Shown here: positions 1 through 64,000 of the stretch, piece by piece
Layout: every line of letters starts with the position of its first letter
How positions within the stretch are numbered: position 1 is the stretch's first letter
NCBI GenBank assembly: GCA_020724525.1
Contig: DYGU01000007.1
Coordinates: forward strand, 1-64,000
Length of the DNA: 64,000 nucleotides
Origin: Dehalococcoides mccartyi
GTDB lineage: Bacteria; Chloroflexota; Dehalococcoidia; GIF9; DYGU01
Direction: 5' to 3'
The notes under the pieces: model-generated
What the model was told of the DNA's origin: nothing
The model's input: only the letters and a program-made list of their open reading frames with translations
The model's database searches: none
Translations under genes and position numbers: made by a program

Positions 1-88
1 AGGTATTATTCTTGCTTCAAGATAAAAGGTATTATTTTAGCTTCTTGACTACAGACTAAAAGAGGTAAATTAAAGTTTTGAGTAAACA

Positions 89-117
89 AAAAGCCACCCT
101 GAGGGTGGCTTTTTGTT
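89..117. terminator. Rho-independent terminator downstream of ftsZ, possibly bidirectional
   Basis: Perfect stem AAAAGCCACCCT-GA-GGGTGGCTTTTT with T/A tracts on both sides. Confidence 0.75.
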
Positions 118-135
118 GGGGGTGGGATGGGCTAA

Positions 136-1254
136 TTAGCGGGGCATTCTTGATGGCTGGGGCTTAGCTGATGAAGTGGTTACCGGTTTTGCGTAGGGAT
201 AACGGGGGGAGCGCCGCAAGAATGAGGGGACATCAAGACTATCTTCGGCGACACCTCGCAGCATACGCCGCAACTCTGACTCTGTAGGTACTCCAGCACC
301 ATAATGGGTGGTAAAACCAGTGGCAATTATAGTGATCTGGACTTCATTATCCATCTTTGGGTCAAAGACAACACCAAAGATGATATTGGCTTCTGGGTCT
401 ACGGCTTGGGCGATAACTTCGGCAGCTTCGTTGCACTCAAAGAGAGTAAGGCTGCTACCACCAGTGATGTTAAATAACACTCCTTTAGAGCCGCTTATGG
501 AGACATCGAGCAAAGGACTGGCTAAGGCAGCTCTGGCTGCTTCGGCAGCTCTGCTTTGTCCGCTGCCTTTGCCTACAGACATCCAGGCTGGTCCAGCATC
601 TTTCATTATCGACCTGATATCAGCAAAGTCGAGGTTGATTAGACCGGGGACAGTAACTACTTCAGCTATAGCCTGAACTCCTAAACGAAGGACGTCATCA
701 GCCATCCGGAAGGCATTATCGACACTGGTCTTAGCATCGCACAGTTCAAGAAGACGGTCATTAGGAATAATAATTAGGGTGTCCACTTTATCAGCAAGCT
801 GAAGGATTCCCTCTTCAGCTACTTTTGAGCGGCGGCTACCTTCAAAACTGAAGGGTTTGGTAACGATAGCGATAGTAAGGGCGCCACTCTGGCGGCTTAT
901 CTCGGCTATTATAGGAATACCGCCAGTGCCAGTGCCGCCACCCATACCAGCAGTAATAAAGACCATGTCGGCGGTACTAATAACTTCCTGAATGACTTGG
1001 CGACTTTCCTCAGCAGCTTTGGCGCCAATAATGTGGTCACCGCCGGCACCCAAGCCTCGGGTGAGCCTCTCGCCGAGCTGAATTCTAATGGGAGCTTCAG
1101 CTAAGGCTAAAGCTTGAGCATCAGTATTCATAGCGATAAATTCTACCCCTTTAATATCTTCACGGACCATACGAGTGATAGCATTGCAGCCACCACCACC
1201 GAGGCCAATAGCTTTTATATGCGCTGGCGTTGCTGAAAAAGTTGTTTTTGCCAT
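136..1254 (-). CDS. ftsZ: Cell division protein FtsZ
   Basis: [21 protein letters not shown] tubulin signature, NTDAQAL. Confidence 0.97.
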
Positions 1255-1288
1255 TTCGTTCCCTCCTCATGATTTATAATTTTTAGTT

Positions 1289-2506
1289 TTAGCCTCCGAA
1301 GAATTTTTTGAGCAAAGTGAAAAATTTGCCTAAAATCCCGCTTTGCTTCACAGCCTGCCAGGCCGGTTGACCCTTATGCCTTATTCCCCAGAGTAAGAGT
1401 CCAACACCGGTAGCATAAGCTGGGTTGTGAAGGACATCGGTAATTCCATAAACTCCCATAGGTTCGCCAACTCTTACTGGAATGCGAAGAATAGAACGAG
1501 CCAAAGCTTCAAGACCGGGTAAGTTAGAGGTACCACCGGTCAGGACTAAACCAGAGGGGGCTAAGGAAGCATAATCCGAACTGGGCATCTCGAGGAGAAT
1601 AAGGCGTATTAGCTCTTCCATACGGACTCGGATGATGTTGCACAGGTTACGATAGGAGACGCTATGACTGTCTTCTACGCTTAAAGTAATTTCATCTTTA
1701 CGAGGCTCCAGGTCTGGGGCTACATTTCCATATTTCTTTTTCATGGCTTCAGCAATCTCAAAGGGGAGTCCCAAACCGATAGAGATGTCACTGGTGACCT
1801 GGTAACCAGCAACAGGCAGAACGGAAGTGTGATAAATACTGCCGTCTTTAAAGACAGCTACATCGGTAGTGCCACCACCGATGTCAGCTAAGATAACCCC
1901 TAACTCTCTTTCTTCGGGTGTCAGGACTGCCTCACCGGCGGCTAAGGGTTCCAGGATGAGGTCTTCAATTTCAATGCCAACACCCCGGACGCATTTGACC
2001 AGGTTCTTTACTGAAGCTATCGAAGCGGTAATAATATGAGTTTCAACATCAAGTCTAAAGCCATGCATACCCACGGGGTTTCTGATTCTTTCCTGACCGT
2101 CTAAAATATAGTGGCGTGGGATAGCGTGAAGTAACTTCCGATCTTCAGGGATAGTAATGTGGCGGGCGGAAGCCAATACCCGTTTCAAGTCTTCAGGGCG
2201 AACCAGACGGTCATTGCGCGGTATGGCAACTACTCCACGGTTATTTAGAGAAGTTATGTGTCTGCCGGTAACCCCTACATAAGCTGATTCTACAGGCACG
2301 CCACTGGCTTGCCGGGCGCGTCTTACAGACTCAGAAATGGACTCTTTGGCTTCTTCTACATTGACTACCACACCTTTATGCATACCGTGGGAGGGCACAA
2401 CACCAACGCCAAGAACCTGGATGCCACCCCACGAATCTACATTGGCAACAATAGTGCACACTTTTGTTGTGCCGACATCAATAGCCGAAATGATTTTCTT
2501 TGCCAT
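1289..2506 (-). CDS. ftsA: Cell division protein FtsA
   Basis: Actin-like ATPase; SAIDVGTTKVCTIVA, ADIGGGTTDVAVF; adjacent to ftsZ. Confidence 0.96.
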   Translation of the reverse strand: MAKKIISAIDVGTTKVCTIVANVDSWGGIQVLGVGVVPSHGMHKGVVVNVEEAKESISESVRRARQASGVPVESAYVGVTGRHITSLNNRGVVAIPRNDRLVRPEDLKRVLASARHITIPEDRKLLHAIPRHYILDGQERIRNPVGMHGFRLDVETHIITASIASVKNLVKCVRGVGIEIEDLILEPLAAGEAVLTPEERELGVILADIGGGTTDVAVFKDGSIYHTSVLPVAGYQVTSDISIGLGLPFEIAEAMKKKYGNVAPDLEPRKDEITLSVEDSHSVSYRNLCNIIRVRMEELIRLILLEMPSSDYASLAPSGLVLTGGTSNLPGLEALARSILRIPVRVGEPMGVYGITDVLHNPAYATGVGLLLWGIRHKGQPAWQAVKQSGILGKFFTLLKKFFGG

Positions 2507-2568
2507 TTTTTCCTCCCGTTATTAACTTTTTCTCCTTTAACCGAGCCTCCATAATTGCTAACTTTTCC

Positions 2569-3501
2569 TCACAAGCGCTCGGCTATTCTAAGGCGAGCAC
2601 TGCGACTGCGAGGATTGAAAGCTGCTTCAGCAAAGGAAGGTGTAATTACTTTCTTTGATATTAGTTTTAGAGTAGGGACATGGTGGCATTGACAGACCAG
2701 AGCTTCAGGGGGACAGAGACAGCCTTTACTTTCTTGTTTTGTAAAATCTTTGACAATACGGTCTTCTAAAGAGTGATAGCTTATGACTACCAATCTGTCT
2801 TTGGGGGCCAGGAGACTAATGGTTTGTTTTAAGGCAATGGCTAAATTTTCCAGCTCGCAGTTCACAAACAGGCGTAAGGCTAAAAAAGTCTTGGTTGCTG
2901 GATGAATCTTGCCCCGACGGCTGCCATAAATTTGTTCCACTATTCGAGCCAGCCTCCCTGTGGTATTAACTGGTCGGTGGCGAACAATCTCTCGAGCTAT
3001 TTGCCGGCTGTAGCGTTCTTGACCGTATTTTTGGATAAGTTTGGCTAACTCAGATTCAGGGAGAGTATTGATAAGGACAGCGGCAGTCAACTCTTGGCTT
3101 GAGCTGAAACGCATGTCTAAGGGGGCGTCGTGCTGGAAACTAAAGCCTCGTTCAGCGGTATCAAGCTGTAAGGAAGAAACACCGAGGTCGAAGAGGATAC
3201 CATGAACGGGGGAGAAATTATATCTCTGGCAAAGAGTTAACAGGTTGGTAAAGTTATCATTTATTAGAATTACCGAATCGCCAAATTTGGCGAGTCGGGT
3301 TTGAGCAATTTTTATAGCTTCTGGGTCGACATCAATACCCAAGAGTCTAACTTGAGGGGCTTGTCCCAGAATAGCTGCGGCATGCCCACCTAAGCCAACA
3401 GTAGCATCAACATAATTACGCTGAGGTTGAACTTGCAGGGCTTGTATAGCCTCTTTGAGTAGGACTGGGATATGATTTGGCACAGTCATAGTTAAGCTCA
3501 T
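2569..3501 (-). CDS. rsmH: 16S rRNA (cytosine(1402)-N(4))-methyltransferase RsmH
   Basis: HIPVLLKEAI, DATVGLGGHA, VVISYHSLEDRIVK. Confidence 0.97.
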   Translation of the reverse strand: MSLTMTVPNHIPVLLKEAIQALQVQPQRNYVDATVGLGGHAAAILGQAPQVRLLGIDVDPEAIKIAQTRLAKFGDSVILINDNFTNLLTLCQRYNFSPVHGILFDLGVSSLQLDTAERGFSFQHDAPLDMRFSSSQELTAAVLINTLPESELAKLIQKYGQERYSRQIAREIVRHRPVNTTGRLARIVEQIYGSRRGKIHPATKTFLALRLFVNCELENLAIALKQTISLLAPKDRLVVISYHSLEDRIVKDFTKQESKGCLCPPEALVCQCHHVPTLKLISKKVITPSFAEAAFNPRSRSARLRIAERL

Positions 3502-3926
3502 TACTTCGCCTCAAGGCTTTCTATAATTTGCCAGACTTGTTCCTCTGCGGATATCTTTTCTTGTTTCCACAATTCCTTATCCCATATCTCAATATAGGTA
3601 TTGGCTCCAACAATGATAGCGGTATCACTTATTTCAATATATTCTCTTAGAGAAGCTGGTAAAGCCACTCTCCCCTGGGCATCAAGCATCAGGCTGAAAG
3701 CAGCGCCAAAAATAATCCGATTCAATTTTCTTAAATTACTTGATGTTACAGCTTGAGCGGCGAGAGAGTTAGCTAAGCGTTCCCACTCAGCCACGGGGTA
3801 GGCAGAAATACATTTCTCTGCCCCTCGGGTTAATATCATCCCCTCTCTAAATTCGTGCCTGAACTTAGGTGGTACGGGTACTCTTCCCTTTTCATCAACT
3901 TTGTATTCATATTCTCCAAAAAACAT
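3501..3926 (-). CDS. mraZ: Transcriptional regulator MraZ
   Basis: MFFGEYEYKVDEKGRVPVPPKFR, two SpoVT/AbrB-like repeats; start of dcw cluster. Confidence 0.95.
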   Translation of the reverse strand: MFFGEYEYKVDEKGRVPVPPKFRHEFREGMILTRGAEKCISAYPVAEWERLANSLAAQAVTSSNLRKLNRIIFGAAFSLMLDAQGRVALPASLREYIEISDTAIIVGANTYIEIWDKELWKQEKISAEEQVWQIIESLEAK

Positions 3927-4031
3927 GACTTTTAGTTTTTCCTATTAAATGACGGTGACTAATTTTTTCGGACATAATGTTCTTTCCAGTATTTAATTTC
4001 ATTCCAGTCAAGTTTTGTCAGGGTTTTAATA

Positions 4032-4058
4032 CCCTTTTTCACCACTTTTCACCACTAC
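4032..4058 (-). promoter_or_regulatory. MraZ-box-like direct repeats upstream of mraZ
   Basis: Minus strand reads AGTGGTGAAA|AGTGGTGAAA|AAGGGT, 10-bp periodicity, upstream of mraZ. Confidence 0.5.
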
Positions 4059-4292
4059 TTACCATTATAAAGCATGTTTCCCCTCTTTTGTCAATACCTT
4101 TTACACCAAATTTTTGAAAAATTTTCAAAAAAGTTAGCACAATAAAATTAAGTCTTGCCTCTTTCTGTCCACAGGTAGTTTTCCTTGTTAGTTTTTCCCA
4201 ACATCTTGGGATAAATAAGAATTTAGTAGAGATTGATGTAATGAAAAGTGGCAAATGACACTACACTATCTTGTGTGTTACAATATAGGTCT

Positions 4293-4793
4293 ATGTTAAG
4301 AGTTGGAGTTCTTACTGTTAGCGACCGAGGGTGGCGTGGGGAGCGCCCGGATGAAAGTGGGCTTGTAATCAAGGAATACCTGTCTAAGCTTTCAGCACCG
4401 GTAGTGAAGTATGAGGTTATACCTGATGAGAAGGAGACCATTTCAAGTAAACTGAGGCAATGGGCAGACGGGGGTGAGCTTGATTTGATCATTACCACAG
4501 GGGGCACTGGCTTGGCTGAGCGAGATGTTACTCCTGAAGCGACTCTGGGTGTGGTCGAGCGGTTAGTTCCCGGATTAACTGAAGCTATGAGAATGGAAAC
4601 GATAAAGAAAACTCCTTATGCTATGCTCAGTCGAGCTGTAAGTGGTACTCGGGGCAAGTGCCTTATCATTAATTTACCGGGTAGTGTTAGGGGGGTTCAA
4701 GAATGCCTTGAAGTAATATTGCCTGTTTTACCCCATGCTGTGAAGATACTTAAAGGAGAAGCTTTAGAGAGTGGTGACATCCATGCGCATTGA
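4293..4793 (+). CDS. MogA/MoaB family molybdenum cofactor biosynthesis protein
   Basis: [13 protein letters not shown]...[22 protein letters not shown] at 4293 preferred over the upstream start. Confidence 0.88.
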
Positions 4794-5571
4794 TATCCTG
4801 ACTCTTTTCCCAGAAATGTTTGCTGGTCCTTTCGACCATAGCATTGCCAAGAGAGCTATCGAGAAGAAGCTGGTAAATATTATCATTCACAATATTAGAG
4901 ACTTTGCCCAAGATAAGCACCGGACTGTGGACGATTATCCTTATGGTGGTGGTGCTGGAATGGTACTTAAACCTGAGCCAATCTTTAGAGCTGTAGACAC
5001 AATAAGAACAGGAGAGCTGGCACCTTGTGTTATTTTGCTTACTCCCCAAGGTCGCCTGTTTAATCAAAAAATAGCCGGGGAATTAACAGGTTATTCTCAC
5101 TTAGTTCTGATTTGTGGTCATTATGAAGGGATTGATGAGAGAGTGCGGGAGAATTTGGTTGATGATGAAATCAGTATTGGGGATTATATTCTTTCCGGAG
5201 GCGAAATAGCGGCAATGGTAATGGTAGATGCAATAATCCGACTATTACCTGGAGCCATTGGCTCTGAAGCTTCAGTTAATGAGGATTCCTTTAGTGGCGG
5301 CTTATTAAAATACCCTCAATATACTCGGCCCGCAGTCTATCGGGGCTTATCAGTGCCAGAAGTTTTACTTTCCGGGAATCACGAGGCGATTGCTCAGTGG
5401 CGCCGGGAGCAATCTTTACTCCGGACTTTAAAACGACACCCTGAGCTTTTAAATAAAGTGAGTTTGTCTGAGGCAGAAAAGGCATTTATTCAATCGGTTC
5501 AAAAAGGCTATACTTCTGGCAATGACGGTGAACCCCGTGGCTGGAAAGGATATGATGGCAATGGATGTTAG
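4783..5571 (+). CDS. trmD: tRNA (guanine(37)-N1)-methyltransferase TrmD
   Basis: [38 protein letters not shown]. Confidence 0.97.
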
Positions 5572-5950
5572 AGCCTTAATTGAGGATAAAAAGGCGGCTT
5601 CAAATATCCCAGCAATTGCGCCGGGGGATACCATAAAGGTCACCTCTAAATTTAAAGAAGGGGACAGGGAACGCCTTCAGACTTTCCAGGGTGTGGTTAT
5701 TAGGGTTAAAGGGGGGGTAGACGGAGGCAGCTTCACAGTGAGGCGGGTTAGTTATGGTATCGGGGTAGAGCGTACTTTCCTCTTCCGGTCGCCTTTGGTG
5801 GAGAAAGTTGAGGTTTTGCGCCAGGGGCGGGTGAGGCGAGCTAAGCTCTATTATATGCGTGAACTGAGCAGCAAAGAAGCTCGTCTCAAAGAGAGGCGGG
5901 AGAAAATAAGCGAAGAGGTTGAGGAAGGAACTGAGATTGAGGGGCAATGA
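5552..5950 (+). CDS. rplS: 50S ribosomal protein L19
   Basis: [38 protein letters not shown]; follows trmD. Confidence 0.96.
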
Positions 5951-6046
5951 AGTAAAAACCGTTGAAAATCAGAGATTTTTAGCGGATATAAAATCTGGGA
6001 GAGGCGGGGGCTCTCCCGTTTAAAAACGGAGTTTTTAAACGGTCAA

Positions 6047-8476
6047 GTGAAGTATGCCGAGGTGGCGGTCAACTTGCCCGGAAGTGGCCGCTCTACTTTT
6101 TGCTATACTATTCCCAAAGGATTGTCCGTTGACAGTGGACAGGCAGTATGGGTGCCTTTTGGGTCTCGGATTCTCCAGGGCGTTGTTATCCGGCTAACCG
6201 GCTATCCTTCCGTTGAACAGACTAAAGAGATAGTTGGTGTCATTACCTCTGAGCCTCTCCTTTCCTTGGAACGGTTGGAGTTAGCTTGCTGGATAAGGGA
6301 TTACTACCTTTGTTCCCTTTTTGAAGCTGTAGCTCTGATGTTACCCCCGGGCTTTGAGCGGCAGCTTATTACCTTTTTTCGAGTTAGCTCTCCCGCAGAC
6401 GAAGAAGCTTTATCTCGACTTAGCCCAGAGCAAAGCCATCTGTTTCGTTTTATTCAGGAGAGAGGCAAAGTCAGCCTTAAGGAATTAGAAAAAAAGTTTG
6501 GCAGGAAGGTGGGACAGCGCCTTACCGAGCAGCTTGTTCGTCGCCGATTGATAAATAAAGTCCAAGAGTTAGAGAGAGTCAAGGTTAAGCCGAAATTTGC
6601 TTCCTTTTTGGAGCTGAAAAACACCCCGCCAGAAGCTGTAGCCGAAGCTACTTGTCTTAAGCAAAAGCGGGCTTATAAGCAAGCGGCTGGGCTTGAATTT
6701 TTAGCCAAACAACCACACCCCATTCTGGCTACTACTGTCAAGAAATCCCTGTCTCTATCTGAGACGACTCTAAGAGCCTTGGAAAAAAGGAAATTAATTT
6801 CCGTAATTAGAGCTGAGGTGAAACGAGATCCTCTATCGCATTTCCATTTCAAACCAATAGAAGCACCACCTCTCACTTCGGTCCAGGATAAAGTATGGCA
6901 TTGTCTCCATTCAGGTTTACTGGAAGACGGTCCAAAGGTCTTTCTCCTTTTCGGCGTTACCGGGAGTGGCAAGACAGAGATTTATCTGCGAGCCCTTGCT
7001 GAGATAGTAGCTCAGGGAAAGCGGGGAATTTGCCTTGTTCCCGAGATTGCGTTAACCTCTCAGACAATAGAGCGCTTTGGGGCTCGGTTTCCAGGTCGAG
7101 TTGGTGTCTTTCACAGTGGACTTTCTCTTGGCGAACAGTTTGATGAATGGCATCGAATCAGGGATGGGGCTTGTGATGTAGTTATAGGTCCCAGGAGTGC
7201 CTTATTTACCCCCCAACCTAACTTGGGGCTGATTATCATTGACGAAGAGCACGAATTGAGTTATAAGCAGCAGGACAAGTCACCTTATTATCATGCTCGT
7301 GATGTGGCTATCAAGTTGTCTCAGTTGACAGGGGCTAAGATTATCTTAGGTAGTGCTACCCCGGATGTGGAGACTTTTTATCAAGCCCAGCGCGGGGAGT
7401 ATCAGCTATTGGAACTTCCGGAGAGGATTACACCTCGTGGCCCTTCCCCTCTCCCGGAAGTGGAAATAGTTGATTTGAAGAAAGAATTGAAAACTGGAAA
7501 CAGAGGTCTCCTTAGCCGGTCTTTAGTTACAGCCATGACAGAGACTCTAAGCCGTGGGGAGCAAATAATCTTATTTTTGAATCGCCGTGGGACAGCGACC
7601 TTTGTTCAATGTTGGGGTTGTGGCTTTGTCCTGAGGTGTCGGCGATGCTCTGTGGGGCTTACTTATCATTCCGGAGGAAAGAAATTAATCTGTCATCGCT
7701 GTGGCTATGCTATTTTGGTTCCTCAGGCTTGCCCTCACTGCCTGAATCGCCGCCTTAAATTTCTTGGGATTGGTACTGAGAGAGTCGAAGAAGAAGTGAG
7801 ACGTTTATTCTCTGAAGAGAGGCTTCTTCGCTGGGATAGAGATGTAGTGGGCAGACGTCGGGCTCATGAAGAGTTGCTAAATAGTTTTCGTTCTGGTAAG
7901 GCTAATGTTCTTATTGGTACCCAGATGATAGCCAAGGGACTGGACTTGCCTCAAGTGACTTTAGCTGGTGTCATTAATGCTGATACTGGACTTAATTTGC
8001 CTGATTTTCGTGCCGGTGAGCGGACTTTTCAGCTATTGTGTCAGGTGGCAGGCAGAGCTGGGCGGGGCGTGTCGGCAGGTAAAGTTATCGTGCAGACTTA
8101 TTCACCGGAGCACTATGCTATCCGGGCAGCATCGTGCCAGGACTATATGAGCTTTTACAACCAGGAGACAGACTACCGCCGTCAGTTTGGTTATCCTCCT
8201 TTTAGCCGCTTGGTTCGCCTTACCTACAGCCACACTAATCCCAGCTTATGTCAGAGAGAAGCCGAGAGAATGGGTGAATTCCTTCGGTTGGAACGAGACC
8301 GGAAAGGTATAGCTGGGCTGAGTTTCATCGGTCCGGCACCGGCTTTTATTACCCGCCTTCGGGGACGGTTCTGGTGGCAGATTATTTTGCGGGGAGATGC
8401 CCCGGCTAAATTTATAGCCGACATACCTTTACCCCACGGCTGGCTTTTAGATGTTGATCCAATGGGTTTAGTATAA
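6047..8476 (+). CDS. priA: Primosomal protein N' (PriA helicase)
   Basis: GVTGSGKTEIYL, DEEHELSYKQ, paired-CxxC zinc motifs, QMIAKGLDLPQVT. Confidence 0.96.
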   Translation: MKYAEVAVNLPGSGRSTFCYTIPKGLSVDSGQAVWVPFGSRILQGVVIRLTGYPSVEQTKEIVGVITSEPLLSLERLELACWIRDYYLCSLFEAVALMLPPGFERQLITFFRVSSPADEEALSRLSPEQSHLFRFIQERGKVSLKELEKKFGRKVGQRLTEQLVRRRLINKVQELERVKVKPKFASFLELKNTPPEAVAEATCLKQKRAYKQAAGLEFLAKQPHPILATTVKKSLSLSETTLRALEKRKLISVIRAEVKRDPLSHFHFKPIEAPPLTSVQDKVWHCLHSGLLEDGPKVFLLFGVTGSGKTEIYLRALAEIVAQGKRGICLVPEIALTSQTIERFGARFPGRVGVFHSGLSLGEQFDEWHRIRDGACDVVIGPRSALFTPQPNLGLIIIDEEHELSYKQQDKSPYYHARDVAIKLSQLTGAKIILGSATPDVETFYQAQRGEYQLLELPERITPRGPSPLPEVEIVDLKKELKTGNRGLLSRSLVTAMTETLSRGEQIILFLNRRGTATFVQCWGCGFVLRCRRCSVGLTYHSGGKKLICHRCGYAILVPQACPHCLNRRLKFLGIGTERVEEEVRRLFSEERLLRWDRDVVGRRRAHEELLNSFRSGKANVLIGTQMIAKGLDLPQVTLAGVINADTGLNLPDFRAGERTFQLLCQVAGRAGRGVSAGKVIVQTYSPEHYAIRAASCQDYMSFYNQETDYRRQFGYPPFSRLVRLTYSHTNPSLCQREAERMGEFLRLERDRKGIAGLSFIGPAPAFITRLRGRFWWQIILRGDAPAKFIADIPLPHGWLLDVDPMGLV

Positions 8477-8487
8477 TCTGGTGATAA

Positions 8488-8979
8488 ATGGCAATCGTTG
8501 ATATTCGCCTTTTTCCTGACCCGGTATTGAGGCAAAAAGCCAAAAGAGTCAGAAATATTGATGGCTCAATCCAGAGTCTTATTAACAATATGATTGAGAC
8601 CATGCGAGCCTATTCCGGAGTTGGTTTAGCTGCCTCACAAATAGGTGTGCCCTTAAGGGTAACCGTAATTGAAATACCTAGAGAAGAAGTGATTACCCTT
8701 ATTAATCCGGAGATTGTAAAGAGAAAGGGGGAGCGTATTGTTGAAGAAGGCTGTTTAAGTATCCCCGGTTATAAGGGGGAGATCAAGCGGTCTCAGACAA
8801 TTAAGCTAAGAGGACAGGATCGTCACGGGAAGGAAATTCGGCTTAAAGCTGAAGAACTTCTGGCTCAAGTGTTGGAGCATGAAATAGACCATCTCAACGG
8901 TATCTTGTATATTGACCATCTGGAAAGCCCGGATAAACTTGTAAAGTTGCCCGAGACGGAAGGTGGGGAGGGGCTTTAG
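8488..8979 (+). CDS. def: Peptide deformylase
   Basis: GVGLAASQIGV, EEGCLSIPG, LEHEIDHLNGILYID. Confidence 0.96.
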   Translation: MAIVDIRLFPDPVLRQKAKRVRNIDGSIQSLINNMIETMRAYSGVGLAASQIGVPLRVTVIEIPREEVITLINPEIVKRKGERIVEEGCLSIPGYKGEIKRSQTIKLRGQDRHGKEIRLKAEELLAQVLEHEIDHLNGILYIDHLESPDKLVKLPETEGGEGL

Positions 8980-9696
8980 TTATAACTCTTCAAATTGGTC
9001 AGCCATCTCCACCATAATTTTCCCCATAAAGTCACCGACCTGCACTGAGTAGATTCCAGCTTTCTTTTTAATTATGTTGAAGGCTAGTGTCCGGCTGGCG
9101 TTAGGAGACAGGGTTACTTCTTGTGCCATTTCTGTAATACCTCTTATCTTCAATTCGACGAGATAACTCCCGGTGGTGCCACCATTATTGGTTACCTTGA
9201 CTGACACAGTTGCTATTTCGCCTTCCTTAGCCCGGCTCGGAGTAATACTCAGGTTGCTCAGGCTAAAGCTGGCTGGAGGAATAAAGAATTCACCCTTTAA
9301 ACCGTCTACTTCCACTGTATGCTTGCCTGCTACCGTTTCTGTTACGGCAAAAGTCACCGGTATACTCGAATCTGCTTCCAGAATTACTCCCCTGGTAGCT
9401 ACTATTCTTCCATCCAGAAAGAGAGTGGCGCTATAGCTACCTCGAGTGCCGCCAGTATTAGTTACCTGAGCGGAGACAGTGACAATTTCCCCTTCCCTTA
9501 CCTGGGTCGGGCTGATACGAAGGTCGTTTACTCGAAAGGAAGCTGGTAACACCTCTTTGGTTATTTTTGTTACTTCAGCTTGAGGTAGCGCTTTTCCCTT
9601 CCGGGTGAAGAGGAGAAGTACGAAGACTATACTTGCTAAAGAAGCGCCAATAAGACCACCCACAAGCATCCACAAAACTTGACCAGAAAGCTCCAT
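8980..9696 (-). CDS. Membrane-anchored protein with two CARDB-like domains
   Basis: N-terminal TM helix; two repeats of SxTPxRAKEGEIxTVSxxVTNxGGTxGSY; start at MELSGQVLWM. Confidence 0.7.
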   Translation of the reverse strand: MELSGQVLWMLVGGLIGASLASIVFVLLLFTRKGKALPQAEVTKITKEVLPASFRVNDLRISPTQVREGEIVTVSAQVTNTGGTRGSYSATLFLDGRIVATRGVILEADSSIPVTFAVTETVAGKHTVEVDGLKGEFFIPPASFSLSNLSITPSRAKEGEIATVSVKVTNNGGTTGSYLVELKIRGITEMAQEVTLSPNASRTLAFNIIKKKAGIYSVQVGDFMGKIMVEMADQFEEL

Positions 9697-9706
9697 AAAT
9701 ATCTCC

Positions 9707-11494
9707 TTAAGGTACAGTAACACTCTTAGCCAGATTGACCGGGAAATCAATAGCGCAGCCACGCTCTTTGGCGGCATAGTAGGCGAGCAGTTGCAAGATA
9801 GTAATGTTAGTTAGTGGCGATACCAAAGGTTCAACTCTGGGAGTAAAAAGGACCTCATCGGCAATCTGCTCAATATTCTTATCTCCCTCCTCAGCTATGG
9901 CTATCACTGGTGAGCTCCGGGCTTTTATTTCTTTAATAGAAGTAAGCAAGGACTGGTAAGTTTCATCTGGAGTGGCAATAGCAACGACTGGCGTATTTTC
10001 ACGGAGGAGAGCAAAAGGACCATGCTTGAGTTCTCCAGCAGGATAGGCGTCGGCATGGATGTAGGCTATTTCCTTAAACTTTAACGCCCCTTCCAGGACT
10101 ACCGGGTAGTTGATACCACGAGCGATGAGAAAGAGGTCACTGTATTTGGTCAGGAGGGTGGCTATTGGGTTGAGACAATCTGCCTCATCGAGAATTTGCT
10201 TGACTCTTATAGCTACCGTCCGTAGCTCAGTCAATACTTTGTCTCTCGTGTAGCTATCTACTGAGGCTACAGTTAGGGCTATCAAGTAACCGATAATTAG
10301 CTGGGCGGCGAAGCTTTTGGTAGCGGCGACACTTATTTCCGGTCCAGCACGGATATAAAGGATATGATCGGCAAGACGAGTGACAGTACTGCCAATGACA
10401 TTGGTTATAGCTATGGTTTTGGCTCCCTGCTCTTTAGCTTTCTTGAGGGCTTTAAGGGTATCGGCGGTTTCACCAGACTGGGTAATGCCAATCACCCAGG
10501 TCCCGTCTTTTACTCCAGAGGAGTGAATGAATTCAGAGGCAATTTGACTCTTTATATTCTGATATCCCAACTTGTCGAAGATATATCCGTAGACCAGGCT
10601 GGCGTAAAAAGAACTACCACAACCCAAGCAAAGAATATTGGGCTCCGTGTCATCCCTGGGGATGTCCAAGCCAGTTATAGTCCCGGTTTCAGGGACATAG
10701 GTAGCTAAGGTCTGGCGGATAGCCTGGGGCTGTTCATGGATTTCCTTGAGCATAAAGTGCTCATAGCCAGCTTTCTTGGCTTCTTCAAGCCTCCATGGAA
10801 TTACCTGCCAGTTTCTAATAGCCGGCTGACCCCGATGGGTTATCTTGACCTCTTCAGAGGTAATAAAGGCTATATCATCGTCTTCCAGGTAAATCACCCG
10901 GTCAGTATAGTCAAGGAGTGCTGGAATATCAGAAGCTACAAAATTTTCTTTATCTCCGAGCCCAACTACTATCGGGTTTTCTTTCCGGGCGACAATCAAC
11001 TCACGGGAAACAGTACCAAGGACAGCGATGGCGAAGGAGCCGGAAAGATGGTTCACAGCTTGGCTTACAGCTTCGGGTAAACCTCTGCGGTAGTATTTTT
11101 CAATAAGGTGAGGGATGACTTCGGTATCAGTTTCAGACAAGAACAAGTGCCCTTCCTCAATTAGCCTCCTTTTTAGGTCCAGGTAGTTTTCAATTATGCC
11201 ATTGTGGACTACGGCAATCCTTCGGTGACAGTCCAGATGGGGGTGGGCATTTATGGGGGAAGGCTCACCGTGGGTAGCCCAGCGAGTGTGACCAATGCCC
11301 GTCTTACCATCGAGCTGGGGTAGCTTCTTCTCCAGTTCAACTATTCGCCCTTTGTCTTTAAAGAGGTGGAGCTCTCCATTTTTAATGGTAGCTATGCCAC
11401 AAGAATCATATCCTCGATACTCCAGTCTCTTTAAAGACTTAAGCAGAATAGGTTGAGCTTGCTTATAACCAATATAGCCAACAATTCCGCACAT
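9707..11494 (-). CDS. glmS: Glutamine--fructose-6-phosphate aminotransferase
   Basis: MCGIVGYIG, two SIS domains, C-terminal LAKSVTV. Confidence 0.97.
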   Translation of the reverse strand: MCGIVGYIGYKQAQPILLKSLKRLEYRGYDSCGIATIKNGELHLFKDKGRIVELEKKLPQLDGKTGIGHTRWATHGEPSPINAHPHLDCHRRIAVVHNGIIENYLDLKRRLIEEGHLFLSETDTEVIPHLIEKYYRRGLPEAVSQAVNHLSGSFAIAVLGTVSRELIVARKENPIVVGLGDKENFVASDIPALLDYTDRVIYLEDDDIAFITSEEVKITHRGQPAIRNWQVIPWRLEEAKKAGYEHFMLKEIHEQPQAIRQTLATYVPETGTITGLDIPRDDTEPNILCLGCGSSFYASLVYGYIFDKLGYQNIKSQIASEFIHSSGVKDGTWVIGITQSGETADTLKALKKAKEQGAKTIAITNVIGSTVTRLADHILYIRAGPEISVAATKSFAAQLIIGYLIALTVASVDSYTRDKVLTELRTVAIRVKQILDEADCLNPIATLLTKYSDLFLIARGINYPVVLEGALKFKEIAYIHADAYPAGELKHGPFALLRENTPVVAIATPDETYQSLLTSIKEIKARSSPVIAIAEEGDKNIEQIADEVLFTPRVEPLVSPLTNITILQLLAYYAAKERGCAIDFPVNLAKSVTVP

Positions 11495-12678
11495 TAAAAT
11501 ACCAAGCTCCCTCCAGGAATATCTTCGGTGATTATTTTCATCCCTTTTATCCGAGTGCCAACACCGAGAGAAATTCCGGCATAGATGACTATATTGTCTT
11601 CCAGTCCGCAGTAGTCGCCTATCAAGGCACCTAATTTGACCCGGTGACTTTCTCCACTTATTGTTACAGTAATCTCCCGGCTCCGGGTAATAAAGCCATT
11701 ACCTATGGTGCTTCCTGGGGCAATGATGGAGTCCTGGATATTACAGTTAGAGCCAATGGTTACCTGATTACCAATAACACTATTCTTAATCTGGCAGAAA
11801 GGCGAGATGATTACGTTATCGCCGATGCTGGTGAAGGGAAAGATGCAAGTGCTTGGTCCAATTTCACAGTTATCACCGATAGCTATAGGACCAGCAAGAT
11901 AGCTATTGGCTCTGATAGTGGTTCCCTTTCCTATAGATGCTTTGCCTTTTATAGTAGTGCCGCCTTCGACAATGCCTCCAGTGCTGGCGGAAATTCTGGT
12001 TAACATCATTTCATTGAGAAGTAGAATATCCCAGGGGTAAACAGCATCAAGCCAGGTAGCTTTTGTTTCAAGAGCTGTGAAGTTATAGCCCTGGTCAATC
12101 ATTTTCTGGATGGCTTGAGGCAGGTTAGTTTCCTGTTCGGTGAAGGGAAATATGTCACGATTAAGGGCGTAAATACCCGTATTTACTAAGTAACCTATCT
12201 TTGCTTCTGGTTTCTCTACAATCCTGGTTACCTTACCTTGTTCTACTATTACCACTCCATATTGGGATACGTTTTCCTGACTTTTGACCACAATAGTATT
12301 GGTTGGTGTGGTGAGGAGGGGGAGAATAGTATCGACTTCGATGATGTTGTCACCGGGGAGGACTAAAAAACAGGGGTTAGCCATATCTCTGGCTTGCTTC
12401 AAGGCATCAGCAGTGCCTATTTGGGTCTTCTGGATAATATACTTAATATCGACACCAAAATTTTTACCTGAACCGAAGCAGTCTTGTATTTCTCCCTTTC
12501 GGTAGCCGATGACCATAATTACATTTCGTACACCAGCTTGGGCTAAGGCTTCAACTATATAAAGCAGGATAGGCTTATTGGCAATGGGGAGCATAACCTT
12601 GGGTCTGAGGCTGGTGAAGGGTCTCAACCGTTGTCCTTCCCCGGCGGCTAAAATTATGGCTTGGTCTATTCTTTCCAT
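11494..12678 (-). CDS. Bifunctional sugar-1-phosphate nucleotidylyltransferase/acetyltransferase (GlmU-like)
   Basis: AIILAAGEGQRLRPFTSLRPKVMLP plus C-terminal left-handed beta-helix hexapeptides. Confidence 0.85.
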   Translation of the reverse strand: MERIDQAIILAAGEGQRLRPFTSLRPKVMLPIANKPILLYIVEALAQAGVRNVIMVIGYRKGEIQDCFGSGKNFGVDIKYIIQKTQIGTADALKQARDMANPCFLVLPGDNIIEVDTILPLLTTPTNTIVVKSQENVSQYGVVIVEQGKVTRIVEKPEAKIGYLVNTGIYALNRDIFPFTEQETNLPQAIQKMIDQGYNFTALETKATWLDAVYPWDILLLNEMMLTRISASTGGIVEGGTTIKGKASIGKGTTIRANSYLAGPIAIGDNCEIGPSTCIFPFTSIGDNVIISPFCQIKNSVIGNQVTIGSNCNIQDSIIAPGSTIGNGFITRSREITVTISGESHRVKLGALIGDYCGLEDNIVIYAGISLGVGTRIKGMKIITEDIPGGSLVF

Positions 12679-12687
12679 CTCATCCTT

Positions 12688-13890
12688 TCAAAATATTCTT
12701 GAGCTGGGTGATATTACCCCACTGACTATGGCTCCGGGACCGATAAAGCTATCGTTACCGATGACAGTGCCGGCGTTAATAGAAGCATTGATTCCGGTCT
12801 GGACTCTGTCGCCAATTATAGCCCCTAACTTCCGTCTGCCGGTATCTATATCCATCACCTTTATGCTTTTGCCGTCAAAACGGAGATTGGCGATTTTAGT
12901 GCCGGCACCAAAATTACACTCCTCACCAATAATGCTGTCGCCAATATAATTATGGTGAGGAATTTTGGTATTACTCATTATAATAGAATTTTTAATTTCT
13001 ACCATACTGCCGATATGGCAATTATCCCCGATAGTTGTGCTTGGACGAAGATAGCAGTAGGGTCCGATATAACACTGCTCACCGATAATGACTGGTCCTT
13101 CAATGTATGAGTTAGCTTTTATGTGAGCACCTTTGCCTATAGAGACCTCCCCTTTTATAGTTACATTGTCTTCTACTTCACCCAGATTTGCAGCTTTTAG
13201 GTCAGATAGGAATGACTCATTAGCTTCAAGTAAGTCCCAGGGGTAAGTCAGGTCAAGCCAGTAATTGATAAATTGATAGCCTATGGGGTAGCCCTGGTCT
13301 ATCAAATATTGCAAGGCATCGGTAAGTTCATACTCGCCGCGAGGTGATGGTGGGACATTTATAATGGCGGGAAAGATGTCTTGAGTAAGCATATATAGAC
13401 CAGTATTAACTAACCGTGAGGGTGGTTTTGGCACTTTTTCGTAGATTCGGCGGATTCTGTTACCCTTTAGTTCCACTACACCTAAATCAGCCGGATTATC
13501 TACCTCGGTTAAAGTCAGGGTAATCTTATCGGCAGCCATTAACTGACGAATATCTTCTGACTTAACTATGATATCACCATTGGCTACCAGAAATTTGCCA
13601 TCAATTCTGCCTTCAGCCCTTTCCACAGCATGCCCTGTGCCCAGTTGCTGCTTTTGAGTAATATATTCTATGCTCACTCCCCATTTAGCGCCATCATCAA
13701 AATAGTTACGGACAGTTTCCGCGTAATAGCCGACAACGAAAAGGAATTCAGTGATGCCGGCTTTTTTCATTTCCAGAAGCAGGTGCTCCAGAATGGGTTT
13801 ATTAGCCAAAGGTAGCATAACTTTAGGGCGGGTATAGGTAAGGGGATGCATCCTTTCCCCTTCACCAGCGGCTAAGATAACTGCTTTCAT
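12688..13890 (-). CDS. Bifunctional sugar-1-phosphate nucleotidylyltransferase/acetyltransferase (GlmU-like paralog)
   Basis: KAVILAAGEGERMHPLTYTRPKVMLP plus hexapeptide repeats; tandem paralog of the neighbour. Confidence 0.86.
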   Translation of the reverse strand: MKAVILAAGEGERMHPLTYTRPKVMLPLANKPILEHLLLEMKKAGITEFLFVVGYYAETVRNYFDDGAKWGVSIEYITQKQQLGTGHAVERAEGRIDGKFLVANGDIIVKSEDIRQLMAADKITLTLTEVDNPADLGVVELKGNRIRRIYEKVPKPPSRLVNTGLYMLTQDIFPAIINVPPSPRGEYELTDALQYLIDQGYPIGYQFINYWLDLTYPWDLLEANESFLSDLKAANLGEVEDNVTIKGEVSIGKGAHIKANSYIEGPVIIGEQCYIGPYCYLRPSTTIGDNCHIGSMVEIKNSIIMSNTKIPHHNYIGDSIIGEECNFGAGTKIANLRFDGKSIKVMDIDTGRRKLGAIIGDRVQTGINASINAGTVIGNDSFIGPGAIVSGVISPSSRIF

Positions 13891-14040
13891 TTCCCCCGCT
13901 AAGTCTATATTTTGGCTTCATTATATAATAAAATAACCCTGAGCAACATGTAGGGCGAGGCGACCTTAAAAGGTTGCCTTTACAACTCCCCATCTCTTAT
14001 CTATAATGGCACAGTTTGTGCAAGGGAAGGGTCGGGCAGA

Positions 14041-15552
14041 ATGACTCTGGGTAGTACTCCTAATCGGCAACTTATTGAGAATATTTTAGCTCCCGTAGCT
14101 TCTTTCCTTAAGGAGCAGAACGGTCAGGCGTATCTCGTTGGTGGCTTTGTCCGGGACTGGCTTCTGGGGAAGGATACCGCGGACATAGATGTTGCTATAG
14201 CAGGTGATGTCCTAAAGACAGGCCGGAAAGTAGCCGCTGCGGTCCAGGGCAAATATATGGTGCTGGACAAGACAAATCGAGTAGTCAGAATAATAGTAGA
14301 CAGAGACAGAGAGATAAAGCGGTGGCAAATAGATTTTTCGCCCTTCGCTGTTAGCATTGAGGAAGATTTGAGGCGGCGGGACTTCACTATAAATGCCATA
14401 GCCATTGACTTAGACGAGTTCATTCAGAAGGGCAAGGAAGTCAGGCTTATTGACCCTTTTGGTGGTGAACGGGACTTAAAGAAGGGATTGGTGCGAGCGG
14501 TTAATGGGCAGGTATTTGAAGCTGACCCGGTCAGGCTATTGCGGGCAGTACGCCTGGCAGCCGAGTATGATTTTAAGATTGAGGAGAACACGGAAGATTT
14601 AATCCGAGGCTATTGCCAGCTAATTGGTAATATGCCCGGGGAACGGATTAGAGAGGAGTTATTGAGGTTGTTGGCTTTGCCTGCTGCTGGCAATTTTATT
14701 GGCTATCTGGACAAATTGGGTTTGCTTTTGGCACTGTTTCCAGAATTAGCCGAAAGTAAAGGAGTAAAACAACCCAGGGAGCATTTCTGGGATGTTTTTG
14801 ATCACTCCGTAGAGACAGTGGCTGCTGCAGAATATTTATTAAAGGAAAGGGACTGGCGCTATGTTGACGAGGACTTATTAACAACAGCTCCGTGGTCGAA
14901 AGTGATCAAAGAGCATTTTGCTCAGGAGGTTTCCAAAGGTAGCAACCGGAGAATGATGCTCAAGTTAGCTGGACTGCTTCATGATGTGGCTAAGCCAAAA
15001 ACAAAAACGGTGGCTGATAACGGGAAAGTGCATTTTTTGGGGCATGCTAAGGAAGGAGCGGCTATAGCTGTAACTATTCTGGAGAGGATGCGTTTTAGCA
15101 GTAAAGAAATTAAATTGGTGGAGACCCTAATCTATCATCATCTCCGTCCGGCTCAGATGACAGATAAGGAATTGCCGACCCACCGGGCTATCTACCGTTA
15201 CTTCCGGGATACGGGAGGTGCTGGCATTGATGTTTTATTCCTGGCTTTAGCTGACTACTTGGCTACCCGCGGATCTGAGGTCGACCTTGAGGAGTGGCGC
15301 CATCATTGCCAACTGATTAATTATATTCTTGGAGAGCATTTTAAAGAGAGGGAAGCGCCGCCACCTCGGCTTATTACGGGGCATGATTTAATGAATATTT
15401 TTGGCTTAACTCCGGGAAGAGAGATTGGTAAACTGCTGGAAATAGTAGGGGAAGCCCAAGCTGCCGGGGAGGTGACTAATCGGGAAGAGGCCTTAGCTTT
15501 AGTAGAAAGACTGCTTCACTGCGCTCGCAATAAGAACCGGACAATTGCTTAA
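14041..15552 (+). CDS. CCA tRNA nucleotidyltransferase / poly(A) polymerase family with HD domain
   Basis: YLVGGFVRDWLLGKDTADIDVAI, RRDFTINAIAIDL, HD motif LLHDVAKPKT. Confidence 0.88.
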   Translation: MTLGSTPNRQLIENILAPVASFLKEQNGQAYLVGGFVRDWLLGKDTADIDVAIAGDVLKTGRKVAAAVQGKYMVLDKTNRVVRIIVDRDREIKRWQIDFSPFAVSIEEDLRRRDFTINAIAIDLDEFIQKGKEVRLIDPFGGERDLKKGLVRAVNGQVFEADPVRLLRAVRLAAEYDFKIEENTEDLIRGYCQLIGNMPGERIREELLRLLALPAAGNFIGYLDKLGLLLALFPELAESKGVKQPREHFWDVFDHSVETVAAAEYLLKERDWRYVDEDLLTTAPWSKVIKEHFAQEVSKGSNRRMMLKLAGLLHDVAKPKTKTVADNGKVHFLGHAKEGAAIAVTILERMRFSSKEIKLVETLIYHHLRPAQMTDKELPTHRAIYRYFRDTGGAGIDVLFLALADYLATRGSEVDLEEWRHHCQLINYILGEHFKEREAPPPRLITGHDLMNIFGLTPGREIGKLLEIVGEAQAAGEVTNREEALALVERLLHCARNKNRTIA

Positions 15553-15609
15553 CAATCTTAATCCTCCTCCCCCTTGACGGGAGAGGATAGAGGTGAGGGC
15601 GAACAACTA

Positions 15610-15950
15610 ATGAGAAAAATAAGAAATTTAGCCAAGAATCTTAGAAGACGACCTACTGATGCGGAAAATTATCTCTGGAGATTTTTAAGAGGTAGGCAGC
15701 TGGCAGGTTTAAATTTCGGCGGCAAGAACCAATAGGTAGATACATCGTGGATTTTGTAAATTATGAGAGAAAATTGGTGATAGAATTAGATGGTGGACAA
15801 CACAGTGTTTACAAGGAAAAAGATAAAGAAAGGGATGAGTGGTTAAAAAGTCAAGGATATGAAGTGTTGAGATTTTGGGATAATGAGATCTTGAAGAATA
15901 AAGAAGTTGTGTTAGAAATCGTGAGGGGAAAACTTTTGACCCCTCACCCC
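15610..15950 (+). pseudogene. DUF559-type endonuclease-like protein, frameshifted
   Basis: MRKIRNLAKNLRRRPTDAENYLWRFLRGRQLAGLNF in frame 1; the family continues in another frame as IGRYIVDFVNYERKLVIELDGGQHS after a 1-nt shift near 15715. Confidence 0.75.
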
Positions 15951-16006
15951 AACCCTCTCCCACAAAGGGAGAGGATAAAAACAGATTACCAGGCTGCGCT
16001 CGTAAC

Positions 16007-16112
16007 AGAGATTGCCACGCCTTCTACACCCAGCCGAATCTTTGATTCGGCTGGGAACCCGGGGTCCCCACAAAATCTATGATTTTGTGGGATGTTTTCG
16101 GTTCGCAATGAC
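16007..16112. repeat. Dispersed double-hairpin repeat, copy 1
   Basis: GAGATTGCCACG...CCCAGCCGAATC/GATTCGGCTGGG...CCCCACAAAATC/GATTTTGTGGG...CGCAATGAC; second copy at 40288-40393. Confidence 0.85.
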
Positions 16113-16138
16113 ACAAAGACGAGTTTAGGGAAAATCCA

Positions 16139-17437
16139 ATGAGGCGGAATATTTATTTATTAATTTTTATTTTGCTCTTTTTTGGTTTTGCCCTGTGGAC
16201 GATAATGCCTCTGGACAGGGAGGTGCTGGGCAGAAAGGGCTTACTTTTGGGACTTGACCTCAAGGGTGGCAGCCATCTAGTCTATGAGGCTGACCTGACT
16301 AAAAAAGATCCAGCCCAGACGGATACTGAGGTTATGGAGGGGGTTAAGCAGAAAATTGAGCGACGGGTTAATGCCTATGGGGTTACCGAGCCAATAATCC
16401 AGCGTCAGGGGACTGACCGGATTCTGGTCCAGCTTCCCGGGGTAAAGGATATTGATGAGGCTATCAAGCTCATTGGACAAACAGCTCAGCTCGATTTTCG
16501 GGAACACGAGCCGGGTGATAAGGGTGAGCCAGAATGGGTTATTGCTAAGGGTATTGGGGAGGGTGGAAAGGAAAGGGAGCTGACGGGTAAATATTTTAAA
16601 CCTAATGCAACGGTAGTTTTAGACCCGCGGACTAATGAACCGCAGATAGCCTTTGAATGGAATCCGGAAGGGGCAGTCCTTTTTGAGCAAGTCACCAAGA
16701 GAAATCTGAATAAGCCCCTGGGAATTTTTCTGGACAATGAGCTTATTTCGGCACCTATAGTCAAGGCGGTAATTAAAGAAAAGGGAATTATTGAGGGGTT
16801 GACTATTGAGGAAGCCCGAAGGTTGGCTATTCAACTCAATTCTGGTGCCCTTGATGTGCCGTTGAAAATAATCCAGCAGATGGATGTAGATGCTACGCTG
16901 GGGGCTGATTCTATTAAGAAGAGTTTGTTAGCCGGGAAGATTGGGTTAGCTCTGGTAATGCTTTTTATGCTCACTTATTATCGGGTGCCTGGATTTATTG
17001 CCTGTCTGGCTCTGGGGATTTACGGGGGCTTAGTGCTAACTACTTTTAAATTAATTCCGGTGGTGTTGACTTTACCTGGTATTGCTGGTTTTATTGTATC
17101 TTTGGGTATGGCGGTGGATGCTAATGTGCTTATTTTTGAGAGGCTAAAAGAAGAGTTAAGAGTTGGGCGTCCCCTGGAAGCTGCCGTAGAAGAAGGTTTT
17201 CGGCGAGCCTGGACAGCTATCCGGGATAGTAATATCACGACCTTTATTGCCTGCGCTGTCCTTTACTGGCTTGGCGGTACTTTTGGTGCCTTTATGGTCC
17301 GGGGGTTCGCCATTACTTTGTTTATCGGTGTTGCTTTAAGTATGTTTACGGCTATTACTGTCAGCCGCACTTTTCTTCGTATATTAGCCGGTAGCCATTG
17401 GGTAACCAGTCCAGCCGCTTATGGAGTGTTGAAATGA
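16139..17437 (+). CDS. secD: Protein translocase subunit SecD
   Basis: LGLDLKGGSHLVYEAD; AVDANVLIFERLKEEL. Confidence 0.96.
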   Translation: MRRNIYLLIFILLFFGFALWTIMPLDREVLGRKGLLLGLDLKGGSHLVYEADLTKKDPAQTDTEVMEGVKQKIERRVNAYGVTEPIIQRQGTDRILVQLPGVKDIDEAIKLIGQTAQLDFREHEPGDKGEPEWVIAKGIGEGGKERELTGKYFKPNATVVLDPRTNEPQIAFEWNPEGAVLFEQVTKRNLNKPLGIFLDNELISAPIVKAVIKEKGIIEGLTIEEARRLAIQLNSGALDVPLKIIQQMDVDATLGADSIKKSLLAGKIGLALVMLFMLTYYRVPGFIACLALGIYGGLVLTTFKLIPVVLTLPGIAGFIVSLGMAVDANVLIFERLKEELRVGRPLEAAVEEGFRRAWTAIRDSNITTFIACAVLYWLGGTFGAFMVRGFAITLFIGVALSMFTAITVSRTFLRILAGSHWVTSPAAYGVLK

Positions 17438-18351
17438 TGGATATAGTGGGTAAAAGGTTCTGGTTTTTTCTGATTTCAGTTTTGGTACTTGTCCCGGGCA
17501 TAGTCTCCCTAATTATCTTTGGGCTTAAGCCTGGGGTTGACTTTAGCAGTGGCACAGCTATGACTCTAAGCCTGGAAAAGCCCATGGAACTGGGTTTATT
17601 GCGTCAAGAATTCGCCAGGCTGGGCTATGACAAAGCTATGATTCAGCGTACCAAAGAGGAGGCTTTCTTTGTCCGGCTCCGGGAAATATCGCTTGAGGAA
17701 AGAGAAAAACTAATTGACGGTTTAGCCGAAAATACAGGGAGTAAAGTCACCGTCCTTGACTATTATAGTGTGTCTCCGATCATAGGTATGGAGACAGTCC
17801 GCAATGCAGCTATTGCCGTTATTATAGCTTCAATAGGTATTCTGCTTTATATTTCCTGGGCATTTCGCCGGATGCCTAAGCCGCTTCGCTGGGGCACCTG
17901 TGCCATTGTAGCTTTACTCCACGTTGTTGCGGTAATTATGGGAATTTTTTCTATTTTGGGCTGGGTCAGGGGAGTGGAGGTAGATGCTTTGTTTATTACC
18001 GGGGTGCTGGCGGTCGTCGGCTATAGTGTTAATAATATTGTAGTTGTTTTTGACCGCATTCGGGAGAACATAAGTAAGGGAATAAGCCGTAACTTTGAAG
18101 TAACGGTCAACTCAAGCATTCTGGAGACGCTGAGTCGGTCTTTAAATACCAGCCTAACAACTCTTCTGGTTATAGTAGCTCTGTATCTTTTTGGCGGGGT
18201 AACGATCCGATATTTTGTTTTAGTGCTTCTTATTGGTGTTGTTGCCGGGACTTACAGCTCACTATGCAACGCCGGGCAACTCCTGGTGGTATGGGAGAAG
18301 GGTGAGTGGGGTAGATTTGTTTCCTGGCTGCCATTTACTCGCCGAGGGTAA
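17434..18351 (+). CDS. secF: Protein translocase subunit SecF
   Basis: GLKPGVDFSSGTAM; GYSVNNIVVVFDRIREN; ATGA overlap with secD. Confidence 0.95.
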   Translation: MMDIVGKRFWFFLISVLVLVPGIVSLIIFGLKPGVDFSSGTAMTLSLEKPMELGLLRQEFARLGYDKAMIQRTKEEAFFVRLREISLEEREKLIDGLAENTGSKVTVLDYYSVSPIIGMETVRNAAIAVIIASIGILLYISWAFRRMPKPLRWGTCAIVALLHVVAVIMGIFSILGWVRGVEVDALFITGVLAVVGYSVNNIVVVFDRIRENISKGISRNFEVTVNSSILETLSRSLNTSLTTLLVIVALYLFGGVTIRYFVLVLLIGVVAGTYSSLCNAGQLLVVWEKGEWGRFVSWLPFTRRG

Positions 18352-18500
18352 GCTCCTCTCTCAACCTCTCTTTGGCTATTTCAAGAAGCCCTCCCTTTTC
18401 CTCAATAGCAAATTCTTTACCAAAAATTTTCCCTATTTTATTTGTTGCCTTCAAACCACTGCCAGTTAAAATTACCACATTAGTTTTGCTCTCCCCTACT
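18335..18500 (-). pseudogene. Possible threonine synthase C-terminal remnant
   Basis: Minus frame TNVVILTGSGLKATNKIGKIFG resembles the ThrC C-terminal 'VVVLTGxGLKD' segment; no upstream domain present. Confidence 0.4.
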
Positions 18501-18644
18501 AATGAAAAGGGCTTGATAAAGGTGGTAAAATTTATTAGCCAATTCAAGCTAACCTCCCAGCAAAGGGGGTGGGAATGGGATAAGTTGATTGGGCAAAATA
18601 AGGACGCTAAACCGTGACAACCAAATCCTTTTTGGAGGGAGATT

Positions 18645-20276
18645 ATGAATGGAATATTGTTCATAGTAGTGGCTGTGGCACTTTTTTACCTGAGTTATCG
18701 TTTTTATGCTAAATTCCTATCTGAAAAAATCTGGAAGTTAGACCCTAAGGCGGTTACCCCGGCTCACCAGTTCAATGATGGGTTCGAACATGTCCCATCC
18801 AGGACGTCCGTGGTTTGGGGACATCACTTCGCCTCGATAGCTGGTGCCGGTCCAATACTGGGTCCAATAATCGCTGCCATCTGGGGTTGGTTGCCCGGTC
18901 TGATTTGGATCGTACTCGGCACGGTATTCATGGGAGCGGTTAAGGATATCGGCGCGCTGGTGACTTCTCTCAGACACCAGGGCAGGGGAATTGCCGATTA
19001 CCTGAAAGATTTGATCGGGCCTAGGGCTACGCAACTATTTTACGCAGTGGTATTTTTTTTGTTGGTTTTAGTTGTCGCGGTATTTATCCACGTAATTGCC
19101 ACATTTATTTCAAAGTTCCCACACGCAGTGTGGTCCGTCTGGACTGAGATACCTTTGGCAATAGTCATAGGCTGCATAGCCTACTATAAATGGAGGGTGA
19201 ACCTGATCGCGTCAGCGCTTTTGGCAGTAGCGATAATGTATGCTTTTATTTGGGTGGGGGTTAAGTGGCCTCTACCTGTAACATACTGGGGTTGGGTAAT
19301 CATTCTGCTTGCTTATATACTCATCGCTGCTCGTTTGCCGGTCTGGCTCTTGGTTCAACCAAGGGATTACATCAATGGTATTCAACTGTTCATTGCCCTC
19401 GGAATCCTTACTATAGGAATATTTGCTTTGGGTGGGGCGGCACAGGTAGCTGCTCCGGCGATTAGGGTCGCGCCCCCGGGGGCACCACCAATCTGGCCAT
19501 TCGTGATGATAACCATTGCCTGCGGCGCTATGTCTGGATTTCATTCAATAGTAGGTAGTGGGACCACGCCCAAACAACTCGATAAAGAACCAGATGCCAA
19601 ACCCGTTGCCTATGGTGGGATGCTCGCTGAGGGTTGGCTCGCCGTAATAGCTCTGCTTACCGCGGTTGTGGGTTTGGGTGCAGCTGGCTATGCGAAATTT
19701 TATGATAAGTGGGGAGCTGCCGTTTGGCCAACGATATGGGCTGAAGGAGGCAAGACGTTTTTGGCACCTTTGGGAATACCCGCAGTGTATGCGACAGCAT
19801 TTATGACGGTAGTCGTGGTCAGTTTTGCCCTGACAACTTTAGATTCAGCGACGAGATTCACTCGAATAGTTGTCGCTGAAAGCGCCAGGACTTTTAACTG
19901 GCCTAAGATACTACAAGAAAGGACCCTTCCCTTACTCATCGGATTTGCAGTGGTCGTAGGACTGGTAGCCACAAAATATCAAATGGAACTCTGGCCGCTG
20001 TTTGGTTCCGCAAACCAAATTTTGGGTGGACTATCATTGCTGGCAGCTGCAGTTTTCCTATGGAAGCTTGGAAGAGGAAACTTATATTACATCATACCTT
20101 TCATCATAGCCATATTAACCTCGATGACAGCCATGGCTTACATGGTGGTAGCCACGTGGATTCCAAAAGGACAATGGGTTCTTGTCGTGATTGGCTCTGC
20201 GATTTTCTTATGTGCTCTAGGAGTAGTCATATTAGCTTATCAAACATGGAGGGCTAAAGCCAAGGGACCTGCTTAA
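18645..20276 (+). CDS. Carbon starvation CstA family transporter
   Basis: Polytopic; FEHVPSRTSVVWGHHFASIAGAGPILGPIIAAIWGW, GTTPKQL. Confidence 0.93.
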   Translation: MNGILFIVVAVALFYLSYRFYAKFLSEKIWKLDPKAVTPAHQFNDGFEHVPSRTSVVWGHHFASIAGAGPILGPIIAAIWGWLPGLIWIVLGTVFMGAVKDIGALVTSLRHQGRGIADYLKDLIGPRATQLFYAVVFFLLVLVVAVFIHVIATFISKFPHAVWSVWTEIPLAIVIGCIAYYKWRVNLIASALLAVAIMYAFIWVGVKWPLPVTYWGWVIILLAYILIAARLPVWLLVQPRDYINGIQLFIALGILTIGIFALGGAAQVAAPAIRVAPPGAPPIWPFVMITIACGAMSGFHSIVGSGTTPKQLDKEPDAKPVAYGGMLAEGWLAVIALLTAVVGLGAAGYAKFYDKWGAAVWPTIWAEGGKTFLAPLGIPAVYATAFMTVVVVSFALTTLDSATRFTRIVVAESARTFNWPKILQERTLPLLIGFAVVVGLVATKYQMELWPLFGSANQILGGLSLLAAAVFLWKLGRGNLYYIIPFIIAILTSMTAMAYMVVATWIPKGQWVLVVIGSAIFLCALGVVILAYQTWRAKAKGPA

Positions 20277-20503
20277 AAGTGTCTAATCATCTTAAAAAAG
20301 ATCGATAATGGGCTTCGGGCAATTTTACTTAGGATAGTCCTCATGCTTTATTATGCTCAAGTAAATTGGCTAACGGCAAACTTCATAGACTGTGCCAAGC
20401 GATTTTGGTTTTTCATAGCATCTACCAGGCTACGAAAGTCATGCTATGATAGAACCGTCATCCATATGGACTGGTAGCGACAATTCCCCAGGCACATACT
20501 ACA

Positions 20504-21601
20504 CTACCAAGCCTTTAAGTGGTGCGTTTCCTTCACCAGCTTAAGGAAGTTACCGAAGCCAAGAGGTTTTCTGAGTTTCTGTTGGCTTCCCAGAGGGTCT
20601 GTAATCTGACGACTGTCCAGGAGGACTTCCAGAGTAGCGACTATTGATGAAGCCAGAGCCTGATGGTGATAACCACCTTCCAGGGCAAAAATGAGACGCC
20701 CGAGACATAATTTTGTGGCTAAGTTTTTTAATACCCGCACCATACCAGCAAAACCGGAAACGCTGACCTGCATCAAGGCGATACTATCAGCCCAGTGGGC
20801 ATCATAGCCAGCTGAGACTAAAATGAGCTGGGGCTGATAGCGCTCGGCTACCGGCACCAGGACTTCCTGAAATACCTGCAGGTATTCATCGTCGCCCCAG
20901 CCAGCTAAAAGGGGCACATTCACGGTGGTTCCTTCTCCATTACCGCTGCCGATTTCATTAATGCTTCCAGTGCCGGGGTAAAGGGGATACTGGTGGATAG
21001 AGAAGTAAAGGACACGAGGGTCGGTATAGAAAGTATCCTGAGTCCCGTTGCCATGATGGACATCGAAGTCAACTATGAGAATACGCTTTATATTATCGAA
21101 GTTAGACAAGACAAATCGGGCAGCCACGGCGATATTGTTGAATAGACAAAAACCCATAGCCTGCCAACAGGTAGCGTGGTGTCCCGGAGGTCTGACCATG
21201 GCAAAGGCGCTATCAGCCTGATTTGTCATAACAGCTTCAACGGCTTGAAGTGCTCCCCCGGCGGCATAAAGGGCTACCTCATAGGAAGCGGAGGAAATTA
21301 CCGTGTCAGCATCAAGCCAGCCCCCACCCTTCTGGGCACGGTTTCGAACATAGGAAATATACTCCAGGGCATGAACTAAAGACAGTTCCTCTACTGTGGC
21401 CGGACGTGGCAGCAACAGCAAAATTCTGTTTTTAAGCCTGGTTTCCTCAAGTAGAGACATAGTAGTGGTGAGTCTCTGTGGGTTTTCGACATGGGCACCG
21501 GTCTGGTGCTCCAGATAAATTGGGTCGTAAACCAGGGCTACTTTCACGGGATTTCTCTTTTGCCAGCCTCCCATAATACCAGAGGCAGGCTTGGTCGGCA
21601 A
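20504..21601 (-). CDS. Histone deacetylase / acetoin utilization family hydrolase
   Basis: VRPPGHHAT, DFDVHHGNGTQDTFY, VSAGYDAHWADS; start uncertain. Confidence 0.93.
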   Translation of the reverse strand: MPTKPASGIMGGWQKRNPVKVALVYDPIYLEHQTGAHVENPQRLTTTMSLLEETRLKNRILLLLPRPATVEELSLVHALEYISYVRNRAQKGGGWLDADTVISSASYEVALYAAGGALQAVEAVMTNQADSAFAMVRPPGHHATCWQAMGFCLFNNIAVAARFVLSNFDNIKRILIVDFDVHHGNGTQDTFYTDPRVLYFSIHQYPLYPGTGSINEIGSGNGEGTTVNVPLLAGWGDDEYLQVFQEVLVPVAERYQPQLILVSAGYDAHWADSIALMQVSVSGFAGMVRVLKNLATKLCLGRLIFALEGGYHHQALASSIVATLEVLLDSRQITDPLGSQQKLRKPLGFGNFLKLVKETHHLKAW

Positions 21602-21701
21602 TAATAGCGGATGATTAGCAACTCTCTTTCGTCATTGCGAGCGGAGCGTGGCAATCTCTGGGATTGCTTCGGGGCTCACGCCCCTCGCATAGTAGAGGTT
21701 G

Positions 21702-21806
21702 TTTACCAATGCTTATACACCACCCTGAACAAGACGAAGAAAACCTCACCTACCCTCTCCCTTGAAGAGAGAGGAATAAGGTGAGGGTGACAAAATAAAC
21801 ACTCTC
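21702..21806. repeat. Dispersed ~105-bp repeat, copy 1
   Basis: TTTACCAATGCTTAT...CCTCACCTACCCTCTCCCTTGAAGAGAGAGGAATAAGGTGAGGGTGACAAAATAAACACTCTC; near-identical to 40055-40159. Confidence 0.9.
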
Positions 21807-21819
21807 AAATGATAGACCA

Positions 21820-21848
21820 TTGCCCGGGTATTTTGCCCGTGTTATACT
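21820..21848 (+). promoter_or_regulatory. Sigma70-type promoter upstream of nurA
   Basis: TTGCCC-17 nt-TATACT, 20 nt before the GTG start. Confidence 0.5.
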
Positions 21849-21867
21849 GGTGGACTGAGGTGGGAGA

Positions 21868-23073
21868 GTGTCTTTAGACCTGGCGCAAGTGGCTGAACAG
21901 ATTGAGGGAATGGCAGCCAAGTTACAGGCAGGGCAGGAAGAAAGACGTCAAAAGCTCGAATTCGCCTTAAATACTCTCCTTTCTAATACAAAGAAGCTTG
22001 ACTTCCTTAAGCAAAAAGTAGAGACCAGCAAGACTACCTGGCTGGTAGCTGGCTTAGTAGATAGCCTTGACTCTCATATTCCGGCACCATCTTGCCCGAA
22101 TAATTTTGTCGTTTTAGCTACGGATGGCTCTCATATTGATGTCGACCGCCACCGCTCGACTCGCTGTTTTGTGATTAACATCGGTGTGGCACGCCTTGAC
22201 TATGGCGAAAAGCCAGCCGCTTTTCTTTTCAACTTGCCTTCCCTCCACTTTGACGAAGCCGAGGTGATTTTAAGCTCCCCCGATGGGACTCAACGGATAG
22301 AAATAGAAGGGCAACTATTAGGGGTGAAACGGACTATTGAAGAATGTCGCATCCTGACTGAGTTGGCTGAGGAGGTAGAAAGTAATTTATCTACTGTAGC
22401 TCTTCTTGACGGGTCTCTCATTCTCTGGGGATTGATCGGGCAGAGTTACCCTGACTTTGTCATTGACATTCTCCTGAAGAAAGGGCTACTGGAATATCTG
22501 GGGAAATTGAGACATCTGGCTCAAACTAGGCAATTAGCCTTAGCCAGTTACATAAGCTTTCCCCGGAGTACTGACGTCGTAAATGTTCTGCGATTAGCCA
22601 TATGTCCGTATCAGCCGGCAGACTGCGACCACTATTGCGCTGATAAATTTGGGGAGAAGGGTTGTGATAAAGTAGCTGGACTTTTAGACCGGGAACTTTT
22701 CGACTGTCTACTGGCTACCGGGGAGAGGTCAGCAGTTTTCGTCAGCCGGTCTTCCATAGTTAGGGAGCATTATGGGGAACATCGGGTTTATTTCTTTTAC
22801 CTGAAGATTGGTGAAGAAGTGGCTCGGCTGGAAGTGCCCCAGTGGATAGCTAAAGATAAAGGGCTGTTAGACCTGCTCCACAGCGTTGTTTTGGACCAGT
22901 GTCGGCGTGGGGAGGGATATCCGGTAGCTCTCAGTGAAGCTCATGAAAAAGCAGTGATAACAGCTCAGGACCGGGAGCAGTTCTGGCAACTTGTGGAGAA
23001 GACTTTAGTTATGGAAGAGAGACTGTTAAGAACCTCGGCTAAGAGCTGGAGTAAAAGAACACGATGGGTTTAG
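21868..23073 (+). CDS. nurA: NurA-type 5'-3' nuclease
   Basis: VLATDGSHIDVDRHRSTRCFVINIG (NurA motif), LLDGSLI; in operon with HerA. Confidence 0.85.
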   Translation: MSLDLAQVAEQIEGMAAKLQAGQEERRQKLEFALNTLLSNTKKLDFLKQKVETSKTTWLVAGLVDSLDSHIPAPSCPNNFVVLATDGSHIDVDRHRSTRCFVINIGVARLDYGEKPAAFLFNLPSLHFDEAEVILSSPDGTQRIEIEGQLLGVKRTIEECRILTELAEEVESNLSTVALLDGSLILWGLIGQSYPDFVIDILLKKGLLEYLGKLRHLAQTRQLALASYISFPRSTDVVNVLRLAICPYQPADCDHYCADKFGEKGCDKVAGLLDRELFDCLLATGERSAVFVSRSSIVREHYGEHRVYFFYLKIGEEVARLEVPQWIAKDKGLLDLLHSVVLDQCRRGEGYPVALSEAHEKAVITAQDREQFWQLVEKTLVMEERLLRTSAKSWSKRTRWV

Positions 23074-23085
23074 GTTTTTAACTGT

Positions 23086-23160
23086 TATTGCGAGGAACGG
23101 AGTGACAAAGCAATCTCAAACGAAATTGGTTGGGATTGCTTCGCCTCTGGCTCGCAATGA
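23086..23160. repeat. Dispersed palindromic repeat with ATTGCGAG...CTCGCAAT ends
   Basis: TTATTGCGAGGAACGGAGTGACAAAGCAATC...GGATTGCTTCGCCTCTGGCTCGCAATGA; related ends at 21632 and 40254-40393. Confidence 0.7.
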
Positions 23161-23762
23161 CCTGGGGAAATGTGGAAACTTTAGTTAAAATAGGTGAAGT
23201 AATTGAAGCCAGTGGTAGCCAGTTTGTGGCTCAATGCTACAAACTTCATCAACCACCCCCCTTAGGGAGCCTGGTGAAGACGAAGGAAGGGTCTATAGAA
23301 ATTTATGGAGTAGTCTTTAATGCCGAGACCCATAGTTTGGAGCCAGGTCGTCGTCCTATTGCTCGAGGCAGTGAAGAACCAGGGGGTGAGGATGTTTTCC
23401 AAGCTAATCCTCAACTGGCTAAATTACTAACTACCGATTTTGGGGCTCTGGTGGTAGGCTATAGAGAGGGGGGAGAGCTCTGCCACTATTTACCACCAAG
23501 ACCAGCCTGTATTCACAGTTTCGTTTATCTTTGTCCCCTTGAGGAAGTTGAGGATTTCAGTCACTCCCTTGACTTTCTTCCTCTGCTTGTAGAGACTAAT
23601 CTACCAATGCCTGTAGATGAAGTTATTGCGGCTTGTTTTCGCTATTTCAGCCAAGCTCACGCAGATAGACGAACTTTTCTGGTCAAGGCGGGCAAGGAAT
23701 TGGCTTTGTTATTGGGGGGTGAGCTCAAAAGGCTTAACTCCATATTAAGGAAGCTGAAGTAA
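23157..23762 (+). CDS. HAS-barrel-like domain protein between NurA and HerA
   Basis: EVIEASGSQFVAQCYKLHQPPPLGSLVKT; position in operon; start could be GTG 23172. Confidence 0.6.
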   Translation: MTWGNVETLVKIGEVIEASGSQFVAQCYKLHQPPPLGSLVKTKEGSIEIYGVVFNAETHSLEPGRRPIARGSEEPGGEDVFQANPQLAKLLTTDFGALVVGYREGGELCHYLPPRPACIHSFVYLCPLEEVEDFSHSLDFLPLLVETNLPMPVDEVIAACFRYFSQAHADRRTFLVKAGKELALLLGGELKRLNSILRKLK

Positions 23763-23763
23763 G

Positions 23764-25392
23764 ATGATTAGTCAGAATTTCGGAGATGAAAACCGCCTGG
23801 GGATAGTGGTTTCCGGTTCTCTGACTAAAGGTGTGGAAGTGAAACTGGATCCAGGCATTTCCGTAGAGGATATGGTTGTTGGACGCTATGTAACTATTGA
23901 AGGAGAGAAGCGACATTTCTTCGGTACGATTACCGAGGTCAGTCTGGAGGCTATTGACCCCAAGATAGCAGTGGCACCACCGGATATTTCCGACCCCTTT
24001 ATTGCTGAAGTGATTGCCGGTACTACAGTTTATGGTAAGCTTCGGGTCTTGCCCCACTTGACTTTAGGGAGCGACGCCACCAGTATTCTTGAAGGACCTC
24101 AGCCGGTGAAGACAGTCCCGGCTCATTTTTCGGTAGTGAAGTTAGCCTCACCAAGGGATGTGGAGCTGGTTTTTGGTTCAGAAGACGAGCGGCAATTCTA
24201 TATCGGTACACCTCTGGATATGGAAACTAAAGTCTGCCTCGATGTCAAGAAGTTTGTGGAACGGTCTAACGGAGTTTTTGGGAAAAGCGGCACCGGAAAG
24301 ACCTTTCTAACCCGACTACTCCTCATCGGTATCCTTCAGAAGCAGGCTGCAGTCAGTCTTGTCTTTGATATGCACAGTGAATATGGCTGGGAGGGACAGG
24401 ATGAAAGAGGGCATAAAGTAAAGGGTCTAAAGCAGCTATTTCAGTCCCGGGTAGCTATCTTTTCTCTGGATGAAGAAAGTTCCCGGCGGCGAAGGGTGAA
24501 CACAGATTTTATAGTTAAAATAGGTTATGATGAGATTGAGCCGGAGGATATAGAGCTACTGCGCCAGACGCTAAATCTCACTGAAGCCTCAGTCCAGGCT
24601 ATATATCAATTAGCCCGGGAATTTGGTGAGCGAAGATGGCTGGAGAGGTTACTTGACCTAAAAGATGAAGAGGAGACAAAGCAGCTTGTCTCTAAACTTA
24701 ATATTCATGAGAGTACTTACCGCAATTTGCGGCGGGGGATGGAAAACCTGAGGCGGTTCCCCTTTTTAGTGCCTCAGGCTCCGGATAATTCTGTTAGGCG
24801 CATTCTTGAGTATTTGGACCGGGGGATAAATGTTATTCTTGAATTTGGTAGGTATGAGGACTACGCTGCTTATATTTTAGTAGCCAATCTTCTTACTCGT
24901 CGCATCCATACCCGGTACCGAGAAAAGATGGAACGAGCTATGGGAGAGGACTTGGCTCGACCTCGCCCGTTAGTTATTACTATTGAGGAGGCCCATCGTT
25001 TTCTCAATCCTGAGCTATCGGCGCAGACCATTTTCGGGCTTATCGCCCGGGAAATGAGGAAGTATAATGTTACTTTGCTTGTAATTGACCAGCGCCCCAG
25101 TGCTATTGATGAGGAAGTAATATCTCAATTAGGGACAAAGATAACCTGCTTACTGGACAACGAGCGAGATATTGATAATGTTCTCACCGGGGTGCCCGGC
25201 AAAAGCGAACTCAAGGTAGTTCTGTCCAAGTTAGAAACAAAACAGCAAGCCCTCATCTTTGGTCATGCCGTCCCGATGCCGGTGGTAATTAAAACACGGG
25301 AGTATGGTTCGGCTGAGTCATACCGGGAATTTGTCTCACCGCGGTTAGCTGACCGAGGGCAAAGACTGGAAACAGACGACTTATGGGGATAA
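23764..25392 (+). CDS. herA: HerA-type ATPase/translocase
   Basis: N-terminal HAS barrel, GVFGKSGTGKTFLTRL Walker A, LVITIEEAHRFL Walker B, VIDQRPSAIDEEVISQLGTKI. Confidence 0.92.
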   Translation: MISQNFGDENRLGIVVSGSLTKGVEVKLDPGISVEDMVVGRYVTIEGEKRHFFGTITEVSLEAIDPKIAVAPPDISDPFIAEVIAGTTVYGKLRVLPHLTLGSDATSILEGPQPVKTVPAHFSVVKLASPRDVELVFGSEDERQFYIGTPLDMETKVCLDVKKFVERSNGVFGKSGTGKTFLTRLLLIGILQKQAAVSLVFDMHSEYGWEGQDERGHKVKGLKQLFQSRVAIFSLDEESSRRRRVNTDFIVKIGYDEIEPEDIELLRQTLNLTEASVQAIYQLAREFGERRWLERLLDLKDEEETKQLVSKLNIHESTYRNLRRGMENLRRFPFLVPQAPDNSVRRILEYLDRGINVILEFGRYEDYAAYILVANLLTRRIHTRYREKMERAMGEDLARPRPLVITIEEAHRFLNPELSAQTIFGLIAREMRKYNVTLLVIDQRPSAIDEEVISQLGTKITCLLDNERDIDNVLTGVPGKSELKVVLSKLETKQQALIFGHAVPMPVVIKTREYGSAESYREFVSPRLADRGQRLETDDLWG

Positions 25393-25398
25393 TGAGTC

Positions 25399-26418
25399 TT
25401 GGCAGAAATTGTTAGAGTTAGCAAAAAGTCAATAAAGAAAGCAGCCTCTATCATAAGGGAAGGTGGACTTGTTGCTTTTCCCACTGAAACCGTTTATGGG
25501 CTTGGTGCAAATGCCTTTAACCCAGTAGCCGTAGCTAAAATATTTGAAGTAAAAAGAAGACCTTATTTTGACCCTATTATTGTGCATATAGCTGATCCTG
25601 GGGAAATTGGGCGCTTGTGTTTAGAAGTGAATAATAGGGCAAAGATACTCATTGAGAGATTCTGGCCGGGACCACTCACTTTAGTGTTACCAAAATCCGA
25701 TGTTGTACCTGATATAGTCACAGCTGGGCTTGAAACTGTAGCGATGAGGATGCCATCCCATATAACAGCTTTAGAACTCATTAGAGAGGCAAACGTGCCA
25801 ATAGCGGCACCGAGTGCCAATCTTTTTGGCTATTTGAGCCCGACGACAGCCGAGCACGTTGCCGAACAAATAGGGAAAGAAATTGATTTGATCCTGGACG
25901 GGGGTAAAACACTGGTGGGGGTGGAATCAACAGTTCTTGACCTATCGGGTGAACCTACCATACTCAGACCTGGTGGATTGCCTATTGAAGATATTGAGAA
26001 GGTGATAGGTAAAGTAGAGGTTTGTGTAATAAGTCAAAAACCACGCTCACCGGGGCAGCTCCGGCGACATTACTCTCCGCGAACTCCTCTTAAAATTCTT
26101 AAAGACAAAAAATTCGATATACTCGAGGGAGTAAAGGCTGGATTTCTGTCATTTACACCTATAAAAAATAAGTCACCCTTTAAAAAGATAGAAGTTCTTT
26201 CTGCCTCGGGAAATCTCCAGGAAGCAGCTGCGAATCTGTTCTCCTGCTTGCACAATTTGGATAAAGGTGGTTTGGATATCATCTATGTGGAACCAGTTCC
26301 TGAAATAGGGCTTGGAAAAGCAATTATGGATAGGCTTCGCAAAGCAGAGGGTATAAAAAATCCTGGCGCAAATAGCTCTGAACTTGATAATAATTGTGTG
26401 CTTGGTGTAAAAAGTTAA
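25399..26418 (+). CDS. Threonylcarbamoyl-AMP synthase (Sua5/YrdC/YwlC)
   Basis: GGLVAFPTETVYGLGANAF, KRRPYFDPIIVHI, PSANLFGYLSPT, C-terminal Sua5 domain. Confidence 0.93.
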   Translation: MAEIVRVSKKSIKKAASIIREGGLVAFPTETVYGLGANAFNPVAVAKIFEVKRRPYFDPIIVHIADPGEIGRLCLEVNNRAKILIERFWPGPLTLVLPKSDVVPDIVTAGLETVAMRMPSHITALELIREANVPIAAPSANLFGYLSPTTAEHVAEQIGKEIDLILDGGKTLVGVESTVLDLSGEPTILRPGGLPIEDIEKVIGKVEVCVISQKPRSPGQLRRHYSPRTPLKILKDKKFDILEGVKAGFLSFTPIKNKSPFKKIEVLSASGNLQEAAANLFSCLHNLDKGGLDIIYVEPVPEIGLGKAIMDRLRKAEGIKNPGANSSELDNNCVLGVKS

Positions 26419-26477
26419 AAAGCTGCCGATTCTCGGAAGGTGATTGGAACCTAAAGTGTTATCCCAGTCGGGAGCAA

Positions 26478-26525
26478 GAGCGACCCTTCAGGGTCGCTTC
26501 TCTGTAGCATGGCTAAAGCCTCTTT
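26478..26525. repeat. GCGACCCTGAAGGGTCGC hairpin repeat between convergent genes, possible terminator
   Basis: AGCGACCCTTCAGGGTCGCTTCTCTGTAGCATGGCTAAAGCCTCTT; reverse-complement relative at about 40197-40238. Confidence 0.7.
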
Positions 26526-26540
26526 CAACGCCGCAAATGG

Positions 26541-29105
26541 TCAATCCAAAGAAAACGTTGAGCCGACTGCGGTTTTAATGACATTGATACGCACCGGAAA
26601 GGCATCCTTCATTTCTTCAAGATGAGTAATAACCAGTATCTTCTCAAAGTCATCCTGAATTGAATTTATAGCCTCAATGAGCTTCTCCCGGCCCGAGCTG
26701 TCCTGTGTTCCGAAGCCTTCGTCTATAATCAGAATAGGTAATGAAGCTCCAGCCCGCCTTACCAGGAGTTTAGACAGGGCAATGCGGAGAGCCAGATCAA
26801 TTCGGAAAGACTCACCACCACTATACATTTCATAATTGCGAGTACCCAGTTCATCAGCAATTTTAATATCCAAAGTTTCAATAGTCCTACCCTTCTTCGT
26901 TTCTCTTTGTGTCTCCAATCGCATTGACATTCTGTTATCAGTCATTTTACCTAATAGCAGGTTAGCTTCTGACTCAATTTCTGGAAGAGCTCTCTCAATT
27001 AATAAAGCTTGAATGCCCTTTTTACCAAAAGCCTCGGCTAACTCCTTATAAATCCCTGATTCATTTAGGATCTTTCCTAACAGCTTTTCCTTCTCCTGCT
27101 TGCTCTTTTCCAGACTACTACAATAGTTTAGCCTTTCCTCTAATCGGCTTACCCTGTCCCGAACCTCCCGTTCCCTATTCTTAGATGTCTGATAAGCCTC
27201 ATCAGTCTTGGTTAATCTATCAACCATTTCAGGTAAAGCTGCTAACTCCGTTACTAACTCCTCTTGTTTCTGCCTGCTTTCCTTTATCTTCTCATGTTGA
27301 CGGGTAATAGCCTCATCAACCGCAACTAAGGCGGCTCTCTCATCGCCAATTAAGCGCTTAGCTTCCTCTAACCTGTGCTTAAGCTCATCATATTTTTGCC
27401 ATTTTAATAGTTGCTCCTTCACATACTCGTGTCTCTGCCGGTCATATCCCAGTTTCTCCCGCTCTCTTTCCAGTCCCAAAAGTTTCTGTTGACTTTCAAC
27501 CTCATAGTCTTTTTCCTCCAAGCGTCTTCCAATTTCTTGCAGCTTCATTTTTTCTCGGGACAGTTCATCACCTGCCTGTTTAGCTTCGGCAATTTCCTTC
27601 TCAATGACTCTTGACTGTGCCTCCTTTTCAGCTCGTTCCTTATTTAAAGAAGACTCTTTCTTGGCTAAGGTGTTCTCCAAACTCCAATGCTCTAATCTTT
27701 TTTTTTCGATTTGTTCCTTACCACGTCTATAAGCCTCACCCTTATCCATTATTTCCATTTCCCACTTGACTCGCAGTTTGGCTTGTCCCTCTACTCCCAG
27801 CTCCGTTTCACATAAAGGGCAACGGACGTCACTCTTAAGCAAAAGACTCATTTTCCCCTCCAACGCCTTCAGTTCCTCATCTAAGTGGGCATTGTTGGCT
27901 TCAAGACACTGAATTTCAGATAAAAGCTGCTGGGCATGGTATCTCATTTCGGTCACATCTTCTGCCACCTTCACCAGCGTAGCCAGTTCCTCCTGAATAT
28001 GAGCATATCTTGCTTCAAGCTGAGGTAATTTCTTAAACTTAGCTTCGCGTTCAGCAATCCGGTTCTGAGTCATTACATGCTCCATACTTAAGGCTTTTGC
28101 CACTTCCTCAATAGCCTTCTCAAGCTCCCTGACCTGTTCATTTAAGTTCAGGAGTTTACTGAGTCGGCGATTAAAATCGTCATCGCTTTCTTTAGCTTGC
28201 ACAAACTGGTTATAGCCTTCTTCTATTTGAGTTTGCTCAGATATCACCTGCTCATACTCATCGAGCTTACTGCGATGCCTCCTAAGTCTGTTTTCCCAGA
28301 ATTCAAACTCTTTCTCTGTATCTTCAAGGGCTTTCTTAATATCTGTTAGCTGTTCTTCCTTGCGCTCCAAAAATTGTTTTTGCTGACGCAACTCAAGAAG
28401 AATAGCCTCATAGTTTTTTACTTCTGTTTCAAGTCTAACTAATTCTTGTCGCTCTACACGCCATTCAGTCCCGTAATCACTTTTATAAGCTAATTGAGTC
28501 TCAATTTCAGCAATAGCATTCCTCAGTATCTCAGCTTCCCCCTCTTTTTGCCTGGCAAATTCTTTAGCTTTCTTCTCAAGTTCGTCATAAACTGCCAGCC
28601 CCAAAATATTAGCCAGGATCTCCTTACGCTGCCCGGGTTGTTTAATACTAAACTCATCAGCACGACCCTGCACCAGAAAGGCACTATTGACAAAGGTCAT
28701 ATAGTCCATATGCAGGATGTCAATAATTTTTCTCTCGGTTTCTGTAAGACTGTTACCAGTAAGAGGTCTAAAGTTACTATCAGTGGCTACTTGGAGTTGT
28801 AAGTCACTCTTTCCGGCTCGAGATAGATTAGATTTGGCATGCTTTCGAATAACCCGGTAGTGCTGCCCTTTAACAATGAACTCCAGTTCTACCTCCATCT
28901 CCGTTTGCCCTAAATGGACCAGGTCATCATCGTTTTTAGCCCTTGATTTACCCCAGAGTGCCCAGGTCATAGCATCAAAGAGTGCCGATTTACCATTGCC
29001 ATTGTTGCCACAAAGACAAGCCACATGGATGCCATCGAAGAGCAAAGGGGGCACATTGTCCCGATAACACATGAAGTTCTTCAGTGACAGTTTAACGGGA
29101 ATCAT
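26541..29105 (-). CDS. SbcC/Rad50-like ATPase
   Basis: GNNGNGKSALFDAMTWALWG, CPLC zinc hook, YSGGESFRIDLALRIALSKLL, LIIDEGFGTQD. Confidence 0.93.
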   Translation of the reverse strand: MIPVKLSLKNFMCYRDNVPPLLFDGIHVACLCGNNGNGKSALFDAMTWALWGKSRAKNDDDLVHLGQTEMEVELEFIVKGQHYRVIRKHAKSNLSRAGKSDLQLQVATDSNFRPLTGNSLTETERKIIDILHMDYMTFVNSAFLVQGRADEFSIKQPGQRKEILANILGLAVYDELEKKAKEFARQKEGEAEILRNAIAEIETQLAYKSDYGTEWRVERQELVRLETEVKNYEAILLELRQQKQFLERKEEQLTDIKKALEDTEKEFEFWENRLRRHRSKLDEYEQVISEQTQIEEGYNQFVQAKESDDDFNRRLSKLLNLNEQVRELEKAIEEVAKALSMEHVMTQNRIAEREAKFKKLPQLEARYAHIQEELATLVKVAEDVTEMRYHAQQLLSEIQCLEANNAHLDEELKALEGKMSLLLKSDVRCPLCETELGVEGQAKLRVKWEMEIMDKGEAYRRGKEQIEKKRLEHWSLENTLAKKESSLNKERAEKEAQSRVIEKEIAEAKQAGDELSREKMKLQEIGRRLEEKDYEVESQQKLLGLEREREKLGYDRQRHEYVKEQLLKWQKYDELKHRLEEAKRLIGDERAALVAVDEAITRQHEKIKESRQKQEELVTELAALPEMVDRLTKTDEAYQTSKNREREVRDRVSRLEERLNYCSSLEKSKQEKEKLLGKILNESGIYKELAEAFGKKGIQALLIERALPEIESEANLLLGKMTDNRMSMRLETQRETKKGRTIETLDIKIADELGTRNYEMYSGGESFRIDLALRIALSKLLVRRAGASLPILIIDEGFGTQDSSGREKLIEAINSIQDDFEKILVITHLEEMKDAFPVRINVIKTAVGSTFSLD

Positions 29106-29126
29106 CTATCCACACCTGTTCCTAAA

Positions 29127-30716
29127 TTATAATGAAGAAAATTCCATCCTCTGAGCTGGGACCGGGATTTGTACTTTGATTGGGGTGCTGGCAAAGTTAG
29201 TCACAAAAAAGTCTGGGTTAACCGAATGAACTGGAATGAGAATTTTGGGAGAAATTTTTGTAATAAGCTCAATAAGCTCCAGACCTGAGGCATGACCTGA
29301 AGCATGAAACCCTCGCTCGGCTTCAGGTATTTCCCACTTGTATGGTTCCACTTCTCTAGGTAACCCGAATCCTATCATTCCAAAGTGCTTAATCCAGTTA
29401 TGAAGACGCCGTATATCAAGAGCGCCCTCCTCGTCGAATACTTCACTCGACGAATAGAGATAAACACTCCCGTCTCTGGGCATAATGGTTGGTAGTTCAC
29501 TCATATCAAAAAAGCTAAAACAAAGGATATATAAATCTTGATTAGTCTGAATTTCTTTTGCTGATACTAACTTGTTTCGATACTTGATGCAAATATCCTG
29601 TTCCCACTTTTCATAGCTAACTTTAGCTTCATCATAAATATACAGAGCTTTTTCTGAGGCAATTTCCGGCGCCTCTCTACTAATATAATGCATTGCCTGT
29701 AAAAGATAAGCATCACGAGGTAGGACTACCAGACAGCGGTTAACTTCCCGAGCAATCCGCAAAAAGGTTAGAAGTCTCTCCACATGCCGAGGCCCAAAAT
29801 CAGCAATAACCAATCCCTTTGCCTGTCTAATTATCCTTAAGGCGTTAAGATAAACTTCTTCCTCAGTCACCGAGGTAGTTTTATCCACGTTAGTTCCTTC
29901 ACAAATAAGAATAAGTGGCTTCAGTGCTGCCACCTGGTCCATAAATTCCTCAGTTAGCTTCCCCATCCTTAAGTCACCAGTATAAACCACCCAACCCGAA
30001 CTCGTTTCCACAGCAAAAGCAGCAGCACCGAAAATAGAATGATTTACTGGAAAGCACCGGACACCAAGTTGCCCAACTTTGTCTGCCTTCTGAATGGGAA
30101 CGGAGTGAAGTTCCCGACTACCTGGTTTGCCCCGCCAGAAAGTCAACGCTTCTCCAGCTAAACTCGAAAGGTCAAAGACCTTAAAAGTCCTTTGCTGGGC
30201 GGCTACCTTCCTGTAATCTGCAGAACATAGAACACTGATTTTACCATTTTTGGGGATAGAGTATTCTCGTGGAATTAGATAGCATACCTCCTTCTCAAAA
30301 TCTGACTTACCACTATCTTGTATGGCTTTAGAAATAAAAGCAGTCATGGCTGTGCTGTAAACAGGTGTAGTTCTTTTTAGAAAAGAAATATAGCCACTAT
30401 GGTCAAGATGAGCATGGGATAAAAGCACAGTGTCAATTTCAAGTTGATAAGAGGCTGGAACTGGCTCAAAATAAGACCTGAGCTCTACCGTAATAAAATC
30501 TTCTCGATAAATAGTCAGCAAAGATGGCAAAAGCGCCATCTCCAAAAGGTTAAGGAGCCCAGCACTACTTCGCGGTTTTAAATACTCTTCAAAGTACCTG
30601 CTTCGAGTAAAAAATGAAGTGCCAAAATCAAAGAAAAGGCAACAGGATGAATCCTCCAAGAGAACCTTGTTTCCTCCAATCTCATTAACCCCACCAAAGA
30701 AAGTTAATGACAACAT
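29127..30716 (-). CDS. MBL-fold (RNase J / beta-CASP-like) hydrolase
   Basis: LLSHAHLDHSGYISFL, VVYTGDLRMG, HASGHASG...ILIPVHS. Confidence 0.88.
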   Translation of the reverse strand: MLSLTFFGGVNEIGGNKVLLEDSSCCLFFDFGTSFFTRSRYFEEYLKPRSSAGLLNLLEMALLPSLLTIYREDFITVELRSYFEPVPASYQLEIDTVLLSHAHLDHSGYISFLKRTTPVYSTAMTAFISKAIQDSGKSDFEKEVCYLIPREYSIPKNGKISVLCSADYRKVAAQQRTFKVFDLSSLAGEALTFWRGKPGSRELHSVPIQKADKVGQLGVRCFPVNHSIFGAAAFAVETSSGWVVYTGDLRMGKLTEEFMDQVAALKPLILICEGTNVDKTTSVTEEEVYLNALRIIRQAKGLVIADFGPRHVERLLTFLRIAREVNRCLVVLPRDAYLLQAMHYISREAPEIASEKALYIYDEAKVSYEKWEQDICIKYRNKLVSAKEIQTNQDLYILCFSFFDMSELPTIMPRDGSVYLYSSSEVFDEEGALDIRRLHNWIKHFGMIGFGLPREVEPYKWEIPEAERGFHASGHASGLELIELITKISPKILIPVHSVNPDFFVTNFASTPIKVQIPVPAQRMEFSSL

Positions 30717-30760
30717 GAGACTATTTTATCACAAGACTATTTTTCCTTGGCCTGGTGCAT

Positions 30761-30790
30761 TTGACCACTGAATTACACTCACATTACAAT
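30761..30790 (+). promoter_or_regulatory. Sigma70-type promoter upstream of ffh
   Basis: TTGACC-18 nt-TACAAT. Confidence 0.5.
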
Positions 30791-30808
30791 ACTTCATGGA
30801 GACTGCCT

Positions 30809-32134
30809 ATGTTTGAAATTTTAACGCAAAAGTTGACTCGGATATGGCATCAGCTAAGTGCCAAGGGAAAACTTAGGGAACAGGATATTGACGAAGCTTT
30901 GCGTCAAGTTCGCCTGGCACTTTTGGAAGCAGATGTGAATTTTAAAGTGGTGAAGGAGTTCTTATCTCAAGTACGAACCCGCCTTGTTACTACTGAAGTG
31001 CTTGAGAGCCTCACCCCCACACAACAAATTATTAAAGTAATTAATGAAGAGCTTATCACTATTTTGGGTAAAGAACCAAGCCGTCTCCAAACCGCCAACC
31101 AGTCTCCAGCCATCGCCATGCTTGTTGGTCTACAGGGTTCGGGAAAGACAACAACAGCTGCCAAGTTAGCTCTCCACTTAAAACAAGCTGGGCATTCCCC
31201 TTTGTTAATAGCTGCCGATGTTTGGCGCCCCGCAGCTATTGAACAATTAGTTACTCTGGGTAAAGAGCTAAATATTCCGGTCTACGCTAAAGATATCAAA
31301 ACTGACCCAATAATCATCTGTACACAAGGATTAAAGCAGGCAAAAGAAATGGGCGCCACCTGGGTTATTATTGATACCCAAGGGCGACTCCATATAGATG
31401 AAACAATGATGAAGGAGTTAGCCCAAATAAGAGCTAAACTTCGTCCTTTAGAGACACTCTTGACCGTGGACGCCATGACAGGACAAGATGCGATTAGGGT
31501 TGCCGAGGAATTTCAAACTCAAGTCGGTTTAAACGGTCTTGTCTTGACCAAAATGGATGGGGACGCCCGAGGCGGAGCAGCTCTTTCCATTAGATTCATC
31601 ACTGGAGTGCCCGTAAAATTCATCGGGGTTGGTGAAAAACCTCATGCCTTGGAACCTTTCTACCCAGAACGCCTAGCATCTCGCATTCTGGGTATGGGAG
31701 ATATGCTTAGCCTGATTGAAAAAGCCGAAAAGGCTTTCGATGCCAGTCAAGCCAAAAAGCTGGAGAAAAAAATCCGCTCTGCCAGCTTCAACCTGGAAGA
31801 TTTTCTATGGCAATTACAGCAAATTAAAAAAATGGGACCAATAACTCAAATTGTAGAGACGTTACCAGGATTATCCAGCTTTGTTCCCCACCTATCTAAT
31901 AAAATAGATGAAAAGCAGTTAAAGAAAGTAGAAGCCATTATCTTATCTATGACTCCCGGGGAACGACACAACCCCCTCATTATAAATGGTAGTCGTCGAC
32001 GGCGGATTGCCCGAGGCAGTGGTACTACTCCCCAGGATGTCAATCGACTCCTTAATCAGTTCCAGCAAATCCAGAAGTTAACCAAAATAGCAACCAAAGG
32101 AAAACTACCTAAAAACTTTCCTCTTATCTCCTGA
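30809..32134 (+). CDS. ffh: Signal recognition particle protein Ffh
   Basis: VGLQGSGKTTTAAKLA, DTQGRL, TKMDGDARGGAALS, M domain. Confidence 0.97.
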   Translation: MFEILTQKLTRIWHQLSAKGKLREQDIDEALRQVRLALLEADVNFKVVKEFLSQVRTRLVTTEVLESLTPTQQIIKVINEELITILGKEPSRLQTANQSPAIAMLVGLQGSGKTTTAAKLALHLKQAGHSPLLIAADVWRPAAIEQLVTLGKELNIPVYAKDIKTDPIIICTQGLKQAKEMGATWVIIDTQGRLHIDETMMKELAQIRAKLRPLETLLTVDAMTGQDAIRVAEEFQTQVGLNGLVLTKMDGDARGGAALSIRFITGVPVKFIGVGEKPHALEPFYPERLASRILGMGDMLSLIEKAEKAFDASQAKKLEKKIRSASFNLEDFLWQLQQIKKMGPITQIVETLPGLSSFVPHLSNKIDEKQLKKVEAIILSMTPGERHNPLIINGSRRRRIARGSGTTPQDVNRLLNQFQQIQKLTKIATKGKLPKNFPLIS

Positions 32135-32167
32135 AAATCGATGACGAGGAATTTGAACAGGGAAATC

Positions 32168-32791
32168 TCACCATCCCTTTTTGGTCACACCCTTAATTAT
32201 CATCTGTCCATCAGTAAGGTAAATTCCTGTTGCCTGCCATGGAAGTTCACCAAATATCCCTGATAGATTTGCCATAGGCACTTTAAATAGGACCACTAAC
32301 AAATCACCAACATTTTTCCTTATCTCCTTTGGCAGAGGTAATCTGCCACATTGTAATTCTTCTATAATGAATTTTGGTTTTCCACCCGTTAACTCCAGGT
32401 AAGCCTTAATACCTACTTTAACACTGAGCCCAGGAGTTTTCAGTGCTCCATAAGCTAAAAAAACATCTTTTCGGAAATTAACCAGCACCTCTCTTAAAGG
32501 TAACTTACCCTCACCAATAGCCAAAACCAACTTCGAATTAGCTTCTTCCTCAGTAATTACTAAGCTTATTTCCCTTTCCAGCCCGGCTGCTACCGCTTTC
32601 TTAATTTCGGTTGTAAACACCTCTAACTTGTGGTCTAAACTTTGCACTGCCGCAGGTGTTAATGCTACCGGTATCATTTGGGCTCTTAATGGAGGAGATA
32701 AGGAAAGCAAGCAGTAACCAAAACCTGCTAAAAGGAAGAGGAGAACTGTGATAACACCAATAAAAATAAAGCAGCCTTTGATTAACCTCAT
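32168..32791 (-). CDS. Hypothetical membrane-anchored protein
   Basis: Single N-terminal TM; intact ORF. Confidence 0.6.
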   Translation of the reverse strand: MRLIKGCFIFIGVITVLLFLLAGFGYCLLSLSPPLRAQMIPVALTPAAVQSLDHKLEVFTTEIKKAVAAGLEREISLVITEEEANSKLVLAIGEGKLPLREVLVNFRKDVFLAYGALKTPGLSVKVGIKAYLELTGGKPKFIIEELQCGRLPLPKEIRKNVGDLLVVLFKVPMANLSGIFGELPWQATGIYLTDGQMIIKGVTKKGW

Positions 32792-32830
32792 AATATTGCC
32801 TCTAAGTAAGTTTTATCAGCACCGGTGGGG

Positions 32831-34780
32831 CTACTCTAAGTAGTCCTTTAACTTCCGGCTCTTGCTGGGATGGCGCAGTTTCCGCAATGCTTTAGCCTCG
32901 ATCTGGCGAATTCTTTCCCTGGTTACGCCAAACTCTTTACCCACTTCCTCCAGAGTCCTCGCCCGTCCGTCTTCAAGCCCAAATCTGAGTATCAAAACAC
33001 GCCTTTCTCGATCACTGAGCTCAGAAAGTACCCTCCTAATCTGTTCCTTAAGAAGTTGCAACGAAGCTTCTTCAACTGGCTGTAAAGCAGTGCGGTCCTC
33101 AATAAAATCACCCAAATGACTATCCTCTTCCTCGCCAATGGGCATCTCTAAAGATACTGGTTCCTGAGATAGTTTCATAATTTCTCGCACCTTCTCTGGG
33201 GTAATTTCCATACCTCGACCAATTTCTTCATAGCTCGGTTCCCGACCATACTCCTGAACCAAACGGCGGTTCACTCGTAGTAACCTATTAATAGTCTCTA
33301 CCATATGCACCGGGATACGAATAGTCCGAGCTTGGTCAGCAATAGCCCGAGTAATAGCCTGCCTAATCCACCAGGTAGCGTAAGTGCTGAATTTATAGCC
33401 TTTCCGATGTTCAAATTTTTCCACCGCCCGAATTAAACCAATATTCCCTTCTTGAATTAGATCAAGAAGAGGCATCCCATGTCCAATATATTTCTTAGCT
33501 ACACTAACAACCAATCGTAAGTTTGCTTCGGTCAAATGTCTTTCTGCTTTTTTCTCTCTTCTCCGCACGTTTCGAAAATAATTTCTGAATTGCCTACTAT
33601 AAGCCTGGAGCTGATACAGAAACTCAGGCTTAACTAAAAGAGATTTTACTTCCGACCAGGAGACTCTATCTCCAATTACAGTTAAGACTTCCGGGGGCAA
33701 AAGGCGGATATCCAAAGAAAGGTATATCAAAGCCCGCACAATTGCTGTCCTAATTAATTGCTCTAACTTAGCATTGGTCTCTTGTTCTATGGCACTCACT
33801 ACCGATGGTTTTATCCCGGGGAGTAAATCAGGGTGCTTAGCTAAGTATTCCTTAAAACTATCTCTTCCCTGTCCCAGTTTCATCTCCTTGTAAACATACA
33901 CATTATCTGACTTACTTATTACCCCTAACCGCAGGCACAAGCCAAAAAAAACCTCCAGAGCCTCCTCTTTCATATCTACACCCGCCTCTTGAGGAAGTAC
34001 TTTCTCTAAGATGTCCCGCTCGTCTCCTCCCATCACTCCCAACTTTACCGCCACGTCAAACATGTCTTCCTCTTCCGGAATATCTCTGCCTGCTTCTAAA
34101 AGAATCGCTTTTATTCTCAGCCTGACAATTCGGTTAATGAAATTAACTCTTCCATAATCATCCTTGCCCAGTTGTTCAGCAATAGCCTTTATCAAATCCG
34201 GGGCTAATTCACCATCAATGGCAACTCGTAATTTCGATTTCCGGTCAGAAGTTATTTGTTTAAAGCTAATTTCTACCGGCAATTTAAGCTCGTGAGCCAG
34301 AACTTCCCACAGTGGGTAAGCTTGGGACAACCAATTAAGCAAAAAAACTACTATGTCTATTGATGACGGAGATTTACCATATTTTTGAGGATAACTCTCT
34401 ATAATTTCTGTTAGATACTTGCCTTCTTCCATCTGGCTGGCTAAGCTCTTCTCATCAGCAGCGGTGAGGAGGGATACCTTACCAATTTCACGAAGATACA
34501 TACGGACTGGGTCATCAATAACCTCATGCTCACCGAGTTCAGATTCTAAAGTTACTCCAGGAACCCATTCCCCATCCGCAAAAGGTTCTTTATCTTCTGA
34601 TGAAGCCGTTACTTTGAAAATATCCTCTCCTAACTCCTCTGGTAAATTGGGGGCAGTATCCTCAGAAAATACCACAGAGTCGGTGTCGAACTCGTTAGCC
34701 GTGCCTTTCCCAAAATCTAACTTCTCATCCCCCGCCTCGAGGAAATAAGATGAAAGCTCTTCATCTTTATATAAACTCAT
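32831..34780 (-). CDS. rpoD: RNA polymerase primary sigma factor (RpoD/SigA)
   Basis: [70 protein letters not shown]. Confidence 0.96.
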
Positions 34781-36648
34781 CCTCTCGCCCTCCTCTGCTT
34801 GGCATTAATGTCTCTCTGGCTAAATATTTCCTTAAGGCGCAGACTCACATCTATTCCCTGTTCCTCTAACTTTGCCAATTGAGCAGTGGCGTCACTCTTT
34901 TCTGTCTCTAAAAGCAAAATTTCCTCCCTCTCAGCTTCTAAATTTCTCAGCCACCTCTCCTGTAAACGGAGACTACAGTCATTAAGAACATACCACCGTT
35001 CCTCCTCTCTTTGAGTGAGAGTTGCCGGTAAAACTCGGTTTAATAACCGGTCAGCATGCTCCCGAAGAGGAGCATCAAGGTTAGCCTCAAAAGAAGTCAA
35101 TTCTACACCCTGTTGCCATTTAACAAAAAGTTCACGGTTTTCAGTATGTTGAAAATATTCGGGGCGTAACTCGCCACTTATCGCTCTAAACTCAGGATAC
35201 TGCAATAATAAGGTGAGACAATATTCCTCAAGCGGACTGGACGAAGGCAGTGAGGGAACAACAGCTAAACTTTCCTCGGTCTCCCCAGTTATCCGGGAGC
35301 GTCTTTTTTTGGCGTAAGAACTTCTCAAATCGCTGGCTAAGACTCGCTCATTCATTTTCAGTAAACGGGCTAACTTCTGCAAATAGTGGGACTGACGTAT
35401 TGGATCCTTTATCTCAGAAATTAGCGGCTTTAATTTTGACCAAGCTGCTGACTTATCTCTCGCTTGCTCCACATTCACTCTACTAATTATAGCGTTCATG
35501 ACAAAATCAACAACTGGCAAAGCTTTATCTACCAAATCTTGCCATAGAGAAATATCTTCTCTAATTACCTCATCAGGGTCTTTCCCGGGAGGTAAGATTA
35601 TGATTCTGATATCGGCATCGAGTATATTTTCATACTTTATCAGTCCTGACCATATTGGCACCGGCACAACCTTTTTGTCCAAAGTCTGCCCGGCTACTTC
35701 TATACTGCGCAAGGTGGCTTCCTCACCAGCAGTATCAGCATCCAGGGCTAAAAATAGATTCTTGGTTAACCTCTTAAGAACGCCAAACTGTTTTTCAGTA
35801 AGAGAAGTCCCCATAGATGCCACCACATTCTCGCAACCATGCTGATGGGCAATAAGCACATCCATGTAACCCTCTACAATCACTACTGAATTCCTTTGCC
35901 AAATAGCCACCTTGGCTCGGTCAATCCCATAAACGATGCTACTCTTATCAAAAACAGGTGTCTGCGGGGAGTTAAGGTATTTTGGCACCGAATCATCAAG
36001 GGCTCTTGCCCCAAAACCTGCCAGTCGCCCCTGTATATTCCGTATAGGAAACATCAGCCGATTACGGAAACGGTCATAGCCACCTCCCCCCTCCTTCTCT
36101 ATAACCAAACCAGCCATAAGTAATTCCTCAAAACTATAGCCTTTACTGGTCAAATATCGGAGTAGAGCTTCCCATTCGTCAAGACTAAAACCGAGCTGGA
36201 AATTTTTGATAGTTTGAGGTAGCAAACCTCGCTGCTTTAGGTATTTTCTCACCGAGTTAGCCTCGGAAGCAGTCATCAATAGATGATGATAATATTCAGC
36301 AGCAATCTCATTGATTTCAAAAAGTCTTGCCTCTTTACCCCGCTCAACCTCCCCTTGGTCTTTCTCTAAAACAAGAGAAACCCCTGTCTTCTCAGCTAAG
36401 AAGCGGAGAGTTTGCCCAAAATCAATGCCTTCCTTCTTCATGAGAAAAGAAAAAACATCGCCACCAGTATTGCAAGCCCCGAAACAACGCCAACTTTGAC
36501 GCTCAGGAAAAACAAAGAAGGAAGGATGTTTCTCAACATGAAATGGACACAAAGCCCTAAAATTCCGACCAGCTTTTTGAAGAGAAACATAATTAGAAAC
36601 AAGTTCTACTATGTCTATCCTCTCTTTTATCTCACCAATTACACTCAT
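34777..36648 (-). CDS. dnaG: DNA primase
   Basis: N-terminal zinc-binding [13 protein letters not shown]...C; Toprim [11 protein letters not shown]; upstream of rpoD. Confidence 0.96.
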
Positions 36649-36650
36649 AC

Positions 36651-37688
36651 CTAAACCCGATTAAGTTCCTCAGCCATTCGTAAAGCATATTGGTCAGTCA
36701 TACCCGCAATATAATCAACCACCTTACGCTCAATTGCGTCATCACGATAAGTATATTCCTGAGGCAGTTTCTTTTCATGGTTTAAAAAATAAGAATAAAG
36801 AAACTGTATTACCTTTCTTGCCTGTTTAGTCTCATTGCTGGCTAAACTGGGAATGTACACTTTATCAAAAAGAAACTGACGGAGAATATTAGCCTCACGG
36901 ACGACCTGGGGGCTCATAGTGATAATCAGCTTCTCTAAATCCCCACATCCGGTAACTCCCCATGAGGATTCTATTATACCTCGAACTAAAGTATTAATTC
37001 GTTGCGATGGGGAACGACCAAGCAATGTCAATACGGAAACTGGCAAATCATCCTCGTTGATAATACCAGCTCTGATAGCATCTCCAGTATCGTGATTAAT
37101 ATAGGCAACGAAATCAGCTATTTTGCAAACTTGACCTTCAAGGGTGCCAACTTCTCCCCAATCCTCACCCAGAATGCTTTGACTTTTGGAATGGTTAAAT
37201 ATGCCATCCCGTACTTCCCAGGTAAGATTAAGTCCCCGACCATCCTTCTCTAAAAAGTCCACCACCCGTAAGCTTTGCTCATTGTGCCTGAACCCGCCGG
37301 GGGAAAGTTCATTCAAAACCTGTTCCCCAACATGCCCAAAAGGAGTGTGACCTAAATCATGCCCGAGAGCAATAGCTTCAGTCAAATCCTCATTAAGACT
37401 TAAAGCTCGAGCTATGGTACGAGCAACCTGAGAAACTTCTAATGTATGAGTAAGCCTCGTTACATAATGGTCTCCTAAAGGGGCAATGAACACCTGAGTC
37501 TTGTGTTTAAGACGACGGAAAGCCTTAGAGTGAATAATTCGGTCTCGGTCCTGCTGAAAGGCAGTTCGTATAGGGCAAGGCTCCTCCCATTTAAGTCTCC
37601 CTCGACTAAACCGGCTCCGAACAGCATAAGGAGATAATCTCTCCTCGGCTTCTTCGCTCCGTTCTCGAATACTAATCTGACACTCCAT
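36651..37688 (-). CDS. dgt: Deoxyguanosinetriphosphate triphosphohydrolase-like HD protein
   Basis: RRLKHKTQVF, RLTHTLEVSQVAR, LGHDLGHTPFGH. Confidence 0.94.
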   Translation of the reverse strand: MECQISIRERSEEAEERLSPYAVRSRFSRGRLKWEEPCPIRTAFQQDRDRIIHSKAFRRLKHKTQVFIAPLGDHYVTRLTHTLEVSQVARTIARALSLNEDLTEAIALGHDLGHTPFGHVGEQVLNELSPGGFRHNEQSLRVVDFLEKDGRGLNLTWEVRDGIFNHSKSQSILGEDWGEVGTLEGQVCKIADFVAYINHDTGDAIRAGIINEDDLPVSVLTLLGRSPSQRINTLVRGIIESSWGVTGCGDLEKLIITMSPQVVREANILRQFLFDKVYIPSLASNETKQARKVIQFLYSYFLNHEKKLPQEYTYRDDAIERKVVDYIAGMTDQYALRMAEELNRV

Positions 37689-37696
37689 ACAGCCGA

Positions 37697-39949
37697 TTAC
37701 TTTAATTTGGCTTCGGCAGCGGCAATTACTTGCCTCGTCTCGTCAATCATATCTGGACTTATCGAGACCGAGGTAATTCCCCACCGCACCAGCTTCTCGG
37801 TAAGTTCTGGATAAACAGAAGGGGCTTGCCCACAAATAGAAGAGGTAATACCCCGACTATTAGAAACCTTTATGGCTCTTTCTAAAGCTAAAAGCACTGC
37901 CTCATCCCTTTCATCAAATTGGTTGACTAATCTGGGATTGTCCCTATCTATACCTAAAATAAGCTGGGTCAGGTCATTAGACCCTATAGAAATACCATCA
38001 ATGCCTGTGTCCATAAATCTCTCTATAAGAAAAATATTAGATGGCACTTCCACCATCATCCATAATTTGAAATCAGCACTTGAACAAAGTCCTTCCCTTT
38101 CAAGAATTTCTTTTACTTCCACCATTTCCCTAACAAAACGCACGAATGGAATCATAACCCACAGGTTGCGATATCTTTCCCTAACCTTCTTAATGGCATC
38201 TATCTCTAACTTGAAAATATCCAATTCTTTAGTGTATCGAGAGCAGCCACGGTAACCAAGCATTGGATTCTCTTCCATCTCTTCGTATTTCTCTCCACCG
38301 CGTAAATTTCTGTACTCATTGGTTTTGAAATCAGTAGTCCGATAAACTACTGGTCTTGGATAAAAAGCTTTAGTAAAAGCAGTAATACCCTCAGCCAACA
38401 TATTTACAAAACTATCCCCTCTATTCTGACTCAACATAAAACGGGGATGTTCACCAATCTGGGCAATCATAAATTCAGCCCTAAGTAAGCCGACGCCATC
38501 CACATCCCTCGCTGCCACAACCTCGGCAAGTTCTGGCTCAGCTAAATTCACATAAACCTTGGTCAATGTCTTGAGCCGCTCCCAACGAATAATCTTAGGT
38601 AATGTAACCGTCTCTTCCACTACCTTGCCTTGATATACTCGTCCACCATAACCATCTACGGTTATTTCCTGACCATCACTCAGAATCTTCGTTGCTACCG
38701 CTGTGCCAACCACACATGGAATCCCCAATTCTCGACTCACAATAGCAGCGTGAGCAGTTCTACCTCCCCGGTCAGTAACTATAGCCACAGCTCGCTTCAT
38801 AGCCGGCACAAAATCGGGAGTCGTCATCTCCGCTACCAGGACATCCCCCTTTATCACCCTATCTAATTGAGAAGCATCGGTAACAATTCTCACTAAACCA
38901 ACAGCTATCCCAGGGCTGGCTGCTACTCCAATCAAAATAGGTTTAGCCTTAATCTTGGGAAGTACTTCGATTGGCTTCACTTTTAAAGTGGTTATTGGGC
39001 GGGTTTGGACAATAAATATTTGATTTTCTTGCTTTGCCCATTCAATATCCTGAGGGAATTGGTATAAGTCCTCAATCCTTCTACCTAAATCAGCTAAAGA
39101 AATAATCTCTTCGTCACTTATTTTCTGCTTCATCTGCCTTGCTGGTGGAATAAAAACCTTAATATTGGCTTCCCTTCCTGTTGTTTCGGGATTCCGTAAT
39201 ATCTGCCATTCTTGCTTCCCTATTCTTTTATCAATGATTTCTAAAGTCCTCTTATCCACCACATATAGGTCAGGGGTTACTTCCCCGGAGACAACAGCTT
39301 CTCCCAATCCAAAAATTGCTTCAATAACGACCTTTGTCTCATCGTTAGTTAGAGGCTCCGCCGTAAACATGACCCCAGAAGCTTCAGATTGCACCATCTT
39401 CTGGACAGGCACTGCAATACCTACCTTCAAATGCTCAAAACCATGCTGATGTCGATAAAAAATAGCCCGGGGTTCAAACAAGGAAGCCCAACACCCTTGC
39501 ACCGCAGCTACCACTTCACTTTCACCTTCAACATTAAGAAAGGTACGCTGCTGCCCGGCAAAGGAAGCTTCGGGTAAATCCTCAGCTGTAGCCGAAGAGC
39601 GAACTGCTACCAATCCATCCCCCAAGCGTCGGTAAGCTTCCTTAATTTCAGCTACTATCCTTAATGGCATTACCGCTCCTGAAATCTTTTCCTTAATCTG
39701 AGCAGCTACCTCTTGGAGAGTCTTAGTATCATTAGGGTCGAGTTTGCCTAAAAGATGTCGGATTTCTTTCTCCAGTCCTGTTCTCTCAAGAAATTCAAAA
39801 TAAGTAGTAGCGGTAACTATGAAACCTGCTGGAACTGGGAGCTTAGCCTGAACCATCTCACCCAAATTCGCCCCCTTACCACCGGCTAAGGACATGTCTC
39901 TTTTTGTCACTTCATCAAACCACAAAATGACTTTATCCTCTTTACCCAT
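37697..39949 (-). CDS. ppsA: Phosphoenolpyruvate synthase
   Basis: LAGGKGANLGEM, VRSSATAEDLPEASFAGQQ, DRGGRTAHAAIVSRELGIPCVVG. Confidence 0.95.
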   Translation of the reverse strand: MGKEDKVILWFDEVTKRDMSLAGGKGANLGEMVQAKLPVPAGFIVTATTYFEFLERTGLEKEIRHLLGKLDPNDTKTLQEVAAQIKEKISGAVMPLRIVAEIKEAYRRLGDGLVAVRSSATAEDLPEASFAGQQRTFLNVEGESEVVAAVQGCWASLFEPRAIFYRHQHGFEHLKVGIAVPVQKMVQSEASGVMFTAEPLTNDETKVVIEAIFGLGEAVVSGEVTPDLYVVDKRTLEIIDKRIGKQEWQILRNPETTGREANIKVFIPPARQMKQKISDEEIISLADLGRRIEDLYQFPQDIEWAKQENQIFIVQTRPITTLKVKPIEVLPKIKAKPILIGVAASPGIAVGLVRIVTDASQLDRVIKGDVLVAEMTTPDFVPAMKRAVAIVTDRGGRTAHAAIVSRELGIPCVVGTAVATKILSDGQEITVDGYGGRVYQGKVVEETVTLPKIIRWERLKTLTKVYVNLAEPELAEVVAARDVDGVGLLRAEFMIAQIGEHPRFMLSQNRGDSFVNMLAEGITAFTKAFYPRPVVYRTTDFKTNEYRNLRGGEKYEEMEENPMLGYRGCSRYTKELDIFKLEIDAIKKVRERYRNLWVMIPFVRFVREMVEVKEILEREGLCSSADFKLWMMVEVPSNIFLIERFMDTGIDGISIGSNDLTQLILGIDRDNPRLVNQFDERDEAVLLALERAIKVSNSRGITSSICGQAPSVYPELTEKLVRWGITSVSISPDMIDETRQVIAAAEAKLK

Positions 39950-40054
39950 GCCTCTCCTCTTTTTAGCTTAAGTTTATTAACAACAATTATATCACTTGCC
40001 CATAAGCTATTAAACCTCCACCTCCAAGTTCACATTAAAATAGTTGTCAGGAAA

Positions 40055-40159
40055 TTTACCAATGCTTATCCACCATCCCGAACAAAGTGGAGAAACCCTC
40101 ACCTACCCTCTCCCTTGAAGGGAGAGGAATAAGGTGAGGGTGACAAAATAAACACTCTC
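40055..40159. repeat. Dispersed ~105-bp repeat, copy 2
   Basis: Near-identical to 21702-21806. Confidence 0.9.
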
Positions 40160-40253
40160 GAAGTTCGTCCTTGTGATTGTTTACTAATGTAGTGAGAGGC
40201 TTTAGCCTGGCTACAGAAAAGCGACCCTGAAGGGTCGCCCTAATCCCTAACTG

Positions 40254-40393
40254 TCATTGCGGGGAGCATAGCGACGATGCAATCCCAAGAGATTGCCACG
40301 CTTCTTACACCCAGCCGAATCAACGATTCGGCTGGGAACCCGGGGTCCCCACAAAATCATTGATTTTGTGGGGTGTTCATCGCTCGCAATGAC
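40254..40393. repeat. MITE-like/palindromic repeat with GTCATTGCG...CGCAATGAC ends and two internal hairpins (contains copy 2 of the 16007 repeat)
   Basis: GTCATTGCGGGGAGC...GAGATTGCCACG...CCCAGCCGAATC/GATTCGGCTGGG...CCCACAAAATC/GATTTTGTGGG...GCTCGCAATGAC. Confidence 0.8.
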
Positions 40394-40429
40394 AACTGGA
40401 CAATTGCTAAACGGTCTCGTCCCCATGTA

Positions 40430-40458
40430 TTGACACTTTTAAGTAGCTGGAGTACAAT
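40430..40458 (+). promoter_or_regulatory. Sigma70-type promoter for bifunctional nuclease gene
   Basis: TTGACA-17 nt-TACAAT, about 30 nt before the ATG. Confidence 0.75.
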
Positions 40459-40488
40459 CCAGTTCACGGTGGAAATGGAGGAGACAAC

Positions 40489-41064
40489 ATGGTAGAGATG
40501 ATTATTGACAGCATTCGAGTAAGCCTGATGAATTACCAGCGGGTGGTAATCCTGAAAGAGAAGATAGCAGAGCCAGCCGAGAATAAAAGCGAGGCTCGCT
40601 ATTTACCGATATGGATCGGCCCTGCTGAAGCTGATGCCATTGCGGTAAAACTCCAAAATGTCCCTCTATCCCGGCCTTTGACTCATGACCTGCTTCAGTC
40701 AGTAATCACGATTTTAGGGGCATCGGTAAACTTCATTGTTGTTAATGAACTCCGAGAAGATACATTCTATGCCAAAATCGCTCTTAGCTTCGATAACAAA
40801 CAAGTAGAAATTGATTCTCGCCCCAGTGATGCTATTGCTCTTGCCGTAAGAGTGAAGCCTCTGATACCTATATTCGTTGAAGAATCAGTATTAGACAAAG
40901 CCGGCTTCATCCTTGACCAGGAAATAGGTAGACCAGCTCCCCTTGGTAAGACTAAACCCGGGACCAAAGGTAAACTTGATGAGCAAGAATTAAAAAGACT
41001 GTCAGCTTTTTATGATTTCATTAACACTCTCGATTTAGACGACTTTGGCAAGCGTAAATCCTGA
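40489..41064 (+). CDS. Bifunctional nuclease (DUF151/BFN) family protein
   Basis: VVILKE...RYLPIWIGPAEADAIAVKLQ; SRPSDAIALAVRVKPLIPIFVEESVL. Confidence 0.9.
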   Translation: MVEMIIDSIRVSLMNYQRVVILKEKIAEPAENKSEARYLPIWIGPAEADAIAVKLQNVPLSRPLTHDLLQSVITILGASVNFIVVNELREDTFYAKIALSFDNKQVEIDSRPSDAIALAVRVKPLIPIFVEESVLDKAGFILDQEIGRPAPLGKTKPGTKGKLDEQELKRLSAFYDFINTLDLDDFGKRKS

Positions 41065-41164
41065 ACAATCACTCTTAACAATTGTCAACGCTCCGGCAAG
41101 GTCGGAGCATTTTTGCGAAAGAGAAAGACAGGATTCATTTATAAAACCAAAGGTGAAACAGCAA

Positions 41165-41404
41165 ATGAAAAGATGGGCAATAGCCTTACAATTAACTGCT
41201 GTTGGGTGGTATATTGCTTTGAGCCTTCTTATACCTTCCGGGATTGGTTTATGGCTTGACAAAAAATTTAATTCCCTTCCTTTACTTACTTTTATCGGAC
41301 TCAGTCTCGGCACTATAATCATGATTTACGGTGTCTACCGTATGCTGCGCCAGTTTCAAGCTGCCATGGAAGAAGAAGATAGAAGCACCAGAAAATCAGA
41401 TTGA
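41165..41404 (+). CDS. AtpZ/AtpI-like small membrane protein
   Basis: Two TM helices, GIGLWLDKKF, immediately upstream of atpB. Confidence 0.75.
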   Translation: MKRWAIALQLTAVGWYIALSLLIPSGIGLWLDKKFNSLPLLTFIGLSLGTIIMIYGVYRMLRQFQAAMEEEDRSTRKSD

Positions 41405-42363
41405 TGCCTAAGCAATTGTTTTTTGGCTTTTCCGTCAAATCAATAATTATAATCTCTGCCGTTTTGTTGGTCCTTTTCTTCATTAGTTTTCTAAGCGGTG
41501 CCTTAGGCACTGCTTTAGTCGGCAAAGAAATACTCCCCAGCTTTCTCACCGTCCCCAAGCCCCACCCGAAACTTCCTGCCGAAGAAATCTTACATATCAC
41601 TGGTTTTCCCATAACTAATAGCATGCTGGCTGCCTGGATTACTATAGCCGTGTTAGTCTGCTTAGCCTTTGTGGCTACACGCGGTATGAAGCTTATCCCG
41701 GGTAGATTACAAAATATTATGGAAACAATAGTTGAAATGTTGCTAAATTTTGTCGAAAGTGTCGCTGGCAAGGAAAACGGGCGCCGATTTTTCCCGGTAA
41801 TAGCTACCATCTTCCTTTTTGTCATTATGAATGCCTGGCTTAGTCTCCTGCCTGGCTTTGGTAGCATCATAGTCCACAGACCAGAAGGTGAAGCTCATCT
41901 GTTACGAGGGGCTAATACTGATATCAATGTGCCTTTAGCTTTAGCCTTGATGTCTTTTATCTTCGTTGAGTACTGGGGAATAACCAGTCGAGGTTTCTTC
42001 CGATATATGAGTAAGTTTGTGAATATCGGCAGATTTCTCCAGGGGGTGGGGCAAATTTTTAAAGGCAAGCTAAAAACTGCCTTCAACAACCTGTTTACCG
42101 GTGTCATTGATACCTTTGTGGGTATATTAGAAGCCATGAGCGAACTGGTTCGCCTTGTCAGCTTTACCTTCCGTCTCTTTGGCAATATGACCGCCGGAGA
42201 AATCCTGCTTTTAGTAGCTATCTTCCTTATTCCCTGGGTAATGCCCATTCCTTTTTATGGGTTAGAATTGCTTGTTGGCTTTGTGCAAGCTCTTATTTTT
42301 GGTGGCTTAACCTTAGTCTTTGCTACTATTGCCGTGACCCCTCCACACGAGGAGCACGGATAA
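41404..42363 (+). CDS. atpB: F0F1 ATP synthase subunit a
   Basis: VSFTFRLFGNMTAGEILL; operon position. Confidence 0.95.
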   Translation: MPKQLFFGFSVKSIIIISAVLLVLFFISFLSGALGTALVGKEILPSFLTVPKPHPKLPAEEILHITGFPITNSMLAAWITIAVLVCLAFVATRGMKLIPGRLQNIMETIVEMLLNFVESVAGKENGRRFFPVIATIFLFVIMNAWLSLLPGFGSIIVHRPEGEAHLLRGANTDINVPLALALMSFIFVEYWGITSRGFFRYMSKFVNIGRFLQGVGQIFKGKLKTAFNNLFTGVIDTFVGILEAMSELVRLVSFTFRLFGNMTAGEILLLVAIFLIPWVMPIPFYGLELLVGFVQALIFGGLTLVFATIAVTPPHEEHG

Positions 42364-42391
42364 GTAGAAATTGACGAAAAGGAGGTTTTAA

Positions 42392-42625
<234 letters not shown>

Positions 42626-42646
42626 AATAGGCACAAGGGGAAAAAC

Positions 42647-42757
42647 ATGATTGAAATTTTGCAACTAATTTGGCTGATTGTGGGGGTTCTTATTATAGTA
42701 GCTATAGGCGCCAGTCTTGGACTTGCCTTATTCTTCTGGCTTACCAAAGAAAGATAA
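42647..42757 (+). CDS. 36-aa single-TM small ORF between atpE and atpF
   Basis: MIEILQLIWLIVGVLIIVAIGASLGLALFFWLTKER; purine-rich AAGGGGAAAA upstream of the ATG; not in supplied ORF track. Confidence 0.65.
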   Translation: MIEILQLIWLIVGVLIIVAIGASLGLALFFWLTKER

Positions 42758-42783
42758 TCAATATTTTCTGAAAGGAGATTAGG

Positions 42784-43284
42784 TTGGAAGGTCTGGGGAT
42801 TAATTTGCCAACGCTATTGGCACAAGTCATAAATTTTCTTATTTTGCTTGTTCTCCTCTATCTGGCTGCCTACAAGCCTATTCTTAGAATGCTTAACCAG
42901 CGCTCAGCCAGAATAAAAGAAAGTATGGAACAAGCCGAGGCTATTCGGCAGCAAACAGCCCGGACCGAAGTGGAAGTCAAAGCTCAGTTAGAGGCGGCGC
43001 GGAGGGAAGGACAAGCTATAATAGCCCAGGCAACACAAATTGGCGAGCGACTAAAAGAAGAAGCCAGGAAAGAAGCCCGGCAGGAGGCGGAATCGCTCAT
43101 CACCAAGGCTCGTTTGGAAATACAACGGGAACGGGATGAAACTATTAACGAACTGCGTCAGGAATTCGTTGATATAGCTATCACTACCGCTGAAAAAGTA
43201 ATCAAGGAAACATTAGACGAGGAAAAACACCGCCGTCTCATTGAAGAAGTTCTGGAAGAAAGTGTTACCTTCAAAAAAGATTGA
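42784..43284 (+). CDS. atpF: F0F1 ATP synthase subunit b
   Basis: INLPTLLAQVINFLILLVLLY then long helix; TTG start. Confidence 0.95.
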   Translation: MEGLGINLPTLLAQVINFLILLVLLYLAAYKPILRMLNQRSARIKESMEQAEAIRQQTARTEVEVKAQLEAARREGQAIIAQATQIGERLKEEARKEARQEAESLITKARLEIQRERDETINELRQEFVDIAITTAEKVIKETLDEEKHRRLIEEVLEESVTFKKD

Positions 43285-43305
43285 GGTAAAAGGATAAACA
43301 AAGAG

Positions 43306-43845
43306 ATGCCAATAACAGTTTCAGGTAAAAGATACGCTCAGGCTATTTTTGAAATTGCCCAAGAGGAAAACCAGCTTGAGCAATGGCGACTCAGCTTGAG
43401 AAAAATTGCTGAGGTAATGCAAGCCCCTGAGCTGGTGACTCTGTTAGAAAGCCCAAAACTCCCTTTTAATCTGAAAAGGGGGCTCCTTGGAGAACGACTA
43501 AAAGGGGTTAATCCCTTGTCCTTCAATTTAGCTTGCCTCTTAGTGGCTAAAGGAAGATTTAAAATTGCTAATAGTATCACTACTGAATATGAGCGTCTTT
43601 TAGACGCTTACTATGGTATAGAACATGCCGAAGTAACCACTGCCATCGCCCTCGATGATAAAAGTAAAAACGAATTATTACAAGACTTAGAATCATTTAT
43701 CGGCAAAAAGGTTACCGCAGAACTTCAGGTTGACCTTGGCATTGTTGGTGGGGTCGTCATTAAAATTGGTGACAAACTCATCGACGGTAGCACTAAAAAT
43801 AAATTAACAGTTTTAAGGAAAAGCCTGATAGAAACTGGAAGGTAA
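43306..43845 (+). CDS. atpH: F0F1 ATP synthase subunit delta
   Basis: RYAQAIFEIAQEE; VGGVVIKIGDKLIDGSTKNKL. Confidence 0.95.
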   Translation: MPITVSGKRYAQAIFEIAQEENQLEQWRLSLRKIAEVMQAPELVTLLESPKLPFNLKRGLLGERLKGVNPLSFNLACLLVAKGRFKIANSITTEYERLLDAYYGIEHAEVTTAIALDDKSKNELLQDLESFIGKKVTAELQVDLGIVGGVVIKIGDKLIDGSTKNKLTVLRKSLIETGR

Positions 43846-43862
43846 GTCTATAGGGGGTAAAT

Positions 43863-45374
43863 ATGACAATTCGGGGACAGGATATTGTTTCAGTAATCAA
43901 AGAACAAATTAAGCAATTTGGTGCTGCAGTGACTATTGTAGACGTGGGAACAGTAATAGAAGTAGGAGATGGTATTGCTCGAATCCATGGAGTTGGCGGT
44001 GCCAAATACAATGAACTCCTGCAATTTCACAACGGAGCTATGGGATTGGTTCTCAACTTAGAAGAGGATAGCGTCGCCACTGTCATCCTGGGTGACTACA
44101 GCCAGATTAAAGAGGGTGATGAAGTCCGCTGCACCGGTAGAGTAATTGAAGTCCCTGTCGGCGATGCCCTTATTGGTCGTGTCATTAACCCCCTTGGAGA
44201 GCCTTTGGATGGCAAAGGACCAATAAGAGCCACTAAAACCCGACCTGTGGAGCGAGTTGCCCCCCATGTAGTCTTAAGAAAGCCAGTCGATACCCCCGTC
44301 CACACAGGTATTAAAGCTATAGACAGTATGATCCCTATCGGGCGAGGTCAGAGGGAGCTCATTATTGGTGACCGGTCTACAGGTAAATCAGCTATTGCTA
44401 TTGATACCATTATCAGCCAAAAAGGTGGCGACCTCATCTGTATTTATGTAGCCATTGGTCAGAAAACTTCCAAAGTAGCTCAGGTAGTGGCTACCTTAGA
44501 AAACTATGGAGCTATGGAACATACTATTGTAGTCGCCGCTAATGCTTCAGACTCGGCTCCATTACAATACCTGACTCCCTACTCTGGTTGTGCCATTGGC
44601 GAGGAATTTATGGAACAAGGAAAGCACGCTCTGGTTATTTACGACGACCTCTACAAACATGCCTGGGCTTATCGGCAACTTTCCCTTCTACTCCGGCGTC
44701 CCCCGGGACGAGAAGCTTACCCAGGTGACATCTTTTACCTCCACAGCCGACTCCTGGAACGAGCGGCTAAATTAGCCCCCGAATATGGTGGTGGTTCTCT
44801 TACCGCCTTACCGATAGTGGAAACCCAGGCTGGAGATGTTTCTGCTTATATACCCACCAATGTAATCTCTATCACCGATGGACAAATCTACTTAGAAACT
44901 GACCTCTTCAATGCTGGTATTCGCCCGGCAATGAATGTCGGGCTTTCCGTATCCCGGGTAGGTGGTGCTGCCCAGACCCGAGCTATGAGGCAAGTATCTG
45001 GTAGATTAAGGCTTGAGTTAGCTCAATACCGAGAATTAGCTGCCTTCGCCCAGTTCGGAACTGCTGAATTAGATAAAACTACCCGAGCCCAGTTAGAGCG
45101 AGGCCAGCGTATCACTGAAGTATTAAAACAGCCTCAGTATTCACCCATGCCTCTGGGAAAAGAAGTTACTATCCTCTATAGCGTTATTAATGGCTACCTT
45201 GACGATGTGCCCGTTGCCAAAATTGCCTCTTTTGAGTCTAACTTCCACCGTTTCCTGGAGACTAACCACCCTGAAATAGGACAAAGTATTGCTAAAGAAA
45301 AAGAACTCAAACCAGAAATAGAAGAAGCCCTGAAGGCAGCTATTCTGGAATTTAAGCAAAGTATAACTTATTAA
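43863..45374 (+). CDS. atpA: F0F1 ATP synthase subunit alpha
   Basis: [34 protein letters not shown]. Confidence 0.98.
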
Positions 45375-45380
45375 GACAAA

Positions 45381-46241
45381 ATGATCAGCCCACGTCTTCT
45401 CCGGCGGCGAATACGCAGCATTCAGAGCACAGCCAAGATTACTAAAGCTATGGAAATGATTGCTACGGCTAGAATGCGCCGAGCCCAGGAGCAAGCTTTA
45501 GCTGGACGTCCCTATGCCGAAAAAATAAGCCGGGTTATCGCTGATTTAGCTGCTCAACCTCAAGACAATGGTGCCATTCATCCACTACTGGAGAGACGCG
45601 AGGTTAAAAAAATCGCTATACTCCATATCACTACTGATAGGGGATTATGCGGTGGGCTTAATGCCAACATGAACCGTATGGTTGCCACCTTCATTTTAGA
45701 ACAAACAGTTCCGGTCGTTCTTATCACTGTAGGGCGCAAAGGGCGGGACTTTATGCTCCGTCACGCCCGTAATCTCAGAGCTGAATTTACTGGAATTGGT
45801 GATAGACCTACTTTGATGGATACTCTCCCCATCTCTCGAGTCGTCATTGATGACTACACTACCGGTTATGTGGACTTGGTTTACTTAGCTTATTCTCGCT
45901 TTACTTCAACCATGGTCCAACGTCCAACATTAGAGCCACTACTTCCAGTAGAGCCAGCAGTTTTCCCTAAAACAGAAAGTTTAGAATATATTTATGAGCC
46001 TGCCCCCCATTTCGTCCTGGGTCAGCTCTTACCCCGATTTGTTCAAATAGAAGTATACCATGCTATTCTGGAAGCTATTGCCAGCGAACAGTCAGCTCGG
46101 ATGGTAGCTATGCGCAACGCTACTGAGAATGCCAATGAGCTTATTGAGGACTTAATAATCACCCTAAATAAAGCCCGACAGGAAATGATTACCAAGGAAC
46201 TTCTTGATATTACCGGAGGTGCTGAAGCCCTGGCTAAATGA
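45381..46241 (+). CDS. atpG: F0F1 ATP synthase subunit gamma
   Basis: RRRIRSIQSTAKITKAMEMIA; TDRGLCGGLNAN; ATENANELIEDL. Confidence 0.97.
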   Translation: MISPRLLRRRIRSIQSTAKITKAMEMIATARMRRAQEQALAGRPYAEKISRVIADLAAQPQDNGAIHPLLERREVKKIAILHITTDRGLCGGLNANMNRMVATFILEQTVPVVLITVGRKGRDFMLRHARNLRAEFTGIGDRPTLMDTLPISRVVIDDYTTGYVDLVYLAYSRFTSTMVQRPTLEPLLPVEPAVFPKTESLEYIYEPAPHFVLGQLLPRFVQIEVYHAILEAIASEQSARMVAMRNATENANELIEDLIITLNKARQEMITKELLDITGGAEALAK

Positions 46242-46388
46242 TGGAAGAAAGAAACTGCTAAGCAATGGCTATCAGCCGGGAGGAATTTGAAAGGGTGAAG
46301 AGGTTTTGCCCTTGACCAGTTCTTGAAACAGGAATATTGTTAAGATAGAAGTTTGAAAATCGAATGTTAGACACAACGGAGGGATAGA

Positions 46389-46751
46389 ATGGAAATTTTT
46401 GGAGCTGCCATCACTTTGCTTTCAATTGTTATTGCTGTGCAAACCTGGAGAAATGGAAAATTGGTGAGAGAGATGCTCAGGACAATTCATGGGGAAGGAG
46501 AAAAAAGACACGGAGAGGTAATAAAACTGTTTGAGAAAATGGATGAAAGGTTTGAGAAACTGTTTGAGAAAATGGATGAAAGGTTTGAGAAACTGTTTGA
46601 GAAAATGGATGAAAGGTTTGAGAAAATGGATGAAAGGTTTGAGAAACTGTTTGACAAAATGGATGAGAGGACTGCTAAAATTGCTGAGCTGGTTGAAAAA
46701 ATTCCAGAAAAGACAGCAAAGATTGTTTTAAATCTGAGCCAAAAGAGCTAA
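46389..46751 (+). CDS. Membrane-anchored coiled-coil protein with 11-residue repeats
   Basis: TM-like N-terminus then tandem EKMDERFEKLF; located between atpG and atpD. Confidence 0.65.
   Translation: MEIFGAAITLLSIVIAVQTWRNGKLVREMLRTIHGEGEKRHGEVIKLFEKMDERFEKLFEKMDERFEKLFEKMDERFEKMDERFEKLFDKMDERTAKIAELVEKIPEKTAKIVLNLSQKS
46533..46670 (+). repeat. 33-bp in-frame tandem repeat (GAGAAAATGGATGAAAGGTTTGAGAAACTGTTT)
   Basis: Units at 46533-46565, 46566-46598, 46620-46652 plus partial units of 21 and 18 nt. Confidence 0.95.
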
Positions 46752-46833
46752 GTTCACAAATAAACTTGGATATAAACTGCCTGAAGAAGGTTCCAAGCCT
46801 CTTAGTTAAGATGGGAAATTCTGGCACAGGTGA

Positions 46834-48233
<1,400 letters not shown>

Positions 48234-48234
<1 letters not shown>

Positions 48235-48659
48235 TGTTAACTTTCAGATTAGAGATTGTTACCGCCGAACGTCTGGCTTTTGCCGATGACGTTAATGTAC
48301 TGGTTGCCCCCGGTATTGAAGGGCAATTAGGCATTTTACCCCACCATGCCCCTTTAATGACTATGCTCCAGCCTGGGGAACTCCTTATCAGGAAAGATAA
48401 CGAGGAAATATACTGGGCAATCACCGGCGGCTTCCTTGAGGTGCGTCCCGATAAAGTAATAATCTTAGCCGCTGCCTGCGAGCAGGCTGACGAAATTGAC
48501 CTTGCCCGGGCTGAAGTAGCTAAACGCCGGGCTGAAGAACGACTAAAACAGAGAGTTCCTGATGTTGACTATGCTGCGGCTGAAGCTGCCCTCTGCCGCT
48601 CCCTCGCCCGACTAAAAGTAGCCGAGAGAAGACGCCGCAAACCGAAAAGCATACCCTAA
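48234..48659 (+). CDS. atpC: F0F1 ATP synthase subunit epsilon
   Basis: LRLEIVTAERLAFADDVNVLVAPGIEGQLGILPHHAPLMT-type sequence; operon position. Confidence 0.95.
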
Positions 48660-48679
48660 TTGAAACAGGCTTTTGCTTA

Positions 48680-48830
48680 GCCATCCCCCACGATCACTAC
48701 TACCAGTAAAAGTTCCATTGATGGTGCTGATTGTCCTTACTCTGTAATTAGTCCCCGAAACCTGATTTGAGGGTATCAGCCAGCTATAAGAACCACTGTC
48801 ACCAGTTCCCACCGGCACAAAGGTGGTCAA
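48680..48830 (-). pseudogene. Fragment resembling a Kre9/KNH-like Ig-type domain of a surface protein
   Basis: GDSGSYSWLIPSNQVSGTNYRVRTISTINGTFTGSSD; no signal peptide or rest of protein. Confidence 0.45.
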
Positions 48831-48833
48831 TCT

Positions 48834-49127
48834 TTATTTATATTTATGCTCTCTTAGATGCTCCTCAAAAAGTCGCTTAAGCTCTCTAAGTTCACCCCCA
48901 AATCCTTTAAGCTCATCATTAAATCTTTCCAGCCTTCCCTCAAATCCCATCAGCCTTTCTTCAACTCCCCCCAGCCTTTGCTCAAGTCCCCCCAGCCTTC
49001 CCACCACCTGACCCAATCTCTCCCGCATATCACCAAAGCCGCGCACGAAGACTACTAAAATGGCACCAAGAAAGCCAAAAACACCTAAAATAAGCGCCAC
49101 CATTAACGGAATAACTACCTCAAACAT
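48834..49127 (-). CDS. Membrane-anchored coiled-coil protein
   Basis: N-terminal TM helix then LGGLEQRLGGVEERLMGFEGRLERF repeats. Confidence 0.65.
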   Translation of the reverse strand: MFEVVIPLMVALILGVFGFLGAILVVFVRGFGDMRERLGQVVGRLGGLEQRLGGVEERLMGFEGRLERFNDELKGFGGELRELKRLFEEHLREHKYK

Positions 49128-49148
49128 GCCCCCGTCTTAGTCTCCTTG

Positions 49149-49171
49149 CCTTACATTATTTCCAGTCTGAC
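49149..49171. repeat. 23-bp direct repeat of the KH-gene 3' end (left island boundary)
   Basis: CCTTACATTATTTCCAGTCTGAC identical to 54943-54965. Confidence 0.8.
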
Positions 49172-49213
49172 TCTTGTCTTTTTCCGTATTTCCCTTTGTC
49201 AGAGTAGACATTC

Positions 49214-50266
49214 TCATAGAAACTCACCAATCCTTGTTAGTGCCTCTACCCTCTTCTCTACGGGCGGGTGCGTATCCCACAGCCTATCTATCCATGACGG
49301 ATTGCGCGGCTGAAGTTGCCACCTATCGGCATAAGGGAGCGCTGCCATCTCTTTCGCAACCAATTCATCATTCAGGGTGTCTATTTTTCGTAAAGCACTT
49401 GCCATTATCTCATGATTTATTAGTTCAGCGCTGAATCCATCGGCGATGTATTCCTGCCTCCTGCTTAAATGGAATGCTAAGATAGAGGCGAGCTTGGCTA
49501 TCACCTTTGTTATGAACCCCCCGATGGTTAGAAACCACCCGAACATCGCTACCGCCAAACCTCCACCCCTTTTCTCTCTGGGAGTCACGGCTTCTATTGC
49601 CAGTCCTACACCAGTCATCGCCAAGCCTATAATTATGCACAAGGTGCCAATCTTATCAAAAATCTCTATCCAGGAAAGCACGAATGACCACTTTAAGCAG
49701 TCAAGATTCTTGATGTGACCTATTTCATGTCCTAAGATTGCGGCTAATTCTTCCTTTGTAATCTTCCCACCTTGATACGCCTCTATTAGTCCTCTTGTGA
49801 CACAAACATGGCTGCCAGAAGTACTTGCATAAGCCAATGCGTTAATTTCGGGTGTCTTGGCAAGCATCAATTTTGGGGATTTAGTCAAGCCTGCCTTTAT
49901 TGAAAGCTCGCCGAGCGAGTTTAGGACCTCTGGAGGGGCATCCGTAAAGGGTTTTACCCCCTGTAGTGATAAGGGTGTTAATATATAAGCTGAGAAAAGT
50001 GCAATCGTAAAGCCAACAAGGAAGATGACAGGTATCATCTGTGGTATGCCATAGGCGAAAGGTATTAGAATAAGAGTAATTGCGACAAAGATTGCGATAG
50101 TATAAAGCCAGCTTTTTACCACCTCCTCTTTCCTTTCTTTTTCAAGTAGCACTTTAGAGAAATCGTCCCAAGTCAAAGCTTTTCCTGTTTTAGCAGAAAG
50201 CTTCGCCTTCCATATCCTCAGTCTTTGGTAACTATCTTCGCTGAGTGTAAGCTTTTTTTCTTCCAC
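49214..50266 (-). CDS. HtpX-like M48 family metalloprotease
   Basis: AILGHEIGHIKNLD zinc motif; multiple TM; RRQEYIADGFSAEL. Confidence 0.9.
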   Translation of the reverse strand: MEEKKLTLSEDSYQRLRIWKAKLSAKTGKALTWDDFSKVLLEKERKEEVVKSWLYTIAIFVAITLILIPFAYGIPQMIPVIFLVGFTIALFSAYILTPLSLQGVKPFTDAPPEVLNSLGELSIKAGLTKSPKLMLAKTPEINALAYASTSGSHVCVTRGLIEAYQGGKITKEELAAILGHEIGHIKNLDCLKWSFVLSWIEIFDKIGTLCIIIGLAMTGVGLAIEAVTPREKRGGGLAVAMFGWFLTIGGFITKVIAKLASILAFHLSRRQEYIADGFSAELINHEIMASALRKIDTLNDELVAKEMAALPYADRWQLQPRNPSWIDRLWDTHPPVEKRVEALTRIGEFL

Positions 50267-50354
50267 AGTTCCTCATTTTAGGAAAAGCGATAAATACTAT
50301 AGTAAGCGAGAATGCTGAAAAAGTCTCAGATTTACCCTTGAGCTATCTGCTATT

Positions 50355-50453
50355 CTAGGAGCGTGTGTGAGTAATCACTGCCGCAGATTCGAAATTGCTG
50401 AAAAACAGTTCTTTACCAGATTCGGGCGGGATATTACTCACACAGCCTCCTAG
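50355..50453. repeat. Inverted-repeat-bounded ~99-bp element (MITE-like)
   Basis: CTAGGAGCGTGTGTGAGTAAT ... ATTACTCACACAGCCTCCTAG, 21-bp arms with 2 mismatches. Confidence 0.65.
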
Positions 50454-50662
50454 GGTATCGTCCACTCACTAAATCTGTTAAGGAGTATATCGGATGCTGA
50501 GAGCAAAATCAAGCCAACTTTACCTTCAGTAACTGTCAACTGTTGGTCGGTGAGAATCCAGGATGACCATCAAGTTAAACCTCCAGAACTCCGTGAGCTA
50601 ACGTCCTTAGAAGTTGAACCCAGGGGCGATTCTGGTGTGGTCCAGAGAGAGCTGGCAAGCCT

Positions 50663-51766
50663 TTAAGCCAGTTTATCTACATTGCCTTCTATTGCCCCCA
50701 GTTCTCTAAGACCATCACCATTTATCTCCAGCCTATAGCCTCTTAGACCAAAGGAGTTTTCCATTAGATATCCCCTTAACCTGGCAATTTCTTTAGCCTC
50801 CTCACCAGATGTTTTTTGTTGGACTTTGATTAAAATTCTGTCTACTTTATCAACTTCACCCCCGATGCAGGCTTGATATATTTCCCTGGCAAGCTCAGTG
50901 TCTACTGCCTGGACAAGAGCTCTTTTCAAGTGAAACCGGCTCAGCTCGTAGATGCCACCAAAGAGCTGAGCCCCCTCCTTTATCCAGGGGGCACCATCAC
51001 CACCTACTATTACCCTCCCCACCTTAGATAGGTCATATTTTCTAGCCAGAGCCAGGGAGAAACCTTCCCAGAATCTATCCCCATCCATAATCCCGGTATA
51101 AACTGTCTTTTCTTTTACCCGATATCGGTCTTTACTCGCCTTTTCCCAGCCTTCATAGGCAATACCAGCTTTTACCTCAACCCGTTTTGCTTCTTCCCTC
51201 TGAAGGGCAATATTTGTACCATCAGCTTCAACAAAAAGATAAGGGAGTACTTTACCCTCGGTCTCCGGGATTACCCCACCTTCATAGACCTCTTCTATCC
51301 CTTTTTCCTCCTGTTTCAGATAGGGGTCAATAACTTTGGCTACAAGGTGATGAATTGAAGTGTGGGAGATGCCTGAAGGAAGTATTGCCCTCAGGATTTC
51401 CTCAGATCTCTGGAAAGGGAAATGGCTGGAGATAAAAGTTGAAAGCTCCTTTACCTCAGGGCTTACATGACAGCCTTTATCCAGTCCCATCCTCTCATCC
51501 AGGAGGAAACGGTACTCACCATTGTTATCCCGGTATAGCCTCCGCTTTATCCTGATATCACCGAAAACTGTGATTATTCGGTGTTCTCTCAAGCCTTCTA
51601 CCTTAAGGTTTTGGTCTTTCTCCTTCATCAGCTCTTCGTCTACACCTTCCAGTAACACTTTAGTTATCTCCTGGGCTAAACTACAAGCCCGGTTAAAGAT
51701 TTCCTCTTCCCACCTCCCCACATCCCCCTTTAGTTTTACTTGAAGTTTATCTATACTTTCCATCAA
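50663..51766 (-). mobile_element. ISLre2 (UPF0236) family transposase, C-terminally truncated
   Basis: EHRIITVFGDIRIKRRLYRDNNGEYRFLLDE; ends at LGAIEGNVDKLA, where family members continue. Confidence 0.8.
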
Positions 51767-51869
51767 GAGACCTCCTTAATCCAAAGATTACCCTGACAGG
51801 GCATCCCGGATTCTGCGAGGTTTCTCTTTTCTTTTCAACCCCAACCGAGCAAAATGTTACAGTATCTTA

Positions 51870-52266
51870 CCTTCAAATGAGTGTCGCAACGAATGGACAG
51901 ATACATCTCAGTTATTGCTGCTCTTCCTTTTGCATGATGGAAAATTTGCTGGACTGTCCGCTCTGAAATTGGGATAGTTTGAACCACGCTTGGCTTCTTT
52001 AACACCCTATTGTATTAGGAATTTCAGAGACTCACCGCCTGACCGTAATAAACTCTGGAAACCTTCTCCTTTTCAATCAAGTGAAGTAAATACCCTTTGA
52101 TGCCTTCTTCACATAGCTCATCGGGAGTCTGTATGAAATGATGAAGATGGCGATTGATATGGTGCAGATAAGCCTTTCGGGTCCTGGGGCTATGTCCCTC
52201 AATTTCAGCTCTCTCTGCATCGTTCAAAGTTCTCTCTCTTCGCTTTTGAAATTCTGAGAATTGCAA
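51870..52266 (-). pseudogene. Tyrosine recombinase/integrase remnant, copy 1 (N-terminal SAM-like domain, frameshifted)
   Basis: HSPRTRKAYLHHINRHLHHFIQTPDELCEEGIKGYLLHLIEKEKVSRVYYGQAVS, then shifted LKFL..NRVLKKPSVVQTIP and IFHHAKGRAAITEMYLSIRCDTHL. Confidence 0.75.
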
Positions 52267-52361
52267 AAGAGGGTCTATGTCTACTTGTTGTCCGGCAAAA
52301 ACCGATAGGATTTCGCTTAGAATTTCATCAGAGTATGGAACAATGCAGAACTTTTTTGTGA

Positions 52362-52431
52362 ATGCTATTTGCTACCTTCAACAGCCTTGATTTTTGCCAC
52401 ATGAGCCGGGTTTGTATGGGAAAGTAATCGT
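52362..52431. repeat. ~70-bp direct repeat, copy 1 (5' flank of integrase remnant)
   Basis: ATGCTATTTGCTACCTTCAACAGCCTTGATTTTTGCCACATGAGCCGGGTTTGTATGGGAAAGTAATCGT; about 90% identical to 54708-54776. Confidence 0.85.
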
Positions 52432-52570
52432 GCCTAAAGAAAACGAGAAAGACCTGGAAGAGGTTCCGGAGCATATTAAAAGTGAGCTCCAGTTCATTGT
52501 ATTGGACAGTATTGACCAGGCTTCGGAAGTCGCCCTCAAAGTCCCTGAAGAAGCCAAAAGGTGGATTTAA
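52400..52570 (+). pseudogene. Lon protease C-terminal fragment
   Basis: YGKVIVPKENEKDLEEVPEHIKSELQFIVLDSIDQASEVAL resembles the Lon C-terminus. Confidence 0.75.
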
Positions 52571-53251
52571 TCTTTATCCACGGCTCCAGTAATACCAAAG
52601 AAGTCTGGTATTATCAGACTACTTATTTCCCTGATTCTGAAGCCATTAATCTCCCCGGACATCTTCATGAGGGTCAGCCTAAAACCAGTGTTGATGATTA
52701 TGGGGAATGGTTGCATGAGTATATTCTGAAGTAAAGTTACAAAGAGCCAGTTTTAGCCGGTCATTCTTTAGAGGGGCTATTGCTCAGACTTATGCTTTAA
52801 AATACCCTGATAGCCTGAAAGCTCTTATATTGGTGGCTACTGGTGCCCGACTGCGTGTCCATCCTGATTTCCTGGCGGTGATAGCAGCCGGAATAGCCGA
52901 GCCCTCAAAATGACTTAAAGAATTTGTTGAACCGTTATATGCCAGAGTTCCTCTGGAGCTCAGAGCGATAGTGATAAAGAAAGTAATTGAAGTTGGTGTG
53001 ACTGTCCCGCTTAACGATTTTCAGTGCTGTGATAAATTTGACATTATGGACAGAGTTCATGAAATTAAATGTCCCACTCTTATTTTTGTAGCACTGATGA
53101 TAACCTGACGCCGGTAAAATACAACCAGTATTTAGCTAATAAGATTGCCGGTGCTCGTTTGGTTGTCATTGACGGTGGCACTCACTTTGTCTTCATAGAA
53201 AAACCCGATGAAGTCAACCGGGCAATAGACAAATTCTTACAGACTCTGTAG
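52561..53251 (+). pseudogene. Alpha/beta hydrolase pseudogene
   Basis: VDLIFIHGSSNTKEVW...LAGHSLxGAIAQTYALKYPDSLKALILVATGARL...TDDNLTPVKYNQYLANKIAGARLVVIDGGTHFVFIEKP with multiple in-frame stops/frameshift. Confidence 0.85.
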
Positions 53252-53341
53252 AGCCTCCAAAGTAACTACCAGTCTTTCACAGCCTTAATTTGAATTCTGG
53301 CGCTTTGAACAATTTAGACGATTGCGCAGGCTTTTCACACG

Positions 53342-53423
53342 GCCTAACGGTATCGGTATAAAAGAAGTTCGGCAAAGCCGAATTTGAACGGAGCGGAGTG
53401 AAGTCTTTTACACCGTGTTAGGT
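53342..53423 (-). other. attC-like (integron recombination site-like) imperfect hairpin
   Basis: Minus strand: ACCTAAC (RYYYAAC) ... CGGTGTAAAAGA / TCTTTTATACCG ... GTTAGGC (GTTRRRY), 82 bp, loop hairpin TTCGGCTTTGCCGAA. Confidence 0.55.
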
Positions 53424-53465
53424 GAAGTCATGGACGAAAGGGATATTCTCCACTTTCCCAAACTG

Positions 53466-53639
53466 CTACTGCAAAGGTTTCCCGCATAATGGGCATGATG
53501 TCAGTGTTGGTCCAAATAATTGTCGGAGAACTCCACTCCCATAAACGCATTCTGCACATATAAAGTGTGTATTAGGACAGACTTTTCCTCCATAAACATC
53601 CTTTTCTTTACCGCAAGCATCGCATTTTCTCTTTGGCAT
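53466..53639 (-). CDS. 57-aa CxxC zinc-ribbon/RING-like small protein
   Basis: MPKRKCDACGKEKDVYGGKVCPNTHFICAECVYGSGVLRQLFGPTLTSCPLCGKPLQ; 13 bp after the TPR gene stop; not in supplied ORF track. Confidence 0.65.
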   Translation of the reverse strand: MPKRKCDACGKEKDVYGGKVCPNTHFICAECVYGSGVLRQLFGPTLTSCPLCGKPLQ

Positions 53640-53652
53640 CTTTGAACTCCTT

Positions 53653-54480
53653 TCACTTTAGCCATCTTCCAAAGCGGTCAAGAAATCTGCCTTTGGGCAA
53701 TTGTTGCTCGATCTCGGTAAGATCTTTCTTTGCTTCAGCAATCCAATAATCTCCTAATTCTTTCTCCTCCTCTTGTAAAACGCCCCGATGAGGATGTGAA
53801 GAGGCCAATAAAACCTTCTTGAGTTCCTTGGCTGCCGAAGTAATGTCCCCTTTCTCCCTATATAGCTTGCCCAACTTATATCCACAAACAAGTTCTCCAA
53901 TCGTAGGTGGCTCGTCTGGACTACGAGATTCGTGACGTTCTACTATTTTGAGACATTTTATGGCATACTCTATATCACGCGTAGCCCAAAGGTCCCCGAG
54001 CAACAAATACAAAAAGGCTATTTGGGGGAAGTCCTTTAACAAGTATAATGCATCGTCTCTCTTTCCTTTTTCTCGCAACAAGTCGCCAAAAACCGTGCGA
54101 GGAATTGGAGTCGTCATGAGATCTCTTAACATGCCCACTTTAGCTACATTCTTCTTGAGATCAATTCTATCTTCAAGGAAATCCATATACGCTACAAACT
54201 GCTCATGGCTTTCTTTACCTAGGACAAACCTCTGTAATTCTTGACCTGATAGACCTATAATCTTACCTATAGCCTGCCTAGCACGAAGTAGCTCTTCTTG
54301 AGCCTTTTCTAAATCCCCTTGTTTGGCATATATATGCATCAGAAGACCATAAACAATGGCTTCCTCAACAGGGTTGAGTCTTGCCTGAACTGCACTCCTG
54401 CACTTTGTTATCACTTGAGCTGGATTCTCGACTCTTTCAAATGAATTCAAACATTCAAAAAAGAGCTGTTCTGTCTCCAT
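53653..54480 (-). CDS. TPR-like repeat protein of unknown function
   Basis: Helical repeats (YGLLMHIYAKQGDLEKAQEELLRAR; YKLGKLYREKGDITSAAKELKKVL); GGAGGT RBS upstream. Confidence 0.7.
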   Translation of the reverse strand: METEQLFFECLNSFERVENPAQVITKCRSAVQARLNPVEEAIVYGLLMHIYAKQGDLEKAQEELLRARQAIGKIIGLSGQELQRFVLGKESHEQFVAYMDFLEDRIDLKKNVAKVGMLRDLMTTPIPRTVFGDLLREKGKRDDALYLLKDFPQIAFLYLLLGDLWATRDIEYAIKCLKIVERHESRSPDEPPTIGELVCGYKLGKLYREKGDITSAAKELKKVLLASSHPHRGVLQEEEKELGDYWIAEAKKDLTEIEQQLPKGRFLDRFGRWLK

Positions 54481-54580
54481 TTTTTATCACACCTCCTACA
54501 TGTACTGTCTCACCTGGAGTTTTATCCCCTCGTCCACAATTTCGCCTAACTTGTGCATAACCCGCACTGCGCTTATTTTT

Positions 54581-54707
54581 CCATTTTAGCTTCATTCTAT
54601 CTAACCAGCTTTGAAGTTTCCCCAGCATCTTGTTGGAAATGTGGGTATAAACTTCTGTTGTCTTGCTACTGTTATATCCAAAGAACACTCCAATACTTCT
54701 GTTTTGG
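54581..54707 (-). pseudogene. Tyrosine recombinase/integrase C-terminal remnant, copy 2
   Basis: GYNSSKTTEVYTHISNKMLGKLQSWLDRM resembles the LGHSSSKTTEIYTHVS motif with catalytic Tyr. Confidence 0.75.
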
Positions 54708-54776
54708 ATGCTATTTGCTACCTTTAACAGGCTTGATTTTCGCTACATAAGCCAGGTTGTATGGGAAAGTAATCGT
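54708..54776. repeat. ~70-bp direct repeat, copy 2
   Basis: See 52362-52431. Confidence 0.85.
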
Positions 54777-54942
54777 TATTCTCCCCACCATTCCCCTGCT
54801 GATTTTTATATTCGCTCTCATTCGTGTCTTCAATATACCCAGCTCCTGGAGATTACACAATCCGCTCCATTGTTTAATACCCAAGGCATTCTGGGGGCTT
54901 CGCCTCTTACGTAATCGCTTTGTGGATTGATAAGGAGATACC

Positions 54943-54965
54943 CCTTACATTATTTCCAGTCTGAC
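54943..54965. repeat. 23-bp direct repeat (right boundary; within the 3' end of the KH gene)
   Basis: CCTTACATTATTTCCAGTCTGAC; see 49149-49171. Confidence 0.8.
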
Positions 54966-55175
54966 CCGAGTACCCTCTTTGGTTGCCGCGACACGCAAGA
55001 GAGTACGCATCGCCTCGGCTACCCGTCCTTGCCTGCCGATAACTCTCCCTTTGTCCTCGGGGGCAACCTCCAACCTCAGCACTACTAAACCCCTCTCACC
55101 CGCCTCCTCAGTAACTTTTACACCTTCAGGTGTGGTAACAATAGATTTGGCAATATACTCTATTAACTCCTTCAT
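54945..55175 (-). CDS. khpA: KH-domain RNA-binding protein (KhpA/YlqC)
   Basis: [28 protein letters not shown]; after rpsP. Confidence 0.93.
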
Positions 55176-55474
55176 TTTGCCCCCCTGGTAGTTGATTTGG
55201 TTCTCGACTTCTTTACTGTACCTGGTTTGAGTTTCTCCATAATACCCAATTTTGTGAGTAAGGTTAACACTGTATCAGATGGCTGGGCTCCATATTTTAG
55301 CCACTTTATTGCCTTTTCTTCATCAATAGAAATAGTTCCCGGATTGGTTAAAGGATTGTAATGCCCAATAACTTCAATAAAAGCTCCATCCCGAGGGGCT
55401 TGAGCCTCAGCTATTACCACCCGATAAATCGGCTTATTTTTGGCTCCAACTCTCCTTAACCTTATCCTGACCAT
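55172..55474 (-). CDS. rpsP: 30S ribosomal protein S16
   Basis: [41 protein letters not shown]. Confidence 0.97.
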
Positions 55475-55682
55475 GTTCTTCGACTTAAATACCCCTTTGT
55501 TTTTCTCGGTTATTATCCTTTAACCCATCATACCTGTCAATAGCTCATCACAAGAGTGATGCAATGAAAAGGCTGCGTCCCTCATCCCAGTAAAGAGGCT
55601 CAAAAGCCGATGGCTAATTGCCTAAAATAATATATAAAGGGGCTCAAAGGCCCAAAACTGGTTAAAAAGGAGGAGCACAGCC

Positions 55683-56547
55683 ATGAAATATTATGGCATA
55701 GACATCCACAAAAAGTATAGTGTTTACACGCTTATCAATGAGGAAGGTGTGGTTCTGGAAAGAGGAAAGATAGCTAATGAACCAGAGGCTTTTGCCAGAG
55801 TGATGAACCACTCAACCGAAAAGGCTAAAGCAGTTATTGAAGCTATCGGTAACTGGTATTACATCCATGACCTTTTAGAAGAACTGATAGAAGAAGTGTA
55901 TGTAGCTCATCCCCAGCGTACTAAAGATATTGCCTCAGCCAGGGTGAAAACAGACAAAGTCGATGCTACTACTTTAGCCCAACTACTACGAACCGACTTT
56001 ATCCCCAAATCCTTTGTCCCTTCCCGTGAAGTCAGGGAACTAAGGGAACTTTTGAGATATCGAGCTTCATTAGTGAGGATGAGGACAAGGATAAAGAACA
56101 AAATTCATGCTCTACTTACTAAAAATGGGCTTAAGCATCCATTTAGTGACCTATTCGGCAAAGCTGGCAGGAAGTGGCTTACCAATCTGGAGTTAAGACC
56201 GGTATATCGTAATGCTCTTGAGGGATATTTACGCATCCTTGATGTATTAGATAGAGAAATCCTTCCAGTAACCCGGGAGATAAATGCCAGAGCCCCGGCT
56301 AATCCTGGAGCCAGGCTTTTAGTCTCAATTCCAGGAATTGGGCATTGTACAGCGCTACTTATCCTCCTGGTTAAGGTGGATATTGACTGAGTCGGCTTCT
56401 ATTGCAGCCCGCTATCCAGGAAAGTTACAGAGGTTCCGTCAGAAGGTATCAAGAAGGCATGGAGCTAAGACGGCAAACATTGCTCTGGCAGAGAGAGATA
56501 TTAAGGATAGGTTATTACCTACTAAAGAAAGGAGAGAGGTACCATGA
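55683..56547 (+). mobile_element. IS110-family transposase remnant (premature stop, internal deletion, frameshift)
   Basis: MKYYGIDIHKKYSVYTLINEEG (DEDD domain), LLVSIPGIGHCTALLILL, then RRHGAKTANIALA and out-of-frame EILRIGYYLLKKGERYHE. Confidence 0.85.
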
Positions 56548-56802
56548 GTGAGCCGGGCAGCCCCTCTTGCTAAACTGACCCCGTAGGAGGGTCCTGAGGG
56601 TGATTGGGCGCCCGATCCTGTCAACACTGTGTGCCATAAGAGCACGGATAGATGTTTGCCCAATGGTCAATAGAGACCCATAAGGATTCGGGCAAAGGAG
56701 CTTGACAAAGGCAGCCTTTTCATAGATGTTGAGCAATTATTGCCCGTCATCAAAGTTTTTTGGGCAACTTTTGCTTTGAGCTTGTGCTATAATTCCCAAA
56801 GT

Positions 56803-57513
56803 ATGAAGGTATATCATCTCCACAGTTGGCAAGTAACTATCAAACAAGCTGAAGAAATCCAGAAAAGCTTGGCAACAAAGTTATCCCTGAAAAATGAGAT
56901 GGTTAACCCCCGTCTTATTGCTGGTGTTGACATTTCTCACCCGGATTCCAGAGGAATTGCCTCAAGTGCTATAGTCGTCCTCAGTTATCCTGATTTCACC
57001 CCCATTGAAACTCAAACCGCCGAAGGTAAACTGACTTTCCCTTATATACCCGGCTTGCTTTCTTTCCGCGAATCACCGTTAATCTTGGCTGCCTGCGAAA
57101 AGCTGTCAATTACCCCAGACCTTATCCTGGTAGACGGTCAGGGGATTTGTCATCCACGAGGTTTCGGACTGGCTTCCCATCTAGGTCTTCTCCTTAATAC
57201 TCCGACCATAGGCTGCGCCAAATCCCTCCTCTATGGCAAGCACGAGCCGGTAGACACCAAAGCCGGTTCCTGTAAAGAGATTACCGACCAAAGAGCGGTT
57301 ATTGGAGCTGTCCTGAGAACCAAAACTGGAATAAGCCCCATTTATGTCTCAATCGGTCACAAAGTTGACCTGCCCACTGCTCTCTACTGGGTAATGGCAT
57401 GCTGCCGTGATTACCGAATCCCGGAGCCAACACGCTTAGCTCATAGAGCAGCCAGTAATAAGGCATTATCAATCCCACTACCAACTGGGCAACAACCAGA
57501 ACTTTTCAATTAA
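56803..57513 (+). CDS. nfi: Endonuclease V
   Basis: IAGVDIS, FRESPLILAACEKL, LILVDGQGICHPRGFGLASHLGLLL, GCAKSLL. Confidence 0.94.
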   Translation: MKVYHLHSWQVTIKQAEEIQKSLATKLSLKNEMVNPRLIAGVDISHPDSRGIASSAIVVLSYPDFTPIETQTAEGKLTFPYIPGLLSFRESPLILAACEKLSITPDLILVDGQGICHPRGFGLASHLGLLLNTPTIGCAKSLLYGKHEPVDTKAGSCKEITDQRAVIGAVLRTKTGISPIYVSIGHKVDLPTALYWVMACCRDYRIPEPTRLAHRAASNKALSIPLPTGQQPELFN

Positions 57514-57526
57514 AGGAAGGTGCAAT

Positions 57527-58631
57527 ATGCAAGAGGAAAAAGAAAAGCTGGAAGTCTTATACCGCCGAATTTCAGATATAATGGTGCATCTTTGACATCC
57601 CGGGTAAAGAAGCAGAAATTGCCAGGCTGGAAGCAGAAACAATCAGTCCCGATTTCTGGCTTGACCCTCAAAGAGCCAAAACAATCATGAAGAAGTTAGA
57701 ATCCCAGAGGGAATCCGTCTTTACCTGGCGCTCCCTGGAGGGAAAAGCCAGGGAACTTTCCCTTCTCTTAGACTTAGCTATCGAGAGTAAGGACCACAGC
57801 CTTAAGGCAGAAATTGAGTCCGAAATTCACAAGTTAACGACACAACTTGAGGAGCTGGAAACTCGCTTGATGCTTAGCGGTGAATATGATGCCCGCAGTA
57901 CTCTTCTTGCCATTCACGCCGGCGCCGGAGGCACCGAATCGCAGGATTGGGCAGAGATGCTTCTGAGGATGTACCTGCGCTGGGCAGAACAACACGGCTA
58001 CCAAACCCAAATTCTCGACCTGTCTCCGGGCGAGGAAGCCGGTATCAAAAGTGCTACCATAGAGGTAATAGGTGATTATACTTATGGCTACCTCAAATCA
58101 GAATATGGTGTCCACCGTCTGGTTCGTCTTTCCCCCTTTGATGCCGACCGAGCCCGGCATACTTCTTTTGTTCTGGTTGAAGTTTTGCCCGAAGCCGAAA
58201 AGGATATAGATGTTAAGATAAATCCAGAAGACTTAAAAATTGAGACCTTCAGGTCGAGTGGTCCCGGCGGGCAACATATGCAAAAAACAAGCACTGCGGT
58301 TAGAATAACCCATATTCCGACGGGAATAGTTGCTACCTGTCAGAGCCAGCGCTCTCAATATCAAAATAAAGAAAGTGCCCTCAAAGTGCTTTACGCCCGC
58401 TTGCTCCAGCAGGAACAAGCTGAAAGGGAAGAGGAAATAGCCCGGCTTAAAGGAAAACGTATCGAAGCTGGCTGGGGTAACCAGATTAGAAGCTATGTTT
58501 TGCATCCCTACAAAATGGTAAAAGACCACCGCACTGGATATGAAACCAGTAACGCTACCAGCGTCCTTGATGGAGAACTGGATCAGTTCATCAAAGCTTT
58601 TCTCCGCTCTGAAATAGGGGAAGAAAAATGA
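57527..58631 (+). CDS. prfB: Peptide chain release factor 2 with programmed +1 frameshift at 57590-57596
   Basis: 0-frame MQEEKEKLEVLYRRISDIMVHL-TGA; CTTTGAC slip then DIPGKEAEIARLEAETISPDFWLDP; GGQ in SSGPGGQHMQKTSTAVRI. Confidence 0.95.
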
Positions 58632-59896
58632 TTAGGCGTATCTTACTGTTAGCTGCTCTGCTGCTTCTCTTGATTCTTCCAGCTATCCCGGCTTCCGTTA
58701 TCGCACAGGAAAAGATTTCTCTTCTTGACAGCACCGTTGATATTTATTTCCCCCAGGCTCTCATCTTCAATATTAAGGTGGAAAGTTCCACTGATATTAC
58801 CAAGCTTCGGCTCCATTATGAGGTAGACAGGATGAACTATGCCCAGGTCGTCAGCGAAGCCTGGCCTAAATTCACCCCGGCACCTAAAGTAGCTACAAAA
58901 TGGGTCTGGGACATGAGAAAAGCCACCTTGCCTCCCGGAGCCACCATAAAATACTGGTGGACTGTTGAAGATGCTGCTGGAAAAAAACTCAAAACACCAG
59001 CGAAGACACTCCAGTTTAATGACTTGCGTTATAAATGGCAGAGCTTAAATACTCCCCAGCTAAGTCTTTTCTGGTATGAAGGTAGCCGCGTCTTTGCTGA
59101 AGATTTGCTCACTATCTCCCAACAAGCCCTGAACCGATTGGCTACAGACACTGGCATCCGCCCTGAAAGACATATCAATATATATATCTACGCCAGCACC
59201 CAGGACCTTCAAGGAGCTATGATTTTCCCCAGGGAATGGACCGGGGGGGCTGCTTATCCCGAGTACGGCATCATTGTCCTCGGGATTTCTCAGAGGCAAC
59301 TGGACTGGGGCAAAAGAGCTTTAGCCCATGAACTGGCTCATCTGATAGTCCACCAAGCCACCTTCAGCCCCTATGGTGATGTTCTGCCCACCTGGCTTGA
59401 TGAAGGCTTAGCTATGTATGCTGAAGGCGACCCAGACCCAGACCTCCAGTTCTGGCTAAAGAAAGCTATTAAGGAGCAAAAGCTTATTTCCGTTCGCAGT
59501 CTGTTCAGCCCCTTTTCGGCTAAAGCCGGGATAGCCTATGTTTCCTACGCCCAAAGTGATAGTATCATCCGCTTCCTTATCCAGAATTACGGCAAAGATA
59601 AAATGTTTCAGCTCTTGCATTTTCTCAAGGAAGGCAATACTTATGATGAAGCTTTGACTAAAGCCTACGGTTTTGACACTGAAGGACTGGATGCTCGGTG
59701 GGGGAGCACATTTGTAGTCAAGGTAGCGCCACTACTTATAGAAAAAAAGCCACTTCATCCTGCTCTGATTGCCTTATTATCAGCCTTGGCTACTTTCGTC
59801 GCAGTAGTAATTGCTTTTGCCATAGAAGAGTGGAGTTGGCAGCGCACATCATGGAGATGGTCCTTCCTCTGGGAAAACCAACTAACAAAAGGATAA
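58628..59896 (+). CDS. Peptidase MA-like (gluzincin) membrane/secreted metalloprotease
   Basis: Signal peptide, ALAHELAHLIVHQ zinc motif, WLDEGLAMYAEGD, C-terminal TM. Confidence 0.85.
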   Translation: MIRRILLLAALLLLLILPAIPASVIAQEKISLLDSTVDIYFPQALIFNIKVESSTDITKLRLHYEVDRMNYAQVVSEAWPKFTPAPKVATKWVWDMRKATLPPGATIKYWWTVEDAAGKKLKTPAKTLQFNDLRYKWQSLNTPQLSLFWYEGSRVFAEDLLTISQQALNRLATDTGIRPERHINIYIYASTQDLQGAMIFPREWTGGAAYPEYGIIVLGISQRQLDWGKRALAHELAHLIVHQATFSPYGDVLPTWLDEGLAMYAEGDPDPDLQFWLKKAIKEQKLISVRSLFSPFSAKAGIAYVSYAQSDSIIRFLIQNYGKDKMFQLLHFLKEGNTYDEALTKAYGFDTEGLDARWGSTFVVKVAPLLIEKKPLHPALIALLSALATFVAVVIAFAIEEWSWQRTSWRWSFLWENQLTKG

Positions 59897-59899
59897 CCA

Positions 59900-60589
59900 T
59901 TGAAAAAGTCTTTTACTGTTCATGACCTACCATTGTCGGAGCGACCCCGGGAAAGACTCTTGAAACTGGGCGCTGAAGCCCTTTCTGCCCAGGAAGTCCT
60001 GGCTTTAATCCTGGGGCGTGGGACTAAAGGCGAGTCAGTTATGATTACAGCTCAAAATCTCCTTAAAGAATTCGGTAACCTTAAGGGGATTGCCAATGCT
60101 TCTATAGAGGAATTAACCAGAATAAAAGGCATCGGTCAGGCTAAAGCTGCCCAGCTTAAAGCTGCCTTCGAACTCACTAAACGCCTCGAAAATCCTCTCG
60201 ACGAAACTCTGAGACCAGCCATTAAGTCCCCGGAAGATGCGGTTAAGGTAGTGAAAGGGAAACTTAAGGATAAGAAAAAGGAACATTTCTGGATACTTTC
60301 CTTGGATACCCGGAATCATTTAATAAATGGCAAAGAAGTCTCTGTAGGCAGCCTTGATACCAGTATTGTCCATCCCCGAGAAGTTTTCAAGGAAGCTATC
60401 TCTGCCAGCGCCGCTTCTGTTATTTTCATCCATAATCACCCCTCCGGCGATCCAGAGCCTTCTGAAGAAGACATTAAATTGACCAAGCGGCTGACTCAAG
60501 CTGGCGAAATTATCGGCATTGATATCCTTGACCATATCATTGTTGGCAACAAAAAATACCTGAGCCTGAAAGCCAGAAACCTTTTCTGA
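59900..60589 (+). CDS. radC: RadC family JAB/MPN protein
   Basis: LPLSERPRERLLKLG, HhH, VIFIHNHPSGDPEPSEEDIKLTKRL. Confidence 0.95.
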   Translation: MKKSFTVHDLPLSERPRERLLKLGAEALSAQEVLALILGRGTKGESVMITAQNLLKEFGNLKGIANASIEELTRIKGIGQAKAAQLKAAFELTKRLENPLDETLRPAIKSPEDAVKVVKGKLKDKKKEHFWILSLDTRNHLINGKEVSVGSLDTSIVHPREVFKEAISASAASVIFIHNHPSGDPEPSEEDIKLTKRLTQAGEIIGIDILDHIIVGNKKYLSLKARNLF

Positions 60590-60595
60590 AAGCCG

Positions 60596-61430
60596 ATGGT
60601 TGCTGAGACACAGCAACAATATAGACCAGAAGCTCAGAAGGTAGCCAAACTCGAAGAAGACCTTTTGGTTATGGGTCAGTCAAAGGGCTACATAAGCATT
60701 AGTCACGACCGAGGACGAGTCACCTATGCTGCCACAGGTAAAAGCTACAACTTTAAGGACCCTGAAGAAATGATAAGAGCTCAGGTATATGTAGAGCTAA
60801 TAGAAAAATATAAGTATCCCCCAGACAGGATTGATACTGAAATCCAGCCACCCCGTCGTGAGCCTAAACTTCCTGCCGACATAGTAGTTTACGAAAAGAT
60901 GTGGAATAAATGCTATATATGCGTGGAAGTAAAGGATAAGGAGACCGATAAAGACATCGAGGTAGCTAAGAGAGAAGGTTTGGGCAATGCCACCCTGCTT
61001 GATGCCCAATACCTTTTGCTTGCCTGTGGTTCCGAAAGGCTTGCCTACGATGTTTATAAAAAACCTCCCTTGGAGGAATTAGAAAAATATCGGATAGCTG
61101 ATATCCCTATTGCCTATGGCAAAGAGCCAGAGTTCAAATATAAAAAAGGGCGACCCTCAATGGGATTTAAGAAAGGTTTCCTTTAATGAGCTTGAGCAAG
61201 AGTTTCAGCTTTGCCACGACCGAATTTGGGAAGGTGGCAAGAGAGACCCAGCCATTGCCTTTGACGAAATGAGCAAATTGGTGTTCACCAAAATCTATGA
61301 CGAGAGGTTTACTAAAAATGGTGAATATTACCGCTTCCAGATTGGTCTCAGGAAGAGCAAAGGGACGTTGCCCGCAGAATTAAGGAAATTTACGCCGAAG
61401 TGCAAGAGAAGGAGACTGAAGTATTTTTGT
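60596..61430 (+). pseudogene. HsdR_N-type nuclease domain + N-6 methylase N-terminal portion, frameshifted and truncated (decayed R-M subunit)
   Basis: ADIVVY...CYICVEVKDKETD (PD-(D/E)xK-like); shift near 61150 to FNELEQEFQLCHDRIWEGGKRDPAIAFDEMSKLVFTKIYDER; second shift to EEQRDVARRIKEIYAEVQEKETEVFL; catalytic methylase core absent. Confidence 0.75.
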
Positions 61431-62833
61431 GATCTATAAAGAGCAACTGGAAAGGCGGCTTGACCCATATTATTACCAACCCAAGTTCATAAGTACGATA
61501 AATGGACTCCATAGAATTCATTATCCTCTACAACAACTGGGCAGCCTAATTTCTACAGTCGTTAATAGTGTAGATATTCGTAAGTACACCCAACATGGGG
61601 TTCCTTATATCCGAGTAGGATATGGTCGGGATGAGGGGGTAGATCTAACCAATGTCAAATATGTTAAAGCTTCGGGTAAACTACAAGTGAAAGGCTCGAT
61701 AAAAAGCGGGGATGTCCTCATTACTCATAAATGAACTTACGGGATTGCAGTACTTTGTAACACAAGAAATAGAGCATTGCTTAATAAGTTCAGAAATTAT
61801 AAGAATTCAGCATCTCAATGAAATCAACCCTACTTTCCTAGTCTCCATCCTCAACTCCAAAGCTGCTCAATCACAAATCCAACGAAGTACTAAAGGGGCA
61901 ATTATAGGGCACATTGATCAAGAATCACTCAAATCCATCAAAGCCCCCCTTCCCCCTCGTGAAATCCAAGATAAGATTGCTAACATTATGGATAAAGCCT
62001 ACAAACAACGAAGGGAGAAACTGGCTAAAGCCAATGAACTTCTTGATTCCATCGAAACTTATTTTCTTGAACAGCTCAACATTCAACTGCCAGCAGTGAA
62101 GGAAAGACGAAGTTTCGCGGTTAGACTTGAGCACCTAAGGGAAAGGCGCTTTGACCCTTTTTATCATCGCCAAGTCTATGACAGCTTAGCCACGAGCTTA
62201 GAAAAGAACAGCTATCCTATTTATTACCTGGGAAACCTAACAAAGCTTATTGCCAGTGGGCAGAGACCGAAAGGTGGTGTCCGGCGCATTGAAAGTGGGA
62301 TACCAAGTTTGGGAGGTGAGCGTATAAATAGTAATGGTGGCTTTAATTTTACTAAGATCAAATATGTTCTGCGAGACTTCTTTGATAGATTAGAAAATGT
62401 CCACGTGAAGCCGGGTGACATTTTGATGGTTAAAGATGGTGCTACTACCGGGAAAGTTGCTATAGTGCCCAAAGGTTTTCCTTACAAGCAATCTTGTATT
62501 AATGAGCATGTATTTCGCATTGTTCCAGAAGATAAGGTTGACCCGTATTACTTGTTTGCCTTTTTGTATTCAAGCCTGGGGCAAAAGCAAATCCAAAGAC
62601 TAATTAGTGGAGCCGCTCAGAAAGGAATTACCCGTCAAGCAGTCAGCCAGATTAAGATTCCCGTACCTCCACTAAAAATCCAAACCCAAATTGCTCAAGA
62701 AGTAAAACGCCGCCGAAAGCAAGCCGAAACTCTCCGCTCTCAAGCTGAAAGAGTCCTCAGGGAGGCGAAAGAGAAGATAGATAGCATGATTTTAGGAGGT
62801 TCGGATGAAACCGAGTGGTCTAGACGTGCTTGA
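61429..62833 (+). pseudogene. Type I restriction specificity subunit (HsdS-like), interrupted near 61732
   Basis: KSGDVLITHK-stop then frame change to VTQEIEHCLISSEIIRIQ; second TRD intact (VKPGDILMVKDGATTGKVAIVPKGFPYKQSCINEHVFRI). Confidence 0.8.
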
Positions 62834-62867
62834 GGTTATAGGGTAATTATGCTACGCTTGAGGCAAC

Positions 62868-63461
62868 ATGCCGTTCAAAGTCTATATAAGCCATAGTGTC
62901 TCTCCTTAGGAGTTAGCAGCCGTTTATTCTCTGGCAGAACAAGCTTCCCGGTTGGAAATGGAAGCTTTCATCCCAGACCGACTCTGGTATCCTGATCAGC
63001 CTCTGCCAGTAAGAATATTTCCACGCCTGAAAAAAGCCGAAACCATAGTAGTATTCGCCACTTCATTAGGTTCACACATAGATTGGGTAAATCGAGAATT
63101 GACTGAAGGAGGGCTAGACAAGCAAAGTCTTGCTGTCGTTGACCACGGGATTCCTGTCTCGGCTTTTCCAGAAGAAAGGTTAGTATACATAGACCGTGGG
63201 AACATCACTGCTACAGCGTCGGAAGTCGCTAGCAAACTTGCTGACCTTAAATTAGAAAAAGAGCGTAGGGAGGCCTTGGGCTGGCTAGCATTGGGGGGAA
63301 TAGTATTCTTCTTGTTTTTAGCATCACAAAAAATAGAGGAAAAATGCTGCACCTTATTTCTGTACCTCAATTACTGGAGGACACAAAGGCTCAGAAGGAG
63401 TTTGAAAAGGCCTATCAAGATTTTAGGGAGGATTTTTGGTTACCTTTCAGTACTGATATAA
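62868..63461 (+). pseudogene. TIR-like domain membrane protein with in-frame TAG at 62907
   Basis: MPFKVYISHSVSP*ELAAVYSLAEQASRLEMEAFIPDRLWYPD...AETIVVFATSLGSHIDWVNREL...TM LGWLALGGIVFFLFLA. Confidence 0.5.
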
Positions 63462-63790
63462 ACGAAATCTTTACTACTTACTCAGTGCCGCAAGATGATT
63501 TTCTACCGGTGTTCTCATTTTTATACCATCATAAATTCCTAATCCCCATCTTGCTGGAAGCGCCAAAGCCTATTAAGGACATCTTCAGTGAGGTAGCGCT
63601 TTCTCTAACTTTGGACCATGACCCTGAGGGTAAGTTTGAGGAGTTGTGCATAGTCATAAGAATTAGGGGGGAAGCTGAGGAAGTGGTTGACCTTTTAAGT
63701 AAATTAGATAAGGCGTGGTTTCTAAAGACCTTGCCAAAGACACGAAACCAGCTTAATGTAACTATTGAAGTTCAAGAGGAACAACATTAA
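63344..63790 (+). CDS. Hypothetical protein, overlaps HEPN-like gene
   Basis: Intact 148-aa ORF; 26-nt overlap with the downstream HEPN-like frame. Confidence 0.55.
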   Translation: MLHLISVPQLLEDTKAQKEFEKAYQDFREDFWLPFSTDINEIFTTYSVPQDDFLPVFSFLYHHKFLIPILLEAPKPIKDIFSEVALSLTLDHDPEGKFEELCIVIRIRGEAEEVVDLLSKLDKAWFLKTLPKTRNQLNVTIEVQEEQH

Positions 63791-64000
63791 CTTTGATTGG
63801 CTTAGTTATCTCAATGTAGCTAACTACTTGCTTTCCAAAACAGGCGAGGAATACTGGCGCTCCGCAGTTAGTCGGGCCTATTATGCTGTATTTGGCACAA
63901 CAAGAGAAATACTCCAAAGTCAAGGAGTCCAGTTCAAAATAGACAACATACACAGACAGGTAATAAATTGGCTGAAAAGGCATAAAAATTCCAATATCCA
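63765..64000 (+). CDS. HEPN-like domain protein (truncated by window end)
   Basis: Frame from TTG 63765: KFKRNNINFDWLSYLNVANYLLSKTGEEYWRSAVSRAYYAVFGTTREIL; RSAxSRAYYAxF HEPN signature. Confidence 0.7.
   Translation, partial: MKFKRNNINFDWLSYLNVANYLLSKTGEEYWRSAVSRAYYAVFGTTREILQSQGVQFKIDNIHRQVINWLKRHKNSNI

Follow-up and report, generated by a model that had tools for sequence, protein, structure and literature searches.

The locus

The window, a 64,000-nt stretch of Dehalococcoides mccartyi DNA, carries on its minus strand a two-gene unit bounded by putative recombination sites and flanked by the remains of tyrosine recombinase genes (Table 1). Read along that strand, a wrecked recombinase gene (copy A) is followed by the core heptamer GTTAGGC (54550-54544), a gene for a protein with weak TPR repeats, a gene for a small CxxC protein, and an attC-like hairpin. 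Beyond the hairpin come a hydrolase remnant on the opposite strand and then a second wrecked recombinase (copy B, from 52434 to about 51835). The two ORFs, the hairpin and both GTTAGGC heptamers were located on the minus strand where the earlier note had placed them, and its description of a captured cassette lying between two R' cores, beside tyrosine-recombinase remnants, is borne out.

Table 1. Features of the cassette locus, with positions counted from the start of the window.
Feature	Position	Strand	Evidence or remark
TPR and CxxC cassette, 1,202 bp	53348..54549	-	crossover assumed at G^TTRRRY on both sides; R' core at each end
Cassette gene 1: 275-aa protein with weak TPR repeats, AGGAGG-like RBS	53653..54480	-	several TPR models match, none reaching its Pfam cut-off (E 2e-4 to 1e-2)
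Cassette gene 2: CxxC-motif protein of 57 aa (zinc-ribbon/RING-like)	53466..53639	-	zf-RING_5 and Zn_ribbon_8, E about 1e-3, below cut-offs; judged from sequence
attC-like hairpin, 82 nt	53342..53423	-	covariance model, 100.6 bits
attI-like site, GCGCAGTGCGGGTTATGCACAA followed by GTTAGGC; cassette insertion point	54544..54572	-	matrix and nhmmer
Recombinase copy A, wrecked	54599..54880	-	tblastn with the L125 recombinase: 58% identity over residues 4-67, 46% over residues 339-375
Recombinase copy B, pseudogene	51961..52434	-	46% identity over L125 residues 37-195, E 1.7e-39

In copy A the middle has been deleted: what remains is the HARP-like domain of the N-terminus (about 54878-54687), interrupted by a TAG stop, and, fused to it, the C-terminal tail (54709-54599). 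Copy B retains its N-terminal and SAM parts and contains two TGA, one TAG and one TAA; the frameshifted remainder of its catalytic part may extend to about 51835. As for the cargo, no relatives of the TPR protein were found in 61 other genomes of the class, and the fact that a TPR protein is paired here with a small protein likely to bind zinc weakly hints at a regulatory or protein-binding role.

The surroundings contain other broken or mobile genes. The hydrolase remnant between the hairpin and copy B is a broken alpha/beta-hydrolase-like gene (52561-53251, plus strand). Immediately downstream of copy B lies a UPF0236-type transposase ORF (50663-51766, minus strand; PF06782, E 3e-38), and this spot looks like a mobile-element hotspot. 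A frameshift-split transposase-like ORF (55683-56547, plus strand; IS110 type by eye) lies upstream of a run of housekeeping genes. The sequence directly after R' (53341-53329, minus strand; about CGTGTGAA) is similar to what follows the hairpins of L026 and L027, making three loci in two genomes, and is possibly a common outer flank.

The hairpin begins with R'' (ACCTAAC, 53423-53417) and 1 nt, followed by a 12-bp stem (CGGTGTAAAAGA at 53415-53404 pairing with TCTTTTATACCG at 53365-53354, with one G.T pair). The stem encloses an inner hairpin (TTCGGC-TTT-GCCGAA, at 53382-53368), and a 5-nt spacer (53353-53349) separates it from R' (GTTAGGC, 53348-53342). The element is palindromic with cores fitting RYYYAAC and GTTRRRY, and the same cores are found across the site family described below. 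When the single strand was folded, as the earlier note had proposed, it beat its shuffles by a modest margin (z about -2.3 with DNA parameters), and 5-6 of 200 shuffles did as well. The frequency of the GTTAGGC heptamer was set aside as uninformative, with 4 occurrences in the window against 7.9 expected. The case therefore rests on comparison with other genomes. An Rfam search returned no family at the gathering threshold, with no attC match among the Rfam families. The genome itself has this one site only, with no second window-type hairpin, and no strain with an empty insertion site was found.

Hairpin and insertion sites in the class and other phyla

A DNA search of the class (396 genomes) with the hairpin recovered relatives in nine of them, each adjoining different genes; these include HicA, HicB, a PIN-type toxin, an MNT/HEPN pair and an SbcD/SbcC-like pair. 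Among ten hairpin relatives, 12 of 25 pairs had changed on both sides (0 of 500 shuffles). The occurrence of relatives beside unrelated genes elsewhere, together with this covariation, places the hairpin above chance. A covariance model built from these ten hairpins, all from the window's class, found about 110 sites in 35 of the 396 genomes, with MAG fragments among the material. Some of the sites form arrays; in one (G271:C98), six of them face the same way over 3.4 kb, separated by short ORFs. Copies of the hairpin beside unrelated ORFs, the test that the earlier note had set for itself, were found many times over.

The architecture of these sites is regular: of the 54 that were measured, 37 show spacers of exactly 1 nt on the R'' side of the stem and exactly 5 nt on the R' side. 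In these the stem is unbroken, usually 12 bp long and without extrahelical bases, and its sequence is unrelated from site to site. One hairpin (L031, 9881-9970, minus strand; genome G127) has non-complementary arms, as if chimeric.

To look beyond the class, we scanned a GTDB genome collection once with an intact recombinase of the associated type (from locus L125), which gave 80 named loci. The covariance model applied to them had been built from the window's class alone, so that other phyla were not in it. Leaving aside L160, the Dehalococcoidia contig corresponding to G271:C98, it located 34 sites (E ≤ 0.01), spread over 15 loci from other phyla. All 34 sites lie on the recombinase strand and 33 lie downstream of the gene. 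The hosts comprise Atribacterota, Nitrospirota, Nitrospinota, Aminicenantota, Bacillota, a deltaproteobacterium, Altarchaeum (Altarchaeota), a Micrarchaeota MAG and a Methanoperedenaceae archaeon. A scan by structure only gave the same polarity: 208 kb of downstream sequence yielded 23 palindromes of this kind and 387 kb of upstream sequence (both strands) yielded none, and the longer spacer was always on the R' side. A degenerate pattern scan was uninformative. Contigs also end within 400 bp downstream of the recombinase in 29 of 78 cases, versus 9 upstream, an excess of the kind that repeat arrays would produce.

In Bacteroidota loci, longer repeated palindromes of the same plan lie downstream of the recombinase; these arrays were assessed visually and in the structural scan rather than with the covariance model. 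In six of them (L193, L194, L210, L215, L226 and L235), repeated palindromes of about 130-160 bp recur every 0.6-4 kb behind the recombinase. These loci include the isolates Arundinibacter roseus and Arenibacter arenosicollis, and in some of their recombinases the N-terminal domain is duplicated or triplicated.

The upstream boundary of the cassette is a different kind of site. The earlier note had taken GGGTTATGCACAA followed by GTTAGGC for an attC half site; it corresponds instead to a separate, attI-like type of site that follows recombinase genes and that about 20 loci share, some 60-140 nt 3' of the recombinase stop codon. This site has an inverted repeat (e.g. ATATACGAC..GTCGTATAT), a short AA-rich link and the core GTTAGGC, often followed by GAAAT. 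With a matrix made from 21 attI-like sites of other loci, the window's own site being excluded, window position 54572 ranked first of 127,924 positions (22.5 vs 12.5 for the next), and nhmmer gave the site an E-value of 3e-4 (vs 1.8 for the next). Given both results, we assign the upstream boundary to the attI-like site.

Entire gene units are also common to different families, with ends that fall at R' or no more than about 10 nt away from it. Such units are shared between G141 and G127 (671 bp, 91.5%), between G189 and G141 (2.8 kb, 78%), and between Atribacterota and the window's class (2.2 kb, 79%). A general test of alignment ends against R' gave no significant result (20 observed, against a mean of 6 and a maximum of 38 with rotated sites), and these shared units are therefore examples only.

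These distributions bear on two other explanations. The hairpin might be a small mobile repeat of the MITE or REP type, moved by a transposase, with the intervening genes incidental. A conserved palindrome of about 85 nt in many copies would suit such a repeat, as would the IS transposases nearby in the window, such as the UPF0236 ORF. However, the copies keep one orientation, sit between short ORFs downstream of one recombinase family and never appeared upstream in the structural scan; their stem sequence varies freely while the architecture is kept, and whole gene units ending at R' are common to families. We consider a mobile repeat very unlikely, and rejected it on orientation, downstream-only position and free stem variation. 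Alternatively, the hairpin could be a transcription terminator or an operon RNA element whose core matches arose by chance; the last stop codon is 43 nt upstream of it, and the heptamer is not rare. Yet there is no Rfam match and no typical T-run, the R cores are conserved with G^TT, the same site family accompanies different genes in different phyla, and an attI match lies upstream. This is the least probable of the alternatives, and we dismissed it as contradicted by the cross-phyla sites, the attI rank and the downstream-only structural scan.

The recombinase family and classical integrons

One type of tyrosine recombinase recurs near the hairpins, usually upstream, co-oriented and mostly broken, and its fragments adjoin hairpins in seven other loci of the class. 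Strong recombinase matches were found in 8 of 35 hairpin-bearing genomes, compared with none of 45 hairpin-free genomes; the 27 hairpin-bearing genomes without a strong match may reflect fragmented MAGs, decay or supply in trans. One further match, in G184, is a shorter relative without the extra N-terminal domain. The L125 locus (genome G035) encodes an intact 380-aa recombinase, with a single cassette and a single hairpin after it. In the otherwise intact recombinase genes of L070/L160 (G271) and L131 (G279), a TAG occurs at the same position, which we provisionally took as shared decay rather than readthrough or recoding.

The L125 recombinase scores 234.4 bits in two stretches against the IntI model TIGR02249, below the curated cut-off of 265, and 232.4 bits against XerA_Arch (NF040815), above the cut-off of 220, with 188 against XerD. 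All 24 family members tested matched NF040815 (E ≤ 1e-5). A TIGR02249 search of the window's own genome gave weak matches only, as it did in all 14 controls. By sequence and by fold, the best solved-structure relative of the L125 recombinase is IntI4 of Vibrio cholerae (2A3V), although the alignment is split in two and the insert region is absent from the query. The distance from KDR to HxLRH is 100 residues in four IntI proteins but 58-63 in about 70 family members, and the IntI-specific insert (about 41 aa; I2 region, patch III) is hence absent from the new family. In a tree, the Xer sequences form a separate branch (100/100), and the new family is nearer to IntI than the Xer sequences are. 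The four IntI included fall among the new recombinases, as a long branch with weak deeper support. A plasmid and phage search returned only catalytic-domain relatives, at less than 60% identity.

The new recombinases also have an additional N-terminal domain of about 75 residues. PF07443 (HARP) matched 3 of 24 members (best E 2.6e-4), and the sole PDB match to a profile of the domain was 4o66 (SMARCAL1 HARP, E 7e-4); structural support is weak, with Foldseek matches at best E about 0.1-0.2. The designation HARP-like is tentative.

True IntI genes (above the TIGR02249 cut-off) occur in 8 of the 396 genomes of the class, and the sites beside them (L075, L080) are classical: each arm has a spacer of about 5 nt, and the L stem is interrupted. 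All known attC sites are considered to share the spacer and the extrahelical bases, to which a role in recombination and in the choice of strand is attributed (PMC2727003). 

The new family does not typically show this combination of an unpaired central spacer of about 5 nt in both arms with extrahelical L-stem bases (PMC2727003). The integron reading of the earlier note therefore stands for the captured cassette but not for a classical integron, since the recombinase lacks the IntI-specific insert and falls below the TIGR02249 cut-off, and the hairpin lacks classical spacers and extrahelical bases.

A classical remnant would be an ordinary attC recombined by an IntI whose gene has since been lost, i.e. 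a single-attC CALIN. The R'' and R' cores do fit RYYYAAC and GTTRRRY, true IntI is present in the class, and three IntI genomes (G174, G215 and G287) also carry sites of the window's family (R1-type). However, the recombinase remnants in the window belong to a non-IntI family, the attC beside IntI differ in look, and the covariance model had no matches at 32 IntI/Xer loci; on these three grounds we rejected a classical remnant, which we regard as improbable. Besides, an IntI match at 1e-40 is absent from 32 of the 35 genomes with R1-type sites. G174, G215 and G287 belong to one family, and in G174 and G287 classical attC sites adjoin the fragments of IntI. This family seems to harbour two cassette systems side by side, and the IntI of these genomes could be using the new-type sites there.

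A probable integron-like platform and its possible mechanism

The family combines a recombinase, an adjacent insertion site and a co-oriented array with one site per cassette, and the window has the decayed form of this arrangement with one cassette. Like integrons (IntI/attI/attC), it has a tyrosine recombinase by an insertion site, co-oriented promoter-poor cassettes with palindromic RYYYAAC...GTTRRRY sites, a cassette content rich in toxin-antitoxin genes, and both array-bearing and decayed (CALIN-like) forms. Unlike integrons, its recombinase has a HARP-like N-terminal domain and no IntI-specific additional domain, its hairpins have the 1/5-nt spacer and an unbroken 12-bp stem, and its attI-like site, a dif-like inverted repeat, follows the 3' end of the recombinase gene, whose reading direction the cassettes share. 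XerA, XerC and XerD belong to the same superfamily, and the attI-like core looks dif-like, but Xer proteins have neither the HARP-like domain nor cassette arrays, and branch separately. Archaeal integrons have been described from archaeal MAGs, with attI downstream of the recombinase gene and IntIs stated to have the IntI-specific domain (PMC9668308). The archaeal recombinases found here (L168, L175, L176 and L180) are alike in MAG source and downstream attI but lack that domain. Our search of the published literature, with preprints outside its scope, found no description of a HARP-bearing cassette recombinase.

We conclude that the window probably holds a decayed copy, with a single cassette, of an integron-like platform for gene capture ("HARP-integron"), whose recombination we infer. 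The anatomy recurs across phyla, with co-oriented sites, recombinases missing the IntI-specific insert and a distinct hairpin architecture. In such a platform, the HARP-like-domain tyrosine recombinase, the attI-like site and cassettes each ending in an attC-like hairpin would all run in one direction. As in integrons, one strand of a hairpin would fold on itself and be joined by the recombinase, at G^TTRRRY, to attI in its double-stranded form, and the asymmetric bulge (1 nt vs 5 nt) would mark strand and orientation. The HARP domain of SMARCAL1 recognises branched DNA, and the HARP-like domain may here replace the role of the I2 helix of IntI. In the window, the TPR and CxxC cassette would have been captured at attI and the recombinase would have decayed later. 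As both recombinase copies are dead, the cassette is presumably frozen, unless a recombinase acts in trans.

In the accepted view, IntI gained single-strand recombination via the I2 helix, and Xer proteins are its closest relatives; direct proof of the I2 role is lacking, as deletion of I2 kills IntI1 (PMC7790495). If our reading is right, attC-type cassette capture is possible without the I2 insert of IntI. The role of I2 also becomes directly testable, because the new family is nearer to IntI than Xer is and has no insert, yet lies beside attC-like arrays. More tentatively, and with somewhat more doubt than confidence, we suggest that these recombinases may form a second widespread integron class, in bacteria and archaea, in which I2-less enzymes recombine folded hairpins; IntI would then have branched from within it, so that single-strand cassette recombination would predate I2. 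IntegronFinder work found integrons to be rare in Bacteroidetes, with many CALINs (PMC9024848). The new platform would be a source for IntI-less attC clusters (CALINs) where integrons are reputedly rare, such as in Bacteroidota, and would provide a gene-exchange route common to bacteria and archaea.
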